The translations under genes were made by a program, and so were the position numbers. The notes beneath the pieces were generated by a model. That model was not told the DNA's origin and ran no database searches. It saw only the letters and a list, made by a program, of their open reading frames with translations. A DNA stretch of 64,000 nt from Firmicutes bacterium HGW-Firmicutes-15 (GTDB taxonomy: Bacteria > Bacillota > Syntrophomonadia > Syntrophomonadales > Syntrophomonadaceae), in the NCBI GenBank assembly GCA_002840245.1, contig PHAA01000017.1:1-64000 (forward strand). Direction: 5' to 3'. Below, piece after piece: positions 1 through 64,000 of this stretch. Positions within the stretch are counted from its first letter, which is position 1, and each line of letters begins with the position of its first letter.

Positions 1-356
1 TTAAGGATCTAAGAGGACGGTGCTTCTTGGCCAGCTATCCCGTCAACTTCTGGACAACAAACACCGTCTATCTCTGGACATTATGGATTGGCTTTAACAC
101 TAAATCCATAAGTACTTCATATTCTTCGCTATGTCATTACATAAGCAATTGAACCCATTAGAAGCAAACTGCATTAATATTTATCGTATAAGGTTCAAAG
201 TCATGATGGTTTGATGTCACCTTTCAACAACAAAACCACTCCCTTTTCTCATCTGCAAAAAATGAAGTGGTCTAATCTCATGGTATAGCGGTCTCGAAAG
301 TCCACTATGTTTTTCCAGGGTCTTAAAAACCTTTAAAACCCCAATTTTTCGGTAAA
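1..356. other. Gene-free window start
   Basis: No credible coding sequence is visible here. Two weak inverted repeats stand out. GACGGTG at 16-22 pairs with CACCGTC at 62-68, and a TTATGGATT/AATCCATAA-like pair lies around 80-110. They could be remnants of a dispersed palindromic element. The open frame on the minus strand at 217-474 runs through the tRNA and is not accepted as a gene. Confidence 0.5.
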
Positions 357-434
357 TGGTCGGAGTGACTGGATTCGAACCAGCGGCCTCTACGTCCCCA
401 ACGTAGCGCTCATACCAAACTGAGCTACACCCCG
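357..434 (-). tRNA. tRNA-Pro (anticodon GGG)
   Basis: Read on the minus strand this folds as a full cloverleaf. The acceptor CGGGGTG pairs with CACTCCG with one G-U. The anticodon stem CTACG/CGTAG encloses a TTGGGGA loop, which gives anticodon GGG (proline). The T arm carries GGTTCGAATCC. The discriminator A and an encoded CCA end follow at 360-357. It lies downstream of the DedA-like gene on the same strand. Confidence 0.96.
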
Positions 435-502
435 ACGCAAGGAATATTCTATAACAGAAAGGTTTTTTAGTCAACTACCACCCTGAATGGACTTAAGTTG
501 TT

Positions 503-1192
503 CTACAACTTCCCTCTCAAATTCGTTTTGAGGTGCTTCCTGAGCACATAACCCAAAGCTATTACCGCTATAGTAATTATGGACATGATAATGACGGCTT
601 TGTAGTCTTTTTGATGAATACTGGCTCCTATAAATGCAGATCCAATTAGGCCTGGAGTTCTTGCTACTAGCGATATCACAATAAACCTTATCGGCATTAT
701 GGGCGTTAGCCCAGCAATATATATCAAGGTATCTTTGGGGAATCCAGGAACTAACATCATGATAAAAATAGCTATTTCAGCTTTGCTGCTATTCAACATT
801 GCCTTAAACTTCTCGATTTTTTCAGGATTAACAAATACTTTTACGATTGGATAACCAATGAACTGGGCTGCATAAAATACAATAATAGTTCCTACAATCG
901 TACCTATCACCATATAGATACTGCCAGCAAGAGTCCCAAATACGTAACCACCGGCTATCTGCACTACTTCTCCGGGAATAACAGGTATTAGAATATGAAT
1001 AATCTGAAAGCCAATAAATACCAGAACACCTTTATTGCCATAAGACAAGATGAATTCCCTGAATCTATCTCTATTACTTATGATATCAGTCATTAGGGGC
1101 ACATATTTCACACTAAAAAAGACCAGTACACTAATAAATGCAACGGCCAGTAAAATATGCCCCCAGGGTAACCTTTTATTAGAAATGTCCAT
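503..1192 (-). CDS. TVP38/TMEM64 (DedA-like, VTT domain) membrane protein
   Basis: This is an integral membrane protein of about 229 residues. An N-terminal hydrophobic helix is followed by a VTT/SNARE-associated core with the typical re-entrant segments: a GFQIIHILIPVIPGE stretch, then GYVFG, and later MLVPGFPKDTLIYIAGL. Family members act in lipid translocation or membrane homeostasis, but the substrate here is unknown. The ATG at 1192 is preferred to the TTG one codon earlier because a GGAGG sits just upstream. The gene lies 27 bases downstream of the amidohydrolase on the same strand and is probably co-transcribed with it. Confidence 0.85.
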   Translation of the reverse strand: MDISNKRLPWGHILLAVAFISVLVFFSVKYVPLMTDIISNRDRFREFILSYGNKGVLVFIGFQIIHILIPVIPGEVVQIAGGYVFGTLAGSIYMVIGTIVGTIIVFYAAQFIGYPIVKVFVNPEKIEKFKAMLNSSKAEIAIFIMMLVPGFPKDTLIYIAGLTPIMPIRFIVISLVARTPGLIGSAFIGASIHQKDYKAVIIMSIITIAVIALGYVLRKHLKTNLRGKL

Positions 1193-1219
1193 CAATCCTC
1201 CATAAACTATATGCTTCTT

Positions 1220-2548
1220 TTAAACCAGACCAGCACGCTGCCTTACTCTCTGCAAGGAGGATTCCGCACCCTGCAGTATATCTGCCTGATCCAAGGTTAA
1301 AAACTCCCCTTTTTCCATTATAATTTTACCATCAATTATTGTACAACATACATCCTGGGTTTGCACCTGGTAGACCAATTGAGCATACACTCCGGCCGCA
1401 CTAACCGGGCAAGTATGCCATTTATTTATATCAACGACAACTATATCAGCTTTTTTACCTTCTTCCAGGCTGCCTATCTGTCCCTGAAGCCCCATAGCCC
1501 TGGCACCACCCAGGGTAGCCATTTCAAATACCTCTTCGGCAGGCATCACAGTAGGTCCCCAGATAGGTTTCTGAATGAGGGCTGACATTCTCATCTCTAT
1601 GAACATACTCAGATTATTGTTAGCGGGAGCCCCATCAGCCCCCAGTGATACATTAACCCCTCGCTTAAGATATTCCGGTACCGGTGCAATACCGGAGGCC
1701 AGTTTCAAATTGCAGGATGGACAGTGAGCTACATTTACCTTAGCCGTTGTCAAAAGATTCTGTTCTGCTTTATCAACCTGAATACAATGAGCTAAGATGA
1801 GTCTTTCATTAAGTAATCCCAGATCATTAAGGTAAACGATGTTACGCCTTCCCCGTTCCCTTATTACCAGTTCGATTTCATCTTTGTTTTCCGACGCATG
1901 TGTATGCACCGGAACCTGGTACTCATCAGCCAGTTGTTTAACCTGTAGCAGCATTTCTTCCGAGCAAGACGGTACGAATCGAGGACAAAAGGCATAATTC
2001 AGGCGTCCATTTTCCCGTCCATGCCACCTTTCCAGTAAATCTACGCTTTCCTGCAGGCTTGTAGTAGTATCTTCTGTCAGCAGAGCAGCATTACCGTTGC
2101 CATGATCCATCATGCATTTGCCTCCCAGGTAGCGAATACCCGCTCTGGATACAGCTTCAAAAATGGCGCTGGTATGCCTTACAGTACCCATGTCGATAAC
2201 AGACGTGGTCCCACCTCGAAGAAGCTCGCCACAACCCAGGAGAGCTGAGTAATACAAAGAATCTTCATCATGGGCCGCCTCCAGAGGCCAGATTCTTAAA
2301 TTCAACCAATCCAGCAGCTGAAGATCATCAGCCATACCGCGAAACAATGTCTGACACAGGTGGACATGGCTTTGAATCAAACCTGGAATCACCAGTTTTC
2401 CTCTGGCATCAATAGTTTTATCTACTTGCTGGAACTCCACATCGCCTAACTGGCTAATCTGGTCATCCTCGATCAGGATATCACCCTGAATTATCTGCCG
2501 CTTGGCATTCATTGTAACGATAATGCCATCCTTTATTAAAATCTTCAT
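1220..2548 (-). CDS. mtaD: Amidohydrolase, MTA/SAH deaminase-like
   Basis: This 442-residue metal-dependent hydrolase belongs to the ATZ/TRZ group that includes 5'-methylthioadenosine/S-adenosylhomocysteine deaminase. Metal-ligand motifs are in the expected order: HVH at residues 61-63, HTHASE in the middle, LAHC, then SLGADGAPANN with the catalytic aspartate. The C-terminal GSLEEGKKADIVVVD is the usual amidohydrolase closing strand. The family deaminates adenosine-type nucleosides to inosine forms, which fits SAM by-product recycling. Guanine or chloro-triazine type substrates cannot be excluded. The start is supported by AAAGGAG about 13 bases upstream. Confidence 0.8.
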   Translation of the reverse strand: MKILIKDGIIVTMNAKRQIIQGDILIEDDQISQLGDVEFQQVDKTIDARGKLVIPGLIQSHVHLCQTLFRGMADDLQLLDWLNLRIWPLEAAHDEDSLYYSALLGCGELLRGGTTSVIDMGTVRHTSAIFEAVSRAGIRYLGGKCMMDHGNGNAALLTEDTTTSLQESVDLLERWHGRENGRLNYAFCPRFVPSCSEEMLLQVKQLADEYQVPVHTHASENKDEIELVIRERGRRNIVYLNDLGLLNERLILAHCIQVDKAEQNLLTTAKVNVAHCPSCNLKLASGIAPVPEYLKRGVNVSLGADGAPANNNLSMFIEMRMSALIQKPIWGPTVMPAEEVFEMATLGGARAMGLQGQIGSLEEGKKADIVVVDINKWHTCPVSAAGVYAQLVYQVQTQDVCCTIIDGKIIMEKGEFLTLDQADILQGAESSLQRVRQRAGLV

Positions 2549-2728
2549 AATAAAATCCTACTCCTTTAGTAAAACAACCGTATCTAGTATGAAGCCCATT
2601 GATCCATTATTTTCTAAAACATTACTACCCTAAAGCTTATTATAGAACAAGCTCCCCTAACTTATTAATTAAAGTTCGTATCCCCGCTCTTGGTGCTCCT
2701 CCCCCAGGGCTCAATCCATTCAATACAC

Positions 2729-2757
2729 TTGATTATCTCCAAACATTATTCTATAAT
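2729..2757 (+). promoter_or_regulatory. Sigma-A-type promoter for the DUF2087 gene
   Basis: TTGATT (2729-2734) and a perfect TATAAT (2752-2757) are separated by 17 bases, about 40 bases before the DUF2087 start. The short open frame covering this stretch (2599-2859) overlaps the promoter and is not accepted. Confidence 0.7.
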
Positions 2758-2798
2758 GTCTATAGTTTAATTAACTTATTAAAGGTTGTGTTTATGTT

Positions 2799-3554
2799 AT
2801 GGATATATCAGAATTATTTTGGAATGCTTCATTGGAAGAACTCAAATGTGGGTATATAGAAGAAAAGAATCATTATATATGTCTGCTTTGTGGTAAGTAT
2901 TTTGAGAAAGGAATTGTTTATCCTGAGGACGGAGTAATGTATGAATCTGGTAGGTATGTACGGGTTCATATAGAAAAAACACATCACTCCGTGTTTGAAT
3001 ACCTAATCCATCTGGATAAGAAACTTACCGGTCTTACCGACCATCAAAAAGGCCTTCTTCAGCTTTTTTACCAAGGAAAAAGTGACAAGGAAATCCAAAC
3101 AGAGATGGGAATAGGCAGTGCTTCTACCATCCGTAACCACCGTTTTGTGTTAAAGGAGAAAGAGCGCCAGGCTAAAACATTTTTAGCTATGATGGAGCTT
3201 TTAAAAGAAAAGGACAAATATGCGCCAGCCTTTTTAGAGGTTCCTAAAACTGCCCGGATGGTAGATGACCGTTATAATGTCACTCAGGAAGAAAAGGAAG
3301 CGATATTAACAAAGTACTTTCCTGATGGCATAAAAGGACCCTTAAAGACCTTCTCCCGCAAAGAAAAAGATAAATTAGTCGTCCTGCGGGAGATTGCCCA
3401 GCGATTTGAACTGGACCGCAGCTATGACGAGAAGGAAGTTAATCAGATATTGAAAACTGCTTATGATGATTACGCTACCTTAAGAAGGTATTTAATTGAC
3501 TACGGTTTTCTAGATAGGAAAACTGACGGAAGCCAGTATTGGCTTCGGAAATGA
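2799..3554 (+). CDS. DUF2087-domain HTH regulator-like protein
   Basis: This 251-residue soluble protein has three visible parts. An N-terminal segment carries a CLLCGKYFEKG knuckle (CxxC) and a later HIEKTHH. A helix-turn-helix stretch follows around residues 88-115 (LTDHQKGLLQLFYQGKSDKE, then IGSASTIRNHRF), similar to sigma/LuxR-type HTH. The C-terminal DUF2087 region runs from about 155 (EKEAILTKYFPDG, ending YDDYATLRRYLIDYGFLDRK). DUF2087 proteins are usually annotated as transcriptional regulators without a known target. It lies 15 bases before the GIY-YIG gene, forming a two-gene unit. An alternative ATG lies at 2793 in another frame. Confidence 0.82.
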   Translation: MDISELFWNASLEELKCGYIEEKNHYICLLCGKYFEKGIVYPEDGVMYESGRYVRVHIEKTHHSVFEYLIHLDKKLTGLTDHQKGLLQLFYQGKSDKEIQTEMGIGSASTIRNHRFVLKEKERQAKTFLAMMELLKEKDKYAPAFLEVPKTARMVDDRYNVTQEEKEAILTKYFPDGIKGPLKTFSRKEKDKLVVLREIAQRFELDRSYDEKEVNQILKTAYDDYATLRRYLIDYGFLDRKTDGSQYWLRK

Positions 3555-3569
3555 CTAGGGGGATGGATA

Positions 3570-3917
3570 ATGGATATGGATCGAAAAAAAGAACTGAAAC
3601 AACAATACCAGGAAATTAAAATAGATGCCGGAGTTTATCAAATTAGAAATACCATAAATCAAAAGATTTTAATAACTAGCACCAGGAACCTCAAGACTAT
3701 TAATGGTAAATTATTTGGATTAAAAAATGGTAGTTTTCCAAACAAAAAGCTGCAACAGGACTTGCAGAAATTCGGATCAGAGGCCTTTGTTATTGAAGTT
3801 CTAGAGGTTCTGGAGAAGAAAGAAGACGCTTATTTTGACGAGAAGGATGCTTTAAAAAAGCTGAAAGAAAAATGGCTGGAAAAAGCCCAGCCATTTGGAG
3901 AGCGTGGCTATAATTGA
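3570..3917 (+). CDS. GIY-YIG-like small protein
   Basis: This is a 115-residue protein. The N-terminal GVYQIRNTINQKILI matches the first strand of a GIY-YIG nuclease fold, where the first tyrosine of the motif is present (GVYQI) and the second is replaced by ILI. A later FGSEAF..EVLE and a C-terminal acidic/basic helix resemble the rest of the compact fold. It follows the DUF2087 gene, an arrangement also known in other Firmicutes. Whether it still cleaves DNA is unclear because the second half of the motif is degraded. The start is ATG with GGGGG upstream. Confidence 0.7.
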   Translation: MDMDRKKELKQQYQEIKIDAGVYQIRNTINQKILITSTRNLKTINGKLFGLKNGSFPNKKLQQDLQKFGSEAFVIEVLEVLEKKEDAYFDEKDALKKLKEKWLEKAQPFGERGYN

Positions 3918-4041
3918 ATTTCTTAGGCATCCCGAATAGCATGGAAGACCGGAATCAGACTCTCATGATCTTGCACAATATGCAATCCGGCCGTGATAAG
4001 CCCTTTGCATAAACTTTCAACTAAATGCCTGCGGTATGTGA

Positions 4042-4087
4042 ATCGACCTGAAACGTCTAAGTGTGGCTTTTAGGTCGATACTTTTTT
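4042..4087 (+). terminator. Rho-independent terminator after the GIY-YIG gene
   Basis: A 12-bp stem (ATCGACCTGAAA with TTTTAGGTCGAT, one G-U pair) encloses a 14-base loop and is followed by ACTTTTTT. It lies 125 bases past the stop of the plus-strand unit. Confidence 0.7.
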
Positions 4088-4112
4088 CATATCCAGCATA
4101 TAGCCTGAGCGA

Positions 4113-5291
4113 TTATATTACCCCGTTTATCTTAAATAGCTCAATATCTTCTGCCGTATAGCCTGCTGCCAATAGAATTTCCACAGTATGTTCCCCCGTT
4201 TCCGGAAAATTCAGCTTTATCTCCCCCGGGGTATCCGAAAATTTAATGGGCAATCCGCTTAAAAACATATCTTTACCTGAGCCCCTGAAATTTTTCATCT
4301 TTATTATCATATCTCGATCCACTACCTGAGGGTGCTCACTCATTTCTTCCAGGTTTAGAACTGGAGCCAAACAGATGTTAGCATCTATGAATGTTTCTAA
4401 CCATTCGGCCTGGCTTTTTTCTTTCATGACAGTTCTGATTCCAGCTATCATTTCCTCCTGCACTTCTTGTTTCCACTGATCATCAACGTATTCGGGTTTG
4501 CCTATGCGCTCGCAGAATTCCTCCCAGAACTTGGACTCTGCCGCTCCCAGGCTTATATATTTATTATCACTGGTCTCGTATATCTGGTAAAATGCAAAAG
4601 CTCCAGTTAACAAAGCATTGCCCCGTTCTGGCATTACGCCAGTGCCTGACCATTCACCTAAAGTATACGCCAAGAGACTAATCGCTCCATCCATCATGGA
4701 AACATCGCAAAACTGGCCTTGGCCTGATTTTTGCCGGTTTATCAATGCCATAAGAATAGCCATAACCGCATACAAAGAACCTCCAGCTGTACCCGCCAGC
4801 TGTAATGTGGATAGGGCTGGCCCACTATCCTTTGTCCCGGTTAAACCAGTTATTCCCGCCAAACTCAGAATGTTAATGTCATGTGCCGCCGTATGGCTCA
4901 AAGGACCGGTTGAACCGAAACCATTAAGGGCACAATAGATGATGCGCTCATTAATCTTCTTTAGAACATCATAATTAAGGCCCAGCTTATCCATAACCCC
5001 AGGCCGGAAAGCATCCATTATCACATCACTGTCTACCACCAAGCTTTTGAAGATAGCTAGGCCTTCCTCTTTTCTTAGGTCCAGGGTAATACTTTTTTTA
5101 TTTCTATTAACCACATAGAATCTAGCACCCTGATCATCAATAAATGGGTGTGACCAGCGTCCCCGATCACCGTTATTATTCTCAATTTTAATAACTTCAG
5201 CCCCATAATCAGCCAGTATCTGGGTGCAAAACGGCCCTGGCAACAAACTGGATAAATCTAATACTCTAATGCCTTCCAAAGGCAAGCTCAT
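4113..5291 (-). CDS. CaiB/BaiF family (class III) CoA-transferase
   Basis: This 392-residue protein is typical of type III CoA-transferases and alpha-methylacyl-CoA racemases. It has an N-terminal GIRVLDLSSLLPGPFCTQILADYGAEVIKIE-type nucleotide-binding region, a DAFRPGVMDKLGLNY segment, and a conserved VSMMDGA where the catalytic aspartate (about residue 199) forms the acyl-anhydride. The family moves CoA between carboxylic acids or epimerises 2-methylacyl-CoAs. In a syntrophic fatty-acid oxidiser this would fit substrate activation, but the substrate is not readable from sequence. It stands alone. Confidence 0.88.
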   Translation of the reverse strand: MSLPLEGIRVLDLSSLLPGPFCTQILADYGAEVIKIENNNGDRGRWSHPFIDDQGARFYVVNRNKKSITLDLRKEEGLAIFKSLVVDSDVIMDAFRPGVMDKLGLNYDVLKKINERIIYCALNGFGSTGPLSHTAAHDINILSLAGITGLTGTKDSGPALSTLQLAGTAGGSLYAVMAILMALINRQKSGQGQFCDVSMMDGAISLLAYTLGEWSGTGVMPERGNALLTGAFAFYQIYETSDNKYISLGAAESKFWEEFCERIGKPEYVDDQWKQEVQEEMIAGIRTVMKEKSQAEWLETFIDANICLAPVLNLEEMSEHPQVVDRDMIIKMKNFRGSGKDMFLSGLPIKFSDTPGEIKLNFPETGEHTVEILLAAGYTAEDIELFKINGVI

Positions 5292-5825
5292 ACTAATCCC
5301 CCCATTTTTAGATTTTCGTTTAGAAGATAATAGTATTTTATCATGTTATATCAAGGGGTTGTCACAATATCAAGCCATCAACTGGAGGTAAAATCTATAG
5401 AGTATAGGCGCTCCCAGGAAATCACCCTGAAAGCTCCCTTCTTATTCCAAATCGTATTCCTAACATATTAAAAAGGAGGTATTTTTTCAGTTAGTATATA
5501 TTTCTTTAAAAATCACAAACATTTTCGGTAATGGCGCCTCTCGTTAAATGAATTGGCCTCCCCTACCATCGCCGAAGCGATTTCAGAAGGGCATAGGTAA
5601 CACCAGAACCATTCCGGGCATCATCAGCAACAGGGGATGTAGTTATGCAGGCTGTAAAGTGATAAACCTTCCACTAGCATGTTGCAGAAACGCTTTGGAA
5701 AAAGGTGATACTTATGTCCCTAATCAAAATTGTTGATACACCTTAAGAGAAACCCCCTCTCAAATATTTATTTTTAATTAGAATGATTTTTATATATAAT
5801 CAGTTAAGCAGCTTAATCGTAATAT
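5292..5825. other. 534-base intergenic region upstream of trkA
   Basis: No intact gene is visible. The central part holds a NifD-like fragment, annotated separately. The last 60 bases hold a TATAAT (5795-5800) that may be the -10 of the trkA promoter, with only a weak -35. I looked for a c-di-AMP (ydaO) riboswitch ahead of the potassium genes and did not find its conserved elements. Confidence 0.55.
5548..5736 (+). pseudogene. Relic of a nitrogenase-like (NifD-family) gene
   Basis: A 62-codon open stretch contains NTRTIPGIISNRGCSYAGCK at about residues 18-37. This resembles the conserved N-terminal block of nitrogenase component 1 alpha chains (IPG..S.RGCAYAG.KGVV), where the cysteine binds the P cluster. 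The match stops abruptly after AGCK: the expected GVV-GPI-KDM-HISHGP block is missing in all frames nearby, and the upstream part is not family-like. No ribosome binding site is convincing. I read it as a truncated fragment and not as an expressed gene. A chance match is possible, since the visible block is only some 20 residues. Confidence 0.5.
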
Positions 5826-5846
5826 TTGACATATAGGTGGTATACA

Positions 5847-7205
5847 ATGAAGATAATTATTATTGGTGCAGGAAAAGTGGGTTTCAGTATGGCCCAATTG
5901 CTGTCCGGTGAGAATCACGATGTGGTAGTGGTTGAACAATCTCCAGAGCGGCAGCAGATTCTGGAAGAGACCTTAGATGTTCAGGTTGTTAGCGGGAGCG
6001 GGTCGTCTACGTCGGTATTAGAGTCCGCTGGAGTACACACTGCTGATATGCTTTTGGCGGTTACCGAGTTTGATGAACTGAATATGGTAGCCTGCTTACT
6101 GGCCAAAAAATATGGAGTAAAAACCACTGTAGCGAGAGTGCGCAACCCAGAGTATCTGGAGGTCAAGGATTTTTCTCTAAATAATATCATGGGCATAGAC
6201 TTAATAATAAATCCCGAACGGGTTACAGCTCAAGAAATCGCTGAAATTGCCAAGCATCCAGAAGCTCTGAATGTTGACTACTATGCTGATGGTAAGGTTC
6301 AGTTGATGGAACTGGAATTGAAAGACGACTCGCCTCTGTTGAAAAAAAGAATTAAAGACCTGAAGACTTCCGTACCCTACAACATTGTATCCATAGCTCG
6401 TAAACATCGAATGCTAGTACCGAGCGGGGATGATGTCTTACAGGTCGGAGACCATATACATCTAATGGCTCGGACTGCTGATATGAGAGAGGTTGAAAAG
6501 CTCTTGGGCTTTTATTCTCGAAAAGTTGAGAATGTTACGATTCTGGGAGGAGGTCGCACTGGCTATTATCTAGCCCAGATTCTAGAGCAAAATAAACCTG
6601 CCATGAGTATTAAAATCATCGAGAGAGACATTACTAGAGCTCGGCAAATATCAGAAAAGCTTGGTCACACCTTGGTTATTCATGGGGATGGAAGCGATTA
6701 TCAATTGTTGGAAGAAGAAAATATAGTTTCTTCCGATTTGTTTGTAGCTGTAACCGATGATGATAAGATAAATTTGCTGTGTTCCTTGATTGCCCGCAAT
6801 CTGGGAGTAAGGAAAACAGTTTGCCAGGTTAAGCGAACTGACGTAATGCCCCTGGCAGAGCAAATCGGAATAGATACCATATTGAGCCCCCGTCTGCTGA
6901 CGGCTGGAGCAATCTTGAAATACATGCGGGTTGGAGATATCATCTCCGTTACTCTCTTTGGCGAGGAACGGGCAGAGATGTTGGAACTCCTGGCTCAACC
7001 AGGAGCAACTGCTGTTAACAAAGAAATTCAACATATTAAATTTCCTAGTGGTTCGGTGATCGGAGCCGTGGTGCGCGAAAACCAGGTTATTATACCCAAT
7101 GGCAGCTTTATAATACAGCCTAATGATCGCTTAATGGTATTCTCTTTGCTGAAAAGCATTCACAAAATTGAGCAACTCTTTCTTAACGGGAGCAAAAAAC
7201 ATTGA
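5847..7205 (+). CDS. trkA: TrkA, potassium uptake regulatory subunit
   Basis: This is a 452-residue cytoplasmic protein with two RCK modules. The first opens with MKIIIIGAGKVG, the NAD-binding loop, and the second with VTILGGGRTGYYLA at about residue 229. Each is followed by an RCK_C region. It gates the TrkH channel in response to bound nucleotide. The ATG at 5847 is chosen over an upstream TTG because AGGTGG precedes it and the dinucleotide-binding fold begins immediately. Its stop overlaps the TTG start of trkH by four bases (TTGA), showing translational coupling. Confidence 0.95.
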   Translation: MKIIIIGAGKVGFSMAQLLSGENHDVVVVEQSPERQQILEETLDVQVVSGSGSSTSVLESAGVHTADMLLAVTEFDELNMVACLLAKKYGVKTTVARVRNPEYLEVKDFSLNNIMGIDLIINPERVTAQEIAEIAKHPEALNVDYYADGKVQLMELELKDDSPLLKKRIKDLKTSVPYNIVSIARKHRMLVPSGDDVLQVGDHIHLMARTADMREVEKLLGFYSRKVENVTILGGGRTGYYLAQILEQNKPAMSIKIIERDITRARQISEKLGHTLVIHGDGSDYQLLEEENIVSSDLFVAVTDDDKINLLCSLIARNLGVRKTVCQVKRTDVMPLAEQIGIDTILSPRLLTAGAILKYMRVGDIISVTLFGEERAEMLELLAQPGATAVNKEIQHIKFPSGSVIGAVVRENQVIIPNGSFIIQPNDRLMVFSLLKSIHKIEQLFLNGSKKH

Positions 7206-8653
7206 TTAGGCCAGCAGTTATTCTCGGCAATATGGGCAGAATTCTATTGATTATTGGCGTTGCAATGCTTAGTTGCTTGGCATGGTCGATAGCCTATCAT
7301 GAGAATGTTACTAGCAGCATCGCCCTAGCAGCTTTCCTAACTATTTTCACTGGACTTATTTTAGTATATGTTTGTCCTAAGAAGGAAAGTATCAACTTTA
7401 AAGAGGGATTTCTCCTGGTTAGCTTAGGGTGGATTGTGGCCTCGACTTTTGGCTCACTGCCTTTCTTGCTATCCGGTTACTTGCCGTCGTTCGCTGATGC
7501 TTGGTTTGAGACCGTTTCCGGTTTTACTACTACCGGCGCCAGTGTAGTACAAGATGTAGAAGTCTGGCCACGAGGCTTGTTGTTTTGGCGCAGCCTCACC
7601 CAATGGCTAGGGGGCATGGGAATTATTGCCCTTTTCCTAGCCATCATTGCTGGTATGGGGGCAAGGGCCAACCAATTGTTTAAGGCCGAAGTCCCGGGAC
7701 CCATCTCTGATAAGATCAGTCCCCGTATCCGCGAGACCGCCCGTAAGTTATGGATTACCTACGTTATAATCAGCCTTACCTGCGTCATAACTCTTTGCGC
7801 CCTAGGAATGGACATTTTCGACGCCCTCTGTCATACCTTTACAACCATGGCCACAGGAGGTTTCTCCACCAAAAATGCCAGCATTGGTTTCTATGCCAGC
7901 CCTTTGATTCAGTGGACCCTTACCCTGTTTATGTTTATTGCTGGAGCTAACTTTACGCTTCACTTTCTAGCCTTTAAAAAACGCAACCCCTTAGCTTATT
8001 TAAGGGACCCTGAATTCAAACTATATACAGGTATTGTGCTTCTGGCGTGCTTTTTTGTAGCTCTTAGTCTTAATAGTCAAGGGATAGGCACAGGCTGGGA
8101 AGAAACCATAAGGCTAGCCTCTTTTCAGGTATTATCTATCGTGACAACCACCGGTTTTGCCACTGCAGATTTTAACATCTGGCCCAACTTAGCAGTCGGA
8201 GTACTTTTTATGATGATGTTTGTGGGTGGTTGTGCCGGCTCAACGGGAGGTAGTATAAAACCAGGTCGTTATCTCATCATTTCACTTAGTACGGTCAACG
8301 AACTAAAGAAGATGGTTCATCCCAAGGCAGTTTTGCCCCTGCGATTTGGCAATAGATTTCTCAAGGAATCCCTGCTTATTAATGTTTTGCAGTTTTTCTT
8401 TCTCTATATGGGGTTTTTAGCTCTAGGAACGATAGTCCTGGCCGCACTGGGTCTTGACATGTGGAGTAGCCTAACTGCCGCAGCAGCTTGCCTGGGCAAT
8501 ATTGGACCAGGGTTTTCCAGGGTAGGCCCAACCCAAAATTTCGCTTTCATACCTGACAGCGGCAAATATATTCTAAGCATATTGATGCTAGTCGGACGAT
8601 TAGAAATTTATCCTATTCTGGTATTATTCTTACCGGAATTTTGGAAAGAATAA
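7202..8653 (+). CDS. trkH: TrkH, potassium channel subunit
   Basis: This is a 483-residue polytopic membrane protein of the Trk/Ktr/HKT superfamily. Four pore-loop repeats are visible through their filter segments: TTTGASV, MATGGFST, TTTGFATADF and the last near GNIGPGFS. The conserved GGCAGSTGGSIK lies near the C-terminal third. It carries potassium across the membrane under TrkA control. The TTG start has GGGAG about 9 bases upstream and couples to trkA. An in-frame ATG at 7232 is the alternative. Confidence 0.94.
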   Translation: MIRPAVILGNMGRILLIIGVAMLSCLAWSIAYHENVTSSIALAAFLTIFTGLILVYVCPKKESINFKEGFLLVSLGWIVASTFGSLPFLLSGYLPSFADAWFETVSGFTTTGASVVQDVEVWPRGLLFWRSLTQWLGGMGIIALFLAIIAGMGARANQLFKAEVPGPISDKISPRIRETARKLWITYVIISLTCVITLCALGMDIFDALCHTFTTMATGGFSTKNASIGFYASPLIQWTLTLFMFIAGANFTLHFLAFKKRNPLAYLRDPEFKLYTGIVLLACFFVALSLNSQGIGTGWEETIRLASFQVLSIVTTTGFATADFNIWPNLAVGVLFMMMFVGGCAGSTGGSIKPGRYLIISLSTVNELKKMVHPKAVLPLRFGNRFLKESLLINVLQFFFLYMGFLALGTIVLAALGLDMWSSLTAAAACLGNIGPGFSRVGPTQNFAFIPDSGKYILSILMLVGRLEIYPILVLFLPEFWKE

Positions 8654-8701
8654 TACCCAGGTTGGACATACCTATCACTATAGATAACCTACCCTTGATA
8701 A

Positions 8702-10591
8702 CTATCCGGCCTCTTTTTCAAGATTAGCCCCCGTAAACTGGCTGTTATACAGGTCGGCATAAAAACCGCCTTGAGCTATGAGCTCATTATGGGTGCCTTT
8801 CTCAATAACGCTGCCGTGATTCATAACCAGTATTAACCCTGCATCACGTATTGTGGATAGCCTATGGGCTATCACAAAGCTGGTTCTTCCCTGCATCAGT
8901 GTTATCATAGCCTTTTGAATATAGACCTCAGTTCTGGTATCTACGTTACTGGTAGCTTCGTCCAGAATGAGGATGACCGGATCAGCCAAGATAGCCCGAG
9001 CAATCGTCAAAAGCTGTTTTTGCCCCTGCGAAATATTTGAGGCTTCTTCATTTAGTATGGTGTTATAGCCCTCAGGAAGGGTTCTGATAAAGTGGTCGGC
9101 GTGAGCCGCCTTGGCCGCCCGAACAATATCTTGTTCGGTTGAACCATCACGACCGTAAGCAATATTGTCCCGTATAGTACCATTAAACAGCCAGGTATCC
9201 TGAAGTACCATGCCAAAGATACTGCGCAAGGCTCCCCGTTCTATTTCCCTAATATCTACGCCATCAATGGTAATTTTCCCACCATCTATTTCATAGAAAC
9301 GCATCAAGAGGTTTACCAAGGTGGTTTTGCCTGCACCGGTTGGGCCCACAATAGCAATGGTCTGTCCTTGTTTTATATCGATATCCATATCCTCTATGAT
9401 GGTGACACCTTCCTTGTAGCCAAACTTGACGTTTTGAAAACTGACATCGCCTTTCGGAAACTTAAGGACTTTCGCATCATCACTGTCAGGTATTTCTTCA
9501 ACCTCGTCCAGGATTTCAAATACCCGTTCAGCTGAGGCAATAGTGGACTGGATAACGTTAGCGATATTCGCTGTTTGTACTATGGGCTGAGTGAACTGCC
9601 GGGAGTATTGAATAAATGCCTGAACATCACCAATGCTAATAGTATTATTGGTTACAAAAATGCCCCCGACCACGCAAATCAATACATAGCCAATGTTACC
9701 AATAAAGGTTATTAGCGGCATTATAATACCGGAAACGAACTGGGCTTTCCAACCTGCATTATTGAGCCTTTGGTTTATAATATCGAACTTCTCTATAGAC
9801 TCATCTTCATGTCCAAATGCTTTAACTATTTGGTGACCAGTGTACATCTCTTCCACATGCCCATTGAGTTCACCCAGCGTCTTTTGCTGCGCGGCAAAGT
9901 ATTTCTGTGAACGGGATGCCACCAAACTTGTGACCACAACATAAAGGGGTAAGGTCACCAGTGTAAGCAGAGTCAGCATGGGGCTTATGGTCAACATCAT
10001 AATAACAATCCCCACCAGAGTTACTATGGACGTAATAAGTTGAGTAAGACTTTGCTGCAATGTGGTCGCTATGTTATCGATATCGTTGGTAACCCGGCTT
10101 AATATTTCGCCATGGGTGCGTGAGTCAAAGAATTTAAGCGGTAAACGGGCCAGCTTGCTGTATACCTCTTTACGCATATCATAAACAGTCTTTTGGGCTA
10201 CACCTGCCATTATATATTGCTGAATATAGCCAAACAAGGCACTTGCCAGATAGAGACCAATTAAAAGCAGCACAATTTGCTGTATATAAACGAAATCAAT
10301 ATGCGCACCCGGTACATGCTTCATTTTCATCATAAGACCTTCAAACAGCTTGGTGATGGCCTTACCCATTATTTTAGGGCTGACAATGCTGAATATAGTA
10401 CTTAAAATAGCAAATATTAACACCGTAATAAGGTGAAATCTACGGGGGCGCAAATAGCCTATTAACCTTTTCAAGGTACCTTTGAAGTTTTTGGCCTTTT
10501 CCACTGGTCTTCCCATGGCTCCCATTGGGCCTCCGCCATGACCATCCCCAGGTCTTCCAATCGGTCTTTGCTCTCTGCGTTCTTCACTCAT
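8702..10591 (-). CDS. ABC exporter subunit with intact ATPase site residues
   Basis: This 629-residue half-transporter is of the multidrug/lipid exporter type. A Gly/Pro-rich N-terminal extension (about 35 residues) precedes six transmembrane helices (about 55-330) and a nucleotide-binding domain (about 375-620). That domain has Walker A GPTGAGKTT, Walker B ILILDEATSNVD with the catalytic glutamate, and H-loop VIAHRLSTI. Its signature is altered (NISQGQ instead of LSGGQ). It overlaps the other subunit gene by four bases (ATGA) and will form a heterodimer with it. The substrate is unknown. Confidence 0.92.
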   Translation of the reverse strand: MSEERREQRPIGRPGDGHGGGPMGAMGRPVEKAKNFKGTLKRLIGYLRPRRFHLITVLIFAILSTIFSIVSPKIMGKAITKLFEGLMMKMKHVPGAHIDFVYIQQIVLLLIGLYLASALFGYIQQYIMAGVAQKTVYDMRKEVYSKLARLPLKFFDSRTHGEILSRVTNDIDNIATTLQQSLTQLITSIVTLVGIVIMMLTISPMLTLLTLVTLPLYVVVTSLVASRSQKYFAAQQKTLGELNGHVEEMYTGHQIVKAFGHEDESIEKFDIINQRLNNAGWKAQFVSGIIMPLITFIGNIGYVLICVVGGIFVTNNTISIGDVQAFIQYSRQFTQPIVQTANIANVIQSTIASAERVFEILDEVEEIPDSDDAKVLKFPKGDVSFQNVKFGYKEGVTIIEDMDIDIKQGQTIAIVGPTGAGKTTLVNLLMRFYEIDGGKITIDGVDIREIERGALRSIFGMVLQDTWLFNGTIRDNIAYGRDGSTEQDIVRAAKAAHADHFIRTLPEGYNTILNEEASNISQGQKQLLTIARAILADPVILILDEATSNVDTRTEVYIQKAMITLMQGRTSFVIAHRLSTIRDAGLILVMNHGSVIEKGTHNELIAQGGFYADLYNSQFTGANLEKEAG

Positions 10592-12315
10592 GCTAACTCC
10601 TCCTCGGAAAGCTGGGAGTACACAATCTCACGGTATACTTCACAGCTTGAAATAAGCTCTTTATGAGTGCCTATTCCTGCAATCTGACCTTCCTCCAAAA
10701 CGATAATCCGGTCTGCATCCATCACAGTAGCTACCCTCTGGGCAATGATAAACACCGTTGCGTCAGCTATTTCCTTTTTTAGAGCGGCACGCAGCCTAGC
10801 ATCAGTTTTGAAATCCAGGGCGGAGAAGCTATCATCAAATATGTATATTTCGGGTCTTCTAATCAAGGCTCGAGCGATAGATAGACGCTGTTTCTGCCCC
10901 CCTGAAATATTAGTTCCTCCCTGCGCTATTACGGAGTCAAATCCGTCTTTCATTTCCAAGACAAATCCTGCTGCTTGGGCAGTTTCGGCAGCATGCTTGA
11001 CCTCTTCATCAGTGGCATCATCTTTACCGTAGCTGATATTTTCAGTAATTGTCCCGGTAAAGAGAACCGTATTCTGGGGCACAAGACCAATTTTAGCTCT
11101 TAGGCTTTCCTGAGCCATTTCCCTGATATCTACGCCGTCAACCAAAATGCTCCCATTATCAATATCATAAAAACGGGGTATAAGATTTATCAGTGTAGAT
11201 TTACCCGAGCCGGTACCGCCAATAACAGCGGTTATCTCGCCGGGTTTAGCGCTGAAGGAAATGTTGTTTAGGACGGGCTGTTCTGCTCCCGGGTAGCTAA
11301 AGCTAACCTCCTTAAACTCCACAAAACCTCTCTGACTGTCAGCAATCTTAACCTGCTTGGGGTCGTTGATTTCAGGAACAGTATCTAAGACTTCGTTAAT
11401 TCTTACTGCTGAAGCAGCAGCCCGGGGTACCATTACAAACATCAATGAAACCATAATCAGTGAGAACATAATCTGCATGGCATATTGGATAAAGGCCATT
11501 AAGGATCCTACCTGCATACTGCCATTATCAATACGGATGCCTCCAAACCATATAATAGCGATGGTGGTGAAGTTCAACGCCAACATCATGATTGGCATTA
11601 AGGCAGCCATTATTTTATTGACCTTGATAGCGTTGTTGGTAAGGTCGGCATTGGCATCATCGAAGCGTACCTTCTCGTTCTCTATGCGGTTAAAAGCCCG
11701 TATAACTCTAATACCTGTAAGCCCTTCCCGCAGAACCAGATTTACTTTATCTAATTTAACCTGCATCAACTTAAACAGCGGTATACCCATCTTCGCGATA
11801 ATACCTATGGCCAGAGCCAGGATTGGTATTACGACTACCAGAACTAACGTCAGTGGTTTATCCTCCGATAAAGCCATAATGACACCGCCTATCATCATCA
11901 AAGGTGCACTGATCATCATACGCAATATCATAATGGTTACCATTTGAACCTGAGTAATATCGTTGGTAGTTCTGGTAATGAGGGTGGCAGTACCTATCTT
12001 GTTGAATTCGTGCAATGAAAAGCTCTCTACTCGAGAGAACACCTTGCTGCGAAGAATAGTACCGAATCCTACTGCAGCTTTCGAAGATAAAAAGGTCGCC
12101 ACAATTGAACAGACGGTACCTCCCAAAGCGAACAGCAGCATTAGTCCTCCAATCCTTATAATGTAATTGGTATCGCCATTAACTATGCCTTTGTCAACAA
12201 TATCTGCCATCAAGGTAGGCAGATATAACTCAGAAAGGGTCTGGGCAAATACGAGGATTAGAATAGCTACGATAGAGACCGTGTATGGTTTTAAAAATCC
12301 GAATAATTTAATCAA
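10588..12315 (-). CDS. ABC exporter subunit with degenerate catalytic residues
   Basis: This is a 575-residue partner half-transporter, first gene of the pair. It has six membrane helices (about 10-310) and a nucleotide-binding domain with Walker A GGTGSGKST and a canonical signature NISGGQKQRL. The Walker B runs IYIFDDSFSALD, so aspartate replaces the catalytic glutamate, and the H-loop histidine is glutamine (IIAQRVATV). This pattern, with the altered signature in the partner, is known from asymmetric exporters such as TM287/288 and BmrCD, where one of two ATP sites does not turn over. Confidence 0.92.
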   Translation of the reverse strand: MIKLFGFLKPYTVSIVAILILVFAQTLSELYLPTLMADIVDKGIVNGDTNYIIRIGGLMLLFALGGTVCSIVATFLSSKAAVGFGTILRSKVFSRVESFSLHEFNKIGTATLITRTTNDITQVQMVTIMILRMMISAPLMMIGGVIMALSEDKPLTLVLVVVIPILALAIGIIAKMGIPLFKLMQVKLDKVNLVLREGLTGIRVIRAFNRIENEKVRFDDANADLTNNAIKVNKIMAALMPIMMLALNFTTIAIIWFGGIRIDNGSMQVGSLMAFIQYAMQIMFSLIMVSLMFVMVPRAAASAVRINEVLDTVPEINDPKQVKIADSQRGFVEFKEVSFSYPGAEQPVLNNISFSAKPGEITAVIGGTGSGKSTLINLIPRFYDIDNGSILVDGVDIREMAQESLRAKIGLVPQNTVLFTGTITENISYGKDDATDEEVKHAAETAQAAGFVLEMKDGFDSVIAQGGTNISGGQKQRLSIARALIRRPEIYIFDDSFSALDFKTDARLRAALKKEIADATVFIIAQRVATVMDADRIIVLEEGQIAGIGTHKELISSCEVYREIVYSQLSEEELA

Positions 12316-12438
12316 TAATTAGCTCCTTTTCCTTATCTCGTTCTAATGCAGATTTGATATCCCCAATACTTTATTTAATTTCTGCAGTCCTAGTCTCAGA
12401 TATTCTCTAGTTTCAATCAAGAAGCAATGGTATATGTA

Positions 12439-12494
12439 GGTAATTCAAAATAGGGGGACGGTTTAATTAAACCGTCCCCCTATTTTGAATTACC
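12439..12494. repeat. 56-base perfect palindrome
   Basis: Two 28-base arms are exact reverse complements with no spacer (centre TTTAA|TTAAA), containing TAGGGGGACGG and its complement. It lies between the ABC exporter genes and the aspartokinase gene. It could end transcription of lysC, since the minus strand gives a stable hairpin, but there is no clean U-tract. A dispersed palindromic repeat is the other reading. Confidence 0.85.
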
Positions 12495-12530
12495 ATTTTT
12501 CAACTAGACCTTTTCCCCGCCTGACCGTCC

Positions 12531-13751
12531 TTAATCAACCTTATCCAGCCCAAATTTTTCATGTAATGCTTGAACTGCGGTTTCGATTTCACCCTCATCG
12601 ATGATGCAGGAAATTTTTATTTCCGAGGTGCTAATCATGTGAATATTAATATCCTTATGAGCCAGGGCATCAAACATATTGGCAGCAACACCGGGGTTAC
12701 TCTGCATTCCTGCGCCCACGATGGATACTTTGGCTACATCCGTTTTGTACGACATCCCTGAAGCACCTATCTTCATTACAATTTCGTTAACTACAGGTCT
12801 CGCCCGGTTAAATTCGTTGCTTTCAATGGTGAAAGCAATGTCATTACGATTATCCCGCATCGCGCTCTGAATGACCATGTCCACATTAATGCCCTTATCA
12901 GCAAGTGTTTTAAATATAATACTAGCTACCCCGGGCTGGTCAGGCACATCAAATAAGGCAATCCTGGCAACATTCAAGTCATGGGCTACTCCACTTACAA
13001 TTCTTTGTTTTTCCATCTTAGCAACCTCCGTAATTATCGTTCCGGGATTATTATTAAAACTATTCCTCACTTCTACATCCACATTATAAAGCATAGCAAA
13101 TTCAGCTGCCCTGGGCTGCAATACCACTGCTCCCAGGCTGGCCATTTCCAACATCTCTTCGTAAGATATGCTGGATAGTTTTCGTGCATCTTTAACAATA
13201 CGAGGATCTGCAGTGAAAACTCCATCCACATCAGTAAATATCATACAGCGGTCTGCCTTCAGCTTAGCCGCCAATGCAACAGCAGTTGTATCTGAACCCC
13301 CTCTCCCCAGGGTAGTAATATCTCCCTCCGGGGAAAGTCCCTGGAACCCAGCAATAACGACCACCTTGCCTGTATCTATCTCCTGTAAGATCCTGGCTGG
13401 CTCAATATCCCTGATACGGGCTTTACTGTGCTGTCCATCGGTTTTTATCCCTGCCTGCCAGCCCGTTAATGATAGGGCCGGGCATCCCATTGCTATTAGA
13501 CTTAGAGCAATAAGAGCAGCCGATTGCTGTTCACCTGTGGATATTAGCATATCCAGTTCCCGGTATTTTAGATTCTCGCCGACCGACCCTGCCAGTTTCA
13601 GTAAATCATCAGTGGTATCTCCCATAGCGGATACCACAACCACTACATCATTACCCTGATCTTTCATTTCAACAATTCTCTCGCATACGTTTCTCATTTT
13701 TTCCACTGATGCTACCGAACTGCCACCAAATTTTGTAACGAATAAAGCCAA
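12531..13751 (-). CDS. lysC: Aspartate kinase
   Basis: This 406-residue enzyme phosphorylates aspartate, the first step to lysine, threonine and methionine. The kinase domain opens with MALFVTKFGGSSVAS (KFGGSS motif) and includes the TTLGRGGSDTTAVALA nucleotide and substrate loop and FTDVDGVFTADPR. Two ACT domains follow from about residue 265 (FDVPDQPGVAS and VSIVGAGMQSNPGVA), which sense end-product amino acids. The gene follows hom after 31 bases. Length and architecture match the single-chain Bacillus-type enzymes. Confidence 0.95.
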   Translation of the reverse strand: MALFVTKFGGSSVASVEKMRNVCERIVEMKDQGNDVVVVVSAMGDTTDDLLKLAGSVGENLKYRELDMLISTGEQQSAALIALSLIAMGCPALSLTGWQAGIKTDGQHSKARIRDIEPARILQEIDTGKVVVIAGFQGLSPEGDITTLGRGGSDTTAVALAAKLKADRCMIFTDVDGVFTADPRIVKDARKLSSISYEEMLEMASLGAVVLQPRAAEFAMLYNVDVEVRNSFNNNPGTIITEVAKMEKQRIVSGVAHDLNVARIALFDVPDQPGVASIIFKTLADKGINVDMVIQSAMRDNRNDIAFTIESNEFNRARPVVNEIVMKIGASGMSYKTDVAKVSIVGAGMQSNPGVAANMFDALAHKDINIHMISTSEIKISCIIDEGEIETAVQALHEKFGLDKVD

Positions 13752-13782
13752 AACGATTCACTCCCTAAATTTCCATAATCAA

Positions 13783-15060
13783 TTAACCCTCTAGTCTGAC
13801 TACATTATTAATTTCTCCTACAATACTCATGCCCTTAAGGACCGTTAAGGAATCCTGCAAATCCTTCTCCTTTACTGTATGAGTAATCAATATCAATTCC
13901 GCCATATTCTCCCTGCTGGTCTTTTGTAAAACTGAGGCAATACTGACGTCATTATTGCCAAATACTCCGGCAATCCCGGCCAGAACTCCAGGACGATCTG
14001 TTACCGTCATACGAATATAATACTGAGCATTAAGTTCACTTATGGTCAAAATCACCTTTTCTTCATAGCAGGTACAACCTATACGGGCACTGGTATGGTA
14101 GGCCATATTCCGTCCCACTTCAATAATATCTCCTAATACCGCGCTGGCAGTGGGCATTTCTCCCGCTCCTCTGCCATAGTGCATGATTTCGCCTACCGCA
14201 TCTCCGCGCACAAAAACCGCATTAAAGACATCATTAACAAAAGCCAAGGGATGATTAAATGGTATAAAGGCCGGATGCACCCGCGCTTGTATCTTTCCAT
14301 CCACTTCTTTAGCGATAGCCAGGAGTTTAACTACATATCCCAGCTCACGAGCATACTGAATATCCCGTGGAGTTATAGCCGTAATACCTTCTACATATAC
14401 ATCATCTAGGGTAACCCTGCTATTAAATGCAATTGAAGATAAAATAGCAATTTTTCTGGCGGCATCTAAACCACCCACATCTGCAGTAGGGTCTGACTCA
14501 GCATAACCAAGTGCCTGGGCCTCATATAAAACCTCGTTGTAATCTCGGCCTTCTTGGCTCATCTTGGTCAATATATAGTTGGTGGTCCCATTTAATATTC
14601 CTATTACTTCCTCTATATGGTTACCGGCCAAAGACTGTTTTAAGGGATATATGATAGGTATTCCCCCAGCAACACTGGCTTCAAAATAGAAATCCACATT
14701 ATTAGCCTGAGCCGTATCAAATAACTCTTTGCCTTTTATAGCAATCAAATCTTTATTAGCCGTAACAACATGTTTCCCTTTATTCATGGCAGCTGTAATA
14801 AAACTGTAGGCGGGTTCAATACCACCGATTAATTCAACCACAATATCTATAGCATCATCGTCAATAATATCTTCAACCCGGCTAACAATCATACTATGGT
14901 CAATGCCTATCTGCAAGCATTTCTGTTGATCTCTTTCCAATACCTTTTTTATCATAATTTCTGCACCGGTCTTTTTAGCGATTATTTCCTGGTTCTTAGC
15001 CAGTAATTTAACCACTCCCCCGCCTACTGTTCCACAGCCTAACAGGCCTATATTTATCAT
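13783..15060 (-). CDS. hom: Homoserine dehydrogenase
   Basis: This is a 425-residue enzyme reducing aspartate semialdehyde to homoserine. The Rossmann start is INIGLLGCGTVGGGV, with the substrate domain (SVAGGIPI, ILNGTTNYILTKM, GYAESDPTADVGGLDAARK) in the middle. A C-terminal ACT domain at about 350-420 (MTVTDRPGVLAGIAG) gives threonine feedback. The start is fixed by AGGAGG a short distance upstream. It is the first gene of a hom-lysC unit. Confidence 0.96.
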   Translation of the reverse strand: MINIGLLGCGTVGGGVVKLLAKNQEIIAKKTGAEIMIKKVLERDQQKCLQIGIDHSMIVSRVEDIIDDDAIDIVVELIGGIEPAYSFITAAMNKGKHVVTANKDLIAIKGKELFDTAQANNVDFYFEASVAGGIPIIYPLKQSLAGNHIEEVIGILNGTTNYILTKMSQEGRDYNEVLYEAQALGYAESDPTADVGGLDAARKIAILSSIAFNSRVTLDDVYVEGITAITPRDIQYARELGYVVKLLAIAKEVDGKIQARVHPAFIPFNHPLAFVNDVFNAVFVRGDAVGEIMHYGRGAGEMPTASAVLGDIIEVGRNMAYHTSARIGCTCYEEKVILTISELNAQYYIRMTVTDRPGVLAGIAGVFGNNDVSIASVLQKTSRENMAELILITHTVKEKDLQDSLTVLKGMSIVGEINNVVRLEG

Positions 15061-15268
15061 TTTATTTACCTCCTAAATAACGAGCTCCGCAATATTACCT
15101 GCAAATCTATAAAACATGTAATGGCAGGTTCTGACGGAAATTATAGCACTTGCCATTCAGGGTAGCAATAGCAAGGACAATCCTTCTAGCTTCGCTACTA
15201 TCAAAATAACATACCTTCCATCATACACCTTGCTTGACAATTAGATTGCGGTTCCCATTATATCCCGC

Positions 15269-15295
15269 AAAAAAAAAGCCGACCCCTGGCCGGCT
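15269..15295 (-). terminator. Terminator downstream of spoIVA
   Basis: On the minus strand AGCCGG and TCGGCT form a 6-bp stem with a 7-base loop, followed by nine U residues. It lies about 28 bases after the spoIVA stop. Confidence 0.85.
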
Positions 15296-15322
15296 ATAAT
15301 AGCTCTTTTCGAAAATATACAT

Positions 15323-16801
15323 TTAGATAATAATGCATATTAGACCGCCGCTACCTTCGTTAACAATCCTTTGCAGAGTATCCTGAAGCTTAATCTGAGC
15401 ATTTTCGGGCATACGGTGCAGTTTGTTTTGAATCCCTTCTCTAACCAAGTCATGCAGGGATTTACCAAATATGTTGGACTCCCAAATCTTGGCGGGGTCT
15501 TCTTCAAATTCATCTAGCATGTAACGAACCAGTTCTTCGCATTGTTTCTCAGTACCGATAATAGGTGTTATCTCAGTAGTAATATCTGCTTTAATAATGT
15601 GCAAGGAAGGTGCTTTGGCTTTTAGTTTTACCCCGAAGCGATTTCCCTGTTTTATCAGTTCCGGTTCTTCCAGAATCATCTCTTCCAGCCTGGGAGTAAC
15701 AACTCCATAACCTGACAACTTCACTTCCTCCAGAGCTGAAGCTACCTTATCGAACTCTTTCTTAGCTACGCTTAGATCTTTCATAAGACGCATTATGTCT
15801 TGAGATCCCTGAACCTTAAAACCGCTGACCTCACTTAAAGATTGGTAGAAAAGCTCTTCCGGAACAGTTACATCAATAGCTGCCGTACCTGTTCCCAGGT
15901 TCATTTCCTCCAGGCTTACATAGCTGATATTGGGAATATCCGACAATCTTTCAATCGCTTTATCAATATCCCGAACCTTCTTGATATCTCTCAATACCTC
16001 GCGTATACCTGACTCCATATCTGCTCTGAGCCAGTAATCCTCATCCAATTCGTCAACCCAAAGAGGTAATTTAATATTAACTTCTTGAACCGGAAATTCA
16101 TAGAGCACCTCTTCCAGGATACTCAGTATCTGCTCTGTAGTCATCACGGCGCTGTCTACTGGCATAATAGTAACCTGATATTTAGCGGCTAGTTCATCCA
16201 CCAGGGACATAGTTGCCTTCTCATAAGGATGGGTTGAATTCAACAATACTAAAAATGGCTTCTTTAAATCCTTCAGTTCCTGGATAACTCTTTCTTCGGC
16301 TTCAACATAATTGCTGCGGGGAATATCACTGATGCTGCCGTCGGTAATCATTACAATACCGATAGTGGAATGGTCGGTAATTACCTTCCTGGTTCCTATT
16401 TCGGCCGCTTCTTCGAAGGGAACCTCATAGTCAAACCAGGGAGTTTTTACCATTCGAGGTTCTTCATCTTCTTCGTAACCTAGGGCGCCATCTACTGCAT
16501 AGCCTACACAGTCAACCATTCTTACTTTTAAGGATATGCCATTTTTCGTAAAAATTTCGACTGCTTCGTTAGGTACGAATTTTGGCTCAGTGGTAGTAAT
16601 CGTTTTGCCAGAGCCGCTTTGAGGTAGCTCGTCTTTGGCCCGCTCTCTTTCATATAGGTCTTTAATGTTCGGCAACACCATCAGTTCCATGAATCTGGTT
16701 ATAAATGTTGATTTGCCTGTTCTAACGGGGCCTACTACTCCCAGGTAGATATCGCCTCCCGTTCTTTCAGCGATATCGTCTAAAATATTATTTCCTTCCA
16801 C
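15323..16801 (-). CDS. spoIVA: SpoIVA, spore coat basement-layer ATPase
   Basis: This 492-residue cytoskeletal-type ATPase polymerises on the forespore outer membrane and anchors coat and cortex assembly. Walker A GPVRTGKST lies at about residues 24-32 with the lysine at 30, and the C terminus ends in the family's GLICIII-like hydrophobic tail. The GTG at 16801 is preferred over upstream in-frame starts: AGGGAGG precedes it, and the protein then has the 492-residue length of the Bacillus protein. In a sporulating cell it should be under mother-cell sigma-E, though I could not define the promoter. It is strong evidence that the organism forms endospores. Confidence 0.96.
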   Translation of the reverse strand: MEGNNILDDIAERTGGDIYLGVVGPVRTGKSTFITRFMELMVLPNIKDLYERERAKDELPQSGSGKTITTTEPKFVPNEAVEIFTKNGISLKVRMVDCVGYAVDGALGYEEDEEPRMVKTPWFDYEVPFEEAAEIGTRKVITDHSTIGIVMITDGSISDIPRSNYVEAEERVIQELKDLKKPFLVLLNSTHPYEKATMSLVDELAAKYQVTIMPVDSAVMTTEQILSILEEVLYEFPVQEVNIKLPLWVDELDEDYWLRADMESGIREVLRDIKKVRDIDKAIERLSDIPNISYVSLEEMNLGTGTAAIDVTVPEELFYQSLSEVSGFKVQGSQDIMRLMKDLSVAKKEFDKVASALEEVKLSGYGVVTPRLEEMILEEPELIKQGNRFGVKLKAKAPSLHIIKADITTEITPIIGTEKQCEELVRYMLDEFEEDPAKIWESNIFGKSLHDLVREGIQNKLHRMPENAQIKLQDTLQRIVNEGSGGLICIII

Positions 16802-16934
16802 TTCTCTTTTTCCCTCCCTCGGATTAAGACTTTTTAAAAGGCACCCTCCCTCCGAATTAGGATACCCCTTACAAATGGGCATTCGGTCTATAACACTATA
16901 AATATATTTATAGATATCCGGTAATATAACCAGA

Positions 16935-16968
16935 AAAGAAAAAAAGTGTGATATTTACCACACTTTTT
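16935..16968 (-). terminator. Terminator of the der-plsY-gpsA unit
   Basis: The arms AAAAAGTGTG (16941-16950) and CACACTTTTT (16959-16968) form a 10-bp stem with an 8-base loop. On the minus strand the stem ends in a U-rich tract. It lies about 32 bases after the gpsA stop. Confidence 0.8.
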
Positions 16969-16999
16969 ACCAACGTTTCAGGCGAGAACTGGTCCAGCC

Positions 17000-18013
17000 C
17001 TATGTAATTTCTTCGATCTCATGCTTTTTTTGTCGCTCCATTAGATTCCCTACCCCTTCCCGAGGATCTCTGTTCTCATATAATACCTGATAACAAGCTT
17101 TGGTGATTGGCATGTCTATACCCATCTCTAACGCCATTTTATGTACCACTCTACAGGTATGAGCTCCTTCCACAACCATTCCAATACGAATCAAGGTCTC
17201 TTCCAAGCTTAGACCCTGGCCTATCAATTCTCCCGCCCGTCGGTTGCGGGAATGCCTGCTCCCACAAGTCACAACCAGATCGCCCATGCCACTTAGTCCG
17301 CTAAAGGTACGGGGATCACCTCCCATGGCTGCACCCATTCTAATAATTTCTGTCAGACCTCGAGTCATTAAGGCGGCCATCGTATTATCCCCATATCCCA
17401 GTCCGTAAGCAACGCCTGCGGCTAGGGCTATGATATTTTTTAGGGCTCCGCCTAACTCTACCCCTGCAACATCAGGGTTCGTATATACTCTAAAGGTAGG
17501 AGACATAAAATAGTCTTGCACTAGGAAAGCCGTATCATTACAACTTGCAGCTACCGTAACTGCGGTCGGTATTTCCCGGGCTACTTCTTCAGCATGGCTG
17601 GGACCAGATAATACCGCAAACCTTTCCCGAACTTCTTGTCCCAGTATCTCTTCAACCAACTGGCTCAAACGCATGCCCGTAGTTATCTCCAAACCTTTGG
17701 CAGTATTAACAATACATATATCCTTATCAAGGTATTTTTCAATTGCTACAAGAACCCCTCGGAGTGCCTGAGAAGGAATTGACAATACAATAAGGCTCGC
17801 TCCTTCTATAGCAGCGGCTATATCTATCGTAGGTGTAACCTGATCCGGTATAATTATGCCAGGAAGGAATTGGACGTTCTCACGGCTCTTCGCCATAAGC
17901 TCTACTCCATCCTCAACTCTCCCCCAGAGAGCAACTTGCTTGTCATTTTTAGCCAGCAAAGCAGCCAAGGTGGTTCCCCAACTGCCAGCTCCTAGTACAC
18001 ATACCTTCTCCAT
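17000..18013 (-). CDS. gpsA: Glycerol-3-phosphate dehydrogenase [NAD(P)+]
   Basis: This is a 337-residue soluble enzyme making sn-glycerol-3-phosphate from dihydroxyacetone phosphate for phospholipids. It has the N-terminal dinucleotide fold VCVLGAGSWGTTLA, then SGPSHAEE, the catalytic lysine in ELGGALKNIIALA, and a substrate-binding SRHSRNRRAGELIG. The ATG at 18013 is chosen because the coenzyme fold starts there and the upstream extension would lie inside plsY. It follows plsY after 10 bases, so donor and first acyltransferase are made together. Confidence 0.95.
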   Translation of the reverse strand: MEKVCVLGAGSWGTTLAALLAKNDKQVALWGRVEDGVELMAKSRENVQFLPGIIIPDQVTPTIDIAAAIEGASLIVLSIPSQALRGVLVAIEKYLDKDICIVNTAKGLEITTGMRLSQLVEEILGQEVRERFAVLSGPSHAEEVAREIPTAVTVAASCNDTAFLVQDYFMSPTFRVYTNPDVAGVELGGALKNIIALAAGVAYGLGYGDNTMAALMTRGLTEIIRMGAAMGGDPRTFSGLSGMGDLVVTCGSRHSRNRRAGELIGQGLSLEETLIRIGMVVEGAHTCRVVHKMALEMGIDMPITKACYQVLYENRDPREGVGNLMERQKKHEIEEIT

Positions 18014-18023
18014 ATCTACTCTC

Positions 18024-18629
18024 TCATTTCCCTTCCCATACAGTTGCCTTTTCATTGATCTTCTTCTCTGTTCCTTTACGAAGACGTTGTATGTTCTCCC
18101 TATGCCGGAATAATACGATACCGGAGAGAACAAAGCCCATTATAATATATGACCAGGGTTGGTGCATAAACAAAAGCATTAATGGTAGTAGAGCAGCCCC
18201 ACACACCGATCCCAGCGAAACATAACGGGTTACAGCAATCAGAGTAACAAATGTAAGCATTATGATGAGCATAACCGATGGCATAAGAACCAAAAGTAAC
18301 CCGGCAGATGTGGCAACTCCTTTTCCACCCTTGAAGCCCAGAAATATCGGCCAGCAATGCCCTACTACTGCCATACTTGCACACAGAGCGGCCAATATCT
18401 CCCCTCCGAAATGCAAGCCCAGCCAAGCTGCCAGGACACCTTTTAAAAAATCTCCCATGAGAGAAGCTAGGGCAATCTTAACTCCGAGCGTTCTGAGTAC
18501 ATTAGTAGCGCCCACATTTCCAGTACCTTTAGCTCTAATATCAACCCCTCCCAATAACCTGCTAAAGATATAGGAAAATGGAATTGAACCTAACAAATAA
18601 CAGAACAGAACCAAAAGAACTTCCTTCAT
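18024..18629 (-). CDS. plsY: PlsY, acyl-phosphate:glycerol-3-phosphate acyltransferase
   Basis: This is a 201-residue multi-spanning membrane enzyme carrying out the first acylation in phosphatidic acid synthesis. Family motifs appear in order: LLGSIPFSYI near the N terminus, GSGN-like RAKGTGNVGATNVLR, and GHCWPIFLGFKGGKGVAT in the middle, then FRHRENIQRL at the C terminus. The start is supported by GGGGAGG. It lies between der and gpsA. Confidence 0.95.
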   Translation of the reverse strand: MKEVLLVLFCYLLGSIPFSYIFSRLLGGVDIRAKGTGNVGATNVLRTLGVKIALASLMGDFLKGVLAAWLGLHFGGEILAALCASMAVVGHCWPIFLGFKGGKGVATSAGLLLVLMPSVMLIIMLTFVTLIAVTRYVSLGSVCGAALLPLMLLFMHQPWSYIIMGFVLSGIVLFRHRENIQRLRKGTEKKINEKATVWEGK

Positions 18630-18650
18630 AGAATCCTCCCCCCCACTACT

Positions 18651-19979
18651 TTATCTTTCTTCTTTCTCATCGCGCTTACGAAGCACTAATCTTATAGGTG
18701 TTCCCTCAAAACCAAAATTCTTACGCAACACATTATCCAGATGTCTCATATATGAAAAGTGTATTTTGTCAGGATGATTAGCAAAAAAGATGAAGGTAGG
18801 CGGCGCAGTCTGCACCTGGGTTGCATAATATATCTTCACTTTCTTCCCACCACCGCCAGGTAGCGGATTCAATAACATTGCTTCACTGATAACCTGGTTT
18901 AGCTCTGATGTTTTAATCCGCCTATTATGTTGTCCAGATACAAAATCCACCAATTCCAGAACTTTGAAAATCCTTTTCTTGGTCAGTGCTGAAATATACA
19001 AAATCGGGCAATAGGCTAAAAATTTAAGATCTTCTCGTATGGCTTTATCAAAGGTATTCATGGTATGCCCGTCTTTTTCGATAAGGTCCCATTTGTTAAC
19101 TACAATAATATTGGCTTTGCCCTGTTCATGCACATACCCGGCAATTCTTTGATCCTGCTCGATTACTCCTTCGCTGGCATCCAGCATAGTCAAAACTACA
19201 TCAGCACGTTCCACGCTCTTTAGTGCCCTTATTACGCTATATCTTTCTGTTGCCTCTTTTATGCGAGATTTTTTTCTGATACCGGCAGTATCAATCAAAA
19301 TGTATTTATTGCCTTCGTACTCAAACGGGGTATCAATAGCATCTCGGGTAGTTCCTGGCACATCGCTGACGATAACCCGTTCTTCCCCCAGAAGAGCATT
19401 AACCAATGAAGATTTTCCGACATTAGGACGACCTACAATCGCAATCTTTATCGCATCGCCATCTTCCTCATATTCCGAAGCAGGAGCAAAGCGTTCGATA
19501 ACTGCATCCAAGAGTTCATTGATATTTCTGCCGTGCATAGCTGATACCGGGATTGGTTCCCCTAGGCCTAGATTATAAAATTCATAATATTCCAGTTGTT
19601 TGTCGAAATTCTCTACTTTATTAGCTGCTAAAACTACAGGCTTTTTGCTCTTACGTAGCAAATTGGCCACCTGTTCATCCTCAGTGTTCATTCCGTCATG
19701 GGTATCTACCACAAAAAGGATTACGTCAGCTTCTTCAATTGCTATTTCAGCCTGAAGCTTAATTTCTCGAGTAAAAATGTCACCTTCATCAAAGCGTATC
19801 CCTCCGGTATCAATGATAATAAAATCCCGTCCTGCCCAGTCTGAAATGTCATAGAGACGGTCACGGGTAACACCGGGAATATCCTCAACTATCGCTTTGC
19901 GCGCCCCTACCAGACGATTAAACAGGGTTGATTTACCCACGTTGGGCCTGCCAACTATTGCAACTACAGGTTTTCCCAT
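18651..19979 (-). CDS. der: Der (EngA), double-GTPase for 50S ribosome assembly
   Basis: This 442-residue protein has two tandem GTPase domains. G1 motifs are GRPNVGKSTLFN at about residue 8 and GRPNVGKSSLVN at about 180. The matching DTGG/DTAG and NKVE/NKWD motifs are present in each half. A KH-like C-terminal domain follows (about 355-442), ending in basic residues. It is essential for large-subunit maturation. GGAGG precedes the ATG. Confidence 0.97.
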   Translation of the reverse strand: MGKPVVAIVGRPNVGKSTLFNRLVGARKAIVEDIPGVTRDRLYDISDWAGRDFIIIDTGGIRFDEGDIFTREIKLQAEIAIEEADVILFVVDTHDGMNTEDEQVANLLRKSKKPVVLAANKVENFDKQLEYYEFYNLGLGEPIPVSAMHGRNINELLDAVIERFAPASEYEEDGDAIKIAIVGRPNVGKSSLVNALLGEERVIVSDVPGTTRDAIDTPFEYEGNKYILIDTAGIRKKSRIKEATERYSVIRALKSVERADVVLTMLDASEGVIEQDQRIAGYVHEQGKANIIVVNKWDLIEKDGHTMNTFDKAIREDLKFLAYCPILYISALTKKRIFKVLELVDFVSGQHNRRIKTSELNQVISEAMLLNPLPGGGGKKVKIYYATQVQTAPPTFIFFANHPDKIHFSYMRHLDNVLRKNFGFEGTPIRLVLRKRDEKEER

Positions 19980-20002
19980 TTGTATTCCTCCAAAATTTCC
20001 AA

Positions 20003-21316
20003 CTAGTCTACAAGTATCGCTTCTATAAGGCTGCGGGCGCTGCCATCGGCTATGCGAATGTCAGCCTGGCTTTTTTTCTTTATATCCTCCAACAGGGTAT
20101 CGTCCAGCAATACATCCTGCCCTTCTCTAAATAGGACTTCAGAAATAATAACTCTTTTGCCTTTATATGATTCGCCCAGAGTCTCTATTATATCATTGCC
20201 GGTCAACAAACCAGTTACAGTTACTCCCCCGCCAAAAAAGCGGTTTTCTACCGGAAGCAGCTTTACTGACAAGCCCTGCACCCGATTAAGCCTGAGAACA
20301 AGCTCTCTAAAGACCTTCTCTGCGGATTGCCCAATGATTATATATGCCTCGCGCTTACTTACGGCCGAAGGTAGAGATGGTTCTAATTCCGCAAACTCAT
20401 CTTGTAAGATTCGGGCTAGGCCAATACCGTTTTCAATCTGGCAATAATCATCATAATATTCAGCCTCCGGTAAGTCAAAGTGTGCCCGCAAATAGAATTC
20501 GTCGGCTAAGTATACGAGGCCCAGGCCCCATTTTTTTCTGAAGCGTTGCTGATAAGCTTCCACCGTACGAATCGTTTGGCGGGCCTGTTCCTCTGTAACC
20601 GGGCTAAGCGCAGGAAGTTTATCCCTATGCCCGGTTAAACCTACTGGCACAATCCCAACTGAAACAACCCCAGGATATAAGCCAGCTAATTCCTCTAGGG
20701 TTTCCTTCAAAGCCTCTCCATCGTTTAATCCTGGGCATAGGACAATCTGGGTATGCACCTCTATCCCAGCCTCTTGAAGCCTCTGTAGGTCTTGCTTGAT
20801 ACTTCCGGCCTGCTGGTTCCCTAACATTTTCTTTCTCAAATCAGCTTGGATGCAATGTACCGATACATAAAGAGGACTAAGACGCATCTCTATTATTTTT
20901 TGCCAGTCGCCTTCGGAAATATTAGTTAGGGTTATAAAATTTCCATATAAAAAGGAATGTCGATAATCATCGTCTTTTAAGTAAAGGCTTTTGCGCATAT
21001 GAGGCGGCAGTTGATCTATAAAACAAAAAACACAATGGTTACGGCATGATTTCATGCGATCGAAAACCGGTTCCGCAAAATGAAAGCCTAGTTCTTCATC
21101 GAAGTCTTTTTCAATCTCCAGAGACCATATTTCCCGATTTTCTTTTTCTATTTCTACTACTAAATAATCATCCTGGGAATAAAACTGATAATCAATAATA
21201 TCATTTATAGGATTACCATTTATAGAGAGCAATATATCGCCTGGAATTATATCCATCTCCTCGGCGATACTACTTTGCCCAACTTCTTTAATTCGTGCTG
21301 CCACCTTGATTTTCAC
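20003..21316 (-). CDS. DUF512 protein with PDZ and Fe-S (radical SAM-like) motif
   Basis: This is a 437-residue protein. A PDZ-like N terminus (about 8-45, EMDIIPGDILLSINGNPI) precedes a CRNHCVFC motif (cysteines 91, 95, 98) of CxxxCxxC type, typical of radical-SAM enzymes. A barrel-like region with CPGLNDGE follows, then the DUF512 C-terminal domain. The biochemical role is unknown. In many Firmicutes this gene stands next to der, as here. The apparent start is GTG with a weak GGGAC upstream, and a second GTG lies four codons later. Confidence 0.88.
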   Translation of the reverse strand: MKIKVAARIKEVGQSSIAEEMDIIPGDILLSINGNPINDIIDYQFYSQDDYLVVEIEKENREIWSLEIEKDFDEELGFHFAEPVFDRMKSCRNHCVFCFIDQLPPHMRKSLYLKDDDYRHSFLYGNFITLTNISEGDWQKIIEMRLSPLYVSVHCIQADLRKKMLGNQQAGSIKQDLQRLQEAGIEVHTQIVLCPGLNDGEALKETLEELAGLYPGVVSVGIVPVGLTGHRDKLPALSPVTEEQARQTIRTVEAYQQRFRKKWGLGLVYLADEFYLRAHFDLPEAEYYDDYCQIENGIGLARILQDEFAELEPSLPSAVSKREAYIIIGQSAEKVFRELVLRLNRVQGLSVKLLPVENRFFGGGVTVTGLLTGNDIIETLGESYKGKRVIISEVLFREGQDVLLDDTLLEDIKKKSQADIRIADGSARSLIEAILVD

Positions 21317-21552
21317 CGTCCCGGTAAAGATTTACGAAATAATAGAATCAGAGATAAATACCATGAGCTCTAGTATAGTCTTACTAAGCAATTATCCGCT
21401 AAAAAGCCGATATTCGCAAGGAATTCAAATAGGTCTGACCTGCAATAATGCACCGCCAGACCCGATCAAAAGTCTCTTATATTTGGAGCTAAGTTGGGTA
21501 TTTACCTAGTTACCATTTCTATTATTCCCACGTATTTTCACATATATTAATT
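21317..21552. other. 236-base gap between the FIST and DUF512 genes
   Basis: No gene is accepted here. On the minus strand, 21462-21432 forms a hairpin: GGTCTG/CAGACC outer stem and TGCA/TGCA inner stem around TTAT. It could be a transcript leader of the DUF512 unit or the end of the chemosensory transcript, but no U-tract follows. Confidence 0.45.
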
Positions 21553-22659
21553 TTACTTAAATACCAATATTGTTGATGTTTGATTAATATGTCCTATATA
21601 TTCTTCTCCATATGTGGAAAATCCTATGGTTGGAATGTCTGTAAGAATCTTTCCATAATCCTCGGTTTTACCTTTTTGTTCCAGTTCAAGAGTTCTCAGA
21701 ATACAATGAAAATCAATCATTCCGGAAATCTGGCCAAGCTCTTTTAGCTTAGCTTGAATTGCCTGTTTGGTATCGCTGACAATATCGGTGGATTCAAGTA
21801 GGGAGACCTCCATACCTTCCAGAATATTACAGTAAAAAATCATATTGCTGCCATCAATCCTTTGCGGACTTCTAACATATATTTCATCACCATAGATCAA
21901 TCCTACCGGATTGCTCATAAAATAGTTGGCTGCATCTTCTACTGCAATTCCTAAGGCTTCAGCATAAGCTTGTACTGCGGGGATATTATCAAATTCTATG
22001 ATTTCTCGCGCTTCTGTATTAACTTTTGTTGCCACCAGTTTGTTTTTTAAAGCTTTGAAACTTTGGGTTTTGATTATATCGAAACCTGCCGTTGGTTTAA
22101 TAACTACCAATAATGCAGCATCTGTATAGGCTTTTCCATTTGCATACAAATATGTTTTGGTGAACTTTAGATCATCACCGGCCGACCCACCGATGAAGGT
22201 AATATTGGTTTTATCACCAATTTTGTCCATTATTTTCTCTTCGCAGCCACTTAATCCGTCCACCAAAATTATCCCGACATATTGATTGTAATCAAGATCA
22301 GCCATCGATATTTGAAAATGTTCCTTAAATGAGTCGAACGCCTTTCCAATATCACAATCTGATTTAACATTTTCAATAATTTCAATCTTTACATCCTCAA
22401 TTGATTTAGAATCAAAAGCCATCACCACAATCGAGTTTTTCAGCATTTTACCACTTATAATTTCACCTGCTGTAGAACATCCAAATATTATAATCGAACC
22501 AAAACTTGCATAAAGAGCTGAGCTGAGTAAGTCTGCATCATAGTTTGATGATGCAAAAAATATTATCATCTTCGTATCAAAATCCCGCAGTTGCTTTTGG
22601 ATTTCTAGTACAGCTTCATCAACGCTGCTTTTTTCGGAATATACCGATTTGATATTCAT
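21553..22659 (-). CDS. FIST-domain sensory protein
   Basis: This soluble protein of about 368 residues has a FIST_N region (MIIFFASSNYD..LLSSALYASF, then IIFGCSTAGE, and a central GLSGCEE..GGSAGDD) and a FIST_C region (from about 225: AVQAYAEALG, NPVGLIYGDEIYVRSP, and C-terminal FSTYGEEYIG). FIST domains are known as small-ligand input modules, proposed to bind amino acids, in signalling proteins. Here it is a separate polypeptide ending the chemosensory cluster. The ATG at 22659 is chosen because the GGAGG lies inside the longer frame that begins at 22680. It has no membrane segment. Confidence 0.88.
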   Translation of the reverse strand: MNIKSVYSEKSSVDEAVLEIQKQLRDFDTKMIIFFASSNYDADLLSSALYASFGSIIIFGCSTAGEIISGKMLKNSIVVMAFDSKSIEDVKIEIIENVKSDCDIGKAFDSFKEHFQISMADLDYNQYVGIILVDGLSGCEEKIMDKIGDKTNITFIGGSAGDDLKFTKTYLYANGKAYTDAALLVVIKPTAGFDIIKTQSFKALKNKLVATKVNTEAREIIEFDNIPAVQAYAEALGIAVEDAANYFMSNPVGLIYGDEIYVRSPQRIDGSNMIFYCNILEGMEVSLLESTDIVSDTKQAIQAKLKELGQISGMIDFHCILRTLELEQKGKTEDYGKILTDIPTIGFSTYGEEYIGHINQTSTILVFK

Positions 22660-22679
22660 ACTCTCATATCCTCCATTCA

Positions 22680-22880
22680 TTAAATAGTTACGTTCATTTC
22701 CTTGGCTAAAACTGCAAGCTTTTCAATAACCACCGGATCATCTTCTGATGCACTTGTATACTTTTCCGGATTGATACCTTTCATAACCATTTTTGATTTT
22801 GTCAGGGTAGCGATTGCTACATTGCCATTCGATCTTTTTTCTACAATACTGTCAATAATAATTTTGATTTTACCAGCCAT
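22680..22880 (-). CDS. Small protein of unknown function (66 residues)
   Basis: This 66-residue soluble protein is basic at its N terminus and has no cysteines or membrane segment. It starts MAGKIKIIIDSIVEKRS, with a repeated-lysine middle (LTKSKMVMKGI) and a helical end (DPVVIEKLAVLAKEMNV). A good RBS (GAAAGGAG, ATG about 9 bases later) supports translation. It sits between a receptor gene and the FIST gene, and its stop touches the FIST frame. I do not recognise the family. Its place suggests a role in the same signalling unit, perhaps as an adaptor of the FIST protein. Confidence 0.75.
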   Translation of the reverse strand: MAGKIKIIIDSIVEKRSNGNVAIATLTKSKMVMKGINPEKYTSASEDDPVVIEKLAVLAKEMNVTI

Positions 22881-22935
22881 AACGTTGATTCTCCTTTCAT
22901 ATTTTTATAGTGGTTATAGGATTTCCGAATACAAT

Positions 22936-24477
22936 TTATCGTCTTGCGAAAACATTCAACTTATGGGATGCTTCTAAAAGTTTGTCGGCGTATTGTTTTA
23001 ACTGAGGTGCTATATGTGTATATGTCGAGATTACTGAAAAAAACTGACTAATGTTTTCCGCTATTCCTCTGGAACCTTCAGATACTTCTTGAAAAGTCGT
23101 AGTAAGGTTATATATGCTGGTTGATGATTTTTCAGCATTTTGGGCAACCTCATTGGAAGCTGTTGCCAATTCCGAAGCTGAACGTGCTATATCTTTTATG
23201 CCTATTGATGATTCATTGATATTTCTGGCTGCATTTTGAGCATTCCCAGCAACTTGTCCAATTTTCTCCGAAATATTATTTACTCTTTCCGCCGACTTAA
23301 CAACTTCATTTGATATTTCACTGGTGGTTACATATTGTTCAGTAACTGCTGATCCAATGGTGCTCGATATTTGAGTAATTTCCTCAATAACTTCATTGAT
23401 CATGATGACAGCGGCTACTGCTCTAGACATGTTTTCTTGCATATTATCAATTTGTTGGCTTATCTCCTCGGTTGCTTCAGCAGTCTGGTTAGCCAGTGCC
23501 TTCACTTCACTCGCAACAACCGCAAACCCCTTTCCTGCCTCTCCTGCGCCGGCAGCTTCTATAGCGGCATTCAGTGCCAGCATGTTCGTCTGATTGGAAA
23601 TTTTATTGATTACATTTACTATTTTACCAATTTGTCTGGCGGAGTTATCAAGATCTTTAATTATGTTATTGGTGTCTCTGGCCTTGTTTCCTGCATCTGA
23701 TGTTATACTGATCGAGCGCTCACAATTCCGGTTAACTTTATTTAGCGAAACATTCATTTCTTTTACAGAAACCACTATACTACCTACTGAAGACGAAACT
23801 TCTTTAGCAGAACCAGCCACATTATCAATGCTTTCAGAAATTTGTTCTACCAATTGACTAACCTGTTCAACTCCTGATGAAGCCTGTCCGGAAGCCGATG
23901 CCAGGGTTCTAATAGTAACTGACATTTCTTCAGTTGCAGATGCAATGATAAAAACGTTTTCCATCACATCTGAAAGTAATATAGAAGTACTTTCAATATT
24001 TTTCTCTATATCACTAGCATTCGTATTGACAATATTGTTTTTTTGATTAATTTGCTCATTTAAATCGTTCAACGAATCGGATACCTCAAGAATACCTTGG
24101 GAATAATCGTTTAATGAAATTGAAGTATCAGTTGCCGAATTGACCATTTCTCCGACTTTTTTTATAACACTTTCTTTGCCGTTCATAATGAGGCCAAAAT
24201 CTTCGTTTTCATCTTGATCAATGTTATTGGAATAATGATTATTATCAAAACATCTTTCATAAGCCTCTGATATTTTGTGAATTGATAAATTAATTGATCT
24301 AAATACCTTAATGAAAACTAAAACATGTAATCCAGAAAATAGTGTCAGCAATATTAAAAACAAAATAATATGTTCTCGTAATAAAATGAAAGCAACGATG
24401 GTTAATAAATAAAGAACACCTATCATTAATAACATCAGGGCTTTGGGTTTTAACATCCTATTGTATTTCCTGTCCAT
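22936..24477 (-). CDS. Methyl-accepting chemotaxis protein without outer sensor domain
   Basis: This receptor has about 513 residues. Two hydrophobic helices near residues 11-34 and 36-58 are joined by only a few residues, so there is no extracytoplasmic ligand domain. A short linker leads into a long coiled-coil signalling domain with the hairpin tip motif around [44 protein letters not shown]. Methylation-type Glu/Gln-rich helices flank the tip. The ATG at 24477 is chosen because GGGGGAA precedes it. It lies in the chemosensory cluster downstream of cheX. Confidence 0.92.
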
Positions 24478-24603
24478 ATATTTCCCCCCATGCTTCAAAA
24501 TTCTACCGGTCCGTGCTTTCATGGCTTTCAAATTTTAAACTGCTTGACCAGTAATCTGGTTAATCCCTATCGATTTTCAGTTAAAAAACAACAAGGAGTC
24601 AAT

Positions 24604-25113
24604 TTACACGAATAATATCCTAAGAACCAACTCAGTGTTTTCCGCTTTATACTTTTTAGCTATATTTTTAAGCTTGCTTTTATGGAGAATCAAGTATTTT
24701 GGTCCATATATCGAAAAACAGTGTGAATTTATGTATTCGTATCCCACAGAAGCAAGCTGCGATTTGATCTTGCCTGAAATCATATTAGTAAGCTCATTAA
24801 TTGCATCACATATAGTATCTGCTCCCAATTCCGAAACTGGAATACCACTAAATCTTGATACCATAGTATACGCTTCTGCCGTCGGCATACTAACTATGAG
24901 CATGGCATTTTTCGGTCCGTTCATAAAATATACTCCTGATACACATGCATCAGTGATATGTATTTCCTTAGAGTCCGTAATCTTTACTTCACTCATCGAG
25001 ATGCCTGCCATTGTCTGCATCACGTCATGCACAGCATTGAAAAGGAAAATGCTTTTAAATTTACTTTCAATTTCGTTATTATCCTCGTTATAGGAAGAAT
25101 TTACGTTGTTCAT
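24604..25113 (-). CDS. cheX: CheX-like CheY-P phosphatase
   Basis: This 169-residue cytoplasmic protein belongs to the CheC/CheX/FliY phosphatase group. The active-site helix reads DAINELTNMISGKIKSQL with the ExxN pair (Glu and Asn of ELTN) used to attack phospho-CheY. Only one such helix is visible, as in CheX. It follows the second cheY after 7 bases, so phosphatase and substrate are made together. The SD region overlaps the end of cheY. Confidence 0.87.
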   Translation of the reverse strand: MNNVNSSYNEDNNEIESKFKSIFLFNAVHDVMQTMAGISMSEVKITDSKEIHITDACVSGVYFMNGPKNAMLIVSMPTAEAYTMVSRFSGIPVSELGADTICDAINELTNMISGKIKSQLASVGYEYINSHCFSIYGPKYLILHKSKLKNIAKKYKAENTELVLRILFV

Positions 25114-25120
25114 TTTTCAA

Positions 25121-25504
25121 TTACACCTTCCCTCCAAGACATAACCTAATTTTCTTAATTAGTTCTTCAGTTTCAAAAGGCTTAAGAATATAATTGGCTA
25201 CTCCCAACTGTATAGCTTGAACTATAGAAGTCTTTTCACTCTCAGTTGTAACCATTATAACGGGAATTTCTTTATAAGCACTGCCAGGTGCCTTAATTCT
25301 CTTTAAGAACTCTATCCCATTCATACCTGGCATATTCCAATCAAGCAGAATCAGCCTTATCTCTTTGTTTTCTCTTGCCAGAACCGAAAGACCCTCCTCT
25401 CCATCGGAAGCTTCCAAAATTTCATAGCCCATTAATTTCACACCTTTGCTTATCATCATGCGAATAATGGCCGAGTCATCTACTGAAAGAATCTTAATAC
25501 CCAT
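25121..25504 (-). CDS. cheY: CheY-like response regulator, copy A
   Basis: This is a 127-residue stand-alone receiver domain. The acidic pair VDDS lies at the N terminus, the phospho-acceptor aspartate in LLDWNMPGMNG at about 55, the switch threonine in MVTTES, and the lysine in LKPFETEE. It is about 77% identical to copy B next to it (29 differences in 127 residues, by eye). No output domain is present, so it acts by protein contact. It is encoded just before cheX. Confidence 0.93.
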   Translation of the reverse strand: MGIKILSVDDSAIIRMMISKGVKLMGYEILEASDGEEGLSVLARENKEIRLILLDWNMPGMNGIEFLKRIKAPGSAYKEIPVIMVTTESEKTSIVQAIQLGVANYILKPFETEELIKKIRLCLGGKV

Positions 25505-25558
25505 CCGCTGTCTTCACTCCTTTAGCTTGAAGTATAACCTACGTCATTTATCTTACAA

Positions 25559-25942
25559 TCACACTTTCCCTTCAAGACATACACTTATTTTCTTAGTCAG
25601 TTCTTCAGTTTCGAACGGCTTAAGTATATAATTAGCTGCTCCCATCTGTATAGCTTGAACTATAGAAGCCCTTTCACCCTCGGTTGTGACCATTATAACT
25701 GGAATTTCTCCATAAATGCTGCCCGGTGCCTTAATCCTCTTTAAAAATTCCATCCCATTCATTCCTGGCATATTCCAATCAAGCAGAATCAGTTTTATTT
25801 CTTTGTATTTTACTGACAGAACTGAAAGTCCCTCCTGTGCATTGTGAGCTTCCAATATTTCATAGCCCATGTTTTGAACACCTTTGACTATCATCTTACG
25901 CATAATGGTAGAGTCATCTACTGTAAGAATCTTAATACTCAT
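25559..25942 (-). CDS. cheY: CheY-like response regulator, copy B
   Basis: This 127-residue receiver has the same motifs as copy A (VDDS, LLDWNMPGMNG, MVTTEG, LKPFETEE). Differences cluster in helix 1 and around residues 33-46, a surface that commonly binds partners. The leader upstream of both copies carries the same TAAAGGAGTGAAGACAG sequence, so duplication took in the ribosome binding site. A 183-base gap separates it from cheR, perhaps holding a separate promoter. Confidence 0.93.
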   Translation of the reverse strand: MSIKILTVDDSTIMRKMIVKGVQNMGYEILEAHNAQEGLSVLSVKYKEIKLILLDWNMPGMNGMEFLKRIKAPGSIYGEIPVIMVTTEGERASIVQAIQMGAANYILKPFETEELTKKISVCLEGKV

Positions 25943-26125
25943 ACACTGTCTTCACTCCTTTAGCCTTTCGAATATGACATCCATGTAGGCTTCTATTTCG
26001 AATTTATTTTGAAGAATCGCCAACGATTTCTGAAGCGTTTGTTTTAGTGTATAGATAAATTTTGCAGTATATCGTTTAACATTATCAATTAACATATAGC
26101 AGCCAAAAGTAATCCAGCCCCCTTT

Positions 26126-26965
26126 TCACTTAGCCTTGAAATAAATGCCGTTTTTATAATGCTCCATGGAAAAATACAAGTTGTAATCATTTAATAGCTC
26201 TGAGCTCCCAATAAAGAAAATTCCATGGGGATCAAGGGACATATTTATTTTATTTAGCATTTCTTTCTTAAGTCGTTCCGAAAAATACATCAACACGTTC
26301 CTGAAAAAAATTAGATCAAACTTTTCAAAGAACTCGTTTATAAGATTAAACTGTCTAAATTGGATGGATTCTTTAATCCTATCATCTATCCTCCATATTC
26401 TCCCTTTGTTCTGGAAATACCTATATTTGTAATGATCATCCAGTCCCCTAAGAATAGAAATATTGTCGAATATTCCGGCCTCAGCTGTTTGAAGAGCTGT
26501 TCGGGAAATATCGGTGGCTAAGATCTCAAAGCTGCTCAATTTGATATCCATAAAGCCCTCCCTCTCCAGGTAATTATCTATGCACATAGCCACAGAGTAG
26601 GGCTCCTGACCGTAAGAACAAGCTGCACTCCAAATCCTAACCTTATCCCGACTTCCGTCCCTCAACTCTTTAATATAAGTTGGCAACAGCAATTCCTCTA
26701 ATATTTGCCACGGAGTCTTATCCCTAAACCAGAAGGTTTCTTTGATAGTAACTGCTTCTATCACAAGGTCTACAATTTCAGGATCATTCCAATAGCATAT
26801 CTTTCGATAAAGATCATCAAAACTCATAAAATCTGATTCTTCAAGCATCTTAGACAACTTACTTTCAAGCAGAAATGCTTTTTCTTGCCCTAAAACAATT
26901 CCACATTTATCCTCAATTAATTTCTGGATCATTAAGAATTCCTTTGAGGCAGTTGCACCATTCAC
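26126..26965 (-). CDS. cheR: CheR, chemoreceptor methyltransferase
   Basis: This is a 279-residue SAM-dependent methyltransferase that methylates receptor glutamates. The N-terminal helical domain (FLMIQKLIEDKCGI) precedes the SAM fold with IWSAACSYGQEPYSVAMCI, then FDLIFFRNVLMYF and GIFFIGSSE. The start is GTG directly after the cheB stop, with GGAGG about 10 bases ahead, so cheB and cheR are coupled. Confidence 0.94.
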   Translation of the reverse strand: MNGATASKEFLMIQKLIEDKCGIVLGQEKAFLLESKLSKMLEESDFMSFDDLYRKICYWNDPEIVDLVIEAVTIKETFWFRDKTPWQILEELLLPTYIKELRDGSRDKVRIWSAACSYGQEPYSVAMCIDNYLEREGFMDIKLSSFEILATDISRTALQTAEAGIFDNISILRGLDDHYKYRYFQNKGRIWRIDDRIKESIQFRQFNLINEFFEKFDLIFFRNVLMYFSERLKKEMLNKINMSLDPHGIFFIGSSELLNDYNLYFSMEHYKNGIYFKAK

Positions 26966-28111
26966 CTAATGCTTTCCTCCTCTGTCTAAAGAAATTTGGC
27001 AAATGCGTAAAGCGATATCATCCAAATCAGCCACCTCATCCGACAATCCAGCATCATATACACATTTGGGCATTCCATAAACTACACAAGTAGCTTCACT
27101 TTGAGTAATACAGTAACATTTACATTCCTTTTTCAGTTCTGAAATTCCATAAGTACCATCATTGCCCATTCCAGTAAGAATAACCGCCAATATATTCTTC
27201 CCCCGATATATTCTGGCAACAGATTGAAATAGAACATCCGCTGAGGGTTTTACACCGTTTACATGGTTAGAATCTATAAGGCGAATTATCTTTCCCGCTC
27301 CTTCAGAATTCTCAACGATCATATGCTTTCCTCCGGGCGCAATAACGATATGGTCATTTTTTATAATATCTCGGTCTTTTCCTTCACTCACATTGACCAA
27401 ATTCTTTTTATCTAATGATTGAGCTAACAAACTTGTAAATTCCGGCGGCATATGCTGCACAACTAATATTGGTTTATGTATACCAGCTGGTAACTTATGA
27501 CAAAGCACATCCAAAGCCACCGGCCCACCGGTAGAGGAAGCGATCAAAATCAAATCCACGTTACCCCAAATTTCAGTATTCTGTACATTTTGGTCCATTT
27601 TTTTATGAGGTACGGTATTTTTAACAGCTCCGTTGCTCAAGGTATCCTCTCTGTATTCAGAAGGCATAATTGAGTCGGAAAAATTGGAGTACTTTTTTAG
27701 TATTATCTGGATAAACAGGCTTTGTAAATGGGTTCTAATATCGTTCGATTTTTTTTCCAGCTCTCTTTCAGGTGGTTTCTCAATAAAATCAAACGCTCCT
27801 TCTTTGAGGAATTCTAACGTTAGGGAAGGACTGTCCGGTTTATCATTACTCATTATAATGACTTCAATATTTGGATAATTATTTTTAATTAATTTAATAA
27901 TTTCTATGCCCTTGCTGCTTAAAAGCAATATGTCGATTAAAATTACATCAATATGACACTGTGTTAACCACTCAACAGCAATGTTAGAATTAGATGCAAC
28001 ATGTTCAACAATACCATATTCCGTAGCGTTGACAGCTTCCGCAATAACCTTCCTAGCTATCACTGAACTATCAGCAACCAATATTTTAAGCCTCTTCAAG
28101 AAAAACACCAA
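26966..28111 (-). CDS. cheB: CheB, receptor methylesterase/deamidase
   Basis: This 381-residue two-domain protein has an N-terminal receiver (about 8-125; phospho-acceptor in VILIDILLL) that is more divergent than CheY. The linker (about 126-185) leads to the methylesterase domain with catalytic residues in IASSTGGPVALD, VQHMPPEFT and TGMGNDGTYG (Ser, His, Asp). It reverses CheR methylation and so supports adaptation. It precedes cheR. Confidence 0.94.
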   Translation of the reverse strand: MVFFLKRLKILVADSSVIARKVIAEAVNATEYGIVEHVASNSNIAVEWLTQCHIDVILIDILLLSSKGIEIIKLIKNNYPNIEVIIMSNDKPDSPSLTLEFLKEGAFDFIEKPPERELEKKSNDIRTHLQSLFIQIILKKYSNFSDSIMPSEYREDTLSNGAVKNTVPHKKMDQNVQNTEIWGNVDLILIASSTGGPVALDVLCHKLPAGIHKPILVVQHMPPEFTSLLAQSLDKKNLVNVSEGKDRDIIKNDHIVIAPGGKHMIVENSEGAGKIIRLIDSNHVNGVKPSADVLFQSVARIYRGKNILAVILTGMGNDGTYGISELKKECKCYCITQSEATCVVYGMPKCVYDAGLSDEVADLDDIALRICQISLDRGGKH

Positions 28112-28207
28112 CCTCGCCTAATCAAATAATACAAATTATGGCCGGGCATGGCCTCATCCCCCCACCACAATAAAATTTCAATAAGGTTTATTCACCATAT
28201 TTTCAGC

Positions 28208-29788
28208 CTATATTTTAAATTGCTTAATCAGAATCTCTAATTTCTGCGCAACTTCAGAAAGGGCTTTGGCTAAATCATTAGTTCGGAGAGTGGTGGCGGT
28301 TATCTCACTAGACGTGATGCTAATCTCCTGTACATTCCTGGATATTTCATTGGTACCTTTTGATATTTCATAGGTTACCTGTGTTATGTCCTGTATTTTT
28401 GCATAGGTTTTTTCTGTATTTATAAGCACTTCGCTGGAATCGATGGATAGAACTTTGGAGGAATTTGCTATGTCATGGACTCCACTCGAGGCTTCAATCA
28501 AATTACGGGTTACACTGTGAGTACTGGTTGCGATTTCTCCAAAAGCTTTGGTAATATTTTCAGACTTTTCTGCTGCCATAATGATCGAGTTGGAAATATT
28601 CCCTGTAATTGCAGTCTGCTCAGTAACTGCTGCCGCAATGGTATTGGTAATGGCTATGATCTCTTGAATAACCTCATTGAATGTTCCGACTGCTATGACA
28701 GCCCCAGACATATTTTGCTGCATTGCTTCAATTTGTTCACTGATTTCATCGGTTGCTTCCGCTGTTTGCTTCGCAAGCTCCTTTACTTCATTGGCAACTA
28801 CTGCAAAGCCTTTACCTGCTTCTCCTGCACCCGCTGCTTCGATGGCGGCATTCAACGCTAGCATATTGGTTTGGTCGGCAATATCATTGATTACGTTGAC
28901 AATCTTACCAATTTGCTTGGATGAGTTATTTAATAGTTCTATGATTGTATTTGTATCTTTGGCATTCACTTCTGCATCCTTTGTGATATGGATGGAACGC
29001 TCACAATTTTTACTGATTTCATTTAATGAAATACTAATTTCCTTCACTGCAGTTGCAACACTGTTGACAGAAGAAGATACATCCTGCGCTGAATTAGAAA
29101 CATTATTTATACTGCCAGATATTTGTTCAACTATATCGCTAACCTGTCCCACCGCAACAGATGTCTGCTGAGAAATGGTCGCCAGATTGACTGCTGTATC
29201 CGACATGCTTCCCACCGAATTGGTGGTCAACTGCATGTTACTGCTGGTTTCGGATAGGGCTTGGGCCGTTTCCTCGATATTGGCCGCAATCCCCTCCAAC
29301 GTACTATTAACAATACTAGTCTTAATATTTGTTTCTTCGCTGGTCTCGGATATATTTCCTGATATATTTGATAAATCAGATGTGGATTTGTTTAATACCT
29401 GGGTCGCTGAATAAATATTTTTCATAACCGCTTGTATTTCATCAATAAAAAGATTGAAATATTTTTGAATTTCACCGATTTCCCCTCGGGATGTTTCATT
29501 AATTTTTATGGTCAGATCATGTTCCTGCACTATTCTCCTTAAAAGACTAATGAATTCTATGGAAGGTTTTATATATAAAAAGAAATTCTTTGAACTTGCC
29601 AAGATCACCAAAACAGTGCCGATGCAGACATTAGAAATGATGTAAGGTATCATAGTCTCTCTTCTGATGCCAATGCAAAGCCCTGTCAAAAAGGATATTA
29701 TTATAGTTAGCGGCAGGACAATCACCATTGTCTTCCATAAATAACTATATATTGTAATTGAATTAGATCTTTTTTCATTGTTAGGCAA
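28208..29788 (-). CDS. Methyl-accepting chemotaxis protein, minimal-loop type
   Basis: This 526-residue receptor has two hydrophobic helices at about residues 18-41 and 48-70 with a loop of only some 6-8 residues, so again no extracytoplasmic sensor. The signalling domain has the tip motif ([27 protein letters not shown]) and long helices. It shares this architecture and much tip sequence with the 22936-24477 receptor. It follows cheW. Input may come through the membrane, the linker or a soluble partner. Confidence 0.92.
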
Positions 29789-29854
29789 TACTCTCTCCCC
29801 CTTATTTTATTTTCCAACCAAACTATTGTTATGGTTTTTGAGGCAAATTTTAAC

Positions 29855-30274
29855 CTAAAATATTTTATCAGGGTCAATAATCATTAGCAGTCTATCTTTT
29901 AGTTTAACAACACTTTTTATATATTCGCCCTCGATTCCTACCACATTTGCTGGGGGAATTTCACATTCTTCCTTATCCAAATCAATAACATCCCCTGGCT
30001 TATCGATCAAAAAGCCTATCTGATTCGGGTCGTTGGCTGGCGCTTTTAGTATAATACACGTAGTTCTTTGCAGGTGCCCTTGATCATTGATCCCCATTAA
30101 CTTGGAAATATCAAATAGCGTAACAACCTGCCCCCTCATGTTGAACAGGCCGACAATATAGGGTTTTGCATCAGGAACCGGAGTGTATTCAACGTTCCTG
30201 TTTATCTCCCTAATCAGTGTAATGTTGATTCCAAAAAGGCTATCGTTTATGTAAAAAGACAAAACCTTCCCCAT
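29855..30274 (-). CDS. cheW: CheW coupling protein
   Basis: This is a 139-residue SH3-like adaptor that links CheA to receptors. The family blocks GKVLSFYINDSLFGI, IVGLFNMRGQVVTLFDI and IIDPDKIF are visible. Its ATG overlaps the cheA stop (TAATG). Confidence 0.94.
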   Translation of the reverse strand: MGKVLSFYINDSLFGINITLIREINRNVEYTPVPDAKPYIVGLFNMRGQVVTLFDISKLMGINDQGHLQRTTCIILKAPANDPNQIGFLIDKPGDVIDLDKEECEIPPANVVGIEGEYIKSVVKLKDRLLMIIDPDKIF

Positions 30275-33200
30275 TAAATCACATGCCCCCTTTCTTCCAA
30301 CAATTTGCCAAGTACCTCCAATAGTTTAATCTTATCAAGCTTAAACTCATACACATCGAAGCCAGCATCCAGCCCTGTTTTTTTTTGTAAATCTCCCGTC
30401 ATTGAGGTTACCGCCATTACGGGTAAGTTGGCTAGTTGTTTATCGGCTCTGATCCGCTTAATAAGTTCAATCCCATCCATAATCGGCATTTGGATATCAC
30501 TTACTACAGCGTCAACGTTGTTTTGCTGGAGCAGATCCAGTGCTTCCTTGCCATGATTAGCGATTAGTACTTGATAGCCAGCCTCTTCAAGATAATTTCT
30601 CTCCAACTCTTGAAAAAACGGTGTATCTTCAACTAAAAGAATTTTCGGCCGCTTATGTTCGTTAACCTTTTTGATTTTATAATTAACGGGATCAGCCATT
30701 TCAAAGAGCTCATATACGTTTATTAAAAGAACAATCTTATCGTTTATTATTGTTGAACCAACAAGCCCTTTAGCACTAATTTCATCGTGGTTTAGAATAA
30801 TTCTCCTCTGAATGGTATCATGTATTTTCTCAATTAAGATTCCCATTGGATGTTTGACCAGCTTCGGAATAATTATATAGAATTTACTACCGTTGCTTTC
30901 TTGCTTGTTTAGCATAAGAAAATCCTCTGGCCGAATAACTCTTAAAGAATCTTGTCTGAAGTTAATGTACTCCTTGTCCCCAATTCTTTGGATCTCACTG
31001 GACTCAATTTCCTCAACCCGGGAAACCATGGAAAGATCTATTGCCAGGGTTTCAGGCCCTGTACATTTGAAAAGAAGAAGATTCTGCTGTTCTCTAATAT
31101 TTTCTACTTCCTCGTCAAGCCTGGCATCGTAATTTTCAATATTCCCCTCATTGAACCGCAGGTTGGCTTTAACGATGATTCCTTCAGGATCTAAAATCAT
31201 AGCGGTTTTTCCATCACCCATTATGGTTACGCCTGAATAGCATTTGCAATCTTTGATAAACGACGATAATGGTTTAACTAGGATTTCCTCACTTCCATGG
31301 ATAGCATCAACAGCAATCCCCAGTTTTCTTGAACCGATTTTAATCACCAGTATCCTTAAAATTCCTGTTACGGCTCTCATCTTAAAATATCCTTTAGCTC
31401 CTTTATCCGGGTTTTCATTTTCAGAGTTTTGCTGTATGTATCCAAATAATGTTTTCCTTTTTTCTTCCTTCTTTTCATTGGCTTCGGGATCAAAATAGGT
31501 TCTTTTTAAATTAAGTACATCTGCCAAGTGAACAATCGGCAGAAGGCCTCCCCTGAGTCTTAACACCTCTGAATTGTTTATATATTCGATTTTTCTCGTC
31601 ACTTGATCTGGTTTAATTCTCACAATCTCCTGTAAGTTCACCTGCGGTAAGGCAAACCTTTGGTTTTCTACCTGTACAATAAGAGATGGTATAATTGCTA
31701 GTGTCAACGGGAGCAGCAACCTGAATGTAGTCCCTCGGCTCAAGGTGGTGAAGATTTCAATAGTACCCCCAAGTTTTTCTATGTTTGTTTTAACAACATC
31801 CATACCTACACCCCTGCCAGAAACATCGGTTACCTTTTCGGCAGTAGAAAAGCCAGCTTTAAAAAGTAATTGCAGAACTTCTTGCTCTCCCATAATTGAG
31901 ACTTCATTACTACTCACAAGTCCTTTTTCGATAGCCTTGCTTTTAATTTTGTCTAAATTGATACCGGCCCCGTCGTCTATAACATCGATATTCACATAAC
32001 CACCTTCATGGTATGCTTTCATTAGAATGGTTCCAGATCTGGGTTTGCCAAGTTTTTCTCTATCCTCAGGGCTTTCCAGTCCGTGATCAGCTGCGTTCCT
32101 TATTAAATGTGTCAGTGGGTCACCAATTGATTCGATAATCGATTTATCAAGCTCGACTTCCGCTCCCTCAAGCTTCAGTTCCATTTCCTTTCCTAACTTT
32201 TTGGCCAGCTCCTTGATTATTCGTGGAAACTTAGTGAAAACATTTGAAATTGGCTGCATCCTAGTCTGCATAACCTTTTCCTGTAGTTCGGTGGTTATAT
32301 GATCAATGTTTTGAAGAACTGAATCTATCCCTGAAATACTCTTTCTATGCTTTTCCATAGCCCTAAGCAATTGGTTTCTTCCTAGTACCATTTCGCTTGC
32401 CAGATTAAGCAGGTCGTTCAAAAGTGAAACATGAACTCTTATGCTGTCTTCAACCGTAAGCTGCTGATTCTTTTTGCTTACTGTATCTATTGGCTTTTCA
32501 AATTCGGCTTGCTCAGGCATAGCTGCTTTCGTTTCGGTCGCGCTATGATCCTCGTCCGCTGGTACGTCTTTTTCATTCTGCGAATCAATTTCTATTTTCA
32601 ACTCGTAGATATTCTGTTCCACTATATTTAGGGCTTCCGCTATAAAATCCTTCTGTAGAACCGTTGTGAAATATATCTCTAAAACGATATCCTCAATGGG
32701 GTATTCGTTGTATTCAATCGGCTCAGCCGCGTATAGTTTGAGCTCGACGAACTCCCCTATAGATTTAATAAACTTAATAAGTTCAACAGGATTATTACCA
32801 CATTTAAGGAGATCTTCATTGAGGTTTGCCTTAATCATGTAATAGAAATGCCCGTGTTCAATTGCCTCTTCTATCATACTGCTTTTTAATTTTGATTCAG
32901 CTTTTATGACATCTTCATCTTGATACTCAATCAAAACTGATGGTTCAAAAATATTTTGTTCATGTATATTAATTGCTTCTGTCAGAAAACTTTTCTGTAA
33001 AACCGATGTAAAATAAAATTCCAGAACAATGTCCTGGAATGAATCTTCCATAGTGCTAGTCAATTCAGACTCGCAATTTTTAACCCAGACGAACTTCCCG
33101 ATTGATTTGATGCTCTGAATAATTTGAACGGGGTTGTTATCACTTTTAAGGAGATCTTCATTAAGGTTTGCCTTAATCATGTAATAGAAATGCCCGTGAC

Positions 33201-33690
33201 TTATGGCATCCTCAATTATAGTGTTTCTCATCTTTGCCTTTTCGGCAAATCCATCTTTTTTATCAAGAGCAGATTTTTTGTCGGCTTTTTTTGCATTGGT
33301 AAAGGCTTTACTATCCGTCTTAAGAAATCGAGATATATTTTCCACATGTTCCGCTATTTCTATATTTTGGCTATTCATGACATCGTCCACCATGACTTTT
33401 AAACAATCATTAGCAGCGAGCAATATATCCACCATTTCGCCCATAATTTGTAGTTCTTCGTTGCGGATTTCCCCGAAAAGGTTCTCCATACAATGTGAAA
33501 GTTCAACAATCTTTGTCAGATCAAAGAATCCTGCACTTCCTTTTATGCTGTGAACAGCTCTAAATATGGTATTGACATCCTCATGATCAATTAGATCCAG
33601 ATTAATATTTACCAGGCTATTTTCAACGGTCTCCACATGGACTTTTGCTTCTTCAATAAAACTCTGAATGTATTCTTCGTTTTTCAGCAT
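30274..33690 (-). CDS. cheA: CheA histidine kinase, multidomain, with receiver and duplicated insert
   Basis: This kinase has about 1138 residues, much longer than the usual 650. Numbered from the 1141-residue frame, it has an Hpt domain (about 5-125; phospho-His 50 in AVHSIKGSAG), two tandem copies of one domain (about 163-251 and 277-365), a dimerisation helix (about 418-480), the ATPase domain (HLIRNAADHGLE, DDGAGI, GRGVGMDV), a CheW-like domain (about 640-780), a second CheW-like region (about 860-1000), and a receiver (about 1012-1135; SDIQMPIMDG). The ATG at 33690 is preferred because GGCGGTGGG precedes it. It is the first gene of the cluster. Confidence 0.94.
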   Translation of the reverse strand: MLKNEEYIQSFIEEAKVHVETVENSLVNINLDLIDHEDVNTIFRAVHSIKGSAGFFDLTKIVELSHCMENLFGEIRNEELQIMGEMVDILLAANDCLKVMVDDVMNSQNIEIAEHVENISRFLKTDSKAFTNAKKADKKSALDKKDGFAEKAKMRNTIIEDAISHGHFYYMIKANLNEDLLKSDNNPVQIIQSIKSIGKFVWVKNCESELTSTMEDSFQDIVLEFYFTSVLQKSFLTEAINIHEQNIFEPSVLIEYQDEDVIKAESKLKSSMIEEAIEHGHFYYMIKANLNEDLLKCGNNPVELIKFIKSIGEFVELKLYAAEPIEYNEYPIEDIVLEIYFTTVLQKDFIAEALNIVEQNIYELKIEIDSQNEKDVPADEDHSATETKAAMPEQAEFEKPIDTVSKKNQQLTVEDSIRVHVSLLNDLLNLASEMVLGRNQLLRAMEKHRKSISGIDSVLQNIDHITTELQEKVMQTRMQPISNVFTKFPRIIKELAKKLGKEMELKLEGAEVELDKSIIESIGDPLTHLIRNAADHGLESPEDREKLGKPRSGTILMKAYHEGGYVNIDVIDDGAGINLDKIKSKAIEKGLVSSNEVSIMGEQEVLQLLFKAGFSTAEKVTDVSGRGVGMDVVKTNIEKLGGTIEIFTTLSRGTTFRLLLPLTLAIIPSLIVQVENQRFALPQVNLQEIVRIKPDQVTRKIEYINNSEVLRLRGGLLPIVHLADVLNLKRTYFDPEANEKKEEKRKTLFGYIQQNSENENPDKGAKGYFKMRAVTGILRILVIKIGSRKLGIAVDAIHGSEEILVKPLSSFIKDCKCYSGVTIMGDGKTAMILDPEGIIVKANLRFNEGNIENYDARLDEEVENIREQQNLLLFKCTGPETLAIDLSMVSRVEEIESSEIQRIGDKEYINFRQDSLRVIRPEDFLMLNKQESNGSKFYIIIPKLVKHPMGILIEKIHDTIQRRIILNHDEISAKGLVGSTIINDKIVLLINVYELFEMADPVNYKIKKVNEHKRPKILLVEDTPFFQELERNYLEEAGYQVLIANHGKEALDLLQQNNVDAVVSDIQMPIMDGIELIKRIRADKQLANLPVMAVTSMTGDLQKKTGLDAGFDVYEFKLDKIKLLEVLGKLLEERGHVI

Positions 33691-33699
33691 AATACCCAC

Positions 33700-34158
33700 C
33701 GCCTTAAATAATTAGGCTATTAAAATTGGTTAAATAGTCCTCCGCCCAAAGAAATCGATAATATTTTATAATGATGAATGAAAAAAACAGAACCATATTT
33801 AGTTTTCTTCCTACCTAAACCTGTCCTGCATAATTTATACATAATTTCCCTATTTTCATTTTTTATTTGCAATATTCTAATTATACAATAATATTTCTAC
33901 ATTAATGTCAATGATTCCTTTATTATTTTAAATATCTGCAAATACAAGAAAATAGGACTATCCATTCTATTTTGCGGGTAAAACCTGATTTACCTGCAAA
34001 AAAAATGGATAGTCCTTAAATACGGTACTTTTACATATCGTAAGAAATCATTGAGCAAAGAAATGTATATTGGGGAAGTTGTTTATATATTTTCATAAAA
34101 TTATTGTTCCAAAAAAGGGTTCAACCCTACATCAATGCATAAGTAAGATTGAATGCAT
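33700..34158. other. 459-base intergenic region upstream of cheA
   Basis: No gene is visible. It is very AT-rich near 33780-33950 and should hold the promoter of the chemosensory cluster, but I could not assign -35/-10 boxes with confidence. It contains a two-tier hairpin (next entry). Confidence 0.6.
33954..34016. repeat. Two-tier inverted repeat
   Basis: The outer arms AGGACTATCCATT and AATGGATAGTCCT match exactly over 13 bp. The inner arms GCGGGTAAA and TTTACCTGC form a 9-bp stem with one G-U. The region between the inner and outer stems on the 3' side is A-rich. It may be a terminator or a small palindromic element between the DUF3189 and cheA genes. Confidence 0.75.
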
Positions 34159-34602
34159 TTAAGTAAATCTGAACTGGCTTTTCAATTCTTCAACCTGTTC
34201 ACATATGCCAGTTAATTCATTTTTAATCAGATAAGCAATTATGGGGATAACCAGGTAATGGACTATCTTAACACGGCCTATACGATGTAGAAAAAGTAAT
34301 ATCCTCTCTCTCTTTATAAATACCGGTTTAATCATTAAGTCGCGTTCGGTGCAATTCAATATCTCAACCAATTGTTTTATTGATTTTGCTGCCATCAGAA
34401 CATCGCGTCCTACTCCCAAAGAATATACTCCATTACTTTGTTCGTCATTATCCAAGAATATTGGATACCCCAAGGCTTCACTGCTCCGATCACCCCAAAA
34501 TTGTATGTCTCTGTAATTATTCGGCTCGGGCTTACCCAAATATAAATGGGCGGCTATAAGCGTATGATGAATCCCAGTGGTACCCAAAAAAAGAATATTC
34601 AT
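34159..34602 (-). CDS. DUF3189 family protein, second copy
   Basis: This 147-residue protein opens with MNILFLGTTGIHHTLIAAHLYLGK, a P-loop-like start similar to its upstream neighbour but without the GG-AHSS motif. DUF3189 proteins are Firmicute proteins of unknown function. It starts 2 bases after the other copy's stop, and is more diverged, suggesting an old duplication. It probably belongs to the sporulation-linked operon. Confidence 0.8.
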   Translation of the reverse strand: MNILFLGTTGIHHTLIAAHLYLGKPEPNNYRDIQFWGDRSSEALGYPIFLDNDEQSNGVYSLGVGRDVLMAAKSIKQLVEILNCTERDLMIKPVFIKRERILLFLHRIGRVKIVHYLVIPIIAYLIKNELTGICEQVEELKSQFRFT

Positions 34603-34604
34603 AA

Positions 34605-35084
34605 TCAGGTCGCCTGAACCTTAAAATCATGCCGCATTGCCTTCAGACGGGTTATTTCTACCAGATTAACCAATTGACTAAATGCCTTCTGTGTTCCCCA
34701 GGTTACCACCGGTCTCCCCAACAATACTAATCTCATACGCCGTGAAGTAAATCCCCCTATTTTCATGCTCCAGTTCACCCTATCCATACAGTTGACTACG
34801 ATAAGTTGATCCTGTTTTCCCACTATTTCAGCCACACCCATTAAGATCGCGCTATATCTGTTTCCCATACTTTTTTTACCCAGGACATAAACCTCATGAC
34901 CGAATTCATCAGTCCCCATATATCTGATCGAACCAAAATCTACATCGCTGGTTTTATCATAATATGGTATCTCCATTAATTGTTCCTTTGTGGGAGGCCT
35001 AGTCTTGTTTAACATCCCCAGGTGAAGTGCTGCAGCGGTTACAGATGAATGGGCCCCCCCGAAGCAATGGTAAATAATTTTCAT
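34605..35084 (-). CDS. DUF3189 family protein, first copy
   Basis: This is a 159-residue protein. MKIIYHCFGGAHSSVTAAALHLG at its start is the family signature, with a Gly-rich loop after a first beta strand, and a central IRYMGTDEFGHEVYVLG block. It follows spoIIP after 37 bases. Its function is unknown. The location next to spoIIP and a DUF1614 protein supports a role in sporulation, which is an inference. Confidence 0.83.
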   Translation of the reverse strand: MKIIYHCFGGAHSSVTAAALHLGMLNKTRPPTKEQLMEIPYYDKTSDVDFGSIRYMGTDEFGHEVYVLGKKSMGNRYSAILMGVAEIVGKQDQLIVVNCMDRVNWSMKIGGFTSRRMRLVLLGRPVVTWGTQKAFSQLVNLVEITRLKAMRHDFKVQAT

Positions 35085-35121
35085 ACTAGCTCCGCCCTCA
35101 ATATTTAGTTAACTCGAAAAA

Positions 35122-36183
35122 TCACTTAGCTGTAGAGCCACGATTTAGAAGGAAAAAGCCGCCTATTACTGCTCCCACGACTACCAATATTATCAGGATA
35201 GTTGTACCAGCTTTTTGATTATTTGGAGAAGCTGGCTTTTTGGCAGGATCAGCCTGACCTACATTTGCTCCTGTAGTGGGTGTTATTCCTAATACAGATG
35301 GTAATACATCTGCAAACAATTTAACCCCTTTTTCAGCCGCTATCTTGTCGTTGGTATGCGCTCCCACCTCAATTAACATAGCACGCGGGCTCAAATCTTG
35401 ATTGTACGAACCTTTGCCAATAAAAATTCCATCTGACAAACCGGGTGCCTTTTTATCCATCACTGCCTTTAGATTTTTAGCAAACTCCATAGTTGTCTTC
35501 ATAGTGGGATTTGATCTGCCTACCACCAGCTTTACTTTGGTTACCGCTTGACCGTTTACATTAGCTTGGTATTCGCCAGGAGGTACAGCATCGCGGTGAA
35601 CGTCAATTATAGCCGCAGGTATTTTTTTCATTAAGGCAGCTGCCGTCTTACGGGATCGATTATATGCATTTACATCATGCGGATTATGATTTTCCTTGTT
35701 GTAATCCACATTGAATCCTAGCGACTCCAACTGCGTTACAAAAGCTGCCCCCACATCGTATATCCCTCCATTGCCATCAATGCTTTCCTTGCCATCATTG
35801 GGTACATAAGATTCATCGCTGTGGGTATGGTAAACAGCTATAGTAGGTTTTTCTCCTTTACTTACTGCCGGTATAGACTGATTCAAAATATTAGCCTGAG
35901 TTTGAGAGTCTTCACTTATATCCGGCATGGGCTCTTTGCCCTGATAAATACAGCGAGCTGTATCACCCTTTATCTCTGTCACTAGGTATTTGGAATTATC
36001 GGCAGCAATATAGGTATCTCCAGGATAAACTTGTATTCCCGTCTGGTGAATAATATCGAAATTTTCGTTTACCAGCGAAAAATGCTGACCAGCAGGTCTT
36101 TCCATCTCTTCTGCTAAGGCAGTGGCACTAAAACCCAGAAGTAAAAGACATATCAGCACGATCCAAGCAGAACGTTTATACAT
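35122..36183 (-). CDS. spoIIP: SpoIIP, sporulation peptidoglycan hydrolase
   Basis: This secreted or membrane-anchored protein of about 353 residues carries an N-terminal hydrophobic signal (SAWIVLICLLLLGFSATALA). The amidase/endopeptidase domain has the SpoIIP blocks TIAVYHTHSDESYVP, IDVHRDAVPPG and MLIEVGAHTND, with likely zinc ligands His, Glu and His. A second hydrophobic helix sits at the C terminus (about 325-345). It acts with SpoIID and SpoIIM to thin septal peptidoglycan during engulfment. The ATG at 36183 is chosen because GAGGTG lies 6 bases ahead. It overlaps the DUF1614 gene by 8 bases. Confidence 0.92.
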   Translation of the reverse strand: MYKRSAWIVLICLLLLGFSATALAEEMERPAGQHFSLVNENFDIIHQTGIQVYPGDTYIAADNSKYLVTEIKGDTARCIYQGKEPMPDISEDSQTQANILNQSIPAVSKGEKPTIAVYHTHSDESYVPNDGKESIDGNGGIYDVGAAFVTQLESLGFNVDYNKENHNPHDVNAYNRSRKTAAALMKKIPAAIIDVHRDAVPPGEYQANVNGQAVTKVKLVVGRSNPTMKTTMEFAKNLKAVMDKKAPGLSDGIFIGKGSYNQDLSPRAMLIEVGAHTNDKIAAEKGVKLFADVLPSVLGITPTTGANVGQADPAKKPASPNNQKAGTTILIILVVVGAVIGGFFLLNRGSTAK

Positions 36184-36898
36184 CACCATCACCTCGTTCT
36201 TCCTTCTGCTCATCACCCATGGGTTTTTGGGCAGGGGCCGGTTCCGGTTCACGCAAGTTTTTGATTAGTTCGGGTGGCCTATCTTCAGTTGCTGGTCCCC
36301 CTTGAATTCTTTCTAGACTTTCCCCAATTAATTCCGCCAGAAGTACAGCCAATATTCCTGATAATATTAGGGAGTCAAATGCTCCGGCACCACCTACGTG
36401 TACAATTCCTCGCAATCCTGAGCGTGTCAGGTAAACATACTGAGTAATGTCCAAGGAGAGAACCCCCATAACTGCTGCAAAAAATGCCCCCCGACGAGAA
36501 CGACCGGCTAGGTAACCTACTACACCTGCTACCAGAGGGTAGATGTAAATAGGGTCAATAAATATCTGTTCCGGTTCCGCCCCCAGATATCTTCCGGCAA
36601 TAAACAGAGCCAGACCCGTCACTATCGCTGCAATGACGGACCTGACTTTTTCAAAGGCAGTACCCGCCCCCAGCCAAACGTAAACAGCCAAAATAACTGC
36701 AATAGACCCGCCCACATTAATGGTTAGCCGAGAACCGAGCGGTATATCGATAAAGCTTCCGATAATTATGGCAGCAATAACCGCTAAAGCTGATTTGTCA
36801 TTCATTCTAAGCTTATCCAGAACACGGTGAGCGACTCCAAAATAGATTAGAATGGATACAACTACCAGGGCAATTAGGCCTATAGGGAAATTACTCAT
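36176..36898 (-). CDS. DUF1614 membrane protein
   Basis: This is a polytopic membrane protein of about 240 residues with roughly six to seven helices. The family's GGAGAFDSLILSGILAVLLAE stretch lies at about 170-190. The C-terminal tail (about 205-240) is acidic and proline-rich. DUF1614 has no assigned function. The ATG at 36898 is favoured over one four codons earlier because the latter directly abuts the AAAGG. It heads a DUF1614-spoIIP-DUF3189-DUF3189 unit. Confidence 0.83.
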   Translation of the reverse strand: MSNFPIGLIALVVVSILIYFGVAHRVLDKLRMNDKSALAVIAAIIIGSFIDIPLGSRLTINVGGSIAVILAVYVWLGAGTAFEKVRSVIAAIVTGLALFIAGRYLGAEPEQIFIDPIYIYPLVAGVVGYLAGRSRRGAFFAAVMGVLSLDITQYVYLTRSGLRGIVHVGGAGAFDSLILSGILAVLLAELIGESLERIQGGPATEDRPPELIKNLREPEPAPAQKPMGDEQKEERGDGDV

Positions 36899-36929
36899 CT
36901 TAGCTCTCATCCTTTCTACATATCAGTTT

Positions 36930-37000
36930 AAACCGGCGCTCAACAGAAAAGTTATTGCTAGATACAGGATGGAAATAATGCTATAAATGAGCACCGGTTT
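36930..37000. repeat. 13-bp inverted repeat upstream of the DUF1614 unit
   Basis: AAACCGGCGCTCA (36930-36942) faces TGAGCACCGGTTT (36988-37000), one mismatch over 13 bp, with a 45-base AT-rich spacer. It may be a leader hairpin or a bipartite operator for the DUF1614-spoIIP transcript. Confidence 0.65.
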
Positions 37001-37040
37001 CAAATATTATATTTCCCCTTTAACTAGTTATTATGTAGAC

Positions 37041-37079
37041 AAAAAATGAGCCCGGCAATCGCTCGCGGCTCATTTTTTT
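37041..37079 (-). terminator. Terminator of the mobA-fni unit
   Basis: AATGAGCC and GGCTCATT arms enclose a 14-base loop, and the minus strand reads out into a run of six U. It is symmetric enough to work in both directions. Confidence 0.72.
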
Positions 37080-37114
37080 AATTTCATCTTATTCAAAATT
37101 TCTTCGAAGTTGAG

Positions 37115-38161
37115 TTACTTATTGGACCAGATTCCGGGGTCAATGTTCCTGGCGCGCAGCCACTCAGCTGTCTTGCCCAATATCAAAACCGGTTTCGTCC
37201 TTATCATGGAGCAATCCCGGGCTCCGCTCATTAAAAAAACTGATTGAAGCTGGTATAATAAACTCTCGATTCTTCTATCCAGTTCATCCTGACCTTCATT
37301 TAAAAGGATTCTAAGGAACAATCCCGAAATTCCAACCATATCAGCCCCCATAGCAATAGCTTTAGCGATTTCGGCGGCGGTCCGAATCCCTCCTGAAGCT
37401 ACTATTCGAACAGGTAATTGCATGGCAGCTATTTCAGCTAGGCTTACTGCTGTAGGTATACCCCAATGATCCAATTGATGCTCAAACATTCCTTGGCGTT
37501 TATCCTCTATTGCCAGAAAATTAGTGCCTCCCTTGCCCCCGTTATCAAAAATTCTTACTCCTGCTGCAAATAGTTTTGCCACCGTTTCCTGCGAAAAACC
37601 AAAACCCACTTCTTTAGCAATTACTGGAACCGGACAGGCATCAACTATGCGGCTCACATTATCAATAATACCGCGAAAGTTTCGATCCCCCTCACCCATA
37701 GCTAACTCTTGCGGCACATTAAAGTGAAGCTGCAGGCCATCTGCCTCTATCATCTTTACTGCCTCACATGCCTGATGATAGCTGCTATTGGCCCCCAGGT
37801 TGGCCAGTATAATACCGTCTGGATTCATCTCGCGTACTATAGTAAAACTATCCCTTAGAGCAGGCTCTTCCATGGCTATGGTCATAGATCCAACCGCCAT
37901 AGCTAAGCCGAACTTATTGGCCATTGATGCTAAAATACGGTTAATATTCTTGGCTTGATCCGGTCCTCCGGTTAGAGCATTAATCAACAACGGGTAACGG
38001 ATCTTTTTACCTAGAAAATCGATCCGCAGGTCCATTTCTTCTAGATTCAGATCCGGTACAGAATCCTGCAATAGATAGACATCTTCAAATCCACTGCTGG
38101 CAGGACCATCAGCAGTATTCATAGCGAGGGACAAATGCTCTGCCTTACGCTTGTTTCTTAT
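37115..38161 (-). CDS. fni: Type 2 isopentenyl-diphosphate isomerase, apparent ATA start
   Basis: This FMN-dependent IPP/DMAPP isomerase has about 348 residues. Core motifs are present: NALTGG near residue 60, GSMTIAMEE, AKEVGFGFS, the glycine-rich DNGGKGGTNF, and VASGGIRTAAE near the FMN phosphate. The family needs an N-terminal basic RK..H motif for substrate and this is present (KRKAEHL), but it lies upstream of the first usable TTG (38134) and ATG. No ATG, GTG, TTG or CTG precedes it back to the in-frame stop. An ATA at 38161 sits 8 bases after GGGAGG, so I place the start there. It overlaps the mobA stop. Confidence 0.8.
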   Translation of the reverse strand: MRNKRKAEHLSLAMNTADGPASSGFEDVYLLQDSVPDLNLEEMDLRIDFLGKKIRYPLLINALTGGPDQAKNINRILASMANKFGLAMAVGSMTIAMEEPALRDSFTIVREMNPDGIILANLGANSSYHQACEAVKMIEADGLQLHFNVPQELAMGEGDRNFRGIIDNVSRIVDACPVPVIAKEVGFGFSQETVAKLFAAGVRIFDNGGKGGTNFLAIEDKRQGMFEHQLDHWGIPTAVSLAEIAAMQLPVRIVASGGIRTAAEIAKAIAMGADMVGISGLFLRILLNEGQDELDRRIESLLYQLQSVFLMSGARDCSMIRTKPVLILGKTAEWLRARNIDPGIWSNK

Positions 38162-38754
38162 GACTGATACCTCCCTGCAATTCGCTTTGCCATATTCAAT
38201 GCTTCCAGGTCATTTACATTAAGAAAAAGCTCCTCGACCAGACCAAACTTTTCCAACTCATTTCGATTTAATACCAGCGAGTTTAATTCCTCAAATATTC
38301 GAATTAACTTCACTTTATTATTTTCCAGACAGTTCGTTAATACAGGCAAACATTTTTTGCTATAGACGGCAGATAAGGGCTGGAGATAAGTGTCGATTTC
38401 TGGTACTACGCTGTCATAATCACCTAACTGGCTAAACATATATTCCACCAGTTCCATATTCATGAAAGGTACGTCGCAACCCAGAATGAATGACTGATCA
38501 TGCCGTGCATGGTATAGACCCGAGTGAATACCACTTACTGGGCCCATGCGCGGATAAATGTCTGTATATACCACCGGGCCGAGTCCACAATATAATTCGG
38601 GTTCATTGCTGATAATAATCGTTTCTTCAAAAAGCCCGGCAAATTTGTCAATAATAATATTTATCACCAACCTGCCGTCAATCTCGGCAAAAGCCTTGTT
38701 AAATTTCATACGTGAACTTTTGCCACCGGCCAGAATTACTCCGCTTGCTTTCAT
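38158..38754 (-). CDS. mobA: MobA-like molybdenum cofactor guanylyltransferase
   Basis: This nucleotidyltransferase has about 198 residues. The N-terminal signature ASGVILAGGKSSRMKFNKAF binds the nucleotide, and FILGCDVPFMN is the metal-binding LGCD-P motif. It attaches GMP to molybdopterin. The ATG at 38754 is the conservative start; a GTG lies five codons upstream. It overlaps the fni start. Why it pairs with an isoprenoid enzyme is not clear. Confidence 0.85.
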   Translation of the reverse strand: MKASGVILAGGKSSRMKFNKAFAEIDGRLVINIIIDKFAGLFEETIIISNEPELYCGLGPVVYTDIYPRMGPVSGIHSGLYHARHDQSFILGCDVPFMNMELVEYMFSQLGDYDSVVPEIDTYLQPLSAVYSKKCLPVLTNCLENNKVKLIRIFEELNSLVLNRNELEKFGLVEELFLNVNDLEALNMAKRIAGRYQS

Positions 38755-38813
38755 TAATATACCGCTCACTTTTTCTTAAAAATATGTTCCCCTCATATTT
38801 GCACTTTAGGCAT

Positions 38814-38838
38814 AGAAAAGGCTGCCTACCGGCAGCCT
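38814..38838 (-). terminator. Terminator after the FmdB-like gene
   Basis: AGGCTGCC (38819-38826) and GGCAGCCT (38831-38838) form an 8-bp stem with a TACC loop. On the minus strand it continues into UUUUCU. It lies 14 bases past the FmdB stop. Confidence 0.85.
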
Positions 38839-38851
38839 AAAACCTTGCCCC

Positions 38852-39055
38852 TCACCCGCCATTCCCCGCCGCTCTACAGCCTGAACACGAATCGGCAGGG
38901 GCTCCTCCTACCCTGGAGGTATTAAAAAAGGATACCAGTTGCTTTATAGTCTTAGCACCACATTTAGGGCACTTTGCCTTATCTTTATCCGCATTGGAAA
39001 TCATGAGGTCGAATTTATGTCCACATTCCTGGCATTCAAAGTCAAAAATAGGCAT
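38852..39055 (-). CDS. FmdB-family zinc ribbon protein
   Basis: This is a 67-residue protein. MPIFDFECQECGHKFD and KCPKCGAKT supply two CxxC pairs that make a zinc ribbon, and the Gly/Cys-rich tail ends SCSGCRAAGNGG with two more cysteines. The family is widespread and is annotated as a putative regulator. It is located just downstream of the IspH-S1 gene. Confidence 0.88.
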   Translation of the reverse strand: MPIFDFECQECGHKFDLMISNADKDKAKCPKCGAKTIKQLVSFFNTSRVGGAPADSCSGCRAAGNGG

Positions 39056-39078
39056 GCTTCTCCTCCCTTTCCTTTCTG

Positions 39079-41160
39079 CTATTGTTGATCTTCCTTCTCT
39101 ATATTATTCGAGTTATCATCGCCATTTTCCGTTTGTTCTTCTGGAGATTGATCCTGTTTGTCCAGGAAATCCTGAACCTCTTGATCATCGGCTTCAGTGA
39201 CAACTTCCTTTATAGATAAGCCAATTCTTTTCTCTTCCGGGTCAATACTGAGTATTTTCACCTGAACCTCCTGGTTGACGGTTACCACATCCTGTGGCTT
39301 CTCTACCCGACGATTGGCAAGCTGCGAAATGTGTACCAGACCATCAACACCAGGTTCAATTTCCACAAAAGCACCAAAGGGAGCTATTCTAACTACCTTG
39401 CCTCCAATAATATCGCCCTCACTATACTTTTCGAGCACAATTTCCCAAGGACTCTTTAAAAGCTTCTTGCGACTGAGCGAAACCCTTTGCTTTTCCCTAT
39501 CCAGAGCTAGGATGTAGATGTCTATTTCATCGCCTTCATTCAGGATGTTGGATGGGTGGCTGATTCTTACATGATCCATTTCTGATACATGCAACAATCC
39601 TTCAAAACCTCCCAAGTCAATAAAGGCTCCATAATCAACAATACGTTTTACCCGTCCTTTAATGGTCTGCCCTTCTTCGATGCTGGCCCAGAACTGCTCT
39701 TTGAGCTTGGAACGTTGTTCTTCTACCAATTGTTTGCGAGACAGCACAATCTGCGAACCTCTTTTTTTATGGCGGTTAAATTCAATAATTTTAAATTTAT
39801 ATGTTTTGCCAATATACTCATCAAGATTTTTAACATATCCGTCCTCAACATGCGAGGCAGGTAAGAAAGCCACTACCCCTACATCAACCAGCAGGCCGCC
39901 TTTAACACTGCCCACAACGGTTCCTTCCAGCAGACTTCCTTCTTGGAAACCTTCTTCCAATTTATCCATAGCCCTTTTAGAATCAACCTTTTTCTTGGAT
40001 AATAAAATGGTTCCATCATCATCCCATTTTAATACCAGCACTTCAAGCTCATCACCTATTTTAACCAGTTCTTTGGCTGAATTGACATCTTTAAATGACA
40101 TTTCTCGAAGAGGAATTATGCCTTCCGATTTGCCGCCTACATTCACCATAACCTCATCGTCTAGAACCTGGACAACTATGCCTTTTATCACATCCCCTTT
40201 TTCGGGAGTGGCAATGTCAGCCATTTCAGCTTCCATTTTGGCAAAACTTTCTTCATTGGCTGAATTTTCCTGTACCGGTGTTTCCTGAGCTAAATTTTCC
40301 TGGTTTTGCTCCTGAGGAGCGCCGTCATCAAACTCCGTCATCCTATCTAATACCTCCTTAATAATCCAGTCCGGAGTGGAAGCTCCTGCGGTAATCCCCA
40401 CCCTATTTACACCCGCCAGATATTCAGGTTTTAAATCTTGAGCGGACTGTATCTGCCAGGTTTTCACTCCGGTTTGTTGACACTCCCGTGTCAGGGTTTG
40501 GGTATTGGAACTGTTCTGGTCACCAATGACCAGCATTAAATCAACCTCTTGGCATAGTACCCTAGCTGACTCCTGTCTTTGTCGGGTAGCAGAACAAATG
40601 GTATTGAATACCCTTATTTCTTGAGATTTTAATAAAAGGGCAGACACTACAGCATAAAAATCTTTCTCATCTTTCGTGGTCTGGGAAATAATACCTAGTT
40701 TTTTGAGTCCAGTATATTCGCGAGCTTCATCCGGGTTGGCAATAACGGTGGCTTTATTATCACACCATCCCATTATTCCTTTCACCTCAGGGTGATCCAT
40801 GTCTCCAAAAACAACTATATCATAACCTTCACCCCTTAGTAATTCGGCCACTGCATGTACCCGCTTGACCAGGGGACAAGTGGCATCTTGGATCGGGCAG
40901 CCTTTTTCTTCCGCTTCGCGAATTATCTCGGGAGAAACTCCATGAGTTCTAATAATTACTCCAGTGTCAACATCACTAATATAATTGACAGCCTTTATGC
41001 CTTTTTCCTCAAAATAGCGTATGACCCCATCATTATGAACCAGCGGGCCTAATGTACACCAACTGCCATCTGCACGGCTGGCTTCTTCAGCAATATGAAA
41101 GGCTCTCCTGACTCCAGAACAAAACCCAGCCTTCTCAGCAAGCAGCACCTGCAATATCAT
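39079..41160 (-). CDS. ispH: IspH fused to S1 RNA-binding domains
   Basis: This 693-residue two-part protein begins with about 285 residues of 4-hydroxy-3-methylbut-2-enyl diphosphate reductase, the last MEP-pathway step. Its three Fe-S cysteine motifs are FCSGVRRAF, DATCPLV and TICSATRQRQ. An acidic linker follows, then four S1 motifs starting at about residues 325, 412, 497 and 580 (for example GQTIKGRVKRIVDYGAFIDLGGFEGLLHVSEM, given here in part). Such fusions are known in Clostridia, where the S1 part is a ribosomal S1-like protein. The tail is acidic. It lies between plsC and the FmdB gene. Confidence 0.95.
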   Translation of the reverse strand: MILQVLLAEKAGFCSGVRRAFHIAEEASRADGSWCTLGPLVHNDGVIRYFEEKGIKAVNYISDVDTGVIIRTHGVSPEIIREAEEKGCPIQDATCPLVKRVHAVAELLRGEGYDIVVFGDMDHPEVKGIMGWCDNKATVIANPDEAREYTGLKKLGIISQTTKDEKDFYAVVSALLLKSQEIRVFNTICSATRQRQESARVLCQEVDLMLVIGDQNSSNTQTLTRECQQTGVKTWQIQSAQDLKPEYLAGVNRVGITAGASTPDWIIKEVLDRMTEFDDGAPQEQNQENLAQETPVQENSANEESFAKMEAEMADIATPEKGDVIKGIVVQVLDDEVMVNVGGKSEGIIPLREMSFKDVNSAKELVKIGDELEVLVLKWDDDGTILLSKKKVDSKRAMDKLEEGFQEGSLLEGTVVGSVKGGLLVDVGVVAFLPASHVEDGYVKNLDEYIGKTYKFKIIEFNRHKKRGSQIVLSRKQLVEEQRSKLKEQFWASIEEGQTIKGRVKRIVDYGAFIDLGGFEGLLHVSEMDHVRISHPSNILNEGDEIDIYILALDREKQRVSLSRKKLLKSPWEIVLEKYSEGDIIGGKVVRIAPFGAFVEIEPGVDGLVHISQLANRRVEKPQDVVTVNQEVQVKILSIDPEEKRIGLSIKEVVTEADDQEVQDFLDKQDQSPEEQTENGDDNSNNIEKEDQQ

Positions 41161-41210
41161 ACACCCCGTTATATTAATTTCGTATTCATGTTCGATAATC
41201 CTTCTTTATT

Positions 41211-41798
41211 TTATAAAAGCTGGTTTATTTTATCCATAATATCACTGCTCAACTGTTCTAGAGTGGCAGAATTCACCTTCTGGCCTTGGTATTCATCCAA
41301 ATAAATAGCATCGCCCACTTTAACCATCAAAGGCCTGAACCATCCCCAGGGCAGATTACAATTGGTTCCTATACAGGCCACTGGTACAATTGGAGATCCT
41401 GATTTAAGAGCAATCATAGCAACACCTGACTGGGCTTTCATTTCCTCCCCGGTCTTGTTCCGCGCGCCCTCGGGGAATATGCCTAAAACATGGCCCTCTT
41501 CCAATACCTTCAGGGCTCGTCGTATAGCATTTCTATCGGGAGTACCCTTTTTCACCGGAAAAGCATTTAATTTAGTAAAAAATTTGTCAGATATCCTGTA
41601 TTTAAATAACTGCGCCTTTCCCATAAAATGGATGGGACGTTTCAAAACCAGAGCCACCACAATCGGATCCCAATTGCTGACATGATTGGCAGCGATGATA
41701 ACCGGCCCTGATATGGGCAGTTTATCATTGCCCTCCGACTTCAGTCCAAGAAAAAAAAATATAAAACGCAGTAATGCCTTAACAGCAGCATATAGCAT
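41211..41798 (-). CDS. plsC: 1-acyl-sn-glycerol-3-phosphate acyltransferase
   Basis: This is a 195-residue membrane-associated acyltransferase forming phosphatidic acid. The catalytic HX4D motif is visible as NHVSNWD, followed by KAQLF and FPEGARNKTG, then VACIGTN. The ATG at 41798 is chosen because GGGAGG precedes it; the longer TTG start would overlap cmk. It follows cmk by one base and precedes ispH, an order common in Firmicutes. Confidence 0.93.
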   Translation of the reverse strand: MLYAAVKALLRFIFFFLGLKSEGNDKLPISGPVIIAANHVSNWDPIVVALVLKRPIHFMGKAQLFKYRISDKFFTKLNAFPVKKGTPDRNAIRRALKVLEEGHVLGIFPEGARNKTGEEMKAQSGVAMIALKSGSPIVPVACIGTNCNLPWGWFRPLMVKVGDAIYLDEYQGQKVNSATLEQLSSDIMDKINQLL

Positions 41799-41799
41799 C

Positions 41800-42462
41800 C
41801 TAACCCTCCCCAATTATGGAGAGTATATGTGCCAATACCTCATCAGCGGTGCGTTCGCTGGTATCAATCACTATAGAATCAACTAGTATTTTTAGGGCGC
41901 CTACTTCCCTTTCAGAATCCATTCGATCACGTTTCTGCATATCTTCCTCAATTACATTTTTATCAATATAGTAGCCCTGGCTTTCCATTTCCATTGCCCT
42001 TCTTTGAGCTCTCTCCTGAAGTCCGGCAGTAAGAAAAAACTTGAATTCAGCATCAGGTAAAACCTGCTCTCCTATATCGCGCCCATCCATAATAACATTA
42101 CTAGTCTGTGCCATGTTCTGTTGTTTTTTTACCATTATTTCTCTAACCTGAGGATGAGAGGCCACTATGGAAACCTCAGAGTTAACCTCAGGAGAACGAA
42201 TCGCGTCAGTAATATCTTCCCCATCACAGAACACTCCCTGAATGCCCGCTCTCGATTCAAAGTGTATATTTATGGAATTAGCCAGTGCACAAAGGGCGGG
42301 ATCGTCATGTAGATTTATGCCTCTTTGTTGAGCCCTTAAGGTCAATGCCCTGTACATAGCACCGGTATCAATGTAAACAAAACCCAAGTCCCGAGCCAAC
42401 ACTCGGGATAAAGTACTCTTGCCCGCACCAGCAGGACCATCAATAGCAATTTTCATCTCCAT
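41800..42462 (-). CDS. cmk: Cytidylate kinase
   Basis: This 220-residue (d)CMP kinase has P-loop IDGPAGAGKSTLSR, the CMP-binding DTGAMYRALT, and DGRDIGEQVLPDA in the NMP region, with LID-type arginines near RRAMEME. It phosphorylates CMP for nucleotide and lipid synthesis. The first gene of a cmk-plsC-ispH unit. Two in-frame ATGs lie two codons apart. Confidence 0.95.
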   Translation of the reverse strand: MEMKIAIDGPAGAGKSTLSRVLARDLGFVYIDTGAMYRALTLRAQQRGINLHDDPALCALANSINIHFESRAGIQGVFCDGEDITDAIRSPEVNSEVSIVASHPQVREIMVKKQQNMAQTSNVIMDGRDIGEQVLPDAEFKFFLTAGLQERAQRRAMEMESQGYYIDKNVIEEDMQKRDRMDSEREVGALKILVDSIVIDTSERTADEVLAHILSIIGEG

Positions 42463-42607
42463 ACCTACCTAGAAATAGTCTTTTATATTCTAACATAGTG
42501 ATTAATTATATTAAAGCAAATGAGTATTATTGGCAGAATAGCAAGCTTTCATATTTTGATTGGGTGAATGATTCTTCCGCTAATGTCTGCTGACATTGCA
42601 GGTATTT

Positions 42608-42793
42608 TTATATCCTGGTCAGAGCATTTTTTATTGCAGTTTCAATTCCACCAATATTAAAAATTAGAGCAATCATAATTATTAAAACCAGTATCAGTAG
42701 TATATTGTTCTGCCTGCGCATTTTATCAGGATTTTTCTCTTTTTTTCGAGAATACAACCATGATTCGGGATCCTGATCACGTCTTTTTCGCAT
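42608..42793 (-). CDS. Small single-pass membrane protein (61 residues)
   Basis: This 61-residue protein has a strongly basic N terminus (MRKRRDQDPESWLYSRKKEK) and one hydrophobic helix at about residues 30-50 (ILLILVLIIMIALIF). The topology suggests the N terminus lies inside the cell. AAGGAG precedes the ATG. I do not recognise the family. It could be a small membrane regulator. It lies about 145 bases upstream of cmk on the same strand. Confidence 0.68.
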   Translation of the reverse strand: MRKRRDQDPESWLYSRKKEKNPDKMRRQNNILLILVLIIMIALIFNIGGIETAIKNALTRI

Positions 42794-43003
42794 AGGGTTG
42801 TCTCCTTATTATAATCATTTGTACGATTTGCACCTTCGATTTGTATTATAACTAAAAAAGGGTGATAATGGTAATGGTAAAGCACCTTATCTAAGCTACT
42901 GATGGCAACCGCCACAGTAATTTGAATGAAAATATTTCTTGAACATCTGTTAAAAATTCGCTAGTCTAATTAGTATATTGATTATCGTAAGGAGTTGTTT
43001 TAA

Positions 43004-43444
43004 TTGTCGGAGACAAAAAACTTTAAACTAAATTTCCTAAGGCAGGAACAGCATCTCATGCTCCCTACCCTCACTTCTATTGTTCTAACCCAAAACCTTT
43101 ATGATGTTTTGTTCCAATACCTGGTCACTGAAGAAAAAGAAGCACAACTCAAGAAGATTATTGACATGTTGGAAAAACATATCAAACGCAAAGACCAGGC
43201 TCCTTTTTCCATGCCCATAGCCTCACTGGAATTTTTAGATGAAGGATTAGAAGAGCTGAGAATGTTGAACTGGATGGAGATTCCGGTAGCTGTTTTCCAA
43301 ATATCGCTGGATGATAATATAGAGGAAGATGCCTACGAGGATGAACTTGAGAAGATCTTAAACTGGATGGAAAATTTAATGATCTTTAGCAGACCTGAAC
43401 AAAACGACCTGATCTGGGTTTATCCGTTTCATCTAGTGAGATAA
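43004..43444 (+). CDS. Unknown protein upstream of rubrerythrin
   Basis: This 146-residue soluble protein is strongly acidic in its C-terminal half (DDNIEEDAYEDELEKILNWM) with lysine-rich helix in the middle (EEKEAQLKKIIDMLEKHIKRK). No cysteine motif or membrane helix is seen. A TTG start is supported by AAGGAG 9 bases upstream. It lies 52 bases before the rubrerythrin gene on the same strand. I do not recognise a family. Confidence 0.75.
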   Translation: MSETKNFKLNFLRQEQHLMLPTLTSIVLTQNLYDVLFQYLVTEEKEAQLKKIIDMLEKHIKRKDQAPFSMPIASLEFLDEGLEELRMLNWMEIPVAVFQISLDDNIEEDAYEDELEKILNWMENLMIFSRPEQNDLIWVYPFHLVR

Positions 43445-43496
43445 GGTGCTGTCAATATTGGCATAGGATACGATATATTAGAAGGAGGCATTAAAG

Positions 43497-44036
43497 ATGG
43501 ATTTAAAAGGTTCAAAAACGGAAGAAAATCTATGGAAAGCCTTTGCCGGTGAATCTCAGGCCAGAAACAAGTATGACTTTTTCGCCAGCCAGGCTAAAAA
43601 GGAAGGCTATGAACAGATTTCAGGTATTTTGAGCGAAACTGCACTTAATGAAAAGGAACATGCCAAACGCTTTTATCAGCTACTAATGGGAGGCTATGTT
43701 CATCCCACTGAAGAAAACCTTCTTGCAGCTGCAGATGGAGAGAATGAAGAACATACTGTGTTATACCGCGAGTTCGAAAAAACCGCACGAGAAGAAGGCT
43801 TTGATGAAATCGCTGATGTGATAAAAGAAATTGCCGAGGTAGAAGAAGAGCATGAAAAAAGGTATCGCAAATTATTGGATAACATAAAACGCAATACCGT
43901 TTTCAGAAGACCATCCCCGGTTAAATGGAAGTGCAGAAACTGTGGTTATGTCCACGAAGGAGTAGAACCACCTGAAATATGTCCCGCTTGTGCTCATCCT
44001 AGAGCCTACTATGAAGTACTGGCAGAGAATTACTAG
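43497..44036 (+). CDS. Rubrerythrin
   Basis: This is a 179-residue non-haem iron peroxidase that protects anaerobes from hydrogen peroxide. The four-helix diiron domain has GESQARNKYDFFA, LNEKEHAKRF and a second EVEEEHEKRY pair. A C-terminal rubredoxin-like domain (about 142-175) binds iron through CRNCGYVH and CPACAHP. GGAGG precedes the ATG. Confidence 0.96.
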   Translation: MDLKGSKTEENLWKAFAGESQARNKYDFFASQAKKEGYEQISGILSETALNEKEHAKRFYQLLMGGYVHPTEENLLAAADGENEEHTVLYREFEKTAREEGFDEIADVIKEIAEVEEEHEKRYRKLLDNIKRNTVFRRPSPVKWKCRNCGYVHEGVEPPEICPACAHPRAYYEVLAENY

Positions 44037-44056
44037 GATAAATATTAACAATGCTT

Positions 44057-44084
44057 GCCGGTCACTTACTGACCGGCTTCGTTT
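44057..44084 (+). terminator. Terminator after rubrerythrin
   Basis: GCCGGTCA and TGACCGGC form an 8-bp stem with a 5-base loop, followed by TTCGTTTT. It lies 20 bases past the stop. Confidence 0.85.
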
Positions 44085-44150
44085 TCACCTGAATTTTGGA
44101 GATAATCTATAGTACCAAACCAATGTCACATCATTAATTTTCTACGAAAC

Positions 44151-44180
44151 TTGACTTTAATAATTGTATTCATGTTATAT
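44151..44180 (+). promoter_or_regulatory. Candidate promoter for ilvE
   Basis: TTGACT (44151-44156) and TTATAT (44175-44180) are 18 bases apart, about 72 bases before the ilvE start. A second -10-like TATAGT lies near 44211. No T-box or BCAA leader could be recognised. Confidence 0.5.
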
Positions 44181-44252
44181 GCACTTTAATTATTGTTCAA
44201 AGTTGTGTATAGTATGGCAAACAAGATTTTATAGAAAGGGGTTTAAACAATC

Positions 44253-45314
44253 ATGTCTATAAAGATTGAAAAAACGTTAACACCAAAGCAAAAACCTAAT
44301 CAGAATGAACTTGGGTTCGGGGAGTATTTTACTGATCACATGTTCATTATGGACTACACCGAGGGTAAAGGTTGGCATGATGCGAGAATAATACCCTATG
44401 CACCCTTGATGATTGACCCGGCTACGATGGTCCTTCATTATGGACAAGCGGTATTTGAAGGACTTAAGGCTTACCAAGCCGAGGACGGACGAGTTCTATT
44501 ATTCAGACCCCATCAGAATATGGAAAGGATTAACATATCCAATGATCGGCTCTGTATTCCTTCGGTTGATATTGATTTTACGGTTGAGGCTCTTAGGGCT
44601 ATTGTTAGAGAAGACCAAGACTGGATACCCAAAGCAGAAGGTACCTCATTGTATCTAAGACCTTTTATTATTGCAACAGATCCATACCTGGGAGTGAGAC
44701 CCTCCAATACCTACCAGTTCATTATTATAATGTCTCCAGTTGGTGCCTACTACCCAGAAGGCATTAATCCTGTAAAGATATATGTTGAAAGCAAATACGT
44801 TCGGGCGGTTTTAGGTGGACTAGGATTTACCAAGACTCCGGGCAATTATGCTGCCAGCCTTAAGGCTCAGGTGGAAGCAAAGGACAAAGGTTACACCCAG
44901 GTTTTATGGCTTGATGGTGTGGAGAAGAAGTACATAGAAGAGGTCGGTACTATGAACGTATTCTTCGTGATTGACGATGAAGTTATAACCCCGTCATTAG
45001 AAGGTAGTATTCTTGCAGGGATAACGCGTGATTCTACCATTGCATTATTGAAAGACTGGGGGGTTAAAGTCACTGAAAGAAGAATTTCCATCCAGGAACT
45101 ATATGATGCTCATGCCAGAGGCAGTTTGAAAGAGGCTTTTGGTACTGGAACTGCGGCCGTAATCTCGCCTATTGGAGAGTTGAACTGGGATGGAAATCAA
45201 ATTTTAATCAACGATGGAAACATTGGTGATTTGTCTGCCCGAATTTACGATACTATAACCGGCGTACAGAATGGTTCTCTGAAGGACCAGTTCGGATGGA
45301 CGGTTGAAGTATAG
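44253..45314 (+). CDS. ilvE: Branched-chain amino acid aminotransferase
   Basis: This is a 353-residue PLP enzyme of fold type IV. It transfers amino groups to or from the 2-oxo acids of valine, leucine and isoleucine. The PLP lysine lies in LGGLGFTKTPGNYAAS, and EVGTMNVFFV and GTGTAAVISP are the cofactor-phosphate region. LHYGQAVFEGLKAY is the N-terminal substrate loop. AAAGGGG precedes the ATG. It stands alone with its own promoter and terminator. Confidence 0.95.
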   Translation: MSIKIEKTLTPKQKPNQNELGFGEYFTDHMFIMDYTEGKGWHDARIIPYAPLMIDPATMVLHYGQAVFEGLKAYQAEDGRVLLFRPHQNMERINISNDRLCIPSVDIDFTVEALRAIVREDQDWIPKAEGTSLYLRPFIIATDPYLGVRPSNTYQFIIIMSPVGAYYPEGINPVKIYVESKYVRAVLGGLGFTKTPGNYAASLKAQVEAKDKGYTQVLWLDGVEKKYIEEVGTMNVFFVIDDEVITPSLEGSILAGITRDSTIALLKDWGVKVTERRISIQELYDAHARGSLKEAFGTGTAAVISPIGELNWDGNQILINDGNIGDLSARIYDTITGVQNGSLKDQFGWTVEV

Positions 45315-45338
45315 GATAATAACTAAAGTTAATTAGGG

Positions 45339-45374
45339 ATGGCCGTGGTTTAAAAACCACGGCCATCGTTATTT
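45339..45374 (+). terminator. Terminator after ilvE
   Basis: ATGGCCGTGGTTT and AAACCACGGCCAT form a 13-bp perfect stem with a 2-base gap, then CGTTATTTT. It lies 24 bases after the stop. Confidence 0.85.
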
Positions 45375-45415
45375 TCTGTGCAACTAACCCAAAAGACACA
45401 GGAACGAAATAACTC

Positions 45416-46282
45416 CTAGTAGGCGAGCAATGCTTCGCGCATTATTTTTGCACCTAAGATGGAAGTATTGTCACCGATGTCAAACGGGGGTGATATTTCC
45501 ACCATATCAAAACCCACTACGTTCAAGCTGCTTAGTCCATTGAGCATCTGGATCAATTCGCGTGATGATACCCCGCCAGCCTCCGGTGTGCCCGTTCCAG
45601 GAGCAAATGCGGGATCCAGCACATCAATATCTAGGCTTATATATACGGGTCTATCCCCTACCTTATTCTTCACTTCATCCATAACCGACAGGAAACAGTC
45701 TAAATACAGGTTGCTAGATTTTGAAGCATACTGCAACTCTTCTCTGGTTCCCGAACGAATACCAAGCTGGAACAGGTTTCTTTCCCCCACTAGTTGCAGA
45801 ATATGCCGCATAACAGTAGCATGGGAAAGTACTTCTCCTAGGTAATCCTCTCTTAAATCAGCGTGGGCATCCATCTGGATTACCAGTAAATCAGGATAAG
45901 TCTTTATATACGCCTTTATAATCGGCAGTGTTACCAAGTGTTCGCCACCAATAGAAAAAATCTTTTTCTTCATTGCCAGTAAGTCCAGGGCAGTTAATTC
46001 CATCCTCTTCAGGCTATCGCTCACATTACCAAAAGGTATGCAAACATCACCAGCATCATAAAAAGATATCTCGTCTAGTGAACGGTCTTGATATATGCTG
46101 TATTCTTCAACCCCTTCGGATACCTCGCGCACCCGAAAAGGAGCCATGCGAGTACCCGGTCTAAAACTGGTAGTAAAGTCCATCGGCAGACCAATTAGAA
46201 CCTTATCACAATCCTCAATATCTTCGCTGCTTCCCATGAATATTGCCTTGCGTTCCAGGTATTGTAATGGCTTGTACTGCAT
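45416..46282 (-). CDS. speB: Agmatinase-family ureohydrolase
   Basis: This 288-residue enzyme is a binuclear manganese hydrolase of the arginase/agmatinase family. Ligand motifs are GGEHLVTLP, QMDAHADLRED and SLDIDVLDPAFAPGTG. It would cleave agmatine to putrescine and urea, or aminopropylagmatine to spermidine. It starts 3 bases after speE, and pdaD supplies agmatine nearby, so the choice between these substrates depends on what SpeE uses. Confidence 0.92.
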   Translation of the reverse strand: MQYKPLQYLERKAIFMGSSEDIEDCDKVLIGLPMDFTTSFRPGTRMAPFRVREVSEGVEEYSIYQDRSLDEISFYDAGDVCIPFGNVSDSLKRMELTALDLLAMKKKIFSIGGEHLVTLPIIKAYIKTYPDLLVIQMDAHADLREDYLGEVLSHATVMRHILQLVGERNLFQLGIRSGTREELQYASKSSNLYLDCFLSVMDEVKNKVGDRPVYISLDIDVLDPAFAPGTGTPEAGGVSSRELIQMLNGLSSLNVVGFDMVEISPPFDIGDNTSILGAKIMREALLAY

Positions 46283-46285
46283 TAA

Positions 46286-47116
46286 CTATTCATCCTGTTC
46301 AATAATATTTTTTACAAACTGCGGTAAACCAAAAGCCGCCCGGTGTACTTCCTGGGTATAATACTTCAAATTGTATTTATTAACATTTTTCACCTGTTCA
46401 GGGTCGTGCTTTTTAGAGCCTACTGTAAAACTCCATAACCCACTGGGGTAAGTAGGAATGCTTGCTAAATATAATTTAGTGAGCGGAAACACTTGCTTAA
46501 TTCCTCCATAAGCCATCTTGATAACATCGGCATTATAAAAAGGAGATTCGCTCTGTACTACTAGCATTCCATCTTCCTTGAGAGCATCAAAACAACTCTG
46601 GTAGAAGTTCTGCGAAAAGAGCTCTACAGCTGGTCCCACTGGTTCGGTTGAATCAATTAGGATTATATCAAAGGTATTTAGATGCTGTTTAACGTAGTCA
46701 ATCCCATCATCAACCACTACCAATGCTTTGGGGTCTAGAAAAGAACAAGCCAGGTCAGGAAAGAAATCCCGCGCAGCAATGATAACCTTTTCGTCGATTT
46801 CCACTAGAGTTCCCTTTTCCACAAGAGGATGCCGTACAACTTCCCGTAATGCTCCCCCATCTCCCCCACCTATAATCAATACTTGTTTAGGGCTAGGATG
46901 TGAGTTTAAAGCAATATTGGTAATCATTTCATGATAGACATATTCATCCTTATCAGTAGTCATAACCATACCATCCAGCAATAACATCCTACCGAACTGC
47001 TCGGTTTCAATCACCGCTAAATGTTGAAATGGCGTTTGTTCCACCCTTAATGTCTCTCTAGTCTTACAACTAAACCCCAAGGCCGGGGTCTGATATTCAG
47101 TTACCCAAAAATCCAA
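46286..47116 (-). CDS. speE: Spermidine synthase-family aminopropyltransferase
   Basis: This is a 276-residue aminopropyltransferase that uses decarboxylated SAM. Blocks visible are MLLLDGMVMTTDKDEYVYHEM, VLIIGGGDGGALREV and DSTEPVGPA with the catalytic aspartate. The start is TTG with GGGGGA upstream. Acceptor could be putrescine or agmatine. No speD (SAM decarboxylase) is seen in the window. Confidence 0.93.
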   Translation of the reverse strand: MDFWVTEYQTPALGFSCKTRETLRVEQTPFQHLAVIETEQFGRMLLLDGMVMTTDKDEYVYHEMITNIALNSHPSPKQVLIIGGGDGGALREVVRHPLVEKGTLVEIDEKVIIAARDFFPDLACSFLDPKALVVVDDGIDYVKQHLNTFDIILIDSTEPVGPAVELFSQNFYQSCFDALKEDGMLVVQSESPFYNADVIKMAYGGIKQVFPLTKLYLASIPTYPSGLWSFTVGSKKHDPEQVKNVNKYNLKYYTQEVHRAAFGLPQFVKNIIEQDE

Positions 47117-47175
47117 TTATTTTTCCCCCTTATTAATGCATAGCGACGCTCTGCATTATTATTAATTCTAAATTA

Positions 47176-47203
47176 TTTTGGGCAGGTCATAACCTGCCCA
47201 AAA
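47176..47203. other. Strong hairpin between pdaD and speE
   Basis: TTTTGGGCAGGT and ACCTGCCCAAAA form a 12-bp perfect stem with a CATA loop. It lies 19 bases past the pdaD stop and 60 before speE. U-tract is interrupted, so attenuation or partial termination between the two genes is likely and not certain. Confidence 0.7.
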
Positions 47204-47221
47204 ATTCATATCCAAATTAGT

Positions 47222-47680
47222 TTAATACCAGAGTGGTACTGCGGCAAAGGCACAGCCGATGTTTTCTACCAGATGTTCACAAGCAGCCACTTTCACTTCC
47301 TCTAGTTCGATCCCTCGAATGCGAAAGGCTTCCTCTACCATCTTGGTCACCTGAGCTTCAGCTTCTTTCTTGCTGCAATTCCCTGAAAACTCCATAATAA
47401 CGCCAAAGCTATCACTTTTTATACCTACACCTACTGCCGCGGAAATAATAGCCCCTTTTTCCGAACTAGTTATGGAGCCATAGGCTATAGGCAATAATGA
47501 TCCCGGCGGAATGACCAAGTCGGGTTCGAATTGACAACCCGGGGGCAGAATACTGCTTACTCTCAATAGGTTAGTATTTCCAACTCTAGCTTTTAATAAT
47601 GCTCCATCAAAAGCTGTTAGTGATGTTTCACCCTCTGACGCAGCAGCAGTTACAAAATATTTTTTCGGTAGCGGTAACAT
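47222..47680 (-). CDS. pdaD: Pyruvoyl-dependent arginine decarboxylase
   Basis: This proenzyme of about 152 residues cleaves itself at a serine to make alpha and beta chains with a pyruvoyl group. The cleavage region is NLLRVSSILPPGC. Other family blocks are IPPGSLLPIAYGSI, GVGIKSDSFGVIME and the C-terminal FAAVPLW. It makes agmatine from arginine without PLP. The ATG at 47680 is chosen because AGGAGG lies 8 bases ahead; the upstream GTG is within the SD. It probably shares a transcript with speE-speB. Confidence 0.92.
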   Translation of the reverse strand: MLPLPKKYFVTAAASEGETSLTAFDGALLKARVGNTNLLRVSSILPPGCQFEPDLVIPPGSLLPIAYGSITSSEKGAIISAAVGVGIKSDSFGVIMEFSGNCSKKEAEAQVTKMVEEAFRIRGIELEEVKVAACEHLVENIGCAFAAVPLWY

Positions 47681-47809
47681 TACAAACACCTCCTAGTTAG
47701 TTTTTTGGACAACAGGAATATTATATACAAACCTGAGGCAAAAATAAATCAAATTTATCCTTGCCCTTAATCACCTGCTAATATGTTCAAGAAGGTGTCT
47801 CAGTAGATG

Positions 47810-48712
47810 CTAAGAATTATTAGCTTCTTCTAAACTTTTTAAATACTCAAGAAAATTATTTACCGTTTTGCGGCGTATTTTTTGTCGGGGATAAATAACA
47901 TACAAAAATCTTTTCGCATCAGTCTCATCTAGTTTCAAGGCCTTCATTTTGCGGTGTTCGATTCGTTTAATAGCCCAACGAGATACGATAGATATACCCA
48001 TCCCAGATTCCACCATTGCCAGTACCGCCTCGGTGCTTCCAGCTTCCATATAAATATTTAAGTCATCTCTCTTAATCTCATGTGCCATCAGCAATTCTTC
48101 CACCGCTCGTCTGGTTCCAGAACCCTTTTCACGAAATATCCATCTTTCATTTAGCAAACTGCTTAATTTAAGCTCTTGGTTTGAAGCTAGCTTATGGTTC
48201 TCAGGAACAATAACCACCAGCTCATCCTCCAACCATTTATAGCCCTCGACTTTGCGGTTATTAATCCAGCCACCGACGATACCTATGTCTAGTTCCCTTT
48301 CTGCCACTTTATTAAATATTTTCTCTGTATCCGCTATGTCCATACTAATGCTGATACTGGAATATTTATCTTTATATATTTTTATTAAATACGGCAGAAT
48401 ATACTGACCCGGTATAGTACTAGCTCCTAGGTACAGACTTCCCTTCCGGCTCTCTGATACTTCTTCCATCGTTCTCTCAGTTTTTTCTACTGCCTTGTAA
48501 ACTTCACGGGCACACTGATATAATGCTTCTCCTGCTTCAGTAGGTTTTAGCTTGCGACCTGATCTTTCCAGCAGCAGCACCCCAAAAATATCTTCCAAAG
48601 ACTGAATCTGTTTGGTAACTGCCGGTTGAGAAATCCCAAATTCGTCAGCAGTTCTAGACAAGTTCTGGGTTTCAACTACCCTTATATAAGTTTTAAAAAG
48701 ATTTAGATTCAT
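47810..48712 (-). CDS. LysR-family transcriptional regulator
   Basis: This is a 300-residue regulator with an N-terminal winged HTH (FKTYIRVVETQNLSRTADEFGISQPAVTKQIQSLE) quoted here only as a region at about 5-40, and a substrate-binding effector domain (about 90-290). A CysB/CysL-type effector such as a sulfur or carbon metabolite is possible. It overlaps the SufB/D gene by four bases (ATGA), so it is co-translated with the SUF pair and is likely its regulator. The LysR placement after suf, and not divergent, is unusual. Confidence 0.92.
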   Translation of the reverse strand: MNLNLFKTYIRVVETQNLSRTADEFGISQPAVTKQIQSLEDIFGVLLLERSGRKLKPTEAGEALYQCAREVYKAVEKTERTMEEVSESRKGSLYLGASTIPGQYILPYLIKIYKDKYSSISISMDIADTEKIFNKVAERELDIGIVGGWINNRKVEGYKWLEDELVVIVPENHKLASNQELKLSSLLNERWIFREKGSGTRRAVEELLMAHEIKRDDLNIYMEAGSTEAVLAMVESGMGISIVSRWAIKRIEHRKMKALKLDETDAKRFLYVIYPRQKIRRKTVNNFLEYLKSLEEANNS

Positions 48713-49632
48713 TTCAAAAATCCTTCCAAAATTGTATTTACCGCTTCTTGCTCAGTTAAGCCCAGCGACATCAATTTCACAAGTTGCTCTCCAGCTATTT
48801 TTCCAATAGCTGCTTCATGAGTTAATACTGCATCGGCATCTTCGGCCTGGAGTTCGGGAATTGATCTAATTCGAGCGTTATCCATAAGGATTGCATCACA
48901 TTCAACATGTCCTAAACAGGCCGCCTTACCAATCAAGGCAGCTCGGAACAATTGAAAGGAGTTGCCCTGGGCTACCGCCCTGGATAAGACCTGAGCAGTA
49001 CCGCCGATTCCCTCCAGTAAGATTTGAATATCGGATTCGGCCTTTTGTTCTCCCTGGGTTAGTAAGCGCTCAATGATTTTAAGACTGCCCTTTTCATGAA
49101 CATGGGCAACTGTAGAGCGTACTGTGTCATCGACGCCCTTAATTTGAATCATCTCTAATTCTGCACTGGCACCTGCTTCCACAGTAATTACTGTAGTAGG
49201 GTTCAACACTCTTTTGCCACTATCGCTGCCCTCGCCGTAGTGCTTTTCAAGATATTTCAGCTTTGCTCCAGCTTTTACAATAATCTCATGTATGCCATCG
49301 TGCCGAGAAATTGCATGGCTATCATTATGTATTCCGCAACCGGCAATAATGGTAGCATCTGCACCTTCTCCCACAATAAAGGTGTTATATACCTTGTCCT
49401 GTAAACCTGCTTGGGTCAATACGACTGGTACGTGTACCGTTTCATCCTTGGTCCCTGGCTTAATTTCTACGATTAATCCTGTACCATCATCATTTGGGCC
49501 CACCGAGATATTGGGAGAAGACTGCCTGATGACTGCAGCTCCATTAAGCCTTATATTAAGGGCACCACGAGGTACTTCTTTTATATCAGCTATTGCATTA
49601 AGTAATTCCAGATCAAGTTTACTTAATTTCAT
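48709..49632 (-). CDS. SufB/SufD-family Fe-S assembly scaffold (short form)
   Basis: This 307-residue protein is shorter than typical SufB (about 470) and SufD (about 430). It has the beta-helix core with GCGIHNDSHAISRHDGIHE, EKHYGEGS, then ILMDNARIRSIPELQAEDADAVLTHEAAIGKI as the conserved C-terminal region (quoted in part). This matches minimal SUF-type proteins (SmsB-like) that pair with one SufC. Cysteine content is limited. It overlaps sufC by 14 bases and precedes the LysR gene. Confidence 0.85.
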   Translation of the reverse strand: MKLSKLDLELLNAIADIKEVPRGALNIRLNGAAVIRQSSPNISVGPNDDGTGLIVEIKPGTKDETVHVPVVLTQAGLQDKVYNTFIVGEGADATIIAGCGIHNDSHAISRHDGIHEIIVKAGAKLKYLEKHYGEGSDSGKRVLNPTTVITVEAGASAELEMIQIKGVDDTVRSTVAHVHEKGSLKIIERLLTQGEQKAESDIQILLEGIGGTAQVLSRAVAQGNSFQLFRAALIGKAACLGHVECDAILMDNARIRSIPELQAEDADAVLTHEAAIGKIAGEQLVKLMSLGLTEQEAVNTILEGFLK

Positions 49633-50368
49633 AAATCACATCCCCCTGACACTGATCACGTACTTTGCATTCTATATCGTCTTTAATTAAATGCCATATT
49701 TCCTTGGGGGTTCCCTGGGCAGTAATTACACCGCCGTCAACGACCAAAATCTCATCACACATAGGAATTATTTTTTCATTATGGGTGATGATAACAGCTG
49801 TTTTATTGGGATTATTCTTATACCTGGACACTATTAGTCCCAGTAGTTTCTGTATAGTCCACAAATCCACCCCAGCTTCCGGTTCATCGAAAATGCTGAT
49901 TAATGGAGCCCGCAGTAGTAATTGGGCCATCTCAATCCGCTTAATTTCTCCACCGCTCAAACCGGCTCCCAAATCGCGATCCAGGTAATCCTCAGGACAT
50001 AGGCCGACATCCCGCAGATATTTCCTAAGATACATTAGATCTGCTTCTGGAGAAGCTATATTAAGAACATTCTTTATGGTTAAACCCTTGAAACGTGGGG
50101 GTTGTTGAAACGCATACCCAATGCCCTTCCTGGCTCTTTCAGTAATAGAAAGATCACTAATGTCTTCATCCTCAAGATAAATATGTCCCTTAGTATGCCT
50201 ATAGATACCCATTATAACCTTGGCAATAGAAGTTTTCCCACCACCATTAGGACCGGTTACCGCATATACTTTCCCCTTCTGGAACTCAATGTTTAAGCCT
50301 TTAAGAATCTCTATATTTTCTCCGTTATCATTACTGACCTGCATGCAAATATCTTCCAGCTTAAGCAC
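49619..50368 (-). CDS. sufC: SufC-like ATPase
   Basis: This cytoplasmic ABC ATPase of about 249 residues powers Fe-S scaffold conformational changes. Walker A is GPNGGGKTS, the signature LSGGEIKRIEMAQ, Walker B ISIFDEPEAGVD, and H-loop ITHNEKI. The GTG at 50368 is chosen because GGAGGTG lies 8 bases ahead, inside the longer ATG frame. It is the first gene of a sufC-sufB/D-lysR unit. Confidence 0.9.
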   Translation of the reverse strand: MLKLEDICMQVSNDNGENIEILKGLNIEFQKGKVYAVTGPNGGGKTSIAKVIMGIYRHTKGHIYLEDEDISDLSITERARKGIGYAFQQPPRFKGLTIKNVLNIASPEADLMYLRKYLRDVGLCPEDYLDRDLGAGLSGGEIKRIEMAQLLLRAPLISIFDEPEAGVDLWTIQKLLGLIVSRYKNNPNKTAVIITHNEKIIPMCDEILVVDGGVITAQGTPKEIWHLIKDDIECKVRDQCQGDVIYEIK

Positions 50369-50446
50369 AGGTATCACCTCCATTTAGCTTAACAGGTACA
50401 TTTTAGCATAACCAAGGATTATAAGTCTAATATTGTATAGAAAAAC

Positions 50447-50487
50447 AAAATGCGACCGAGGGGATGTTTCCCTCGGTCGCATTTTTT
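50447..50487. terminator. Bidirectional terminator between acc and suf genes
   Basis: AAATGCGACCGAGGGA (about 50448-50464) and TCCCTCGGTCGCATTT (50469-50484) form a stem of 16 bp with a 4-base loop, flanked by A- and T-tracts. It ends the fab-acc operon on the minus strand. Confidence 0.88.
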
Positions 50488-50492
50488 CAATT

Positions 50493-51449
50493 CTATTCGT
50501 GAAACTTGCCAATTTGCCGTAAACGAAGATAGCGTTGTTCCAGCAATTCTGGTATATTCTGAGAGCATATGCTGTCTAGATGTTTTTTTATGCTATGTTT
50601 AAGTGACTTGATGAAAACTGGTGAATCTTGAAGAGGCTCCAGGGCGGGTTCTTCTATCACCTCATCTACAATTCCTATTTCCTTAAGAGCGCTGGCATTC
50701 ATTTTTAATGCAGCTGCCATTTCGTCGGCTCTTTTAATGTCACGAAATAGAATGGAAGCGCAGGTCTCCGGCGAAGCCACCGAATATACGGCATTGGAAA
50801 GCATCAAAATCCGGTCAGCAACAGTCAGGGCTAAAGCACCTCCACTGCCTCCCTCGCCGGTAATAACTGATATAACCGGCACTTTTAACTTGCTCAGGCA
50901 AAGCAGTAGTTGAGATATAGCCCAAGCCTGCCCGCGTTCTTCGGCTTGTGTTCCAGGATAGGCTCCGGGCGTGTTAATAAAAGTTAACACCGGACGGTTA
51001 AACTTTTCAGCCTCCAGCAAGAGCCGGTGTGCCTTACGATACCCTTCGGGATGAGGCATACCGAAATTATGAATAATATTGTCTGGGGTGTCTTTACCTT
51101 TTTGATGTCCTAGCACAGTCACCGCCCTACCACAGAATAATCCTACTCCACCCACGATGGCAGGATCGTCGCCATATAAGCGATCTCCGTGCAGCTCAAT
51201 AAATTCAGTGAAAAGCAATTTAATGTAATCCCGGGTCATAGGCCTTTCCAGATCTCGTGCCAAAAGAACCTGCTCCCAGGGAGTTAAATGCTTATATCTT
51301 TCCTCTTTTAGTTGATTGATACGCCTTTCTACGCTAGCAATTTCGTTACTGAAATCACAATCCAGTTTAACCGACAGGTCTTTCAGTTCGTCTAGTTTTG
51401 ATTCTAACAGCTTGTATGTAGCCTCGAATTCAAATTTGTTTTTAGGCAT
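50493..51449 (-). CDS. accA: Acetyl-CoA carboxylase carboxyltransferase subunit alpha
   Basis: This is a 318-residue subunit that moves the carboxyl from biotin to acetyl-CoA. Motifs are VLGHQKGKDT, FINTPGAYPGTQAEERGQA, and SVITGEGGSGGALAL. It overlaps the accD end by 8 bases. Last gene of the fatty-acid operon, next to a strong terminator. Confidence 0.96.
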   Translation of the reverse strand: MPKNKFEFEATYKLLESKLDELKDLSVKLDCDFSNEIASVERRINQLKEERYKHLTPWEQVLLARDLERPMTRDYIKLLFTEFIELHGDRLYGDDPAIVGGVGLFCGRAVTVLGHQKGKDTPDNIIHNFGMPHPEGYRKAHRLLLEAEKFNRPVLTFINTPGAYPGTQAEERGQAWAISQLLLCLSKLKVPVISVITGEGGSGGALALTVADRILMLSNAVYSVASPETCASILFRDIKRADEMAAALKMNASALKEIGIVDEVIEEPALEPLQDSPVFIKSLKHSIKKHLDSICSQNIPELLEQRYLRLRQIGKFHE

Positions 51450-52302
51450 GATTTCCTCCTTGATGAACGTTCAATAAGCGTATCAGCAAAGAACGCATCT
51501 CCAACCGAGGTTGGACAATGTCAATCATTCCATGTTGCAAAAGATATTCTGAGCGCTGAAATCCAGGAGGAAGCTTTTCTCCCAAGGTTTGTTGAATAAC
51601 CCGGGGACCGGTAAAGCCAATCAAAGCACCTGGTTCTGCAATTATAATGTCGGCCAGAGATGCAAAACTAGCTGTAACCCCTCCAGTGGTTGGATGAGTA
51701 AGTATTGAGATATACAATAGCCCCGCATCATTTAGACGCCCAACAGCAGCACTGGTTTTTGCCATCTGCATCAAGGACAGCATCCCCTCCTGCATACGCG
51801 CACCACCCGAACAGCAAAAGATAATAAATGGAAGTGAATTGAAGATAGCCTTTTCCATGGCGCGGCAAATCTTTTCTCCTACCACCGAACCCATGCTCCC
51901 CATCATAAAGCGAGCATCCATTGCTGCTAATACTGTCTTAAATCCTCCAATGCTGGCCGTCCCAGTGATAATTGCTTCGGATAATACGGTCTCCTCTTTC
52001 GCCTTGGCCAGCTTATCTTCGTATCCAGGAAATTCCAGGGGATTCAGTGTAGAAAGATTAGCATCCCATTCCTCGAAGCTATTCTCGTCACTGATGGAGT
52101 AAATTCGTTCCCAGGCAGTTGTTGTAAAATAGTAGCTGCAACGCGGGCAAAAATCGTTATTCTGTATTTTCTGAGCCTCTGATAACCACGCTGAGCAGGA
52201 CGGACAAGAAAAATTACCCTCTCGACTATCGAATGAAGGATGGTTTTTCTTGGCGCCCGAAAGATCAATATAGTTTTTTTTCTTATATGGAGGGTTAAAC
52301 AT
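51442..52302 (-). CDS. accD: Acetyl-CoA carboxylase carboxyltransferase subunit beta
   Basis: This is a 286-residue zinc-ribbon subunit. The four zinc cysteines (about 33, 36, 52, 55) appear in FSCPSCSAW and DFCPRCSYYF. The crotonase-like core carries CCSGGARMQEGM and LTHPTTGGVTASFASLAD. The ATG at 52302 is chosen because AAGGA lies 8 bases ahead; longer starts run into fabZ. Confidence 0.96.
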   Translation of the reverse strand: MFNPPYKKKNYIDLSGAKKNHPSFDSREGNFSCPSCSAWLSEAQKIQNNDFCPRCSYYFTTTAWERIYSISDENSFEEWDANLSTLNPLEFPGYEDKLAKAKEETVLSEAIITGTASIGGFKTVLAAMDARFMMGSMGSVVGEKICRAMEKAIFNSLPFIIFCCSGGARMQEGMLSLMQMAKTSAAVGRLNDAGLLYISILTHPTTGGVTASFASLADIIIAEPGALIGFTGPRVIQQTLGEKLPPGFQRSEYLLQHGMIDIVQPRLEMRSLLIRLLNVHQGGNHA

Positions 52303-52303
52303 G

Positions 52304-52756
52304 CTAATCATCCTTTCGAGATGATTTTTCCATCCCAAACATGAGTTCACCCCGACATACTAAATCATTTTGAATATGGATTTCACCCTTAAACCATCCA
52401 AAACCACCTTTAATTTTAATTACTTCACATTTAATGGTTAGGCTATCACCTGGAACGGCTAAGCGCTTAAAACGCATCTTTTCAACTCCGGCTAAAAAAC
52501 CTAGTTGACCCCGATATTTTTCTTGGCTAAAAAGGGCACAGGCTCCAACCTGAGCCATGGCTTCAATCATCAGAACCCCAGGCATAATAGGTCTACTTGG
52601 AAAATGACCAGCGAATTGGGGTTCATTTATGGTTAGATTCTTGATACCTACCGCTCTTGCACCGGGTTCAAGTTCGATAATCCTATCTACTAAAAGAAAA
52701 GGATATCGATGGGGTAGGATTTGCATTATTTCATTTATATCCATCACTATATCCAT
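52304..52756 (-). CDS. fabZ: 3-hydroxyacyl-ACP dehydratase
   Basis: This is a 150-residue hot-dog fold enzyme. LPHRYPFLLVDRI holds the catalytic histidine, and GHFPSRPIMPGVLMIEAMAQ the catalytic glutamate helix. It dehydrates 3-hydroxyacyl-ACP. It sits between fabF and accD. Confidence 0.96.
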   Translation of the reverse strand: MDIVMDINEIMQILPHRYPFLLVDRIIELEPGARAVGIKNLTINEPQFAGHFPSRPIMPGVLMIEAMAQVGACALFSQEKYRGQLGFLAGVEKMRFKRLAVPGDSLTIKCEVIKIKGGFGWFKGEIHIQNDLVCRGELMFGMEKSSRKDD

Positions 52757-52764
52757 ACTTACCT

Positions 52765-54009
52765 CTATTGTTTAAATTTTCTTATTATAAGAACGGCATT
52801 ATGCCCCCCAAAACCCAATGATTCCGAGGCAGCTATTTCTATATTCCGTTCTCTGGCCTCTCCCCTGACGTAATCAAGATCACACTCTGGATCAGGGTTA
52901 TCCAGATTCAGGGTGGGAGTGATCAGGTCATGGTTACAGCTTAAAACGCTGGCAATAAGTTCAACCGCGCCTGCAGCTCCCAACATGTGCCCGGTAGCTG
53001 CTTTGGTAGAATTGATCGCCATTTTATTACTATCTGACCCCAAAACTTGTTTCAGCGCTTTGGTTTCCACCATGTCATTAAAATGAGTGCCTGTACCATG
53101 GGCATTCATATAGTCAATCTCTCCAGCTTTAATCCCAGCTTCGGTCAAGGCAGCGGTTAAAGCGCGAGCAGCTCCATTGCCTTCCGGATCGGGCTGGACC
53201 ATATGATAGGCATCCGAACTGCAACCGTAGCCTATTAACTCGGCATAAATCTTTGCGCCTCGTTTTAAAGCATGTTCAAGTTCTTCCAGAATAACAATTC
53301 CGGCACCTTCACCCATAACAAAGCCATCTCTATCAATATCGAAAGGACGACAGGCTTTTTCGGGTTGGTCATTCCTGGTAGATAAGGCTTTCATAGCACA
53401 AAACCCGGCTATGCTTAAGGGGGTAATGGGAGCTTCAGTACCTCCGCTTATCATGATGTCTGCGGCTCCATTCTGGATTATGCGGAAGGCATCCCCAATA
53501 GAATTGGTACCCGTCGCACAGGCCGTAACTGAGCAGCTGCTGGGCCCACGGGCTCCAAACATAATAGAAACTTGCCCGGCAGCCATATTGGGAATAAGCA
53601 TAGGAATAAAAAATGGGCTTATTCCGCCTACTCCTCGCTTTTGCAATACTTGGCATTGTTTCTCAAAGGTATCCAGCCCGCCATTACCCGACCCAATCAA
53701 GACTCCAGCTCGATCCGGATCATATTTTTTCAATTCCAAGTCGGCATCCTCTAAAGCTAGTCTGGAAGCTGCACAGGCATACTGAATAAAGAGGTCCATG
53801 CGTCTAGCCTCGGTGCGGGGCATATAGTCCTGCGCATTAAAATCTTTCACCTGAGCAGCAATTTTAGTAGGATAATCGCTGGGGTCAAAGCGGTCAATGA
53901 TACCTATCCCGCTCTTCCCTTCCACCAGCTTCGTCCAAAAATCCTTCACATTATGGGCAATAGGGCAAATAGTTCCCATGCCGGTGATTACAACTCTTCG
54001 TGGTGTCAA
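52765..54009 (-). CDS. fabF: 3-oxoacyl-ACP synthase II
   Basis: This is a 414-residue elongating condensing enzyme. The catalytic cysteine lies in SVTACATGTNSIGDAF, with histidines in AHGTGTHFND and ATGHMLGAAGA. It adds two carbons per cycle. Confidence 0.97.
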   Translation of the reverse strand: MTPRRVVITGMGTICPIAHNVKDFWTKLVEGKSGIGIIDRFDPSDYPTKIAAQVKDFNAQDYMPRTEARRMDLFIQYACAASRLALEDADLELKKYDPDRAGVLIGSGNGGLDTFEKQCQVLQKRGVGGISPFFIPMLIPNMAAGQVSIMFGARGPSSCSVTACATGTNSIGDAFRIIQNGAADIMISGGTEAPITPLSIAGFCAMKALSTRNDQPEKACRPFDIDRDGFVMGEGAGIVILEELEHALKRGAKIYAELIGYGCSSDAYHMVQPDPEGNGAARALTAALTEAGIKAGEIDYMNAHGTGTHFNDMVETKALKQVLGSDSNKMAINSTKAATGHMLGAAGAVELIASVLSCNHDLITPTLNLDNPDPECDLDYVRGEARERNIEIAASESLGFGGHNAVLIIRKFKQ

Positions 54010-54023
54010 ATTATCACCTCATC

Positions 54024-54266
54024 CTATGCATTTTCAGCCAGGTGTTTTTCGATGTAATCGACCACATCTTTAACCGTTTTAAGTTTTTCAGCGATTTCTT
54101 CGGGTATTTCGAATTCGTATTCTTCTTCTATCAGCATGATCATTTCCACCACGTCCAAGGAATCTGCTTCCAGATCCTCTTCAAAGCGGGATTCAAGCTG
54201 GATTTCATCCCCCGAAATATCCTTTACTTCCACGATAATTTTTTTAACTGTTTCAAATACTGACAT
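54024..54266 (-). CDS. acpP: Acyl carrier protein
   Basis: This is an 80-residue acidic four-helix protein. The phosphopantetheine serine lies in EADSLDVVEMIM. It carries acyl chains between the enzymes of the operon. Confidence 0.97.
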   Translation of the reverse strand: MSVFETVKKIIVEVKDISGDEIQLESRFEEDLEADSLDVVEMIMLIEEEYEFEIPEEIAEKLKTVKDVVDYIEKHLAENA

Positions 54267-54298
54267 TATAAACCCTCCTCAATAAAATTAATTAGAAA

Positions 54299-55054
54299 CT
54301 AAAAAGACATACCACCATCGACCCGGATAACCTGACCATTTATGTAGGATGCTTCGGGCGAAGCCAAGAAAGCTACCAAAAAGGCTACATCCTCCGGCTT
54401 ACCGAGTCTACCTACAGGGATTTGTTCAACCATTTTGGCACTGACATCGGGACTAAGCTTATTGGTCATATCGCTTTCTATGTAACCAGGAGCTACTGCA
54501 TTAGCAGTGATACCGCGAGGTCCGTATTCCTTAGCTATTGAATACGTAAAGCCTAGCAACCCTGCTTTTGAAGCCGCATAGTGAGCTTGCCCAGCATTGC
54601 CACTCATTCCTACTACCGAAGATATATTTATTATTCTTCCACTTCTCTTTTTTATCATATACTTGAGGGCCACCTTTGAACAATAGAAAGCTGACGACAA
54701 ATTAGTATCAATTACATCATGCCACTGGGTATTGCTCATGCGGATCAGAAGTTGATCTTTATTTATCCCCGCATTGTTAACCAATACATCAATGCCCCCC
54801 AGGCTGGCTACGGTCTTTTCTATCAACTCTGTTGCGCCTTCGGGGGTAGATACATCAGCACCGATTATTACCCCTGATCCTCCTGCGGCTTCAATTATAC
54901 CTAAAACTTCCTGGGCCTGTTCTAAATTTTGAGCTTCATCGCCCTTATTGTAGTAATTTACTGCAACCTTAAATCCTTTTTGGGCCAAGTGTATAGCAAT
55001 GGTCCTACCAATGCCACGTGAACTTCCGGTTACCAATGCCGTCAGCTGGTTCAT
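54299..55054 (-). CDS. fabG: 3-oxoacyl-ACP reductase
   Basis: This is a 251-residue short-chain dehydrogenase. The NADPH loop is TGSSRGIGRTIA; the catalytic Ser-Tyr-Lys are in INISSVVG and AQAHYAASKAG. It overlaps the fabD stop by four bases. Confidence 0.96.
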   Translation of the reverse strand: MNQLTALVTGSSRGIGRTIAIHLAQKGFKVAVNYYNKGDEAQNLEQAQEVLGIIEAAGGSGVIIGADVSTPEGATELIEKTVASLGGIDVLVNNAGINKDQLLIRMSNTQWHDVIDTNLSSAFYCSKVALKYMIKKRSGRIINISSVVGMSGNAGQAHYAASKAGLLGFTYSIAKEYGPRGITANAVAPGYIESDMTNKLSPDVSAKMVEQIPVGRLGKPEDVAFLVAFLASPEASYINGQVIRVDGGMSF

Positions 55055-55974
55055 ATCTCCTTCACCTTCTCCATAAGTTTTTGCAGTGATTTATTATCCT
55101 CTATCTGTCCCAATACTCTGGTACGATCAATTTTTTTAATTAATCCCGAGAGACTGGAACCAGGTCCTATCTCTATAAAATAATCAACCTTGGTCATCAT
55201 GTAGCGAATACTTTGTTCCCAACGCACGGGCGAATATAGTTGCTCCACCAGTAAATTAGGAATATCCAGGGCTGAATTCTCTTGAGCATTTACATTGGAA
55301 ACAACCCCGGCAACTGGTTCATGGAACCTCACCTTGGCAATTTCTTCGGCAAAACTAAGGGAACAATCCCCCATTAGGGGACTATGGGAAGGGACACTGA
55401 TGGCCAGCATTTTGGTTTTGGCCCCTGCTTGTTTGAGAAGTCCGGAAGCTTCCTCTACCGCACCCTTTTCACCTGATATAACCAGCTGTCCAGGGCAGTT
55501 GTAGTTGGCTACCCTTACTATTCCCTCCACTTGACTACAAATATGCTCAACTACGGCATTATCCATACCTATAACTGCTGCCATAGCACCAGTTCCCAGT
55601 GGAACCGCTTCCTGCATCAAAGCCGCTCTAGTCATAACTAGTGGCAAAGCTTCTTCCAGGCTAATTGCGCCTGCCGCTGTTAAAGCGGTGTATTCTCCCA
55701 GACTCAAACCAGCCATAAGCTGAGCTGATAGTCCATGTTTTCTGGCTACCGCAAGACATGCCAAGCTCGTTACCAGGATAGCCGGTTGTGAATAAACAGT
55801 TTGATCCAACAACTCTTGGGGACCTTCAAAGCAGATTGAACTTAATTTATATCCACTTATATGATCAGCGGTGGCAAAAACTTGAGCCGCTTCCTCAAAG
55901 GAATCAGCAAGCTGTTTACCCATGCCAACATATTGGGAACCCTGTCCAGGAAACACAAATGCCATTTTTAACAT
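55051..55974 (-). CDS. fabD: Malonyl-CoA:ACP transacylase
   Basis: This is a 307-residue enzyme charging ACP with malonate. FVFPGQGSQYVGMG opens the fold, and the catalytic serine is in LAGLSLGEYTAL. It overlaps fabK by 7 bases. Confidence 0.96.
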   Translation of the reverse strand: MLKMAFVFPGQGSQYVGMGKQLADSFEEAAQVFATADHISGYKLSSICFEGPQELLDQTVYSQPAILVTSLACLAVARKHGLSAQLMAGLSLGEYTALTAAGAISLEEALPLVMTRAALMQEAVPLGTGAMAAVIGMDNAVVEHICSQVEGIVRVANYNCPGQLVISGEKGAVEEASGLLKQAGAKTKMLAISVPSHSPLMGDCSLSFAEEIAKVRFHEPVAGVVSNVNAQENSALDIPNLLVEQLYSPVRWEQSIRYMMTKVDYFIEIGPGSSLSGLIKKIDRTRVLGQIEDNKSLQKLMEKVKEI

Positions 55975-56915
55975 GGGAAGCCTCCTAATTTATCCAGAAT
56001 TGCAAGCGCTTCAGCCATGATTTCCTCTACAATTTCCGCGGAGCTTTGCACCTTTTTAACCAAGCCGGATACTTGGCCGGCTAAAATACTGCCGTTTTCC
56101 ATGTCACCTTCTACCGCTGCCAAAGGGTAACGCCCGGAGCCAAGCTTAATCAGAACTTCTTGATCAGCTCCAGCTTTTTCAACTTTAAGATACTCACGAG
56201 TAAAGCTATTCTGTATAGCTCTTACTGGATGACCAGTAGATGTGCCACATACTACTGTAGATCGATCCCTAACTTTGATTACTTTTTCCTGATAAGCAGG
56301 GTGAACATTGGCCTCCAGAGCACAAATAAATCTAGTACCCAGTTGAGCACCTTGGGCGCCTAGGGCTAGAGCAGCCACTATACCTCGCCCATCTGCAATT
56401 CCTCCAGCGGCAATAATAGGAACTTTCACTTCATCGGCAACCATGGGAACTAAGCACATCGTAGTCATTTCGCCCACATGTCCACCCGATTCTGTTCCTT
56501 CAACTACCAGGACATCTGCTCCTAACCGCTCCAAACGGCGTGCCAATGCTACCGAGGCAACCACAGGCATAACCTTTATCCCAGCTTCCTTAAGCATCGC
56601 TATAAATGGTCCTGGATTTCCACCACCAGTAGCGACTACAGAAATTCTTTCATGAACAATCAATTCAATATTTTCTTTCAAATAAGGCGAGGTAAGTACC
56701 AGATTTACGGCAAAAGGACGGGATGTTATTTCCCTGGCGGTCCGAATCTCTCCCTGTAACCATGATGCTGGAGCATTGCCGCTCCCAATGGTCCCCATAC
56801 CACCTGCCTCGGAAACCGCTGCTGCCAGCTTTCCTCCCGCAATCCATGCCATGCCTCCTTGGATAATCGGATATTTAATATCCAACAAATCACAAATGCT
56901 AGTATGGATAAGCAT
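55968..56915 (-). CDS. fabK: Enoyl-ACP reductase II (FMN)
   Basis: This is a 315-residue FMN-dependent enoyl-ACP reductase of the FabK type found in Clostridia and streptococci in place of FabI. IKYPIIQGGMAWIAGG and GTRFICALEANVH are the flavin/phosphate sites. GTESGGHVGE lies near the substrate side. It starts just before the fabH stop, inside the operon. Confidence 0.94.
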   Translation of the reverse strand: MLIHTSICDLLDIKYPIIQGGMAWIAGGKLAAAVSEAGGMGTIGSGNAPASWLQGEIRTAREITSRPFAVNLVLTSPYLKENIELIVHERISVVATGGGNPGPFIAMLKEAGIKVMPVVASVALARRLERLGADVLVVEGTESGGHVGEMTTMCLVPMVADEVKVPIIAAGGIADGRGIVAALALGAQGAQLGTRFICALEANVHPAYQEKVIKVRDRSTVVCGTSTGHPVRAIQNSFTREYLKVEKAGADQEVLIKLGSGRYPLAAVEGDMENGSILAGQVSGLVKKVQSSAEIVEEIMAEALAILDKLGGFPC

Positions 56916-57908
56916 TTAATCCCTCCCCCAGCGCAGTATAGCACCTCCATATGTAAGACCGGTTCCAAAAGCCACCATAAGGATATTGGCTCCATTTTTG
57001 ATCGGGTGTTTTTCATTGTGCTGGGCTAAAGCCACCGGGATGGAGCCGGCCGAAATATTACCACAAAGATCCAGATTTATAGCCACTTTTTCCGGGGGCA
57101 GCTTCATGCGCCGCATTGCACTTTGAATTATGCGCAAATTGGCCTGATGCGGCACAAAAAGGTCAATATCGTCGTAAGTTAATCCCGCTTTACTCAGCAA
57201 TTCTGCAGTAGTCTGAGCAACAATTTTAGTGGCGAATTTGAATATCTCATTGCCGTTCATCCTAAGATAATGCAAGCGTTTTTCCACGGTCTCATGGGTT
57301 GCCGGCAAGGCTGAACCCCCGGCGGGCATATAGAGGAGTCCTGCTCCGGTCCCGTCGGCGCCAATACTCGTGCTAAGAATGCCGCATTCGCCTTCTGATT
57401 TGCCCAGCACCATTGCCCCGGCGCCATCACCAAAGAGAATGCAGGTATTACGGTCGGTATAGTCGATGACCGAGGATACAACATCGCAGCCGATAACAAG
57501 AATATTATTTACTTCAGGCGATAGTAGGAACTTCTCCGCCACCGTCAGAGCATATACAAAACCGGTACAACCGGCTGCCAGGTCAAAGGCTGCCGCATTT
57601 TTTGCTCCCAGCAAAGCTTGCACGATACAAGCCGTAGAAGGGAATGGCATATCCGGCGAGGCGGTAGCCAAAATGATAAGATCCAGCTGCAGCGGATCTA
57701 TCTTGGCATCCTGTAGGGCTCTGCGAGCTGCTTCCACTGAGAGGTCAGAGTTTTTGCCCCCCGGCTCCACTATTCTTCGTTCTCTTATCCCAGTTCTTTC
57801 AATAATCCATTCGTTGTCAGTATCAACCATCTTCTCCAAATCGTGATTGCTGAGAATTTTATCTGGCAGACAATAGCCAACTCCAAGCACTTTAGTTTTC
57901 ATTTGCAT
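56916..57908 (-). CDS. fabH: 3-oxoacyl-ACP synthase III
   Basis: This is a 330-residue condensing enzyme that starts fatty-acid synthesis. The catalytic cysteine is in DLAAGCTGFVYAL and the histidine and asparagine in HQANLRI and NGNISAGS-like sites. It heads the nine-gene operon fabH to accA, after a 115-base control region with an 18-bp palindrome on the far side. Confidence 0.96.
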   Translation of the reverse strand: MQMKTKVLGVGYCLPDKILSNHDLEKMVDTDNEWIIERTGIRERRIVEPGGKNSDLSVEAARRALQDAKIDPLQLDLIILATASPDMPFPSTACIVQALLGAKNAAAFDLAAGCTGFVYALTVAEKFLLSPEVNNILVIGCDVVSSVIDYTDRNTCILFGDGAGAMVLGKSEGECGILSTSIGADGTGAGLLYMPAGGSALPATHETVEKRLHYLRMNGNEIFKFATKIVAQTTAELLSKAGLTYDDIDLFVPHQANLRIIQSAMRRMKLPPEKVAINLDLCGNISAGSIPVALAQHNEKHPIKNGANILMVAFGTGLTYGGAILRWGRD

Positions 57909-58035
57909 ATTAATACCTTTCTAAGCGTATTTGCTTTAGTTATAACAGTAGAATTATAATATTTTAAGATAATCAACCTGAAAGTACAATACTTGGGATA
58001 AGTTTAAACAGTGATAGGTCATCTTGTCAATAAAG

Positions 58036-58053
58036 TATCAGAATATTCTGATA
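58036..58053. promoter_or_regulatory. 18-bp palindrome between fabH and the second FabK-like gene
   Basis: The sequence TATCAGAATATTCTGATA is its own reverse complement over 18 bp. It lies between two divergent units that both concern acyl-ACP or flavin oxidoreductase chemistry. I take it as a likely operator for a dimeric regulator, but the regulator is not known from the window. Confidence 0.55.
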
Positions 58054-58269
58054 TTCTCGGTGTTTTTATGGTATAATTCATCCGTTCTGGTAGTCATAAT
58101 AATACTATTGTTGTATCATTATTATGAACGGCTAATATGTATTAATGCAAACTGTACCAGCTCTGCCCAACCGGCTAATGATAGCATATACATTGATAAG
58201 GTCAGTTATGCGTATTTCAAACTAGACACTAATGATTATGAACATATAATAATGATAAAGGAGAATGGT

Positions 58270-59361
58270 ATGAGCATCAGACCTTTAAAAGAATTGCAAA
58301 TTGGCGATTTAATTGCCAGAATTCCCATTGTTCAAGGAGGTATGGGAGTAGGAGTATCTATGGCCGGACTGGCCTCAGCGGTAGCCAACGAGGGTGGCAT
58401 CGGGGTAATTGCTGCCGCAGGTATCGGAATGCTGGAACCGGATGGTTACACAAATTTCCTTGAAGCCTGCAAAAGACGTTTACGGGCTGAGATTCGTGAA
58501 GCCCGCCAGGCAACCTCTGGAATTTTAGGGGTTAATATTATGGTAGCCTTATCTAATTTCGCTGATATGGTTACAACATCTATTGAGGAAGGAATTGACA
58601 TCATCTTTTCCGGGGCTGGACTTCCCCTTACCCTCCCCAAGTTTTTAGATGGAAACCATAAAACTAAGCTAGTTCCCATTGTGTCCTCTGGCAGAGCGGC
58701 TGCTCTCATCTCCAAGAGATGGCTGAACAACTACAATTATCTGCCTGATGCCATCGTAGTAGAGGGTCCAATGGCAGGAGGTCATCTCGGCTTTAAGGCT
58801 GAGGAAATTAGTAATCCAGGTTATTCTTTAGAAATGTTGGTTCCCGAAGTAATCAAAGAAATGAAGCCATTTGTAGACAAAAAGCAAAAGGCTATCCCAG
58901 TAATAGCTGGCGGGGGTATATATAATGGCGAAGACATCTATAAATTTATAGAGTTAGGGGCAGACGGGGTACAGATGGCCACCCGTTTCGTTACCACTCA
59001 TGAATGCGATGCATCAATAAAATTTAAACAAGCCTATCTTGATTCGAGTGTAGATGATGTTCTAATTATCAAAAGCCCTGTAGGAATGCCGGGTAGAGCC
59101 TTGCGCAACGAATTTATTGATGATGTGCTTGCCGGCAAAAAAACGCCCTTTAAATGCCCCTATCATTGCATCGTAACCTGCGACTATCAAAACAGTCCCT
59201 ATTGTATTGCCATAGCCTTAATGAACGCCCAGAGGGGTAATATGAAGCACGGATTAGCCTTCGCTGGAGAGAATGTTCACCGCTGTGAAGAAATTACTTC
59301 AGTTAAGGAATTGATGGATAGTCTCGTTAAAGAATACCAAGAGGCAGCTCAAAACGCTTAA
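58270..59361 (+). CDS. FabK/nitronate monooxygenase-family flavoprotein
   Basis: This FMN protein of about 363 residues is related to fabK by PIVQGGMGVGVS and GGHLGFKAEE. Unlike FabK it ends with a cysteine-rich block (FKCPYHCIVTCDYQNSPYCI, about 298-317) with CxxxCxxxC spacing plus one more cysteine, seen in a nitronate-monooxygenase subgroup. That may bind an iron-sulfur cluster. Its substrate could be nitronates or enoyl thioesters. The ATG at 58270 is supported by AAGGAG 6 bases ahead; the longer frame upstream is not conserved-looking. Confidence 0.85.
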   Translation: MSIRPLKELQIGDLIARIPIVQGGMGVGVSMAGLASAVANEGGIGVIAAAGIGMLEPDGYTNFLEACKRRLRAEIREARQATSGILGVNIMVALSNFADMVTTSIEEGIDIIFSGAGLPLTLPKFLDGNHKTKLVPIVSSGRAAALISKRWLNNYNYLPDAIVVEGPMAGGHLGFKAEEISNPGYSLEMLVPEVIKEMKPFVDKKQKAIPVIAGGGIYNGEDIYKFIELGADGVQMATRFVTTHECDASIKFKQAYLDSSVDDVLIIKSPVGMPGRALRNEFIDDVLAGKKTPFKCPYHCIVTCDYQNSPYCIAIALMNAQRGNMKHGLAFAGENVHRCEEITSVKELMDSLVKEYQEAAQNA

Positions 59362-59402
59362 AGTGCCTGTCATTTCAAAAATTAATTTGCCCAGTGAATC
59401 GA

Positions 59403-59437
59403 ATGCCCTCCTACTCTTAGTCAGTAGAAGGGCATTT
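59403..59437 (+). terminator. Terminator after the FabK-like flavoprotein gene
   Basis: ATGCCCTCCTACT and AGTAGAAGGGCAT form a 13-bp stem with one mismatch and a 7-base loop, followed by TTTTT. It lies 41 bases past the stop. Confidence 0.82.
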
Positions 59438-59525
59438 TTACGTAGAGGGGGCCGTTTCATCTTTACACACTTAATTCCGTGAACTAGGACGTGAAAAAGG
59501 ACCTCCCCCTACACGCCTACACGCC
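59438..59525. repeat. Degenerate GC-rich inverted repeat
   Basis: GTAGAGGGGGCCGTTTCA (59442 on) faces GTGAAAAAGGACCTCCCCCTAC (about 59491-59512) as an imperfect inverted repeat. ACACGCCT is then directly repeated. Its GGGGG...CCGT core recalls the 12439-12494 palindrome. It may be a dispersed palindromic element. Confidence 0.5.
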
Positions 59526-59987
59526 TTAGCATAAAGTTAAATGATCTATTCCCTGTATTTCTCCCAGCTGGTTTTTCAAGAAATCAACTTGATCTTCGCC
59601 CGTATTGTTTATCAGTAATACGTATTTGCCTTGCTCAAGCCACTCTTCCATCAGTCTTTGTCCTTCATCACCTATGCCCATATCGTTGCAAACTACATCC
59701 AGCCCACCCTCCGGTGCTTGCGCCGAATCAGCCAGATATCCATAAGCAGGCCCAATGGAAGCAATTAAGCCCAGAGATGGCAGTTCAACCACTCCTGCAT
59801 CAAAAGGTTGCCTATCTACATTTTGTCCGTTGGTATCGGAAATAATGTTGTCCAGCCAATGTACCTTTTCCTCGTTACCTGTAAATATAATCGAAGCGTG
59901 TTCTTCAAATCCGCGGTTTCTTAAATCAGCGAGCACGGATTTGGCCATTCTTAGGTGATCAGCGGTACCTATCATGTTTATTGTCAA
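59526..59987 (-). CDS. Unknown protein with Asp/Gly-rich C-terminal half
   Basis: This soluble protein has about 153 residues. It opens with MIGTADHLRMAKSVLADLRNRGFEEHASIIF, then a VDRQPFDAGVVELPSLGLIASIGPAYGYL stretch (both quoted in part), and a helical C terminus. A TTG at 59987 (GGAG 8 bases upstream) is preferred over the longer GTG. I do not recognise a family with confidence. It is co-directional with feoA about 100 bases upstream, but no shared function can be inferred. Confidence 0.7.
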   Translation of the reverse strand: MTINMIGTADHLRMAKSVLADLRNRGFEEHASIIFTGNEEKVHWLDNIISDTNGQNVDRQPFDAGVVELPSLGLIASIGPAYGYLADSAQAPEGGLDVVCNDMGIGDEGQRLMEEWLEQGKYVLLINNTGEDQVDFLKNQLGEIQGIDHLTLC

Positions 59988-60086
59988 TTGATTCACTCCA
60001 TTCTGCCTTGTTTATTCCTTAGCCCTAATTTAAAAATCAGAAAATTATCTTTATAGGTTTATAGTTGGCAATAATAGATATTCTAT

Positions 60087-60308
60087 TCATACCGCTTCCA
60101 CCTTAACTTTGTCAGCAATTGATCTCCCCAAAGCAACATTAGCATTACCAACTTTAATTACCAGAGGCCCTTTAAACGGATGCCGGGTAATAAGTTGTAA
60201 TTCAGCACCTTCCATAATACCAATCTCGAACAGTCTTTTTTCCGCCCCTCTTCCTTCTATCTTTAAGACCTTAACTTTCTGTCCAATATCTAAATTATTT
60301 ATATTCAT
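60087..60308 (-). CDS. feoA: FeoA
   Basis: This is a 73-residue SH3-like protein acting with FeoB in ferrous iron uptake. It has the family's EKRLFEIGIMEGAELQLI and VALGRSIADKVKV blocks. It follows feoB after 18 bases; in many genomes the order is feoA before feoB. Confidence 0.93.
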   Translation of the reverse strand: MNINNLDIGQKVKVLKIEGRGAEKRLFEIGIMEGAELQLITRHPFKGPLVIKVGNANVALGRSIADKVKVEAV

Positions 60309-60326
60309 TAACTCATCAACTCCTTA

Positions 60327-62099
60327 CTATGGTAATAACAGATTTAATAAAAACCCGACCGTAAACGAAGTTGCCAAACCCATAGCAATTATCTTTACCA
60401 GATTTTTTAGCCCTAACTCCCGAATTGTCATAACAATAGCCGGCAAACAAGGTAATGATAATGCTATCATAGCTATAGCAATAGTAGCTTCACGAGATGT
60501 CAGCGGCAGATTTATCAGAACTATTGGAGCCAGGTAACGCTGAAAAATTGTTATCAGAACTGCCACCAGGGCTTCAGCTGGTATTCCGAAAAGAGCCCTG
60601 CTAAAACCATCCATTCCCCGAAAATATTCCAAAGCTCCCGAGTCCATCAGCATCCTTATGCCTATGTTCATCACCAGCAGAAGTGGCAGTACCTCGGTAA
60701 AAAATCCTGTAAATCGCATATTAGTCTTGTTAATGACATTACTAATTAACGGAACTCTGAGTGGAGGTAGTTCATATATATATTCCTCCCGAGGTATTAG
60801 CCGGCTGAGTATAGAAGAAAGAATAGCAAAAACCAGTAACATCGTTCCAATAATGACTGGCAGAGAGGCATTAAATGCTGCAATGACTGCAGCCAAAACC
60901 CCCAGCGTTGCAGAACAGGGAATAACTATACTCAATAGGGTTACAACGATAAAGCGCTGTGCCTGATTCGGCATGATACGACTGGCTACAATCGCCGGTG
61001 TTCTGCATCCAAAACCTATAGCTAACGGGATAATTCCTTGACCGGAAAAACCAAACAAGCTGCCTACCCTTTCTAATGCCACTGAATAACGAGGTAATAA
61101 GCCCGTGTCTTCCAGTATCGCCATGAAAAAACCTACTACCAGCATTGCTGGCATTATAATGGTAAAAGGAATAATCAAACCCTCAGGGATGGCTTTCGCA
61201 AATATGGAACTGAGCCATCCAACCGGCAGAATGTTCTCAATAAATGTTTCAATAAAGAGTCCTAACGGGTGTAAAAGCATATTTATCGGCCCTTCACTCA
61301 AATCAATAAATTTTAATAAGGTATAAAACCCAAGATAAGCAATGATGAGTAACAGAAAAGAGCCCAGAACTGGTCTATCATATATCCTTTCAATTTTATC
61401 CAGTCTCATTTTTTGCCTAGCACTTACTCTTTTGCTCACCATTTTGGAAGTTCTGCGGGCCTCTTCAGCCCTCTGCAGATCAGCCTCACTCATGCAATCA
61501 CCAGTATGATCTGAGCAGCGAAAACAATTTCCAGAGCAGTTATGTTCACTATTTAGATTGATGGTATATGTTTTACGATTTTTATCATTATGATCGGTTT
61601 TACTGATATTTTTAGGCCCGATATATTCCTCCATAGTTTTAATAAACTCAAAAAAACCTTCCCCGCTGGTAGCTGAAAAAGGAATTACCAGACAGCCTAA
61701 CCTCTGGGCAAGAAGCTTAACATCAATGTTCATACCCAAACTGCGAACCATATCTATTTGATTAAGTAAGATAATCAACGGTTTACCCAAAGTCAACAGT
61801 TCATTCGTTAGAACCAGATTCCTCTCCAGATTACTGGCATCAACAATGTTTAAGATAATATCGGCTTGTTCTTCTTCCAACAATTCTCGTACCACCCGCG
61901 CCTCATCAGCAACGGAAAATATTGAGTATACACCCGGCGTATCATATATATAAAACTCCCGGCCAGCAATAATCATCTTGGTTTTACAGGTTTCAACTGA
62001 AGTTCCAGCATAGTTGGATACAAATATTTGGCTGCCAGTTAGTCTATTTAAAACTGCACTTTTCCCGACATTGGGATTACCTATAGCAATTATTTTCAC
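60327..62099 (-). CDS. feoB: FeoB ferrous iron transporter with Cys cluster
   Basis: This 590-residue membrane GTPase is shorter than most FeoB (about 650-770). The G domain has GNPNVGKSAVLN, TPGVYS and LNQIDM. Before the first membrane helix a cysteine group CSGNCFRCSDHTGDC (about residues 188-202, pattern CxxxCxxC-x6-C) lies in the linker. Then come membrane helices with gate motifs (FGFSGQGIIPLAIGFGCRTPAIVASRI). GTG at 62099 is chosen because AGGGG lies 8 bases ahead. It is preceded by a Fur box. Confidence 0.93.
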   Translation of the reverse strand: MKIIAIGNPNVGKSAVLNRLTGSQIFVSNYAGTSVETCKTKMIIAGREFYIYDTPGVYSIFSVADEARVVRELLEEEQADIILNIVDASNLERNLVLTNELLTLGKPLIILLNQIDMVRSLGMNIDVKLLAQRLGCLVIPFSATSGEGFFEFIKTMEEYIGPKNISKTDHNDKNRKTYTINLNSEHNCSGNCFRCSDHTGDCMSEADLQRAEEARRTSKMVSKRVSARQKMRLDKIERIYDRPVLGSFLLLIIAYLGFYTLLKFIDLSEGPINMLLHPLGLFIETFIENILPVGWLSSIFAKAIPEGLIIPFTIIMPAMLVVGFFMAILEDTGLLPRYSVALERVGSLFGFSGQGIIPLAIGFGCRTPAIVASRIMPNQAQRFIVVTLLSIVIPCSATLGVLAAVIAAFNASLPVIIGTMLLVFAILSSILSRLIPREEYIYELPPLRVPLISNVINKTNMRFTGFFTEVLPLLLVMNIGIRMLMDSGALEYFRGMDGFSRALFGIPAEALVAVLITIFQRYLAPIVLINLPLTSREATIAIAMIALSLPCLPAIVMTIRELGLKNLVKIIAMGLATSFTVGFLLNLLLP

Positions 62100-62120
62100 G
62101 CTTATCACCCCTATCGATAC

Positions 62121-62140
62121 TAATAATCATTATCATTATT
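62121..62140. promoter_or_regulatory. Fur box upstream of feoB
   Basis: TAATAATCATTATCATTATT is a close match to the 19-bp Fur consensus read in either strand. It lies 22 bases before the feoB start and 15 bases after the fur stop. Confidence 0.72.
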
Positions 62141-62154
62141 CAGTCAACGAATAA

Positions 62155-62586
62155 TTATTTTCTACTGCACTCAGGACAATAAGCGTAAATCTTCAATTGG
62201 TGGTTAACAATTTCAAATCCATCTTTTTCCAAGTGTTTTTCCAGGCTATCCAGCAGGCCTTCCTCTACTTCAAATATCCTGCTGCAGGCTATACATAATA
62301 TATGAAGGTGTTGGTGTTCTGCCTGATCCGAAAGTTCGTATCGATATTTACCCTCATCAAAAATAGTTTTATAAAGAACTTCAATGGCGGCCAAACGTTC
62401 CAGCGTACGGTAGACAGTTGCAATCCCTAGGTGAGGCACTTTTTGCCGGGCTTCATATAACACCTCTTCAGCAGTAAGGTGTTCTCCCCTTTTATTCTGC
62501 ATTACTTCCAGCACTGCTTTCCTTTGCTGGGTCAATTTATATTCTGCTTTTTCTAATCTTTCTTTTATTCCTTGCTCCAACATCAT
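62155..62586 (-). CDS. fur: Fur-family iron-responsive regulator
   Basis: This is a 143-residue repressor with an N-terminal winged helix (LTQQRKAVLEVM; ATVYRTLERLA) and a C-terminal metal/dimer domain. HQHLHILC and the CIAC and CPEC pairs are likely metal sites. Two Fur boxes in this cluster, before itself and before feoB, point to Fur and not Zur or PerR. It heads a fur-feoB-feoA unit. Confidence 0.92.
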   Translation of the reverse strand: MMLEQGIKERLEKAEYKLTQQRKAVLEVMQNKRGEHLTAEEVLYEARQKVPHLGIATVYRTLERLAAIEVLYKTIFDEGKYRYELSDQAEHQHLHILCIACSRIFEVEEGLLDSLEKHLEKDGFEIVNHQLKIYAYCPECSRK

Positions 62587-62600
62587 ATATCACCCCAATA

Positions 62601-62617
62601 ATGATAATCATTATCAT
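62601..62617. promoter_or_regulatory. Fur box upstream of fur
   Basis: ATGATAATCATTATCAT is a perfect 8-1-8 palindrome matching the Fur consensus core. It lies 15 bases before the fur start, giving autoregulation. Confidence 0.8.
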
Positions 62618-62885
62618 ATAAACATTATATGTTATTCCAGCCACTTTGACAATAAATTTATATAAGCATATCTGCCAATTGTGATAGATTTATAGTTACA
62701 AATAGTGTTATCCAGTAATTCGTGAAATGTTCCCTAAAGAATTGCCCAGCAACAAAACCGGGCAAGTACGGGTATTCACAAAAAGGTTACCATCCCAGAA
62801 AAAATATCCTATTGCAGGTTATTCGCCCTAAATGGCGAAGATATACAAACAGTGTAATTATGAAACTATGATAGGAGGCATGGGT

Positions 62886-63899
62886 ATGACGAAGAAGAGG
62901 TTAAACTTGGCCTTGCAAGGCGGAGGCTCTCATGGGGCTTTTACCTGGGGAGTACTGGATAGATTGCTGGAGGAAAAAGACCTTGAAATCACAGGTGTTT
63001 CAGGAACTAGTGCAGGTGCAGTTAATGGATCAGCCTTAGTTTATGGACTTTTAACCGGTGGCGCAGAGAAGGCCAAGGAAGTACTTAAATCAGTTTGGTG
63101 GGAAAATAGCCAGATGGCTCAATTTTCGCCCTTCAAACAAACCTGGTTGGATCGCTTAGACAACCCGGGTAATATTGATCATAATATGCTATTTGCGATT
63201 GGCAACCTGTTAACCCCATTACTTTCGCCCTATCAGTGCAACCCATTTAATTTCAATCCTATGAAGAACATACTGAATAAGGTAATAGATTTTTCCGTGA
63301 TACAACAAAATGATAAGGTTAAGCTTTTCCTATCTGCTTCGAACATTCGCACATCCAAAGTTAAGGTTTTTCCTAACAATGAAATAACGGTTGACACAGT
63401 GCTGGCTTCATCATGTTTACCCACAGTATTTCAAGCGGTTGAAATAGATGGAGAACATTACTGGGATGGTGGATACCTGGGTAATCCTGCTATGTTTCCT
63501 TTGTTTGAGAATACCGATTGTAAGGATTTACTGGTAATCCAAATCGATTCTACTGATTATCGCAAACTACCTACCACTCCAACCGATATTATGGATCGAG
63601 TTACTTCTATGAGTTTTAATTCCAGCTTAATGCGTGAGATGCGAGCTATTCATTTTGTAAACAAGATCGTAGATAAAGGTTTTGATGATGGCGGGAACCT
63701 TCAGAAGATCAACATACACTTGATACGACCGGAAGAAACCATGTCGGAGCTTAATATGTCCAGCAAAGTAAACGCCGCCTGGGATTTTCTTACATACCTG
63801 CGTGACTGTGGTCGGATGAAGGCTGATGCTTGGCTGCAAGATAATTATGCCCTGGTAGGCAAGTCAAGCAGTTGCGATATAGAAACTTGCTTCTTTTAA
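62886..63899 (+). CDS. Patatin-like phospholipase
   Basis: This is a serine hydrolase of about 337 residues. The oxyanion loop is ALQGGGSHGAFTWG, the nucleophile is in VSGTSAGAVNG, and the Asp of the dyad in HYWDGGYLGN. It would cleave acyl chains from lipids. ATG at 62886 is preceded by AGGAGG 7 bases away. No signal peptide or membrane helix is seen. Confidence 0.93.
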   Translation: MTKKRLNLALQGGGSHGAFTWGVLDRLLEEKDLEITGVSGTSAGAVNGSALVYGLLTGGAEKAKEVLKSVWWENSQMAQFSPFKQTWLDRLDNPGNIDHNMLFAIGNLLTPLLSPYQCNPFNFNPMKNILNKVIDFSVIQQNDKVKLFLSASNIRTSKVKVFPNNEITVDTVLASSCLPTVFQAVEIDGEHYWDGGYLGNPAMFPLFENTDCKDLLVIQIDSTDYRKLPTTPTDIMDRVTSMSFNSSLMREMRAIHFVNKIVDKGFDDGGNLQKINIHLIRPEETMSELNMSSKVNAAWDFLTYLRDCGRMKADAWLQDNYALVGKSSSCDIETCFF

Positions 63900-63938
63900 T
63901 TTATTTAGGTAACCTGATTTTCTTGCTGGAGGTGTAGC

Positions 63939-64000
63939 ATGGATCAATCGAGTATGAATAGATCATCCCTGGTGTACGAGAACATCATTCATAACATGAA
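63939..64000 (+). CDS. Start of a gene cut by the window end
   Basis: ATG at 63939 is preceded by GGAGG 8 bases away. Only about 20 codons are visible (MDQSSMNRSSLVYENIIHNM). The VYENIIHNM resembles the start of a PAS-type sensor, but this is too short to assign. Confidence 0.55.
   Translation, partial: MDQSSMNRSSLVYENIIHNM

Follow-up and report, generated by a model that had tools for sequence, protein, structure and literature searches.

A candidate p66-FIST cytoplasmic sensor beside receptors lacking an outer domain in a putative second chemosensory array of a Syntrophomonadaceae bacterium

In the CetA/CetB system of energy taxis in Campylobacter jejuni, a membrane-bound MCP associates with a cytoplasmic sensor that is made as a protein of its own from a co-transcribed gene (PMC3558505), and chemoreceptors without any outer domain are a recognised topology, known as class III (PMC8396549). 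NosP, a FIST haem protein, modulates a kinase, and stand-alone FIST proteins of the NosP type regulate the kinases adjacent to them (PMC12570481, PMC8846402). Among open-licence papers, we found none linking FIST to chemosensory arrays. In this paper, we have analysed a window of 64,000 nucleotides (contig PHAA01000017.1, positions 1 to 64,000) from the 3.47 Mb genome of Firmicutes bacterium HGW-Firmicutes-15 (GCA_002840245.1, here G000), whose nearest named relatives in our genome collection are Syntrophomonadaceae MAGs. The window contains a chemotaxis (che) gene cluster that ends in a FIST gene.

The cluster (21553-33699) consists of 11 genes, every one on the minus strand, which form an operon-like run with intergenic distances of -1 to 183 nt (mostly -1 to 96 nt, with a single gap of 183). 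The genes, together with one feature upstream of them, are as follows:

34116..34128, minus strand: terminator-like hairpin downstream of DUF3189, between the che run and the sporulation-side genes (pattern scan; such matches are about equally frequent in shuffled sequence)
30274..33699, minus strand: CheA, 1141 aa, with Hpt, two P2-like repeat copies, dimerisation, HATPase, CheW-like stretches and a C-terminal REC (Pfam; repeat read from the translation)
29855..30274, minus strand: CheW (Pfam)
28208..29788, minus strand: MCP2, 526 aa, membrane hairpin without an outer domain, AAGAGE tip (Pfam, hydropathy, tip motif)
26966..28111, minus strand: CheB, REC plus methylesterase (Pfam)
26126..26965, minus strand: CheR (Pfam)
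25559..25942, minus strand: CheY-like protein, single REC domain (Pfam)
25121..25504, minus strand: second CheY-like protein, single REC domain (Pfam)
24604..25113, minus strand: CheX, of the CheY-P phosphatase family (Pfam, 38.1 bits; cut-off 27)
22936..24531, minus strand: MCP1, 531 aa, two membrane helices, loop of ~4 residues, AAGAGE tip (Pfam, hydropathy, orthologues)
22680..22880, minus strand: p66, 66 aa, three-helix protein (always next to FIST, or fused to it, in this FIST subfamily)
21553..22659, minus strand: soluble FIST protein (FIST N and FIST C); 368 aa when counted from the probable start codon (Pfam; GGAGG and orthologue starts)

Every gene of the adaptation set named in a preliminary description of this DNA, i.e. 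CheA, CheW, CheB, CheR, CheX and two CheY, was confirmed by Pfam, and the CheA-CheW-MCP core, including the MCP signalling domain, is complete in the run. The last gene indeed encodes a FIST-domain protein, with Pfam scores of 140.3 bits for FIST N (cut-off 23.2) and 75.5 bits for FIST C (cut-off 28.5), and no convincing membrane helix was predicted in either this protein or p66. Its true start is probably the ATG at 22659 and not 22680, as this codon is preceded by GGAGG and agrees with the starts of the orthologues. MCP1, p66 and FIST are adjacent separate genes with gaps of 55 and -1 nt, and FIST has p66 and MCP1 on one side and a DUF512 radical-SAM gene on the other; the cluster as a whole is flanked by sporulation genes on one side and EngA/PlsY on the other. 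In CheA, a P2-like segment (GHFYYMIKANLNEDLLK...) is visible twice in succession in the translation. A DUF3189 gene pair (34159-35084) lies upstream of the run and adjoins SpoIIP, and ~255 nt upstream of CheA there is a long imperfect hairpin (33954-34016; 19-nt arms, 89% complementary, fold z-score -6.6), which matched no Rfam family at the gathering threshold and has no further copy in the rest of the genome. A regulatory RNA upstream of CheA was considered and set aside, as Rfam had no match there at gathering thresholds.

By hydropathy, the membrane helices of MCP1 span residues 32-50 and 55-73, with 4 residues between them, and those of MCP2 residues 13-31 and 46-64, with ~14 residues between them, so that neither receptor has space for an outer domain. 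No HAMP domain was matched by Pfam in MCP1, and MCP2 gave one sub-threshold match only; the receptor arm C-terminal of the tip comprises ~200 residues. The MCP1 hairpin is kept in orthologues at 73% and 62% identity. In the two closest orthologous clusters (G027 and G028), on the other hand, a larger second receptor with a HAMP domain and a predicted outer segment of ~160-170 residues lies between CheX and MCP1. The earlier claim of two-helix receptors without an extracytoplasmic ligand domain thus holds for both receptors here, but among the three clusters the missing outer sensor is conserved in MCP1 and specific to G000 in MCP2.

When the receptor loci of G000 (~20 receptors) were retrieved and their tips compared, the AAGAGE signature was found in MCP1 and MCP2 only, the rest having AARAGE-type or other tips; the same AAGAGE tip is common to every receptor of the orthologous clusters. 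Since this tip is exclusive to MCP1 and MCP2 within the genome, both most likely couple only to the CheA and CheW of their own cluster. Elsewhere in the genome there is a flagellar operon that has a separate CheA, which lies together with FlhA on contig C30. The che run therefore, as far as tip and gene comparisons can tell, most likely encodes a second chemosensory array, dedicated and distinct from the flagellar one. It had been noted earlier that flagellar genes are not nearby, and this was borne out when the window was compared with part of the flagellar operon, the only homologues in the che cluster being CheA, CheB, CheW and REC. The accompanying suggestion of a non-flagellar output was not sustained: the genome has a flagellar operon, and the two CheY proteins and CheX equally fit control of the switch. 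Output through type IV pili was also rejected, no PilT-family gene scoring above its own cut-off and nothing else pointing that way. Because flagella genes are present in the genome, the flagellar switch would be the simplest target of the array.

The preliminary description had mentioned the 66-residue protein only as a thing to test, and it has proved to be the constant partner of FIST. Searches of Pfam, NCBIfam and PDB sequences returned no convincing match for p66, nor did a structure search, in which several H-NOX rows at E >1 were not credited; its assignment to a known family was accordingly dropped. A p66 profile built from eight copies was then applied to 80 FIST loci that had come out of scanning 84,980 species genomes. 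The profile found p66 in 64 of the 80 loci, namely in 64/64 of those with a FIST at least 42% identical to that of G000 and in 0/16 of those at 37% or below; NosP-like FIST genes are without p66. The p66 gene immediately precedes FIST, in most cases by no more than 40 nt, or the two form a single ORF with p66 at the FIST N-terminus (13 ORFs), and the loci span many phyla and some methanogens. Conversely, when 25 whole genomes were searched with p66 only, all of the 36 matches adjoined FIST or were fused to it. Two more loci, found via p66 alone on Bacillaceae megaplasmids, also have an adjoining FIST gene, and both have an MCP gene within ~1.3 kb. Judged by this linkage, p66 is a near-obligate partner of FIST. 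Its AlphaFold model consists of three helices (pLDDT 89), and a natural Clostridium p66-FIST fusion (L137:9776-11137) was modelled with a mean pLDDT of 94 and a pTM of 0.88; the p66 region of the fusion model was hardly covered by the structural comparison, and no fold is claimed for it. p66 represents a small protein family without a Pfam entry, marking a separate branch of FIST sensors in many phyla and some methanogens. Since it exists in free form as well as in FIST fusions, the complex is directly accessible to experiment.

In a tree of 78 FIST sequences (midpoint root), the p66-linked proteins form a clade with a support of 0.94. The G000 protein matches the NCBIfam NosP model NF041558 over its full length (residues 14-372) with 264.2 bits, below the curated cut-off of 450, and the adjacent histidine kinase typical of NosP is missing, CheA being the sole kinase in the run; FIST proteins without p66 are often found beside histidine kinases. 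At position 207, Ser occurs in 62/62 p66-linked proteins and His in 12/16 of those without p66, which we take as a lead toward a ligand other than that of NosP, not as proof. In the structural comparison of the fusion model, the best PDB match of the FIST fold was FBXO22 (Z ~20); behind it, the fold also matched chorismatase and cyanuric acid hydrolase/barbiturase with Z 10-12. As the fold is common to chorismatase and cyclic amide hydrolases, FIST might, instead of being sensed itself, act as an enzyme or carry a metabolite, with the product or cargo being what the array senses, and certain polar residues are conserved in almost all of the 78 FIST sequences. However, the matches at Z 10-12 reflect a common fold only, and the fusion of FIST to signalling outputs points to sensing; we regard the enzyme or carrier reading as very improbable. 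In a search of phages for FIST, one weak record only was found.

Orthologues of the G000 CheA with more than 70% identity were found, in a survey of 63 genomes of the order, in G000, G027 (72%) and G028 only, the G028 copy being a contig-edge fragment. All three of these same-family clusters end in MCP1-p66-FIST, and MCP1 is short-looped in 3/3. G027 and G028 have an XdhC-like neighbour in common, and the G000 cluster lies in a different genomic setting. Four distant clusters of Bacillota outside the order (G376, G248, G313 and G175), whose CheA is 54-67% identical, have one receptor each and lack MCP1, p66 and FIST altogether. Being all present in the family clusters and all missing from the four distant ones, MCP1, p66 and FIST appear to have been gained or lost together, the three family clusters being a single lineage and thus representing few independent events. 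The preliminary description had made its proposal depend on the presence of the FIST gene in orthologous clusters; it is present in the close ones and absent from the distant ones, where MCP1 is absent as well. Elsewhere, G001 and G003 have p66-FIST and no che genes, and in G038 the FIST gene lies at a contig edge. In G376, p66-FIST is located near a PAS histidine kinase, SiaC and a DUF6272 protein (L070:8291-13450), with the FIST-less che cluster on another contig.

The contexts of p66-FIST in other lineages are diverse. When the same-strand genes within 450 nt of p66-FIST were counted, with the two Syntrophomonadaceae loci left out and the other genes of the same loci taken as control, MCP genes made up 5 of the 68 neighbours versus 0 of the 718 control genes (Fisher p 4e-6). 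Among the five, the Acetivibrio receptor lacks an outer domain and has a single membrane helix; furthermore, on the Pontibacillus megaplasmid, which is outside the sample of 68 neighbours, p66, FIST and an MCP are encoded in this order on one strand, the MCP being a hairpin receptor of 327 residues whose gene lies 96 nt downstream of that for FIST. The remaining neighbour receptors have sensor-sized outer segments, with Cache or 4HB domains where scanned; several receptors adjoining p66-FIST in Desulfuromonadales, Geobacter-group and Syntrophaceae genomes have such domains, and the idea that p66-FIST partners are sensor-less as a rule was given up on this account. In some ORFs (Desulfosporosinus, Clostridium algoriphilum and others) the p66-FIST fusion continues into GGDEF or GGDEF-HD-GYP. 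Apparently free-standing p66-FIST pairs occur too. In many loci (e.g. L053, L055, L075 and L084) the surroundings of p66-FIST contain no chemotaxis gene, and p66-FIST is thus a general module, not a chemotaxis part. In Geobacter-group loci (L082:11239-15728, L094 and L114), p66-FIST is followed by a conserved operon encoding a DUF4388+roadblock protein, several Pfam-less proteins and a ParA-like ATPase; this operon may be a further output of p66-FIST.

These distributions bear on two other explanations of the cluster. MCP1 and MCP2 might sense the membrane, the redox state or the proton motive force unaided, with p66-FIST as a co-transcribed passenger that has a separate job, as would suit receptors of class III topology and the many genomes in which p66-FIST lies far from any che gene. 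This reading leaves unexplained both the joint presence and absence of MCP1 and p66-FIST and the repeated adjacency to receptors in unrelated lineages, and we consider it unlikely. Alternatively, p66-FIST might act directly on CheA (or CheW) in the fashion of NosP, the hairpin receptors being mere scaffolds. Besides the known action of NosP-type proteins on adjacent kinases, three Geobacter-group genomes speak for this possibility, in which p66-FIST lies 220-310 nt before CheW-CheA-CheR-CheB with no receptor gene in the stretch examined. Yet it is MCP1, not CheA, that adjoins p66-FIST in 3/3 family clusters, receptors are the enriched neighbours elsewhere, and CheA occurs without FIST in the distant clusters, all of which makes direct action on CheA unlikely in our judgement.

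The reading that we prefer, and hold slightly likelier to be right than wrong, is that p66-FIST serves as the cytoplasmic sensor of a dedicated second array with hairpin receptors, similar in plan to CetA/CetB. p66 and FIST would assemble in solution and together bind a ligand from the cytoplasm, and their complex would dock on the membrane-tethered MCP1, perhaps also on CheA/CheW, thereby changing the kinase activity. CheR and CheB would supply the methylation memory, and the phosphoryl output would be governed by CheX and the two CheY proteins, with the flagellar switch as its simplest target. An intracellular input to the array through FIST had been proposed in the preliminary description, and the proposal has gained comparative support from the MCP1-p66-FIST block in 3/3 family clusters, its absence from the four distant ones, and the location of p66-FIST beside receptor or che genes elsewhere. 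This evidence concerns the linkage and co-inheritance of MCP1, p66 and FIST, as distinct from contact. Against the preferred reading, p66-FIST is often far from chemotaxis genes, several neighbour receptors own 4HB or Cache domains, MCP1 may sense the membrane or redox state alone, and the three family clusters are one lineage. More broadly, we give an even chance to the view that bacteria and archaea widely possess, in p66-FIST, an unrecognised cytoplasmic sensor of two subunits whose partner, and probably whose ligand, differs from that of NosP. Such a sensor would connect to chemoreceptor arrays, to c-di-GMP enzymes and to other outputs, and here would turn sensor-less membrane receptors into an inside-sensing array. 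p66-FIST offers a concrete candidate for how receptors without an outside sensor receive their input.

Compared with known systems, the G000 protein resembles NosP in being soluble, in having both FIST N and FIST C, in its presumed action in trans and in matching the NosP model over its full length, but it differs in its score below the model cut-off, its lack of an adjacent histidine kinase, its pairing with p66 and its Ser at position 207. The preliminary statement that FIST is usually found in fused signalling proteins was half right, as NosP exemplifies FIST proteins that stand alone and act on kinases. Of the FIST-GGDEF and FIST-EAL/HD-GYP signalling proteins, the FIST-GGDEF(-HD-GYP) proteins of Desulfosporosinus, Clostridium algoriphilum and others carry p66 too and use the module as an N-terminal input; in G000, by contrast, p66 and FIST are encoded apart from each other and from the output, a che array. 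FBXO22, a eukaryotic F-box protein with a FIST region, has the fold in common but is a ubiquitin ligase adaptor. The four distant Bacillota che clusters are like the present one in their CheB and REC genes and the AAGAGE receptor tip, with CheX, CheR and CheW identified in most of them, but they have a single receptor and no p66-FIST, as against two receptors and p66-FIST here. With CetA/CetB, finally, the cluster shares the arrangement of an MCP and a candidate soluble sensor as adjacent separate genes, here MCP1-p66-FIST; the sensor there, however, is a PAS protein, whereas here it would be FIST with p66 and no PAS, the membrane loop is of a few residues, MCP1 has no detected HAMP, and the pair lies inside a full che cluster.
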